21,788 bases of DNA from a virus. Of the stretch, positions 1 through 21,788 are shown one piece after another. The position numbers and the translations under genes are program-made. Under the pieces are notes generated by a model that did no database searches, had not been told where the DNA came from, and saw nothing but the letters and a program-made list of their open reading frames with translations. How positions within the stretch are numbered: the stretch's first letter is position 1; each line of letters begins with the position of its first letter. The stretch lies in the IMG/VR virus record IMGVR_UViG_3300025483_000082, positions 1 to 21,788 of that record; one strand, given 5' to 3'.

Positions 1-89
1 TCTGTTCTCTTGATTCCATTCTTCTTTTCCTGGCCAGGACGAGCAGCAGTCTTTGCTTTAGCAATTAAAGTCTTCCAAGGATTTCTCAT
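1..89 (-). CDS. Partial hypothetical phage protein (N-terminal 29 residues)
   Basis: Reading leftward, an ATG at 89-87 opens a frame without a stop to the window edge. The visible N-terminus (MRNPWKTLIAKAK...) is basic, rich in Lys and Ala, with no membrane segment. The start overlaps the TAA stop of the upstream gene (TAATG), the same coupling used by many gene pairs here, which supports a real gene. Function cannot be assigned from so short a piece. Confidence 0.6.
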   Translation of the reverse strand, partial: MRNPWKTLIAKAKTAARPGQEKKNGIKRT

Positions 90-388
90 TACAAGGTTCT
101 CTCAAGTCTATTTGTTGCTTGGTCTGGAAAGTCTCTTGGACGACTATCTAAGGAATTATCAGTCTTAGGAGAACCTTCATTCGCCTTCATCGTATGCTGG
201 TAGTTTGGTCTTGGATATCTAATACAGAATGGATCGGGCATCCAATAGGTCACCTGCCATTCTTGTTCGGGATTTAACTCAAGGTGCTTCTCTACGCTAT
301 GAGAGAAACTACCAAGTTGAATGTACCCATCATGAGTGATACATCTGCCGTTGCCAGCATCAACCAGGAACATCATCTTGCTACTCAT
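89..388 (-). CDS. Hypothetical cyanophage protein, 99 aa
   Basis: A 99-residue soluble protein with no signal peptide or membrane segment. The N-terminal half carries a compact segment with the pattern FLVDAGNG followed by a histidine/aromatic-rich region; the C-terminal third is charged and probably disordered. Its ATG overlaps the TGA of the preceding gene (ATGA), and its TAA overlaps the ATG of the next, so it lies inside a translationally coupled run. I do not recognise a family with an assigned function. It is transcribed in the same direction as the tail genes, so a virion or late role is possible, but this is only inference from position. Confidence 0.6.
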   Translation of the reverse strand: MSSKMMFLVDAGNGRCITHDGYIQLGSFSHSVEKHLELNPEQEWQVTYWMPDPFCIRYPRPNYQHTMKANEGSPKTDNSLDSRPRDFPDQATNRLERTL

Positions 389-516
389 AGCATTTCTTGC
401 TCTGGATTAAGATTTTTGACAAATTGCACAGGATCCTTTTCAGACTTATGTACCCAATGATAGCGCATACACTTAAAGATAGTATCCCACATGGGGATAC
501 AGACATAATCAGTCAC
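385..516 (-). CDS. Small hypothetical phage protein, 43 aa, GTG start
   Basis: The frame is open further upstream, but the start chosen is GTG at 516-514. It overlaps the end of the preceding gene and has a GGAGG Shine-Dalgarno four bases before it, whereas longer starts would overlap that gene heavily with no ribosome site. The product begins V/M-TDYVCIPMWD and is rich in aromatic residues (several W, Y, F), ending NPEQEML. It resembles tiny conserved cyanophage proteins seen beside the gene upstream. Its stop overlaps the next start (ATGA). Function unknown. Confidence 0.55.
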   Translation of the reverse strand: MTDYVCIPMWDTIFKCMRYHWVHKSEKDPVQFVKNLNPEQEML

Positions 517-823
517 GTTGCCTCCAATCCTCAGGTTTGTCCTGCTGGAACCAATCATTAATATCATCCGCACCATCGAACCTTGTACGGTGATTAGAAG
601 GGTCTGGATCGCCTAGACCCATCTTATTCATAAAATCATCTATTGTGCCTTCCTGGATGTCCTGAGATGCCTGACGGCGAGCCTGTTTCAACCAGTCCCT
701 GGCGGTGGTATGTCTCTTAGCGAGTTTCTCCACCCAGATCATATCGTCTAATTTTACTTCCTCCTTGTTTGCAATCTTCTTACAGATAAATTCTAGTCGT
801 AGTCTGTATTGAGTAGATAGCAT
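509..823 (-). CDS. Conserved cyanophage protein, 104 aa, unknown function
   Basis: A 104-residue, highly charged, probably helical protein. The N-terminal half (MLSTQYRLRLEFICKKIA...) has a basic helical pattern and continues KLDDMIWVEKLAKRHTTARDWLKQARRQA; the C-terminus ends in acidic and tryptophan-rich segments (DDINDWFQQDK, DWRQRD). I recognise the overall pattern as a conserved small protein of T4-like cyanophages but know of no assigned function. The ATG start at 823 lies one base after the upstream gene's stop. No membrane segment or cysteine pair suggesting metal binding was seen. Confidence 0.65.
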   Translation of the reverse strand: MLSTQYRLRLEFICKKIANKEEVKLDDMIWVEKLAKRHTTARDWLKQARRQASQDIQEGTIDDFMNKMGLGDPDPSNHRTRFDGADDINDWFQQDKPEDWRQRD

Positions 824-824
824 G

Positions 825-1025
825 TCAGTCTCTAAAATCTAATTTAAGTTCTAAATCTTCAAGTCTATGATACTCAGCATGTGCTTTCTCTTGACGATCA
901 CACACGATACCAAGGATATCATTCATGATAGTATCATTATCAATATAATCATCCAGATACTTATCAATTGCTTCTTTGAGATATCTGTACCTGTGCCATT
1001 CTGGCGAATAGGGTTTGTAGTCCAT
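825..1025 (-). CDS. Small hypothetical phage protein, 66 aa
   Basis: The start is placed at the ATG at 1025 (MDYKPYSPEWHRYRYLKEAI...), because upstream in-frame codons run through a terminator (1060-1081) and a late-type promoter motif (1046-1052), so they cannot be coding in the relevant mRNA. The product is short, strongly charged and probably helical, rich in Tyr, Asp and His, without cysteine clusters or membrane segments. The late-type motif lies about 21 bases before the start, the same spacing as for gp26 and the 75-aa protein gene, so late expression is likely. Function unknown. Confidence 0.6.
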   Translation of the reverse strand: MDYKPYSPEWHRYRYLKEAIDKYLDDYIDNDTIMNDILGIVCDRQEKAHAEYHRLEDLELKLDFRD

Positions 1026-1045
1026 AATGAAAATCCATTCAATAT

Positions 1046-1052
1046 TATTTAG
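1046..1052 (-). promoter_or_regulatory. T4-type late promoter motif (CTAAATA)
   Basis: On the minus strand this reads CTAAATAAT and lies about 21 bases before the ATG at 1025. T4 late promoters have the core TATAAATA recognised by the gp55 sigma factor. The same CTAAATAAT string precedes the gene at 5952, and related strings precede several other genes at similar distance, which is the main support. Confidence 0.5.
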
Positions 1053-1059
1053 AACCATG

Positions 1060-1081
1060 AAAAAAGGGACCCGAAGGTCCC
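1060..1081 (-). terminator. Rho-independent terminator of the barrel-protein gene
   Basis: On the minus strand the sequence is GGGACC-TTCG-GGTCCC followed directly by six T. The six-base-pair GC-rich stem, UUCG tetraloop and U tract are the classic intrinsic terminator form. It lies about 55 bases past the stop of the gene at 1137-1508 and closes a one-gene unit opened by the promoter at 1583-1611. Confidence 0.92.
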
Positions 1082-1136
1082 CTTGGGTGTTCCGACTTTT
1101 GTAGAGACCGCACGAAAGGAGTCTCAACGTTATTTA

Positions 1137-1508
1137 TCAGAAGCTGTACTTGACACCCAATTTAGCACCGTAGCCACGGTCGATGTCCTCATCGCCAGAT
1201 CCGACGAATGAGACTTCACCATATGCACCGAGAGCATCGGTTACAGCAAGACCCAGACCTGCCTTACCAGAAGGAACGGTGTCGCTCTCACCGCCGTCAG
1301 GAGAGACTACAGTAGCTCCGCCCTGGACGTAGTAGGAAGCAGACTCACCAAGAGCACCTTCGTACCCTACGTGAAGGTCTGTCGCGGTTCCAGAGTAGTC
1401 CGATCCCGTCCAACCCGAGTTTGCTTCTACGTTAACGTAGGGACCAGCAATCGCAGCGCCAGCAGAGACAGAGAGAGCAGCAGTTGCTGCGAATACAGTT
1501 TTGATCAT
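1137..1508 (-). CDS. Secreted outer-membrane beta-barrel-like protein, 123 aa
   Basis: The start is the ATG at 1508; an in-frame ATG at 1592 lies upstream of the predicted transcription start and so cannot be used. Residues 1-21 form a typical signal peptide (MIKTVFAATAALSVSAGAAIA, cleavage after AIA). The mature part has alternating short beta strands with aromatic and glycine patterns (GPYVNVEANSGW, DLHVGYEGAL, YYVQGGA, AYGEVSFVG) and ends in GVKYSF, a C-terminal Phe typical of the signal read by the outer-membrane BAM machinery. It resembles small porin-like or outer-membrane proteins found in some cyanomyoviruses. It has its own promoter and terminator, and its base composition looks clearly GC-richer than the AT-rich tail genes around it. 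A role in modifying the infected cell's envelope is inference; a virion protein is an alternative. Confidence 0.8.
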   Translation of the reverse strand: MIKTVFAATAALSVSAGAAIAGPYVNVEANSGWTGSDYSGTATDLHVGYEGALGESASYYVQGGATVVSPDGGESDTVPSGKAGLGLAVTDALGAYGEVSFVGSGDEDIDRGYGAKLGVKYSF

Positions 1509-1529
1509 TTGTTTTAATACCTTTTTACT

Positions 1530-1573
1530 TGCGGAATGGATACCCGCAGATGAATTGGAACTCGACTTGTTCC
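1530..1573 (-). promoter_or_regulatory. Structured 5' leader with two hairpins
   Basis: Between the predicted transcription start (near 1576) and the gene start at 1508, the minus strand contains GGAAC...GTTCC (arms 1569-1573 and 1557-1561) and TGCGG...CCGCA (arms 1544-1548 and 1530-1534). A weak AAAAGG ribosome site follows. The hairpins may protect or regulate the mRNA; this is inference. Confidence 0.4.
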
Positions 1574-1582
1574 GTTGAATGA

Positions 1583-1611
1583 ATTGTAGCACATGAAGCA
1601 GAGCGCGTCAA
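1583..1611 (-). promoter_or_regulatory. Near-consensus sigma-70 promoter
   Basis: On the minus strand: TTGACG (1606-1611), a 17-base spacer, then TACAAT (1583-1588). Both hexamers match the consensus at five of six positions and the spacing is optimal. Host RNA polymerase should read it without phage late factors. It drives only the barrel-protein gene. Confidence 0.85.
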
Positions 1612-1727
1612 GTGGTTGGTGCGATTAGTTGAGGCACTTTCCTGATTTGCTACATGAGTAATTTAGCACCAAAAAAGAATTGAAACAACACCCCTTGTGC
1701 CAGTTTGAGATCAGTATCCTTAATTAC

Positions 1728-2822
1728 TTAGTTAAGTTTAATTAATGCACCTTTGACAGTAACGTCTCCAACTGCTGTGATTGAGAATGCTGCACCAGCA
1801 ATTTGTGTTATAGCACCCGTTGCTGTCTGCGTGAGTACCCCTCCTGCTGCCATTGTCAATTCAGATCCTGCGGTGATTGTAGTGGCACCACCACCTGTTA
1901 CCGTGTTCGATCCACCTGCTGTATTGTCAATTGCTCCACCAGCAACCGTGCTGATAGCACCAGCTGCTTTATTACTAATAAAGTCAGCAGCATCATATGT
2001 CTGACCACCAATAAGAGTCTTGACAGAATATGATGAATCTCTTGCTTTAATCAAAGGAACTTTGAAAGCGTTGCCTGCCACAATATGTTGCTCACAACCA
2101 CCAACCAAGACTTGATAATCTCCTAGGATATTATGACCAATATGACCAGGAGATACGATATTAACACTAGCACGAGGATCAAAAGATAGAGTGCTATCTT
2201 CACCGACACCAAATGTCATTCTCTGTCCAATGATAATCTCTTTATCATTATTTGTTATTTTCTCAACGTTACCAGCAACCATAGAGATGGCACCACCACC
2301 TGCTGTTCCTGCTTGGATAAGAACTTGAGACCCACCAATCAGCATTAGTTCTTCTTCTGCTGTAATTATAATCTTTTTCGCTTTAATGTGCCTTTCTGAT
2401 CCAATGGCATCTTCTACAACATCACCAAATGCAATAATATTAAGTGCTTCTGCATCTTCTTCGCCTGTTCCTTTATTATACTCAATATAAGATTTTGCAG
2501 TGTGCTTTTGCTGCTGACCATTGCTAAAAATACACAGTTTTCCACTGCCAGCACCCTTTTCAACGTTCCTCTCTCCACATCTAAGGACAATTTTACCATC
2601 AGATTTTAGAGAAATGAATCCACCATTGTCTGATGGACCATCAATTCTAAGTGCTCCAGAACTTTTGTCTGGCAGTTGTCTTTCATAAATCTCAGCACCA
2701 GTTAATGTGCTCTTCTGCCATGTTCTATATCTTGGTCCACAACCAAGATCTTGAGACTCGTCAGGAGTAGTCTGCTTAAAGACATTTTTTGGGTATGCTG
2801 ATGCTGGTGTTTGATAAGACAT
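1728..2822 (-). CDS. Beta-helix central spike / needle protein (gp5 C-terminal-like), 364 aa
   Basis: The start is the ATG at 2822, sharing a base with the TAA of the upstream gp5-like gene (TAATG). The first third is mixed; from about residue 70 the protein is made of short beta-strand repeats (ISLKSDGKIVLRCG, IKAKKIIITAEEELMLIGG, QVLIQAG). It ends in about 75 residues of Gly/Ala/Thr-rich repeats (TVTGGGATTITAGSELTMAAGG...) finishing DVTVKGALIKLN. This is the signature of the triple-stranded beta-helix needle of T4 gp5 and VgrG proteins. In T4 the needle is the C-terminal part of gp5; here it is a separate gene directly behind the OB-domain gene. It probably trimerises at the tip of the tail tube and pierces the outer membrane. 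No lysozyme domain is visible in it. Confidence 0.75.
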   Translation of the reverse strand: MSYQTPASAYPKNVFKQTTPDESQDLGCGPRYRTWQKSTLTGAEIYERQLPDKSSGALRIDGPSDNGGFISLKSDGKIVLRCGERNVEKGAGSGKLCIFSNGQQQKHTAKSYIEYNKGTGEEDAEALNIIAFGDVVEDAIGSERHIKAKKIIITAEEELMLIGGSQVLIQAGTAGGGAISMVAGNVEKITNNDKEIIIGQRMTFGVGEDSTLSFDPRASVNIVSPGHIGHNILGDYQVLVGGCEQHIVAGNAFKVPLIKARDSSYSVKTLIGGQTYDAADFISNKAAGAISTVAGGAIDNTAGGSNTVTGGGATTITAGSELTMAAGGVLTQTATGAITQIAGAAFSITAVGDVTVKGALIKLN

Positions 2823-5719
2823 TATGGACAATCAACGTATCTACCAGTTCCAATCTTAGTGGAACCAATTGTAGTGAGTGCAATAGTATCTAGACATCTC
2901 ATAGAAGGTATCAATTTAGCACCAAATCCTCCGCCACCAACAATGATAATCTCGGGAAATGTATCATAGGTTTTTGTCCTATCAATAACTCTTCCACCAA
3001 TGACAAGTCCATCATCATTAATAACTGCTTCGGCAACATCATCTCTGCCATCAACATAAATTGTTGGCACATTTGTGTATCCATTTCCTGGTCTGATCAG
3101 GGTAAATGTATCGATGATACAGCGAACATTTGCAGATTCTGCAGTATTTAATTTGTAACCAAATCCATTTGTCTTGACTCGAATCTCTGTAATAAATCCA
3201 TTCTCATCGAGTAATGGAGTAGCAGATGCTCCTCTGCCTTCACCACCAATGAAAATGTAAGGAGGTTCTGCCCAAGGAGATCCTGGATTATCAATAGGAA
3301 TATCAATAATTCCGCCGCCTGGGTTTGTGATAATTCTTCCTGGATCTACAGAAGGCAATCTAAATTGAATAGGAGCATTTTCTGGAGTCTCTCCTTCGCC
3401 TTCGTCTAGGTCACCAAAATCATCTGGACCATCACCATTGTCTTCCGCTGGAGTAACTAGAACATCAACAAAGTTTCCAATACCCGTTAGAACAAACCTA
3501 AGAGTCTCTTCCTCTTCAACTACACCATCTTCTTCTAGTCCAACAGTGACTTTACCTTGGTTGTTATTGATTACAAAAGATCCTGATAGATCTCCTCCAA
3601 TAATATCTTCTCCTGTTATACCATCACCAGTCAAATTATAGTACAAAATCGTGCCGTTGAGTACATTCTCGGTAGTAATTGTATATACAACAAATTCTCC
3701 CTCTCTGACAACAGATTTATCTGCAATAACGCTATAAGTCTCAGTGTTACTTACAACATCTGAATCTGGAGCAGAAACTCCTTCAGTAGGAGTTACTGTT
3801 TTCGCTTCATCCGTAAATATTTCTTGTAACCCTGTTTCAGGATTGAAAGGTTGTGGATCATATGGGTTGTATGGTTTCTTTTTATCTTTTTCAGTAATCG
3901 TACATTTAGCGATGTTTCTGATAAAAGATGTCTTATAGTTTAATTCTGGAGAATTGCGTGTCAATTTGATATAGAAGTATTCATCAGACTCACTTTCAAC
4001 GTCAAATAAGGTAGTAACAGGAATTTTTTTAGATGTCTCTCCTGGAGCAAATCCAAGAATGCCAGACAATTCAAAATAATCAACTCCTGCTGTTGCAGTT
4101 CCTTTGGAAACAAGAGTTTTATATTTTACAGAAGATGCGATATCAGTAATTCCACTTCTAGTGACGATAAAGTTACCTTGCTGTGCTTCTTTTACTTCAA
4201 TATCTTGAATATCATAAGTGATTGCAGGTCCGCCTGATACTGTTGTGCCATTAGTTACTGCTGGTAGAGGAACTCCTCCAGTAAATCCTACAGTTGTAAC
4301 TTCTAAAGTATTTCCTGTATATGCCTCATCGCAAACATACTGTGTATAGTCTGCACCTGTTGCTGGGAATAGGTTATCAATATCACCTAGTAACTTATCT
4401 AAGAAATCTTCTCCTTCCTCATCCTCAGGTTCTTTCTTCTGTCCATCTGTGCATACTGTCTTATACTTTGCACAAGTTTGATCTGGACCAGAGCAGGAAA
4501 TACCAAGCAAATCCAAAACAAAATTAATTGCTCCACCAAGAATGTTTAGTGGTGCTGCAATAGCACCAAGAATAGCTTGAAGGGGTCCCAAAACAGATGA
4601 AAGAACTTCTTCCATCAATGCATTCATCTGAGACATGATACCATTAACAAGAGCATCAATCTGACAAGCAACTGCTCTGTAAATTTGATTCACTAATCCC
4701 ATTAGAACATCAGTTAACCATGCCTCTAATCTTTCACCAAGATCTGCCATCTTACAACCAAGGTCTTTCAACATATTGTTAAAAAACTCAGTAACAGGTG
4801 TCAGGATGTTTCCAGTTTCAGATGGGAATAATGTTGCTTGAATAAGATCTTTAACTGCGTTCTGTAGTTTCTCAATGATAAAACCTTTTACTCTAGCAAC
4901 AAAACTGGATATGACTAGACTAGACTTTCCAACATATTTTCTAGCAATGTCTATTCCATCGTTAATAGCACCAGTTGCAGGACTTACCAAATAAGTTCCA
5001 ATATTTCCATTATTTCTTTGAATCTCATACAAGAACTCACCAAGAATGGTGGTCATTTTTGCGCTAATATCTTGATTGGAGCATTTTTCTGCTACAGACT
5101 GACACCAGTCTTCATCTTGCTCTCCAATAACTTTTCTAGCAGGAACATTTACTCTAGGGTTTCCATCTCCGTCACATGTTCCGTCTGGTAATCCACCAGT
5201 TCCAGTATTCTTTCCTGTTTGAGATTCTCCTGCTGTCTGTCCATAGTTTTGAGTACTTCCTGTTCCAGATTCTTTCTGAATGGGAGAACCAGCAGATGCC
5301 TCATTAATTTGAGGAATTGCAGTAGTAAATGGCGCTGTTTCAGGTGTTCTTTCTACAAATACTTTTGTTGCACCTGGGGTCATACCAATAGACCCCATAA
5401 TAATTGGTTTTTGTTTTTCTGTATCTAAGTAAAATCCAATAACCCAGCATCCAATCTCAAGTTGATGATGACCACCACCGCTATTACCAGGAATATATGG
5501 TATATTCACTGGCATCATCATTGTTGCCCATGGCAGATCCGCAGTGCTGACTAGTTCAGGATCACCAGGATGATCTCCAACAATTCGCACTTTACATCTA
5601 TAACCGCCCTTGTTATTTACTTCATCAGAAGCGGTTCCCTCAACTTGTCCTACCCACCAATTAAAACCATCATTACCAATTCGTTGGGTAGGAATAATGC
5701 TGGATATGATATTATCCAT
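2822..5719 (-). CDS. Baseplate hub protein, gp5-like OB domain plus Calx-beta domains, 965 aa
   Basis: Residues about 18-115 look like the OB-fold of gp5/VgrG hub proteins (WWVGQVEG..., YRCKVRIVGDHPGD, LPWATMMMP, GCWVIGFYLD, KPIIMGSIG). Residues 150-200 form a Gly/Ser/Thr linker. Residues 215-410 are helical and hydrophobic, with no lysozyme catalytic signature. Two Calx-beta-like domains follow: about 505-610 (GTATAGVDYFELSGILGFAPGET...) and 660-757. Residues 815-945 hold repeats of the type GYTNVPTIYVDG, common in phage structural proteins. The family position is the central hub, joining gp27 to the membrane-piercing spike; the spike gene follows immediately. At 965 residues it is much longer than T4 gp5 (575). 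The extra domains may bind other virion proteins or cell-surface glycans; that is inference. The start is an ATG five bases after the upstream stop; no good ribosome site is visible. Confidence 0.78.
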   Translation of the reverse strand: MDNIISSIIPTQRIGNDGFNWWVGQVEGTASDEVNNKGGYRCKVRIVGDHPGDPELVSTADLPWATMMMPVNIPYIPGNSGGGHHQLEIGCWVIGFYLDTEKQKPIIMGSIGMTPGATKVFVERTPETAPFTTAIPQINEASAGSPIQKESGTGSTQNYGQTAGESQTGKNTGTGGLPDGTCDGDGNPRVNVPARKVIGEQDEDWCQSVAEKCSNQDISAKMTTILGEFLYEIQRNNGNIGTYLVSPATGAINDGIDIARKYVGKSSLVISSFVARVKGFIIEKLQNAVKDLIQATLFPSETGNILTPVTEFFNNMLKDLGCKMADLGERLEAWLTDVLMGLVNQIYRAVACQIDALVNGIMSQMNALMEEVLSSVLGPLQAILGAIAAPLNILGGAINFVLDLLGISCSGPDQTCAKYKTVCTDGQKKEPEDEEGEDFLDKLLGDIDNLFPATGADYTQYVCDEAYTGNTLEVTTVGFTGGVPLPAVTNGTTVSGGPAITYDIQDIEVKEAQQGNFIVTRSGITDIASSVKYKTLVSKGTATAGVDYFELSGILGFAPGETSKKIPVTTLFDVESESDEYFYIKLTRNSPELNYKTSFIRNIAKCTITEKDKKKPYNPYDPQPFNPETGLQEIFTDEAKTVTPTEGVSAPDSDVVSNTETYSVIADKSVVREGEFVVYTITTENVLNGTILYYNLTGDGITGEDIIGGDLSGSFVINNNQGKVTVGLEEDGVVEEEETLRFVLTGIGNFVDVLVTPAEDNGDGPDDFGDLDEGEGETPENAPIQFRLPSVDPGRIITNPGGGIIDIPIDNPGSPWAEPPYIFIGGEGRGASATPLLDENGFITEIRVKTNGFGYKLNTAESANVRCIIDTFTLIRPGNGYTNVPTIYVDGRDDVAEAVINDDGLVIGGRVIDRTKTYDTFPEIIIVGGGGFGAKLIPSMRCLDTIALTTIGSTKIGTGRYVDCP

Positions 5720-5724
5720 ATTAA

Positions 5725-5952
5725 TTAATCATCGTAAATTAAACATTCTAATTCTGATGGGTTTTGATCACAATAAAGTTCAAGTGCAGTGGGATCATGA
5801 TGATCTCCTGCTTCAATCTCTTCTTTGTGATTCTCAACATATTCTTCCAGATCGTGCAGTTCGCCTTCAATGTGACGACGCTGATTGGGAGAAATCATAG
5901 GGTTGTCAAGAATTTCTTTGTCCTTGGCGATATGGGTTTCGATATTTTCCAT
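5725..5952 (-). CDS. Small acidic conserved cyanophage protein, 75 aa
   Basis: A 75-residue, strongly acidic, helical protein (pattern IAKDKEIL, RRHIEGELHDLEEYVENHKEEIEAG) ending in a conserved-looking block DPTALELYCDQNPSELECLIYDD with two cysteines. It has a strong ribosome site (AAAGGAGA, about ten bases before the ATG) and a late-type motif 21 bases upstream that overlaps the stop of gp27. It is recognisable as a small protein recurring between hub genes in T4-like cyanophages, but its role is unknown; an assembly factor for the hub is only a guess from position. Confidence 0.65.
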   Translation of the reverse strand: MENIETHIAKDKEILDNPMISPNQRRHIEGELHDLEEYVENHKEEIEAGDHHDPTALELYCDQNPSELECLIYDD

Positions 5953-5972
5953 GTGTTAGTATCTCCTTTGAT

Positions 5973-5979
5973 TATTTAG
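5973..5979 (-). promoter_or_regulatory. T4-type late promoter motif (CTAAATA)
   Basis: The minus strand reads AACTAAATAATC, 21 bases before the ATG at 5952. It contains the TAA stop of the gp27-like gene. The string CTAAATAAT is identical to that at 1046-1052. Confidence 0.5.
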
Positions 5980-7367
5980 TTGCCATGATTAGATTCTACA
6001 TCACCATAAGAATCTCGCATTAATCTTAAGGTTGTTATAAACCTTCCGTTTAGTCCCGATGTAGAATCATAAGTGTGAGTAACTTCTTGTATCAAATAAA
6101 CACCGCTACTCTCTTGGTCATATGGTTCATCATCAACTCTTGCAGCTGGAGCTTTATTGACCAATTTAATGTCAATAGTATCTCCAGCACAAATTTCAGA
6201 ATTACCTGGAACTACAACTGTGGCGAGTTGATGCTTCAATAGTTCATAACGCATAAGCGACTGCGCTGAAAAATGTTTATGAAAGTCGCAAAACTCACTA
6301 GGAGTATCTGCTCCATCTTCTTCTTCATAAGATGCAATCCCTGGTTCATTATACCATGATTCATGATCTAGTAATGCAGAAACAATCCTAGTTGGGTAAT
6401 CCGAGACATTCTTATCCCCAAATGATATCAATGACGGAGTATTCTGTACTCCTAGATGCTTCATTTCTTTATATGCATCCTCAACGCTATAATGATACTC
6501 GTTATACTGTCCAGTTGAGTGATTAAAGAAAACCATCAAAGTAGAGTATTTTCCTTTTCTCATTGATGACATCACATCAACTTCAGAACCAAATGTTGCC
6601 TGAGAAATTGTAAATCTGTCATCAGCACCATCACTCTTATTTGCTGGTTTCTCGATGTATGGTCCCCAAGTATCTTCATCTTCTGTCTTTAACAAACTAT
6701 CTACAGAGAAGAAGTTATAACCTCTTTTGTTCTCCCAGAAAAAATATCCAGCACTACCAGACACAGTTTCTTTTTCATTATTAGTAGCACTTCCACTAGA
6801 ACTACCAGATGATGCAGTTCCACCAAATTCAACACTTTTGACTGCTAGCGAAGAAATGATATCAAATGGTCTTCTATTAGTTGGCAACATTTTTACCGCA
6901 AATTGTGTTGTTGCTTTTTCTGGGTAGATATTCTTCTGTGTCTTTAGATCTTCTCTGAGAATTTTCTTGATAACATCATCTGGTTTTCCAGTCAGTGGTT
7001 TTACTAATCTTATACATTCGTTGTTAAGTGCTTCTACAGAAATTAGACCCAAAGTATATGATTGAGTCTGATTTTTTGCATATCTATTACCAACTTTCCA
7101 CACAACCATCTGATACTCTGTTGGTTCTTCACTAGTACTAGTCTGAACTGTAACTACAACAGTTTCACCACCTTGAATAGGCAGATCATTCAGAAATCCA
7201 GCACTATCGACAACTGTCAAAGTAGCAGCAATGAATGGACTAGTAATACTTTCAACATAAGAGAAAGTATTGACCATTTGTTTGATGTCGTATCCCTCTG
7301 TCTCGCCAAGTTTGGCGATGGAAACACTTTTTAGAGAAAAATCTGAAGTAGTTTGTTTTTCTTCCAT
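5976..7367 (-). CDS. Baseplate hub protein, gp27-like, 463 aa
   Basis: The protein begins with a beta-rich domain (residues about 8-110) typical of gp27/gpD-type hub proteins: SYVESITSPFIAATLTVVDSAGFLNDLPIQGGETVVV, then SYTLGLISVEALNNE and KPLTGKPDDVIKKIL. A Ser/Gly-rich insertion lies near residues 180-205. The C-terminal part has VPGNSEICAGDTIDIKLVN and VYLIQEVTHTYDS...RFITTLRLMR, the tube-like domain that closes the hub ring. In T4 gp27 forms a trimer joining the tail tube to gp5. Its ATG overlaps the stop of the tape-measure gene (TAATG), and the gp5-like gene follows after one small gene, in keeping with a hub operon. T4 gp27 is 391 residues, so this is somewhat longer. Confidence 0.75.
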   Translation of the reverse strand: MEEKQTTSDFSLKSVSIAKLGETEGYDIKQMVNTFSYVESITSPFIAATLTVVDSAGFLNDLPIQGGETVVVTVQTSTSEEPTEYQMVVWKVGNRYAKNQTQSYTLGLISVEALNNECIRLVKPLTGKPDDVIKKILREDLKTQKNIYPEKATTQFAVKMLPTNRRPFDIISSLAVKSVEFGGTASSGSSSGSATNNEKETVSGSAGYFFWENKRGYNFFSVDSLLKTEDEDTWGPYIEKPANKSDGADDRFTISQATFGSEVDVMSSMRKGKYSTLMVFFNHSTGQYNEYHYSVEDAYKEMKHLGVQNTPSLISFGDKNVSDYPTRIVSALLDHESWYNEPGIASYEEEDGADTPSEFCDFHKHFSAQSLMRYELLKHQLATVVVPGNSEICAGDTIDIKLVNKAPAARVDDEPYDQESSGVYLIQEVTHTYDSTSGLNGRFITTLRLMRDSYGDVESNHGN

Positions 7368-10225
7368 TATGCTAACGTTCTAAGTCTCAGTTCAGTAAAT
7401 GCAGCAGTGCCTGTATCATTCATTCCAATTCCAGCAGCAACACCATTTGAATTTACTCCTCCACCAGATGAATTGGAAGTGGTATAGTAGTTATTAATGA
7501 TAGTTGGACTAGATGCAGTAGAACCTGCTCTCGCAACTTGTGCTGAAGTCGCCATGATAGGTGTTCCAGTTTGTGGCGATGCTGGTGCTGCAGCAATAGG
7601 ACTAGGAGTAGATGCTGCATTAAATTTCTTTTTAGCTGCTGAAAATGCTTTAGCACCAGATCTACCTGAAGCAAAATCCTCTCTTTTTGGTGGTTCTGGA
7701 GCAGTACCAGGAGTTTTTGCTTGTGCAGTGGATACTGCTTGCTGACCAGGCATTCTGTATAATGCTCCCTGTCCGCCATAATATGAATTATATCCTTGTG
7801 CTGTAGAAGACCAACTCATCGCTTCTTTACCAGATGAATTGGATAAAATAAATTTATTATCGGTTGCAACACCAATATGTGCCTGTGGTGGAGACTTCTG
7901 ATCCTTCATAACAAATACATCGCCTGGTTGTTGCTGACCATATGGTACCTGCTGCCAACCAGCATCAATCATAGATTTCTCAGCATCAGGAACATATAGT
8001 GATGATCCCCATGGTGGAGTGATACCTGCTTTATTGAATACTTTATTCACAGCATATACACAACCACTCCTACCACCATCAGGACCGTCTGCTGTGCTCG
8101 TTCCTTTCAAACTCTGTGCTGCCGATGCAAGATTCTGAGATCCTCCAGATCCAGTTTGAGCAGCTGCTCGGAATGGCGATCCTGATGCCTTAAGTGCAGA
8201 TAACTGACCCTTAACGGAAGAGAAACTAGTCAAAGACTTGTTAGTTCCAACTCCATCATAGTATCCCTTACCAGATGCATTTTCAGGAAGTGCTGCCCAC
8301 TCCATAGAAAGGTTCTTAGCAAATTGATCTTCATTAATCTTGCCAGACATAAAGTCATCAACTCCTCTCCTCTTAAGAAGTAATTGGAAGATCTTATCTT
8401 GTCCCGCCTTATCAAACTTAAATGATGATGTATCAATACCAGCATTCTTAAGAACTTCAGCAGCAGTTCTCATCTGGATCTGATAACGACCCATAGCAAA
8501 CTGACCACCTTTCTCTGACATTAATTGATCAATGTTTTTATTGAGAACCGATGCATCTTGTGCTCCACCAACCATCTTAGTGTAATCATTTCCAGACTCA
8601 AGACCACCAATAAAGTCTGCAAGTCCACCAGTACTGACTGAGGATAAATTTTTATTCGCATTAAGACCAAAGAGATTATTTAATGCACCACCTAGGAAAT
8701 TACCTAAACCTTTAGATAATCTCCCTATAATTGGACCAAATATTCCAGACATAACATTTCCAAAAAGATCACCAAATGCTTTAAATCCACCCCTATTTTC
8801 AAAATATAATTTAAGACCTGCTGACTGTAGATCAGCAAATTCTGCTTTACCTTTTTTCTGTGCCTCAAGAATACCTTCACCCATTGCTTCGAAAGTATTT
8901 TTGCCCCTTCTACCTTCTAGTGGGAAAACACCTTCTGCTCCAGATTCACCCATAAGGGCATTAGTCGGTTGTGTAATGATACCACCCTTAGCGAATGGCG
9001 TCATTCCCATATCTCTGGCAGCAAGAGCAGCATCAATACCAATTGATCCAACTGTGCCAACACCAGGAACTGTTGATGCTGCACCAGATGCTAACTCAAG
9101 ACCAGCACCCACAAAATCGCCCTGCAATGCTCTCTGTGCTGCAAAGACAGCACCAAGACCCAAACCAACTAAAGGTATCTTTTTACCTAAAGATTTTCCA
9201 ATAGCAGAACCACCAAGTTTTGCCGCTTGTTTTGCACCAAATTTACCTGCTGCTTTTGCTGCTGCTTTACCACCATATTTTGCTGCTAATCGTGTTCCTA
9301 CTCGTTCTACACCACGCTTACCAACTGCTTGTACTAATGCTCCAGTGGCAGCTTTGCCACCAATACCCATGCCAGGACCGCCACCACGTCCACCACCAGA
9401 TCCACCGCCAACACCAGGAAGTCGTGCAAATCTCTCTGCTTTTAAGAATGAAGAAAAGTCAGAACCTTTTTCTAATGCGTTTTCTTCACCTCTAGCAAGT
9501 GCTCTATTTGATAATTTATCTGCATGAGCTTGTTGCTCATTATGCATGGATTGTTGAGTTTTTGTCTGCTCGTTTGTTAAATCTGACAGACGAACAATTA
9601 CTTCAGTATTCTTATTAATAGCAGCGACAATATCAGCACCACTATCAGGTGAAATTGCAGGAGTATTTGCCGAGGCAGTTCGCATTTCCTGCGATTTTCT
9701 AAAATCTGCAACTCTTTGCGATTTTGTTAAATATTCTCCACTATCACCAACACCAGTTTGCGCTTTTGCAAAGAAATTTTCTGCATTTAGTCCTCCAGTA
9801 GGTGTAGATGCAACACCTGGCATATTGGTATATGTACTACCTTTGCCAGCAGTACCAGGAAGTCTTTTTGGACCACCAACAGTATCAACTTTTGCTCCTG
9901 TTTTTATATCAACGTTTGTGGGGTTTTTCTCAATGCCTCTATTAGAACCCTGCAGCATTTTAGGTACTTCTCTGCCCGAGAACATACCACCGCCAACAGC
10001 AGTATTTTCACCAATACCATATCCACCAGCAACTTCTACTCCACCTCTGCCAGATCTATAAGTAGTATCTTTCTTTTTCTTAAAAAGATCGTTAAATTTA
10101 TCCGAAACACCTTTTTCTAACTTTTTTATACCCTTCCCAATAAGCTCATCAATCTTTCTCTCAAAATACTTTGAGATGGGACTTTCGCCTGAAACTGGTG
10201 CTGGTGTTAGAAAACCGTGTGCCAT
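7367..10225 (-). CDS. Tail tape measure protein with lysozyme-like and CHAP-like domains, 952 aa
   Basis: Residues 1-60 are charged and helical; 250-345 are Gly/Ala/Lys-rich; 345-405 form a hydrophobic stretch (IPLVGLGLGAVF...) as in tape measures that cross membranes. The block at about 411-437 (FAKGGIITQPTNALMGESGAEGVFP) is a strong hallmark of tape-measure proteins. Residues about 530-650 resemble a lysozyme/transglycosylase fold, with a candidate catalytic Glu543 (GGLESGND) and the GRYQIQ motif at 579-584. Residues about 715-825 resemble a CHAP/NlpC amidase, with Cys722 (SGCVYAVN) and His783 (QAHIGVA) as candidate catalytic pair and a PGDVFVM strand. The protein should set tail length and, on ejection, open the peptidoglycan. 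It follows the gp26/gp51-like chaperone gene, the usual place for a tape measure. T4 gp29 (590 aa) has no such enzyme domains. Confidence 0.75.
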   Translation of the reverse strand: MAHGFLTPAPVSGESPISKYFERKIDELIGKGIKKLEKGVSDKFNDLFKKKKDTTYRSGRGGVEVAGGYGIGENTAVGGGMFSGREVPKMLQGSNRGIEKNPTNVDIKTGAKVDTVGGPKRLPGTAGKGSTYTNMPGVASTPTGGLNAENFFAKAQTGVGDSGEYLTKSQRVADFRKSQEMRTASANTPAISPDSGADIVAAINKNTEVIVRLSDLTNEQTKTQQSMHNEQQAHADKLSNRALARGEENALEKGSDFSSFLKAERFARLPGVGGGSGGGRGGGPGMGIGGKAATGALVQAVGKRGVERVGTRLAAKYGGKAAAKAAGKFGAKQAAKLGGSAIGKSLGKKIPLVGLGLGAVFAAQRALQGDFVGAGLELASGAASTVPGVGTVGSIGIDAALAARDMGMTPFAKGGIITQPTNALMGESGAEGVFPLEGRRGKNTFEAMGEGILEAQKKGKAEFADLQSAGLKLYFENRGGFKAFGDLFGNVMSGIFGPIIGRLSKGLGNFLGGALNNLFGLNANKNLSSVSTGGLADFIGGLESGNDYTKMVGGAQDASVLNKNIDQLMSEKGGQFAMGRYQIQMRTAAEVLKNAGIDTSSFKFDKAGQDKIFQLLLKRRGVDDFMSGKINEDQFAKNLSMEWAALPENASGKGYYDGVGTNKSLTSFSSVKGQLSALKASGSPFRAAAQTGSGGSQNLASAAQSLKGTSTADGPDGGRSGCVYAVNKVFNKAGITPPWGSSLYVPDAEKSMIDAGWQQVPYGQQQPGDVFVMKDQKSPPQAHIGVATDNKFILSNSSGKEAMSWSSTAQGYNSYYGGQGALYRMPGQQAVSTAQAKTPGTAPEPPKREDFASGRSGAKAFSAAKKKFNAASTPSPIAAAPASPQTGTPIMATSAQVARAGSTASSPTIINNYYTTSNSSGGGVNSNGVAAGIGMNDTGTAAFTELRLRTLA

Positions 10226-11120
10226 TACTGCCTTGCTGCTTTTTCTTGTTCTTGTTTGACCTGTTCTAGGTATTGCATGAGGAGACTAGTATAAACTTGC
10301 CTCTCCCAAGGCATCATATTTTCAATTTCACTCAAACTATATTTATGATGTTGCATCAAAGCAAAATTAGTCTTGTAATACCCCTCTAACGTGTTATGAA
10401 AGAGGCTTATCCGAAAAAATTGGATAATCCTTGAATTACAAAACTATTTTCAACACCAGTATTTGGGTTTTTTAACTTAATCTCATGTTTAAGGACTGGC
10501 ATCTCAGAGAAAAATTCCTGAACTTTTTCAAATTGCTTATTTGTCAATCCTTCAACAAATTCTACAAATTCTTTCTTTGATGTGGTAGAACTGTCATATA
10601 CATCTTCCCCATCAAAAATTTGATCAACACATTTTGCCATAATCTCCAAGACGTTATCAGCACTTGATTGCACACCAGCAATAGACACTTTGACAAATTC
10701 TTCAAATGAAGGATACTTCATAATGAGTCCAACATCGTCTGACAGCATGATTTTATTAGAATAATCTTCTGATTTAATAACTTGGACCTCTGTCAAATTA
10801 AGATTGTACTTAATTTGAGTTTCGCCATCATCTTCGCAAGTTAGCATCATTTCAACAACTTCGCCAACTGACACAGCACGAATGTTGAGAAAAATATACT
10901 CCAAATCAAAAATTGCTAAATCTTCAAGTTTTACTCTTGATTGAATACAACCTTTCAAGAGTGTTCTGACAGCATCTTCAATTGCATTTTCATCATTTGT
11001 CTCAAGTGCCATCAAAAGCACTTTTTCTTCTTTTACAACAAATGGACGATATTTGATAGTTTTGCCAGATGAAGGAATTTCCAACTCATAGGTTGGAAGG
11101 ACAATTTGTGGTAATGCCAT
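10225..11120 (-). CDS. Predicted -1 frameshift product: gp26 fused to a gp51-like tail, 298 aa
   Basis: If ribosomes slip one base back at the T TTT TTC heptamer (10419-10413), translation bypasses the gp26 stop at 10407. It then continues for 62 codons (RISLFHNTLEGYYK..., then MQHHKYSLSEIENMMPWERQVY..., ending EQEKAARQ) to a TAA that overlaps the tape-measure ATG. The extension is an acidic amphipathic helix segment resembling hub-assembly or tail-chaperone C-terminal domains (T4 gp51, lambda T). It has no convincing start of its own with a ribosome site; the only ATG, at 10356, would give a 43-residue protein with no Shine-Dalgarno. The arrangement matches the G/GT tail assembly chaperones that sit directly before tape-measure genes in many phages. 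The frameshift itself is inferred from sequence. Confidence 0.6.
10383..10419 (-). promoter_or_regulatory. Programmed -1 ribosomal frameshift signal
   Basis: On the minus strand the zero-frame codons AAT TTT TTC contain the slippery heptamer T TTT TTC (10419-10413), two codons before the gp26 TAA. After a seven-base spacer a stem CCTCT/AGAGG (10405-10401 with 10387-10383, 13-base loop) could act as stimulator. The -1 frame is open from here to 10225. Confidence 0.6.
10407..11120 (-). CDS. 26: Baseplate hub assembly protein gp26, 237 aa
   Basis: The N-terminus (MALPQIVLPTYELEIPSSGKTIKYRPFVVKEEKVLLMALET) is the characteristic opening of the gp26 family: a short beta segment, then a YRPF-VKEEK motif leading into helices. 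The rest is alpha/beta and acidic, with a C-terminal segment HEIKLKNPNTGVENSFVIQGLSNFFG. T4 gp26 is about 208 residues and is needed for hub assembly; proteins in this position act like tail assembly chaperones. The ATG lies 25 bases after a late-type motif. The next gene is the tape measure, and the stop at 10407 is preceded by a slippery site, so this is probably the shorter, major product of a two-product gene. Confidence 0.75.
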   Translation of the reverse strand: MALPQIVLPTYELEIPSSGKTIKYRPFVVKEEKVLLMALETNDENAIEDAVRTLLKGCIQSRVKLEDLAIFDLEYIFLNIRAVSVGEVVEMMLTCEDDGETQIKYNLNLTEVQVIKSEDYSNKIMLSDDVGLIMKYPSFEEFVKVSIAGVQSSADNVLEIMAKCVDQIFDGEDVYDSSTTSKKEFVEFVEGLTNKQFEKVQEFFSEMPVLKHEIKLKNPNTGVENSFVIQGLSNFFG

Positions 11121-11144
11121 TATGTTTAGACCAGATCATATGTA

Positions 11145-11151
11145 TATTTAG
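11145..11151 (-). promoter_or_regulatory. T4-type late promoter motif (CTAAATA)
   Basis: The minus strand reads GCTAAATATAC, 25 bases before the gp26 ATG at 11120, in the 84-base gap between gp26 and the tail-tube-like gene. It fits the motif and spacing seen before four other genes. Confidence 0.5.
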
Positions 11152-11204
11152 CGCGACTTCTAGACCCGAAAATTAACGGAAAAAATTTGCCCACTTTCAT
11201 GAAA

Positions 11205-11918
11205 TCAGTCTTCCGTTTTTGGTATCCATAATTCTGAATTTTTAATATCATTTTTAATCACATGATGTCTCATGTAGGAGAACTGTGCTGTTACCTGAGT
11301 GATCTGACTAGATCCAAACTGTAGAGGTACAGCATCAATAGCATATGGATATGCTTTCTCTAAGATGTATGTAATAGGTGATCTTTGTGTGCTAGATGAT
11401 GGACCTTGTTCTGTCTTTGATATGGCAATATCACAAACATAGTCATCTCTATAGTTTAAACGAATATTTCTATTCTCTGGAAACTTTGTATCTTGTCCAA
11501 ATGCATCAGATTGCATTGCAGTGGATGACTGTCCTGTCTTATTTTCTCCCATCTCACCATAATTTACATCACCTGAGAAAATCAAATCCATCCAATCTTG
11601 CAAATATTTCAACGAAGTCATGTTGGCATCACACATAAAACCTAACTGAAACTCCGTGAATACTCTAGTATGTGGATAACTTACAGAACCACTGCCAACA
11701 TAGATGCCAGTTGTCTGACCTTGTGCGGTATTAGTGTTAGGCAACTGTGCTTCGTTGCAGAACATCTCAAAGTAATCACTAGTGCCACTAACCCCATAGG
11801 ATCCACCAGGAATGGGAGTTAATCCTGCTGGTGGATTAAGAAACTTTACGATAAAGTTATTACTGAACGACATTCCGCCATTCGCTGCCATGGTTGATAA
11901 CAGGCGATTAATTGACAC
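11205..11918 (-). CDS. Tail-tube-fold protein, candidate tube initiator (gp54/gp19-like), 237 aa
   Basis: The N-terminal pattern (SINRLLSTMAANGGMSFSNNFIVKF) followed by YFEMFCNEAQLPNTN, VSYPHTRVFTEFQLGFMCDANMTSLKYLQDWMDLIF is typical of the T4 gp19 tail-tube family: beta strands, a loop with the peptide E-A-x-L-P, then the helix after TSLKYLQDW. The C-terminus (ITYILEKAYPYAIDAVPLQFG...ITQVTAQFSYMRHHV) matches the closing strands of the same fold. T4 builds its tube start from gp48 and gp54, both of this fold. Because the gene sits among baseplate genes and opposite gp48, a gp54-like initiator role is likely, but a tube subunit paralogue is possible. The start is GTG at 11918; the next ATG, at 11891, would remove the conserved-looking first nine residues. 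No strong ribosome site is visible. Confidence 0.65.
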   Translation of the reverse strand: MSINRLLSTMAANGGMSFSNNFIVKFLNPPAGLTPIPGGSYGVSGTSDYFEMFCNEAQLPNTNTAQGQTTGIYVGSGSVSYPHTRVFTEFQLGFMCDANMTSLKYLQDWMDLIFSGDVNYGEMGENKTGQSSTAMQSDAFGQDTKFPENRNIRLNYRDDYVCDIAISKTEQGPSSSTQRSPITYILEKAYPYAIDAVPLQFGSSQITQVTAQFSYMRHHVIKNDIKNSELWIPKTED

Positions 11919-11919
11919 A

Positions 11920-11926
11920 CTAAATA
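11920..11926 (+). promoter_or_regulatory. Plus-strand late promoter motif (CTAAATA)
   Basis: CTAAATACC on the plus strand lies 24 bases before the gp4 ATG at 11950. It faces the minus-strand motif at 11945-11952; the two form a divergent late promoter pair serving the two tail gene blocks. Confidence 0.5.
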
Positions 11927-11944
11927 CCTATGTTGGTCCTTCTA

Positions 11945-11952
11945 TATTTATG
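11945..11952 (-). promoter_or_regulatory. Minus-strand late promoter motif (CATAAATA)
   Basis: The minus strand reads CATAAATATAG, a seven-of-eight match to the T4 late consensus TATAAATA, 27 bases before the GTG start at 11918. On the plus strand the same bases include the gp4 start codon. Confidence 0.55.
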
Positions 11953-12381
11953 GCGTACTCTGGATTTTACAAGCCTAAAAATCCTACTAAGTATCGTGGC
12001 AACCCAACAAATATAATTTATAGATCACTATGGGAACGAAAGTTCATGGTGTTCTGTGATAGTAATTCCTCAATAATTGAATGGGGTAGCGAAGAGATAA
12101 TTATTCCCTATCGCGCACCTGATGGTAAAGTAAGACGATATTTTCCAGACTTTTACATTAAAGTAAAAGAAAAGAGTGGCAAACTTACCAAGTATATTAT
12201 TGAGATCAAACCCAAAAAGCAAACTCAACCACCGAATGAGAAAAATAAAAAAACTGCTGCCTATCGTAATGCCGCACTGACTTACGTAAAGAACCAAACT
12301 AAATGGTCCGCTGCGAGAGAGTATTGTGAAGACAGGCAGATGAACTTCTTAATACTAACCGAAGATCACTTAGGAGTCTAA
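11950..12381 (+). CDS. 4: Head completion nuclease gp4, 143 aa
   Basis: The start is the ATG at 11950 (MAYSGFYKPKNPTKYRGNPTNI...), which matches the opening of T4 gp4 (gp50/4), and not the long upstream extension that would read back through the divergent gene. The fold is that of a small PD-(D/E)XK nuclease: YRSLWERKFM (24-33) gives a conserved Glu, RRYFPDFYI (62-70) gives the Asp, and YIIEIKPK (82-89) gives the E-x-K pair. T4 gp4 acts on filled heads before tail joining. It starts the plus-strand block; the next gene begins one base after its stop, with AGGAG inside the gp4 end as its ribosome site. T4 gp4 is about 150 residues, so this is full length. Confidence 0.85.
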   Translation: MAYSGFYKPKNPTKYRGNPTNIIYRSLWERKFMVFCDSNSSIIEWGSEEIIIPYRAPDGKVRRYFPDFYIKVKEKSGKLTKYIIEIKPKKQTQPPNEKNKKTAAYRNAALTYVKNQTKWSAAREYCEDRQMNFLILTEDHLGV

Positions 12382-12382
12382 A

Positions 12383-13072
12383 ATGGCACAAGGATTTGCC
12401 TCAATCCAACGTAATACTACAAACAAGAACCCAGGATATAAGACATTATTTGAAAGAGTAAGTGCTGCTACAGGAGGAGAAAAGAAATCTCTAACTTGGT
12501 ATAGATCTGCAGTAAAAGCAGAAGCAAGTAAATACAAAAAGAATTTTAACAAGTACATCTTAGACGAACGTAAAGATCGTGCTGGTGCTGTCAAAGAACA
12601 AGATAAGAATGAACTGCGTAGATATACAGTAGCAGGTCATCTGTATATGTTTGAGTATAAGGCAAAGATGAAGCATCTGCCTTACTACGATAGATTTCCT
12701 TTAGTGTATTGTTTTAAGGCACCAGGGAAGAGTGAATTTTGGGGTGCTAACTTACACTACCTGTCTCCAAAGAAAAGATTAATTGTTACAAAGAAATTAA
12801 TACAAGGCAGAGTTGATATACCTAAGGTATGTTTTCATAAATATCTCAGTAGTCATGTAGATGGATTATATCTTGACCTTGCTGCAGATGAATGGGATAC
12901 TTCTATTCTTTTGCCGACCGAGGATTTTGTGAAAGAACTTAACGGAATTACTTTTCCTGTCGATAAAAAAATTGTTTGGGAAGAGACCGATGACAAATTC
13001 TATGATAAAATCTCAGGTCAAAGAATGATTAAAGGATACGGTAGCAAACAATCAAGGGAGATGGCTAAGTAA
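12383..13072 (+). CDS. Conserved phage protein between gp4 and gp48, possible DNA end protector, 229 aa
   Basis: A soluble, basic 229-residue protein. The first 85 residues are basic and helical. Residues about 86-200 form a compact domain with patterns I recognise from related phages: GHLYMFEYKAK, LPYYDRFPLVYCF, FWGANLHYLSPKKR, FHKYLSSHVDG and WDTSILLPTEDF. In T4 the genes next to gp4 are gp2 (DNA end protector, 274 aa) and gp53. Because gp53 is accounted for elsewhere, gp2 is the most natural candidate from position, and I have an uncertain memory of related proteins carrying that name. The sequence alone does not prove it; a baseplate or virion protein is the alternative. The ATG has an AGGAG ribosome site seven bases upstream, and the TAA overlaps the gp48 start. 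Confidence 0.55.
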   Translation: MAQGFASIQRNTTNKNPGYKTLFERVSAATGGEKKSLTWYRSAVKAEASKYKKNFNKYILDERKDRAGAVKEQDKNELRRYTVAGHLYMFEYKAKMKHLPYYDRFPLVYCFKAPGKSEFWGANLHYLSPKKRLIVTKKLIQGRVDIPKVCFHKYLSSHVDGLYLDLAADEWDTSILLPTEDFVKELNGITFPVDKKIVWEETDDKFYDKISGQRMIKGYGSKQSREMAK

Positions 13073-14202
13073 TGAGCAAGCTTGGACTAAATGATACTGC
13101 ATTAGTAAATAATGTACCAAAAAAACCTGGCACTGAGGGAAAAACCGAGCGCACAGAAGCTTCTAAACTGGATGGGTCAAAAATCCCCCAGTATTGGTTA
13201 TATACTGGTGGAAAATGGACTAAGATCTCAGCAACAAAATATCAGGATTTAAATCCGAGTGAAACATCCTATACCATACTAGCTGCTCCAAATATGGGCA
13301 GCACTACAAGCGCCCATAGGTATCCAAAAGATGCTGCGATGGCAAAGGATACAGATTATGTGTTGTTTGAATTCTATGAGTATCAACCACCATTCAAAGG
13401 AATTAATAGAGGAGATACTAGAGCAGGAAGTTCTGGTAGTGCAGCATATAATCAAAGTGTAAATGATCAACAATTTTACACAAAGACTACTATGAACTCG
13501 GTTATTTTATACATGCCTGAAGATGTCTCTACAGGATATAAAGCAAACTGGAGTGGCAAATCTTTTAGTAACATTGGTAGGGATGCATTATCAACTGCAT
13601 CTTCATTGGCAGACGGTAATTTTTTGCAGGCACTTGAAAATGCTGGCAGTACTGTAAATACTACACTCAATCAGATCATACCCAATTTAGGTGAGAAATC
13701 AATCTCTTCGGTTATCAGTAAAATTACTGGAGAGCAGATTGGAAACAATGAAATCTTTGCAGCAACAAGAGGTGTGGTTCTAAATCCAAACGTCGAACTG
13801 TTGTTTAGTGGTATTGATCTTAGAAACTTTTCATTGAATTATAAGTTAGTTCCTAGAAACGATAAAGAAGCAAAAGAAATTAAAGACATTATTAATTGTT
13901 TTAGAAAAGCAATGCTTCCAACTTTTGCACAATCAGGAGACATTCCATTCTCATCTGAAGAAGCTCTTCAAAACAATTTCATTCGAGTTCCTAATGTCTG
14001 TAGAGTATCCTTTATGAAAGGTGGTGGTCTAAATGAATTTGTGCCACAATATAAGATGTGTGCTATCACACAAGTTGAGGTAAATTACACTCCTGACGGA
14101 ACCTATGCTACATATGGTGACGGTAACATGGTTGCCATCGGTCTTTCATTATCATTCCAAGAGACCAAACTTATCTTTGCAGACGAAGTAGAGCAGTACT
14201 AA
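13072..14202 (+). CDS. 48: Baseplate tail tube cap gp48, 376 aa
   Basis: The protein is close in length to T4 gp48 (364 aa). The middle carries low-complexity helical segments (about 160-215). The C-terminal half has the characteristic block around residues 258-285 (DLRNFSLNYKLVPRNDKEAKEIKDIINCFRKAMLP), then FIRVPNVCRVSFMKGGG, PQYKMCAITQVEVNYTPDGTYATYGDGNMVAIGLSLSFQETKLI, which is the tail-tube-like fold of gp48. It caps the hub and, with gp54, starts tail tube polymerisation. Start and stop both overlap the neighbours (TAATG), so it is translationally coupled to the 229-aa protein and to gp53. Confidence 0.85.
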   Translation: MSKLGLNDTALVNNVPKKPGTEGKTERTEASKLDGSKIPQYWLYTGGKWTKISATKYQDLNPSETSYTILAAPNMGSTTSAHRYPKDAAMAKDTDYVLFEFYEYQPPFKGINRGDTRAGSSGSAAYNQSVNDQQFYTKTTMNSVILYMPEDVSTGYKANWSGKSFSNIGRDALSTASSLADGNFLQALENAGSTVNTTLNQIIPNLGEKSISSVISKITGEQIGNNEIFAATRGVVLNPNVELLFSGIDLRNFSLNYKLVPRNDKEAKEIKDIINCFRKAMLPTFAQSGDIPFSSEEALQNNFIRVPNVCRVSFMKGGGLNEFVPQYKMCAITQVEVNYTPDGTYATYGDGNMVAIGLSLSFQETKLIFADEVEQY

Positions 14203-14831
14203 TGTTTTTTTCACTAATTCCTAACATCTCATATGATGAGAAACCAATTAGTTATCCGTTCTCAGAGTCGGACTATGTAACTGCAAAGAATTTCTTCCGC
14301 AGATACAAAATCAATGATGATGTGTTCTCATACTCAGTCATCTTTAGAAAATATACTATCATTGATAATGAAAGACCAGATACTTTAGCAAAAAAAGTAT
14401 ATGGTAATCAGTTTTATGATTGGGTCATTCTTCTAACAAACAACATCATTAATGCACAATATGATTGGCCACTATCAAACTATGCATTGTCTAAAGTCCT
14501 AGAGGGTGAGTATGATGATCCCTATGGTACCATAAGACACTACGAAACTTATGCGATAGGACAATACTCTGATGGCACTCGTGTTGATGAGACATTCTAC
14601 AACAGCACACACAAACTAAACATCGATGGTTCTGTTGTAATAAAAAATGGTAACGAGATTTGTCGTCCCGTTACCATTGCTGATTATTATTCTGCTGAGA
14701 ATGAGAAGAAGAGAGAAATCTATCTACTCAAACCAGCATATTTTAGACAGTTTGTTGATGACTATAGAAAGAGAAACATTTATAAAAAATCTGGAAGTTA
14801 TATCAACCAGAAACTAAAGGCAACTGAGTAA
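14202..14831 (+). CDS. 53: Baseplate wedge protein gp53, 209 aa
   Basis: Length (T4 gp53: 196 aa) and sequence pattern fit gp53: an N-terminal beta region (MFFSLIPNISYDEKPISYPFSESDYVTAKNFFRRY), then the LysM-like segment around residues 58-90 (RPDTLAKKVYGNQFYDWVILLTNNIINAQYDWPLS), followed by YEDPYGTIRHYET-type sequence and a basic C-terminus (LLKPAYFRQFVDDYRKR). In T4 gp53 completes each wedge and helps join wedges to each other and to the hub. It is the last gene of the plus-strand block; the convergent minus-strand gene ends 44 bases downstream. Confidence 0.88.
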   Translation: MFFSLIPNISYDEKPISYPFSESDYVTAKNFFRRYKINDDVFSYSVIFRKYTIIDNERPDTLAKKVYGNQFYDWVILLTNNIINAQYDWPLSNYALSKVLEGEYDDPYGTIRHYETYAIGQYSDGTRVDETFYNSTHKLNIDGSVVIKNGNEICRPVTIADYYSAENEKKREIYLLKPAYFRQFVDDYRKRNIYKKSGSYINQKLKATE

Positions 14832-14845
14832 AAACTTTTTTAAGC

Positions 14846-14865
14846 AAAAATTTGCCCGAATTTTT
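14846..14865. terminator. Weak possible bidirectional terminator between convergent genes
   Basis: AAAAATT-TGCCCG-AATTTTT can fold on either strand and is followed by T residues on the plus strand. It sits in the 43-base gap between gp53 and the convergent small gene. The stem is only A/T pairs, so its strength is doubtful. Confidence 0.3.
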
Positions 14866-14874
14866 TTCCCAGTT

Positions 14875-15084
14875 TTATCGTTTTGAAAAACCCATTTTGT
14901 AGCAAGAAGATGTTGCTAGTTTTGGATTCTTTTTCAACACTCTGTAAGCATGACCATGAACGTCTGTTTCTAAAGTAAGGTGTGCTTTGGTATGCACGAA
15001 CTGAATCACAAATAACATTCCAACAAACGTAAGGTTTATATAAGTCACTGGATGATTCAGTCCTCTCCAGAGAAACTTAATCAC
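14875..15084 (-). CDS. Small single-span membrane protein downstream of gp32, 69 aa
   Basis: The frame opens with GTG at 15084, overlapping the gp32 TGA (GTGA), and has one clear hydrophobic segment at about residues 14-30 (TYINLTFVGMLFVIQFV) followed by a basic, histidine-containing tail (HTKAHLTLETDVHGHAYRVLKKN). The coupling to gp32, the membrane segment and the position at the end of the transcript argue for a real gene, but the start is uncertain: a second GTG at codon 13 (VTYINL) follows an AGAGGA stretch and would give a 57-residue protein. No function can be assigned; it lies downstream of the gp32 promoter and probably shares its mRNA. Confidence 0.55.
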   Translation of the reverse strand: MIKFLWRGLNHPVTYINLTFVGMLFVIQFVHTKAHLTLETDVHGHAYRVLKKNPKLATSSCYKMGFSKR

Positions 15085-15980
15085 TCTTCAGCAAGACGTG
15101 CGAAGTATGATAGTGCGTCATCATCCTCAACGATTGCCTCTTCCTTTACGGGAGAGGAAGCAGATGGAGTGATGTCAGGGTCGTTAAACCCACCAGTTGC
15201 AACAACAGGTTCATACTCTTCACTATCTACTGTAGGAACAGCAGTGCGTTGAGTGATACCAAGCACCATATTCAGACGACGCTCAAGATCCTCATAGGAT
15301 TTGAACTGATCTTTGTGAGTGAATGCTTCAAGAGAATTCTCTTGCTTCCAGATTACTTCTAGTTGATCATCATCTGCACTGAGAGCAGAGACAGAATCAA
15401 ACTCAGAACTGTCGTAGTTCCAGTATCCTGCAACCTTCTTGATCTTCAGTTTGAAGTTAGCACCTTCCCAAAGGTCAAAGACATTAACTGGTGTCTCATC
15501 TTGAAACTCAGGTTGCATAGCAGCGAGGATCTTATCATGGATCTTCTTACCATACTTGTAGAGAAACACCTTACCCTCATTCTCAGGGTGCTTAGGATCT
15601 TTTACGACCATAATGTTACTGTAGTAAGAGAGCTTACGCTTCTGCTTACGAGCAGTCTCTTTGTCTTCATCACTACCGCTGTTCCAGAGACGGCGATTGA
15701 CTTCACCAACGGGATCCTTATCGTTGAGTGTAGTCAGGGAGTTTTCGATGTACCAACCACCAGGACCTTGGAAGGCATGGGAATACACCTTTGCCCATGG
15801 GATGGTTTCGCCATCAGGGGCGGGGAGGAAACGGATAACAGCGTATCCATTTCCAGAAGCGTCAACCTCTGGTTTCCAGAACCTCTCATCAACGTTCTTA
15901 CCGCTGGATGATTTTTCAAGTTCCTTCTGTAGGAACTGAAAATTGTTGCTGGACTTGCGCTTCAGATCTGCGAATGACAT
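15081..15980 (-). CDS. 32: Single-stranded DNA-binding protein gp32, 299 aa
   Basis: The protein has the three-part plan of T4 gp32 (301 aa). The N-terminus carries the cooperativity motif KRKSS (7-11), the LAST motif. The core OB-fold includes GYAVIRFLPAP (45-55), VYSHAF and the block RKQKRKLSYYSNIMVVKDPKHPENEGKVFLYKYGKKIHDKI (111-151), where KRKLS matches the second LAST motif of T4. The C-terminus is acidic (KEEAIVEDDDALSYFARLAEE), as needed for contacts with replication proteins. It coats single-stranded DNA during replication, recombination and repair. The entire protein has no cysteine, so the T4 His-Cys3 zinc site is absent. It has its own sigma-70 promoter and a structured leader. Confidence 0.93.
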   Translation of the reverse strand: MSFADLKRKSSNNFQFLQKELEKSSSGKNVDERFWKPEVDASGNGYAVIRFLPAPDGETIPWAKVYSHAFQGPGGWYIENSLTTLNDKDPVGEVNRRLWNSGSDEDKETARKQKRKLSYYSNIMVVKDPKHPENEGKVFLYKYGKKIHDKILAAMQPEFQDETPVNVFDLWEGANFKLKIKKVAGYWNYDSSEFDSVSALSADDDQLEVIWKQENSLEAFTHKDQFKSYEDLERRLNMVLGITQRTAVPTVDSEEYEPVVATGGFNDPDITPSASSPVKEEAIVEDDDALSYFARLAEE

Positions 15981-16062
15981 AGATTGCCTCGGATTGTTTT
16001 GGATTTGGTTTGTATGTTGGGTCTTACGTGCGAACCAGTCTCCCAGTCCCGTCTGCCCAACA
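15981..16062 (-). promoter_or_regulatory. gp32 mRNA leader, candidate autoregulatory element
   Basis: On the minus strand TGTTGGG (16062-16056) can pair with CCCAACA (16021-16015), enclosing 34 bases, beginning almost at the predicted transcription start. From the stem to the ATG there are 34 bases very rich in A and C (ATACAAACCAAATCCAAAACAATCC), poor in pairing potential, ending in the weak ribosome site GAGG. In T4 gp32 binds its own leader: it nucleates at a folded element and spreads over an unstructured stretch covering the start. This layout is similar; function is inference. Confidence 0.5.
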
Positions 16063-16067
16063 AAGTT

Positions 16068-16096
16068 AGTATAACAGGTGACAAGTCAGGCGTCAA
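16068..16096 (-). promoter_or_regulatory. Sigma-70-type promoter of gp32
   Basis: On the minus strand: TTGACG (16091-16096), a 17-base spacer, TATACT (16068-16073). Each hexamer matches the consensus at five positions. The -35 box includes the TGA stop of the DUF1825 gene. The transcript should start near 16061, leaving an 80-base leader. Confidence 0.82.
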
Positions 16097-16434
16097 TCCT
16101 TTATGTCACTTTCGAGTTTGTCCTTCATCGTTTGGACTCGCTCGGTCAGTTCATCAAACATTTGTTCGATGCTAGTGCCTGGTGTAGCACCAAGCATAAT
16201 GATACCCTGCTTCATGGTCTCTAATACAGACACCGCCTCAGGATCGTCACTTAACTTAATACGGAAGTAAAAAGTTTTCTGTTTATCAATTAATTTTAAT
16301 AGTTTATCAAAGTATTCTAGTTTTCTTGCATCATCTAGAATAACAAAATTCATGGCAGATCTGAAACAGAACTGCTGTAGTTCCATCATCTCTTGGATGT
16401 CACCACGAACCAATTCGGATTGAAAGAAGCTCAT
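16093..16434 (-). CDS. DUF1825-family protein, 113 aa
   Basis: The all-helical 113-residue protein matches the pattern of the cyanobacterial and cyanophage DUF1825 family: an opening M-x-FF-x-SE-V (MSFFQSELVRGDI), a central helix with LEYFDKLLKLIDKQKTFYFRIKLSDDPEA, and a C-terminal block MLGATPGTSIEQMFDELTERVQTMKDKLE. Cyanobacteria carry a cellular homologue of unknown function, so this is a gene shared by phage and host. It overlaps the gp33-like gene (ATGA) and ends inside the gp32 promoter. A role in phage replication or transcription is suggested by its neighbours only. Confidence 0.7.
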   Translation of the reverse strand: MSFFQSELVRGDIQEMMELQQFCFRSAMNFVILDDARKLEYFDKLLKLIDKQKTFYFRIKLSDDPEAVSVLETMKQGIIMLGATPGTSIEQMFDELTERVQTMKDKLESDIKD

Positions 16435-16652
16435 ACCAACATTAATTTTGCACGACTTGTTTTTTTCATGAAGTTAAGTTCCTGTGCGTTATGACGAAGT
16501 TTCTCCTTCAAAGGTTTGCTGATCAACTTTGATACACTATCTATTTCAATTTCATTCACCTCGCAATAGTGGATAACCGAATCAATATAATTCATGTCTG
16601 GATTGTGTAATGCAATCTTCTCCACTTCCTGCGAGAATTTCGCAGCGGTCAT
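16431..16652 (-). CDS. 33: Late promoter transcription accessory protein gp33-like, 73 aa
   Basis: The start is the ATG at 16652 (MTAAKFSQEVEKIALHNPDMNYIDSVIHYCEVNEIEID...), with AGAGGA seven bases upstream. The longer reading from 16685 would overlap the exonuclease gene and lacks a comparable site. The protein is small and helical; the central pattern YIDSVIHYCEVNEIEIDSVSKLIS and the hydrophobic NFMKK end resemble the short gp33 proteins of cyanophages. In T4, gp33 bridges RNA polymerase to the gp45 sliding clamp and enables late transcription with gp55; that links it to the late motifs seen in this window. T4 gp33 is larger (112 aa), and assignment is by pattern and position. Confidence 0.6.
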   Translation of the reverse strand: MTAAKFSQEVEKIALHNPDMNYIDSVIHYCEVNEIEIDSVSKLISKPLKEKLRHNAQELNFMKKTSRAKLMLV

Positions 16653-16656
16653 AAAT

Positions 16657-17352
16657 CTATCCTCTAATAATTGTTTTTTCTCCATACCGTTCCTTGTATT
16701 CGTGGATGTAACTCATTAGTTTCATGAAATATTCTTTCTTAGGTGGAAGCACCTTAACTTGAGTCTCTCCGTTTTCACAAGCAACAATAGTAACGAGTTG
16801 TTTGACACTCAGCCCGTAATTTTCTTGAAGCATACATGCATATGCAGTTTCTTGAACGAAGTAATCGTAAAGATATTTCTCACGCTTAGGTTCAGCAGCA
16901 GTCTTGAAGTCAATGATAGACAACACACCGTCAAACTCAGCGATACAATCTACTCGCCCTGCAATCTCTAAATGTTTAGAGTAGAGCGCCGCTTCCTGTA
17001 AGTAAATATTATTTATACGGTCCAAAATAGGGCGACTATGATGGAACATAAGAACAGGAAGTGGATGCGATTTATACTTCTTTAGGTCTAGATTATTATT
17101 GAAGTAATCTTCAGCAATGGAGTGATACTTTGTGCCACGACCAGTAGCACGAGTTGTCTTAGCATTCGCTGCCTTCTCACCAACACGAGCTCGCCACTTG
17201 GCAATGCCTGCTTTCTTTGCTGCGTTGTTGCCAATCACAGTGGTGACAGATGGATAATGATGTCCCGTTGGTGTTAGATAGACACGCTTACCATCCACCA
17301 TCTCAGCAGACATCTCAATAGGATCTAATCCCACATGATTAAACAACTTCAT
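16657..17352 (-). CDS. PD-(D/E)XK exonuclease (MGME1-like), 231 aa
   Basis: The protein shows the core of single-strand-specific exonucleases related to mitochondrial MGME1 and RecB nucleases: YPSVTTVIG near residues 33-41, GTKYHSIAEDYF (73-84), then ALYSKHLEIAGRVDCIAEFDGVLSIIDFKTA (122-152). The catalytic set is likely Glu120/Glu129, Asp135, Asp148 and Lys150, followed by a YFVQETAYACML helix with Gln167. It probably trims single-stranded ends in replication or recombination, and sits between phoH and gp33. Its ATG overlaps the phoH stop (ATGA). Confidence 0.82.
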   Translation of the reverse strand: MKLFNHVGLDPIEMSAEMVDGKRVYLTPTGHHYPSVTTVIGNNAAKKAGIAKWRARVGEKAANAKTTRATGRGTKYHSIAEDYFNNNLDLKKYKSHPLPVLMFHHSRPILDRINNIYLQEAALYSKHLEIAGRVDCIAEFDGVLSIIDFKTAAEPKREKYLYDYFVQETAYACMLQENYGLSVKQLVTIVACENGETQVKVLPPKKEYFMKLMSYIHEYKERYGEKTIIRG

Positions 17353-18101
17353 AGACCTAAGTTGAGTTTGTTAATAATATAAGACTTGACAAGACCAGAG
17401 CGAACGATGTCATCGATACCAAATTCTACCAACGAAAACTCTTCCATGTTCTGGAGAATGCGTTGGAAGTCTAGGATACCTGAGCGTTCAGAGATCTTTT
17501 GAAGGTCAGTTTGTGCTGCGTCTCCACAGAAAATGATCTTGCTGTCCTGTCCTACACGAGTGATGATACTATCCAGTTCGTGGAAGTTTAAGTTCTGGCA
17601 CTCGTCAATGATAACTATACAGTTGTCAAGTGTAGTACCACGAATGAAACTAGTGCTCCAGAATGAAATAGTTTCTTGTGATTTGAGATTATCATATAGC
17701 ATCTCAAAACTACTGTCATCAGGCATCTCGAACATGGATTGAACCATGTTCTTATATGGTATCTGATAGAGAGAAGACTTATCCTCATGGTCTCCAGGAA
17801 GGAAACCAATCTCTCTAGTAGCGACAAGAGAGCGGACGATATAAACCTTTTCGTATGGTGTGTATTCATTTAACACATCTTTGAGTGCTTTATAGAGAGC
17901 AACGAATGTTTTACCAGTTCCTGCTACACCATAAGCATAAATCATCTGCCCCTTGTCCCACTCGTCAAACATAATCTGTTGATTGTGAGTGAGAGGTTCG
18001 ATAGGAACCATGTATGCCTCATCAATAGGCTTACGACGCTTCTTCTGCTTCGCAGTCATACCTTGTCCAGGTGACTTAGTTGTCTTCTTTCTAGGTGGCA
18101 T
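17349..18101 (-). CDS. phoH: PhoH-like ATPase, 250 aa
   Basis: The start is the ATG at 18101 (MPPRKKTTKSPGQG...), one base after the upstream stop; the longer frame reads back through that gene. After a basic, probably disordered N-terminus of about 35 residues, the ATPase core begins: Walker A GVAGTGKT (58-65), Walker B IVIIDECQN (162-170), and sensor-like FCGDAAQTD (191-199), the pattern of PhoH proteins. In bacteria phoH is part of the phosphate regulon; it is among the most common host-related genes in marine phages. Its role in infection is unclear, and no phosphate-regulation box is visible nearby, so control seems to be by the early operon. Confidence 0.92.
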   Translation of the reverse strand: MPPRKKTTKSPGQGMTAKQKKRRKPIDEAYMVPIEPLTHNQQIMFDEWDKGQMIYAYGVAGTGKTFVALYKALKDVLNEYTPYEKVYIVRSLVATREIGFLPGDHEDKSSLYQIPYKNMVQSMFEMPDDSSFEMLYDNLKSQETISFWSTSFIRGTTLDNCIVIIDECQNLNFHELDSIITRVGQDSKIIFCGDAAQTDLQKISERSGILDFQRILQNMEEFSLVEFGIDDIVRSGLVKSYIINKLNLGL

Positions 18102-18102
18102 A

Positions 18103-18360
18103 TCAATTGTACTTATCGTGAATGGTGCGATTACGGGGAGCATGTGCCCCAATTTTGTTTGAGATGATGTCATGGAAACCAGGATGAGTTTTCTTCATCT
18201 TGTCTCTCCATTCACCAACCTCACCAGATCCAGCACAACCCTTAGACCAGTCTTTGTCCCATCCAGGGTTGTCCTTTCTCCATTGTTCGTATTCTTTCAT
18301 GGACATGTAGAGTTCTTGAGTCTCTCCAGTCTCTAGATTTTTAACAGGATATGTAGGCAT
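18103..18360 (-). CDS. FmdB-like small protein without zinc-binding cysteines, 85 aa
   Basis: The start is the ATG at 18360 (MPTYPVKNLETGETQELYMSMKEYEQW), sharing one base with the thyX TAA. The opening MPTY-x(n)-G-x(n)-E and the short beta hairpin resemble the FmdB/zinc-ribbon family, in which MPTYxFxCxxCG is usual. Here the expected cysteine pairs are absent; only one Cys remains, in KGCAGSGEVG. The rest (KDNPGWDKDW, KTHPGFHDII) is basic. It forms part of the thyX-phoH-exonuclease run. Function unknown, and the family link is tentative. Confidence 0.6.
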   Translation of the reverse strand: MPTYPVKNLETGETQELYMSMKEYEQWRKDNPGWDKDWSKGCAGSGEVGEWRDKMKKTHPGFHDIISNKIGAHAPRNRTIHDKYN

Positions 18361-18998
18361 TAATTCCACTCCAAAGATTCAGCACAAATAGGAAATTGTT
18401 CGCAGAACACACGTTTTGCATCTTCTGCAATATCCATGTGTTCTTTCTGCGTTCCATTAGCAGACCGCAGAGTTATATAGTGGATCCATGACCGAACTGA
18501 TCCCGTCATGTAAATTCTGGTGGGCACGGCGAGGGGAAGCACAAAACGCGAACATTCCTTTGCAATTCCTACAGAAAGCATATGCTGATAAAGATCCATA
18601 GCAGAATCAAAGTGACGCTCAATAGCAATCTCAAGTTCCTGCTTAATAAAAGGATCTACATCATCAATACTATTCTGACGGTTCTTTGTATCCTGGCGGC
18701 GAAGATCAAACAAAGGAATCTTATCTGCCAACATAGAACTATCAGCATACCGTTGAGAAAACTCTTGATATGTAAATGAACGGTGCCTCAAAATTTGAGC
18801 TGCGATTCCGCGAGTGGTCTCGATCTCCAAGGTCATGTGTGCCTGCTCAAACACAGACCAGTGGTTGTGCTTGATACAATATGCTAGCAGACCAGCAACC
18901 TTAGGATTGTCCTGGTTGTTCGGATTGCTCACCCTCGCCACGTACCCCATCGTCTTTTCTGCGTCGGGTGTCACTGTTACCAACTTCACTGAATTCAT
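18360..18998 (-). CDS. thyX: Flavin-dependent thymidylate synthase ThyX, 212 aa
   Basis: ThyX makes dTMP from dUMP using methylene-tetrahydrofolate, FAD and NADPH. The signature motif RHRSFTYQEFSQR (71-83) is present, with Ser81 in the conserved place. Other family features are HWSVFEQAHMTLEI (46-59), where His and Glu help to bind flavin, and the C-terminal block ECSRFVLPLAVPTRIYMTGSVRSWIHYITLR (148-178). Length is typical. The ATG at 18998 has AAAGGA seven bases upstream, so the start is well supported even though it lies 98 bases inside the previous gene. It supplies thymidine for phage DNA, alongside nucleotide-metabolism genes usual in these phages. Confidence 0.95.
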   Translation of the reverse strand: MNSVKLVTVTPDAEKTMGYVARVSNPNNQDNPKVAGLLAYCIKHNHWSVFEQAHMTLEIETTRGIAAQILRHRSFTYQEFSQRYADSSMLADKIPLFDLRRQDTKNRQNSIDDVDPFIKQELEIAIERHFDSAMDLYQHMLSVGIAKECSRFVLPLAVPTRIYMTGSVRSWIHYITLRSANGTQKEHMDIAEDAKRVFCEQFPICAESLEWN

Positions 18999-19173
18999 TA
19001 CTAAATCCTTTCTCCTGCTTACGTTTAATTTGTTTGACTTTCAATGCTATTTTAGCACGAACTAACTGCATTGCCATGTACTGCAGTTCCTCTTCTGTAT
19101 AAAGATTTGGATTCTTCTTTGCTTCTTTGATTGCTTTTTTTGCTAATCTAATTTGATCTTTTAGACGGGTCAT
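18901..19173 (-). CDS. Small basic helical cyanophage protein overlapping thyX, 90 aa
   Basis: The N-terminal two thirds are basic and helical (MTRLKDQIRLAKKAIKEAKKNPNLYTEEELQYMAMQLVRAKIAL...), with heptad-like spacing. The last 33 codons overlap thyX in another frame and read as a charged, low-complexity tail (RRRKDDGVRGEGEQSEQPGQS). The ATG at 19173 is chosen because the helix pattern begins there; an ATG at 19203 would add ten residues and overlap the previous gene by 56 bases. I recognise a similar basic helical protein upstream of thyX in other cyanophages, without a known role. Confidence 0.6.
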   Translation of the reverse strand: MTRLKDQIRLAKKAIKEAKKNPNLYTEEELQYMAMQLVRAKIALKVKQIKRKQEKGFSNEFSEVGNSDTRRRKDDGVRGEGEQSEQPGQS

Positions 19174-19393
19174 AATAGGCTTTGTAATAGGCAACGATGC
19201 CATCGGTTCTCATGTTTCCTTGAGACACCCAGTCATGAATACATTCATAGATGCTTTGGTTGCTGTATCGTGGTGATCCATCAGAGCAAATCTCTGATCC
19301 GAATTTCTTAAGAAGAATGTTTAGTCCTTGTGTTCTTACGTCCATGCGTTCATCACTGTAGCGCCAATCAGTCTGGGTATCCGTCATCGTCAT
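19148..19393 (-). CDS. Small hypothetical cyanophage protein, 81 aa
   Basis: An 81-residue soluble protein with patterns RYSDERMDVRTQGLNILLKKFG, RYSNQSIYECIHDWVSQGN and GIVAYYKAYY. These suggest a compact helical fold with exposed aromatic residues. No known motif is seen. It overlaps the previous gene by 26 bases and the next by 26 bases. The exact start is uncertain, as two ATG codons lie six bases apart and neither has a clear ribosome site. It belongs to the early operon upstream of thyX and phoH. Confidence 0.55.
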   Translation of the reverse strand: MTMTDTQTDWRYSDERMDVRTQGLNILLKKFGSEICSDGSPRYSNQSIYECIHDWVSQGNMRTDGIVAYYKAYYDPSKRSN

Positions 19394-19550
19394 CTTCTGA
19401 AGTTACTACTCTAGGTTTTGTCTTATTTACATGTTCGTCCCAAGGATGAACGTACTTGTATGCATCAACATTTGAATACACTTCACTCTCTAACGCATTC
19501 GTTAGAGATTTAAGGTTCTTGACGATGAGTTTAAGTTTTTCTCTATCCAT
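19368..19550 (-). CDS. First gene of the early operon, small acidic protein, 60 aa
   Basis: The start is the ATG at 19550 (MDREKLKLIVKNLKSLTNALESEVYSNVDAYK...). A longer in-frame reading would start inside the promoter. The protein is a short helix followed by an acidic tail (VVTSEDDDDGYPD). There is no recognisable ribosome site; the predicted leader is only about 15 bases, so translation may start near the 5' end of the mRNA. I recognise it as a recurrent small cyanophage protein with unknown function. It opens the operon that continues to the DUF1825 gene. Confidence 0.6.
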   Translation of the reverse strand: MDREKLKLIVKNLKSLTNALESEVYSNVDAYKYVHPWDEHVNKTKPRVVTSEDDDDGYPD

Positions 19551-19571
19551 ATTTAGATAATAGATCTTAAT

Positions 19572-19599
19572 AGTATAGCACAAAAAAGGAGGGTCGCAA
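19572..19599 (-). promoter_or_regulatory. Early sigma-70 promoter with extended -10, nested in a terminator
   Basis: On the minus strand TATACT (19572-19577) is preceded directly by TGC, an extended -10 element. A -35-like TTGCGA (19594-19599) lies 16 bases upstream and falls in the loop and inner stem of the terminator at 19582-19606. Transcription should start near 19565. The promoter serves the early operon to 16093. Confidence 0.7.
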
Positions 19600-19606
19600 C
19601 CCTCCT
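19582..19606 (-). terminator. Strong rho-independent terminator
   Basis: On the minus strand AGGAGGGT-TGCG-ACCCTCCT is a perfect eight-base-pair stem with a four-base loop, followed by a run of T residues. It closes the three-gene unit that begins at the promoter at 20255-20284. Confidence 0.92.
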
Positions 19607-19622
19607 GAAAAAAGTAAGTTGG

Positions 19623-19790
19623 TCACTTAATGTAGGCTTTACCACGATAGCAGAATGTGCCATGGGTTTCCTTGGATTCTACACAACGTGTCGAATACTC
19701 AACACCACGATATGAAGTGTGACTAATACGTGCGTCGTGAAGAGCAGATGCTTTTTTGATCTGCTTGCGAATCATATTTAGTGTGTTCAT
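19623..19790 (-). CDS. DUF4278-like small protein, 55 aa
   Basis: The ATG at 19790 has an AGGAG ribosome site about eight bases upstream. The product begins MNTLNMIRKQIKKASALHDA and contains two copies of a YRG-x-x-Y/A-Y pattern, SYRGVEYSTR and CYRGKAYIK, about 20 residues apart. This double motif is the sign of the DUF4278 domain, common in cyanobacteria and cyanophages and without a known function. It is the last gene before a strong terminator and follows two other tiny genes. Confidence 0.72.
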   Translation of the reverse strand: MNTLNMIRKQIKKASALHDARISHTSYRGVEYSTRCVESKETHGTFCYRGKAYIK

Positions 19791-19831
19791 TTGTCAGTCT
19801 CCTGAAGTTAGGGTTTTTAATCCCCGTTCCT

Positions 19832-19999
19832 TCAGTCGTGTGCGTCCCAATACCATTGGCATTCTGGCGATGAGTCCTTAAGGGTCTCAACCAACTCAAC
19901 CTTAAGCTGATTGTTAAGGTTGTTATTGTTCTCAATCTTCAGCATAATAGCATCAGTTTGAGTACAAGTGAGTGTTGTATAGAAAAGTAATTCTAGCAT
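19832..19999 (-). CDS. Tiny cyanophage protein with hydrophobic N-terminus, 55 aa
   Basis: The reading frame from the ATG at 19999 gives MLELLFYTTLTCTQTDAIMLKIENNNNLNNQLKVELVETLKDSSPECQWYWDAHD. The N-terminal 12 residues are hydrophobic and the C-terminus has an ECxWYWDAHD ending that I recognise from small conserved cyanophage proteins. A ribosome site (ACGGAG) lies inside a short hairpin (GAACG-GAGC-CGTTC) before the start. It lies between the 66-aa secreted-like gene and the DUF4278 gene, in the same short transcript. Possible secretion or membrane association is inference; a weak signal peptide is all that is seen. Confidence 0.65.
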   Translation of the reverse strand: MLELLFYTTLTCTQTDAIMLKIENNNNLNNQLKVELVETLKDSSPECQWYWDAHD

Positions 20000-20035
20000 G
20001 GGATGAACGGCTCCGTTCCGCGACTTACTTGCGTC

Positions 20036-20236
20036 CTATGTTAATACATCTGTGCATTGACCTTCCACTTTTGACTTTAGATATCCAATCAGATGTAACT
20101 TAGATCGTTGATCTAGGTTAGGATCCATTTGAATCTCTAATCGACGTTGGAGGAACCTTTCACACGACATATGCCACCCGTAGGGGCTGTCGTCAGCATG
20201 ATGGGCAAGGGTAAATGCCAACAGCAGTGCTAACAT
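20036..20236 (-). CDS. Small secreted-like cyanophage protein, 66 aa
   Basis: The N-terminus MLALLLAFTLAHHA is a short hydrophobic segment that could act as a signal peptide, cleaved before DDSPYGWHMSCERF. The mature part has two cysteines, in MSCERF and EGQCTDV, that could form a disulphide outside the cytoplasm, and a helical middle (RSKLHLIGYLKSKV). It resembles small proteins of T4-like cyanophages without a known function. It is the first gene after a perfect sigma-70 promoter whose start site lies only about 12 bases before the ATG, so no Shine-Dalgarno is available. It is probably expressed early and strongly. Confidence 0.7.
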   Translation of the reverse strand: MLALLLAFTLAHHADDSPYGWHMSCERFLQRRLEIQMDPNLDQRSKLHLIGYLKSKVEGQCTDVLT

Positions 20237-20254
20237 GTGGATGAACGTATGGTA

Positions 20255-20284
20255 ATTATACCACTAGTATTTATGTTGTGTCAA
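20255..20284 (-). promoter_or_regulatory. Perfect-consensus sigma-70 promoter
   Basis: On the minus strand TTGACA (20279-20284), an 18-base spacer, and TATAAT (20255-20260): both hexamers match exactly. TGG directly before the -10 gives an extended -10. The spacer also contains CATAAATA, a late-type motif, at 20268-20275. The unit served is the three tiny genes to 19623. Confidence 0.9.
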
Positions 20285-20303
20285 GTGTATTAACAGGTAC
20301 TAT

Positions 20304-20570
20304 TCAGTTACCTGCTAGGTAGAATCCTTCCCCACGCTGACGACACACGCGCTTGACTTGTGCATCATAAGTAGGAGATGGAGTCTCAGTAATTAAATTC
20401 TTAGCAAATTGCCATGCCTCTTTGTACTTTGTGAATTTATACACTTCGACATATGTCTTTGCGGATACAAGGACACCATCCTTCCGCCATGTCTTCATGG
20501 TGTACCAAATACCACTCTTGTCAGAATTTTTTCTATAGAAAATGCACCAGTGTCCTGTTTGTCCTTTCAT
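20304..20570 (-). CDS. Small basic hypothetical protein, 88 aa
   Basis: The start is the ATG at 20570 (MKGQTGHWCIFYRKNSDKSGIWYTMKTWRKDG...), overlapping the TGA of the upstream gene (ATGA). The protein is basic and aromatic, with several Trp and Tyr, suggesting a small beta-rich fold followed by a helix (YKEAWQFAKNLI). It ends VCRQRGEGFYLAGN. It is of unknown function; the last gene before the strong promoter at 20255-20284. Confidence 0.6.
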   Translation of the reverse strand: MKGQTGHWCIFYRKNSDKSGIWYTMKTWRKDGVLVSAKTYVEVYKFTKYKEAWQFAKNLITETPSPTYDAQVKRVCRQRGEGFYLAGN

Positions 20571-20824
20571 TTCTTTTTCTTTTTTGGATCGATCCACATT
20601 TTGGGATTAACTCTGCCCTCAGTTGGGGTCATATTAACTAGATCGCTATGATATTTATCCCAGTAGTCATCAAAAATATCCACCTGACCAGCACCAGAAG
20701 CAATATCAAACTTGGTAATACCTTCTACTGTATATTCAATCAAGAAAGTATTGTAAGGAAGATTTCTATCTGTGCCAAGGGTAGGGTCACAATCTTGATG
20801 AAGAATTTTACAACCTTTACCCAT
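20567..20824 (-). CDS. Hypothetical cyanophage protein with poly-Lys end, 85 aa
   Basis: The start is the ATG at 20824 (MGKGCKILHQDCDPTLGTDRNLPYNTFLIEYTVEGITKFDIA...), sharing a base with the DUF6433 stop (TAATG). The central part looks like a small beta fold with conserved-looking LPYNTFLIEYT and FDDYWDKYH. The C-terminus is DPKKKKK. It is translationally coupled to both neighbours. I know of no function. The family is probably limited to cyanophages. Confidence 0.6.
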   Translation of the reverse strand: MGKGCKILHQDCDPTLGTDRNLPYNTFLIEYTVEGITKFDIASGAGQVDIFDDYWDKYHSDLVNMTPTEGRVNPKMWIDPKKKKK

Positions 20825-21255
20825 TAGGAACGACCTCCCCAATTGATTTGAGGAAACGCTTCCTCCGCACACTGCTTAGTGATCTTCCAACGCTTACCAA
20901 GTTTCTTATCCTTGACAAGAATCAGAACTTCTGCTTCACCTTTGTGGAGTCCTTCTAAGAGTTGAATGAACAGCATCTCACGACGATTCTGCGAGAGATT
21001 AGCGCCACCCTTAAAGAAGAGGTAGAGCTTACGATACTCATGAATTAGTTTCGTATGCTCTGTCTCTTCGGGCACATCATTCTCTTCAAAAGGAACATTC
21101 CCCTCTGGCAACATAGAAATAACACTATCATCAAAGTTAGCAATCAGGATTTGTCTGAGTGCTGGAGTGTTATGTTGTTGTAGCAGTTTAATTTTTTGTG
21201 CTTTAGTTTTAGCATTGCTAACTTTTTGCAGCACTTCATTCAGTAATAATTGCAT
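20824..21255 (-). CDS. DUF6433-family protein, 143 aa
   Basis: The pattern MQLLLNEVLQKVSNAKTKAQKIKLLQQHNTPALRQILIANFD at the start, then LPEGNVPFEENDVPEETEHTKL, and the C-terminal block RREMLFIQLLEGLHKGEAEVLILVKDKKLGKRWKITKQCAEEAFPQINWG match the DUF6433 family common in T4-like cyanophages. It is soluble and helical. Function is unknown. A late-type promoter motif lies 23 bases before its ATG at 21255. Confidence 0.75.
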   Translation of the reverse strand: MQLLLNEVLQKVSNAKTKAQKIKLLQQHNTPALRQILIANFDDSVISMLPEGNVPFEENDVPEETEHTKLIHEYRKLYLFFKGGANLSQNRREMLFIQLLEGLHKGEAEVLILVKDKKLGKRWKITKQCAEEAFPQINWGGRS

Positions 21256-21277
21256 GACCTAATTAATATCATAAGTG

Positions 21278-21285
21278 TATTTATT
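21278..21285 (-). promoter_or_regulatory. T4-type late promoter motif (AATAAATA)
   Basis: The minus strand reads GAATAAATACAC, 23 bases before the DUF6433 ATG. It contains the TAA stop of the upstream membrane-protein gene (21283-21281). Confidence 0.5.
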
Positions 21286-21505
21286 CTTCCTCAAATTCCT
21301 CTTCATCTACAAAGCGAACTGAGAGTAATTCTTCGTTGATCCATTGACCGTCTCCATTTAACATTTCTGGATGGATGTTTTCTTCCTGCATACGATACAT
21401 ATATTCGTGGAGTTTTTCGTTTGCTGTCCATCCAGCAATCACACCAACACATAAAAATATAAAGGAAACAGTTGCTGAGAAATAAACAATGGTTGCTTGC
21501 GTCAT
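21281..21505 (-). CDS. Small N-terminally anchored membrane protein, 74 aa
   Basis: One membrane segment covers residues about 5-27 (TIVYFSATVSFIFLCVGVIAGW), followed by an acidic soluble tail (HEYMYRMQEENIHPEMLNGDGQWINEELLSVRFVDEEEFEEE). The HPEM-x(n)-DG pattern is one I recognise from small cyanophage membrane proteins. The ATG has a GGAG site about eight bases upstream. The tail probably faces the cytoplasm. The role is unknown; a partner at the host membrane is likely but unproven. Confidence 0.72.
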   Translation of the reverse strand: MTQATIVYFSATVSFIFLCVGVIAGWTANEKLHEYMYRMQEENIHPEMLNGDGQWINEELLSVRFVDEEEFEEE

Positions 21506-21520
21506 TGGTTCAACTCCAAT

Positions 21521-21658
21521 TTAAATTTGCTTGCTGTCCCACAAAAGTTCAAAGTTAAAATAGACTCTTCGCTTTAGTAGGGTAAAAAACCTAGTGATAG
21601 CGATACCTTTTGGTGGGGGTTTCGCTTCTTCCTTTTCTGCTTTCGTCCCCCGAAGCAT
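21521..21658 (-). CDS. Tiny basic protein, 45 aa
   Basis: The frame from the ATG at 21658 gives MLRGTKAEKEEAKPPPKGIAITRFFTLLKRRVYFNFELLWDSKQI. It has a charged, proline-rich N-terminus and a basic-aromatic helix (ITRFFTLLKRRVYFNFELLW). It has an AAAGG ribosome site and lies between two other genes that would otherwise be separated by 185 empty bases. The amphipathic helix could bind a membrane surface. I do not know its function and the gene is supported mainly by position and composition. Confidence 0.5.
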   Translation of the reverse strand: MLRGTKAEKEEAKPPPKGIAITRFFTLLKRRVYFNFELLWDSKQI

Positions 21659-21672
21659 TAATTCTATACCTT

Positions 21673-21680
21673 TATTTATT
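21673..21680 (-). promoter_or_regulatory. Possible T4-type late promoter motif (AATAAATA)
   Basis: The minus strand reads AAAATAAATAAAGG, 15 bases before the ATG at 21658. The spacing is shorter than in the other cases (20-27 bases), and the A/T-rich context makes a chance match likely. Confidence 0.3.
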
Positions 21681-21690
21681 TTAAGATCTT

Positions 21691-21788
21691 TCACTTTTTT
21701 GGTGCAGAGACTAATCCAATTTCCAATAAAAATTTAGCAGTCTCTACTAAACCACCAACCTCTTTGCCATCGATAACAACATATGGAA
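21691..21788 (-). CDS. Glutaredoxin-like protein, C-terminal fragment (5' end outside window)
   Basis: The 32 visible residues (PYVVIDGKEVGGLVETAKFL... ending GLVSAPKK) have the cis-proline and glycine-pair pattern of the end of glutaredoxins: a strand VPYVVID, then GKEVGG, then a helix. The Pro-Tyr here fits the conserved cis-Pro, and Gly-Gly contacts glutathione. The catalytic CxxC lies beyond the window. Phage glutaredoxins reduce ribonucleotide reductase, consistent with nucleotide-metabolism genes such as thyX. It stops about 11 bases before a late-type motif for the next gene. Confidence 0.7.
   Translation of the reverse strand, partial: PYVVIDGKEVGGLVETAKFLLEIGLVSAPKK

Follow-up and report, generated by a model that had tools for sequence, protein, structure and literature searches.

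A probable programmed -1 ribosomal frameshift joining gp26 to a gp51-like tail in a phage genome fragment and its relatives

In a cyanobacterial virus genome fragment of 21,788 nucleotides (the whole stretch analysed, hereafter the window), one gene very probably gives rise to a short and a long form of a putative tail assembly chaperone (TAC) through a programmed -1 ribosomal frameshift. The gene, gp26, carries a slippery site near its 3' end that is followed by a stem, the -1 frame beyond the site is open and under selection, and the fusion of gp26 with the tail encoded in that frame is homologous to gp51 of phage T4. The features concerned are as follows.

11205-11918, minus strand: tail tube protein gene, upstream of gp26 (PF23849 Phage_TTP_2, E 2.3e-81; phrog_45)
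10407-11120, minus strand: gp26-like gene, zero frame, 237 aa (PF12322 T4_baseplate, E 2.7e-70; phrog_150)
10413-10419, minus strand: slippery heptamer T TTT TTC (codons AAT TTT TTC), conserved as T TTT TTN in 336 of 340 loci
10407-10412, minus strand: spacer GGATAA, 6 nt, with the zero-frame stop TAA (10409-10407) inside it
10380-10406, minus strand: stem-loop 3' of the slip site, arms 10406-10399 and 10387-10380
10225-10413, minus strand: tail in the -1 frame, 62 codons and a TAA, forming a gp51-like extension at the C terminus (phrog_634, E 1.9e-27)
10354-10356, minus strand: first ATG of the -1 tail, matching the start of a truncated 'g51' in the S-RSM4 record
7367-10225, minus strand: tape-measure-like protein, 952 aa (by position, motif and a weak phrog_10093 match)
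Frameshift junction peptide of the predicted fusion in the window: LSNFFRISLFHNTLEGYYK (...LSNFF-RISLF...)

A preliminary description of this DNA had read T TTT TTC two codons before the gp26 stop, and the heptamer is present at 10419-10413 on the minus strand, within the terminal codons AAT (10421-10419), TTT (10418-10416), TTC (10415-10413), GGA and TAA (10409-10407). Its reading of a -1 frame open for 62 codons was borne out, from CGG (10413-10411) to TAA (10227-10225), as was the overlap with the tape-measure ATG (10225-10223), which amounts to one shared base. The spacer, given there as seven bases, measures six, and the tail, described as acidic, has a computed pI of 7.0 and a net charge of 0. 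The predicted fusion product (TAC-NC, GT-like) comprises gp26 residues 1-236 and the tail, 298 aa in all; phrog_634, the family matched by the tail, is labelled 'baseplate hub assembly catalyst'. Stop-codon readthrough was rejected as giving the wrong frame, since the zero frame past the stop is not open. A scan of 10200-10600 against Rfam returned no match.

The position of gp26 between the tail tube gene and the tape-measure-like gene is the order expected for a frameshifted tail assembly chaperone. The tape-measure-like protein contains the stretch FAKGGIITQPTNALMGESGAEGVFPL at its phrog_10093 match (residues 404-443, E 1.1e-6), and scanning the gp26, tape-measure-like and gp27-like proteins against NCBIfam gave no match. 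The window, a fragment of its genome, holds a single gp26 copy with its tail in the -1 frame, and the two-gene arrangement of T4 was not seen in it; tblastn with the window gp26 found one place per record in 935 phage records.

A single heptamer means little here because a gp26 gene typically has roughly one further XXXYYYZ heptamer in phase, and the case for frameshifting rests instead on conservation over 340 loci, grouped into 163 clusters at 85% nucleotide identity. When the region was compared across these relatives, as the preliminary description had proposed, T TTT TTN was found one or two codons before the gp26 stop in 336 of the 340 loci and 159 of the 163 clusters. The codon before the slip is AGT, AAT, TCT, GAT, GCT or GGT, always NNT, and the last codon of the site is sometimes Leu (TTA or TTG); as these Leu replacements retain the heptamer, what is conserved is not the amino acid. 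Elsewhere in gp26, F-[F/L] pairs make the motif in just 14 of 338 cases. A naive calculation puts the probability of such conservation by chance at log10 -54, a value that overstates the case because it treats related sequences as independent. It could be argued that the heptamer reflects chance and Phe-Phe conservation with an incidentally open -1 frame, given that TTT is the usual Phe codon in these sequences (p 0.70) and that other in-phase heptamers occur; set against the codon-level constraint, the Leu changes that preserve the motif, the complete lack of -1 stops and the purifying selection described below, we consider this vanishingly improbable, and the conservation makes a chance origin untenable.

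The same slip site occurs in Aeh1, PX29 and nt-1 of the Straboviridae and also in Cr30, pf16, Moby, Melnitz, phiM12, AF3 and Desulfovibrio phage 7757. Homologues with no slip site and a separately initiated tail had been named beforehand as evidence that would count against frameshifting; only the Ackermannviridae and Vibrio phage D503 were found to lack the canonical heptamer, and both retain the tail in the -1 frame. Some Melnitz-like loci read AGT TTT TTT TAA, a run of eight T.

Selection was measured over the first 18 codons of the -1 frame in the 56 clusters that have no ATG before codon 19. The pN/pS ratio was 0.32 in the -1 frame, compared with 1.18 and 1.30 for the two alternatives, and stops numbered 0 against 807 and 944; purifying selection acts on the -1 frame ahead of any ATG. 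This result counts against a view in which the tail would be its own small protein, gp51, made by reinitiation or translational coupling once gp26 has terminated. Public records take that view, annotating short gp51 genes that start at an ATG, and the ATG within three or four codons of the slip in some lineages might suggest the same. In the window, 19 codons of the conserved -1 peptide precede the first ATG (10356), and no Shine-Dalgarno-like sequence was found before it, which is weak evidence because the gp5-like and gp27-like genes of the window also lack one. The preliminary description was right on that absence and mistaken in calling this the only ATG, as more Met codons lie further in (ENMMPW). 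Separate translation also leaves the conservation of heptamer and stem unexplained and sits poorly with T4 gp51 being one fused protein, so we hold it to be unlikely; the ATG at 10354-10356 probably encodes a Met inside the fusion, and we infer that the gp51-like tail is made only in fused form. Among P-SSM2-like relatives, separate initiation of the tail may occur, because an ATG closely trails the gp26 stop.

The stem 3' of the slip site had been proposed as five pairs, CCTCT/AGAGG; a stem-loop does exist, in a different register with eight pairs including G-U (10406-10399 with 10387-10380), an MFE of -8.0 kcal/mol and a modest shuffle z of -1.9. Across relatives, the mean z was -2.4 against -0.3 for the control, and z was -2.3 relative to synonymous recodings, stronger than coding predicts. 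These comparisons support conservation of a predicted stem in many relatives, with about half of the clusters having no uninterrupted stem of at least 6 pairs in one register. Slippage of RNA polymerase along the run of T, producing mixed mRNA and hence the fusion without ribosomal frameshifting, is an explanation to which six T in a row, and eight at some Melnitz-like loci, lend some colour. However, the run at most sites stops at six T, with a C next, and is shorter than polymerase slippage usually needs, while a conserved 3' stem at a proper spacing is a ribosomal signature; we therefore regard it as very unlikely. The proposed -1 shift fusing gp26 to a gp51-like tail is thus upheld by the constraint on slip site and codons, selection on the -1 frame, the stem in many relatives and homology to gp51.

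In T4, which has no slippery site, the short and long forms correspond to two paralogous genes encoded on opposite strands, whereas the window has one gene and a -1 tail. T4 gp26 and T4 gp51 both belong to PF12322; gp26 corresponds to the short form of the window and ends at the slip column, while gp51 aligns through that column and is collinear with the gp26-tail fusion from end to end. The slippery site was looked for in seven two-gene phages and was absent from all seven. T4 gp51 is needed for assembly, yet absent from the particle (PMC3004832).

The predicted N-domain of gp26 shows a moderate resemblance to the HK97 tail assembly chaperone, the match to 2ob9 covering residues 1-94 only (Z 7.5, below 8; 78 residues, rmsd 3.6); 3fgx scored Z 7.5, 5ir0 Z 5.3 and the best unrelated row 3.0. 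Foldseek against the PDB with the predicted gp26 gave nothing significant, and only a second look with VIA-align set the TAC structures apart. By sequence, neither gp26 nor T4 gp51 matched any solved structure.

Slip-site conservation, -1-frame selection, homology to T4 gp51 and the HK97-like predicted N-domain together point to a TAC-N/TAC-NC system of the lambda G/GT type, a role already suggested in the preliminary description and supported by the end-to-end gp51 homology of the fusion and the chaperone-like predicted fold. In the proposed mechanism, most ribosomes would halt at the gp26 TAA and release the short form (TAC-N, 237 aa), while a minority would pause at the stem-loop, shift one base backwards on T TTT TTC, with TTT in the P site and TTC in the A site re-pairing with TTT TTT, and would decode 62 more codons to yield the long form (TAC-NC, 298 aa). 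If the analogy with lambda G/GT holds, the tape measure protein would be coated by many copies of the short form and few of the long, and the C-terminal extension would recruit tail-tube subunits. For the window's phage, the sequences show the site, the open and selected -1 frame, the stem and the homology of the fusion to T4 gp51; the slippage, its efficiency and the chaperone function are what we infer.

The long form of lambda gpG/gpGT is likewise set apart by a C-terminal extension (PMC5009743); the window differs from lambda in its T TTT TTC site, PF12322 family and larger N-terminal protein, with a 3' stem-loop in many relatives. In phage Adele (Vandenendeviridae/Andersonviridae), the TAC undergoes a -1 shift on a poly-T motif that precedes the tape measure gene, and the downstream part was misannotated as a separate gene (PMC12846349); that system uses a GTTTTT motif in other phage families, and resembles the one proposed for the window in having a poly-T -1 shift ahead of the tape measure. 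The preliminary description knew of no such account for T4-like cyanophages. The idea had nevertheless been described: Vladimirov, Gautam and Davidson (2022, Virology 566:9-15) are cited as identifying the TAC genes of T4-like phages, some of which encode the short and the fused long form in separate genes, and a later paper cites them for poly-T signals of slippage in TAC-N genes. As far as these citations go, the novelty here is modest because the T4-like chaperones had been identified; what may be new relative to that work is the survey of cyanophages and the stem-loop.

Tentatively, and less probably than not, the frameshift could be ancestral and still the majority condition for making both chaperones in the T4 superfamily, with the stem-loop retained under the coding sequence in shifted, lineage-specific registers, and T4 gp26 and gp51 could descend from one duplication that fixed the frameshift product as a separate gene and lost the slip site. 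The tree has no root and contains some long gp26 branches, and the direction of change between frameshift and two genes is for these reasons a matter of interpretation. A cyanophage account of this kind with the stem-loop may be unpublished so far.

Sullivan et al. (2010) described cyanophage gp51 as about 20% of the length of other gp51 proteins, with some 200 N-terminal residues missing, and their main text does not mention frameshifting (PMC3037559). Their 'gp51' is the same ORF as the -1 tail, and the fusion provides the 'missing' residues; Aeh1, listed there as being without gp51, has the -1 tail. The tail is present in 555 public phage records, and those inspected either annotate it as a gene of its own or as hypothetical, or omit it. 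The frameshift would thus explain both why cyanophage gp51 seemed 80% shorter than that of T4 and why gp51 appeared to be absent from Aeh1, and it offers an evolutionary contrast in which frameshifting and gene duplication would perform the same job.

The features around the 3' end of gp26, the putative short tail assembly chaperone gene, were located in the window as follows:

11918-11205, minus strand: tail tube gene
11120-10407, minus strand: gp26
10419-10413, minus strand: slippery heptamer T TTT TTC, in phase
10406-10380, minus strand: stem-loop of 27 nt (MFE -8.0 kcal/mol, shuffle z -1.9)
10225-7367, minus strand: tape-measure-like protein of 952 residues

The gene ends AAT TTT TTC GGA TAA, with the heptamer in phase as the preliminary description had it, and the post-slip (-1) reading, CGG ATA AGC ..., runs for 62 codons to a TAA at 10227-10225 that overlaps the tape-measure ATG, which confirms the open gp51-like tail proposed there. 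Other details required correction: the spacer between heptamer and stem-loop is 6 nt and not seven bases, the computed stem-loop pairs in a different register, and the tail is neutral instead of acidic. The tape-measure-like protein has further hits in PHROG families that bear the labels endolysin and peptidase; public records therefore name it endolysin or oxygenase-like, and its tape-measure role is easily missed. Elsewhere in the window, a host-metabolism gene with a CP12 domain (5725-5952, minus strand; PF02672, E 4e-10) lies within the tail module between gp27-like and gp5-like baseplate genes, and a small protein (1137-1592, minus strand) that begins like a signal peptide and has repeats patterned like those of a beta-barrel resembles, as judged by eye, an outer-membrane protein.

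A single heptamer is no proof beyond chance, because gp26 genes hold about one other in-phase XXXYYYZ heptamer each. The gp26-to-tape-measure region was hence compared, as earlier proposed, across 340 relatives drawn from IMG/VR and phage records and grouped at 85% nucleotide identity into 163 clusters. T TTT TTN stands 1 or 2 codons ahead of the gp26 stop in 336 of the 340 relatives (159 of 163 clusters). The preceding codon is AGT, AAT, TCT, GAT, GCT or GGT, its final T being invariant, while TTC, TTT, TTA and TTG all occur as the last codon; the nucleotide pattern is thus retained although the amino acid changes. At comparable dipeptides elsewhere in gp26 the motif occurs in 14/338 cases, and the naive chance probability of such conservation is 10^-54, the true value being less extreme owing to shared ancestry. 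The site occurs in Prochlorococcus and Synechococcus phages and extends to Methylophilales phage Melnitz, Caulobacter phage Cr30, Pseudomonas phage pf16, Stenotrophomonas phage Moby, the Straboviridae Aeh1, nt-1 and PX29, Sinorhizobium phage phiM12, Rhizobium phage AF3 and Desulfovibrio phage 7757. The exceptions are Ackermannviridae (loci L090, L092 and L093) and Vibrio phage D503 (L091), in which gp26 ends GAA ATT TTC ATT TAA or CTT TTC AAG TAA with no canonical heptamer and the -1 tail is kept after ATT TTC or CTT TTC. There the tail may be produced by a weak single-tRNA slip or by reinitiation; Coodle has TAATG.

Selection was scored over the first 18 -1 codons in the 56 clusters whose first -1 ATG comes no earlier than codon 19. 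Here pN/pS was 0.32, compared with 1.18 and 1.30 for the two alternative frames; 50% of differences fell on the -1 third codon position. Across all tails there were 0 stops in the -1 frame versus 807 and 944 in the others. A protein initiated at the internal ATG would be without the selected upstream segment. In agreement with the preliminary description, no Shine-Dalgarno-like sequence was found ahead of the first internal -1 ATG in the window, where some other genes likewise have none.

Folding of the 45 nt 3' of the site is stronger than in dinucleotide shuffles, with a mean z of -2.4 (-0.3 for the upstream control), and than in synonymous recodings preserving the -1 peptide (mean MFE -9.1 vs -4.2 kcal/mol), with 59% of loci at or under the 5% level against the latter. 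Two main stem registers, CACTCTTCCA/TGGAAGGGT-type and GTATGGCTCA/TGAGTCATAC-type, encode homologous peptides, which suggests that the stem itself and not one particular sequence is under selection. An uninterrupted single-register stem of at least 6 pairs is missing in about half of the clusters, and the stem is therefore common but not universal.

The AlphaFold2 model of gp26 (pLDDT 85) gave no significant match with Foldseek alone. The three best solved matches of its N-terminal domain were 3fgx (Z 7.5), the HK97 tail assembly chaperone 2ob9 (Z 7.5) and 5ir0 (5.3), moderate scores with the next-best structure at 3.0. In lambda, loading of the tape measure protein is the task of gpG and gpGT (PMC5009743). 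Predicted fold and gene order support gp26 being a tail assembly chaperone with two forms, like that of lambda, and a similar chaperone step may operate in the window's phage.

G-T frameshifting has been called widely conserved "except T4" (PMC5009743). Sullivan et al. (2010) reported cyanophage gp51 at ~20% of normal length and gp51 as missing from Aeh1; their main text (PMC3037559) does not mention frameshifting. Later papers cite Vladimirov, Gautam and Davidson (2022, Virology 566:9-15) as showing that certain T4-like phages have a short gene alongside a fused long one (PMC10885494), and for poly-T slip signals within the TAC-N genes of this group (PMC12846349). Where T4-like phages are concerned, the central idea has thus probably been published. 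Possible additions are the cyanophage-wide survey, the stem-loop, and the tests of codon pattern and of selection.

Both T4 gp26 and T4 gp51 match PF12322. The gp26-tail fusion aligns across the slip column (the alignment position of the site) with gp51 of T4, Aeromonas phage 31, KARL-1, phiP4-3, RB43, RCIP0002 and a Krischvirus, and T4 gp26 ends at that column. T4 encodes the short and long forms as two genes on opposite strands, whereas the window has one gene and a -1 tail; in RB43 (L344, 2501-3794) and Klebsiella phage RCIP0002 (L348, 2501-3795) the two genes are in tandem on one strand, in the order 51, 26, 25. No slippery site was found at the gp26 end in any of the seven two-gene phages examined (0/7). 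In an unrooted gp26-domain tree, a single branch (97/96) lies between the two-gene sequences and the frameshift set, which includes Ackermannviridae, and the gp51 copies form a single group (100/99). Site, -1 selection and gp51 alignment provide strong comparative evidence that a conserved programmed -1 frameshift, as first proposed, fuses gp26 to the gp51-like tail and yields short and long tail assembly chaperones; with the tree unrooted, we infer that frameshifting is ancestral and gene duplication derived.
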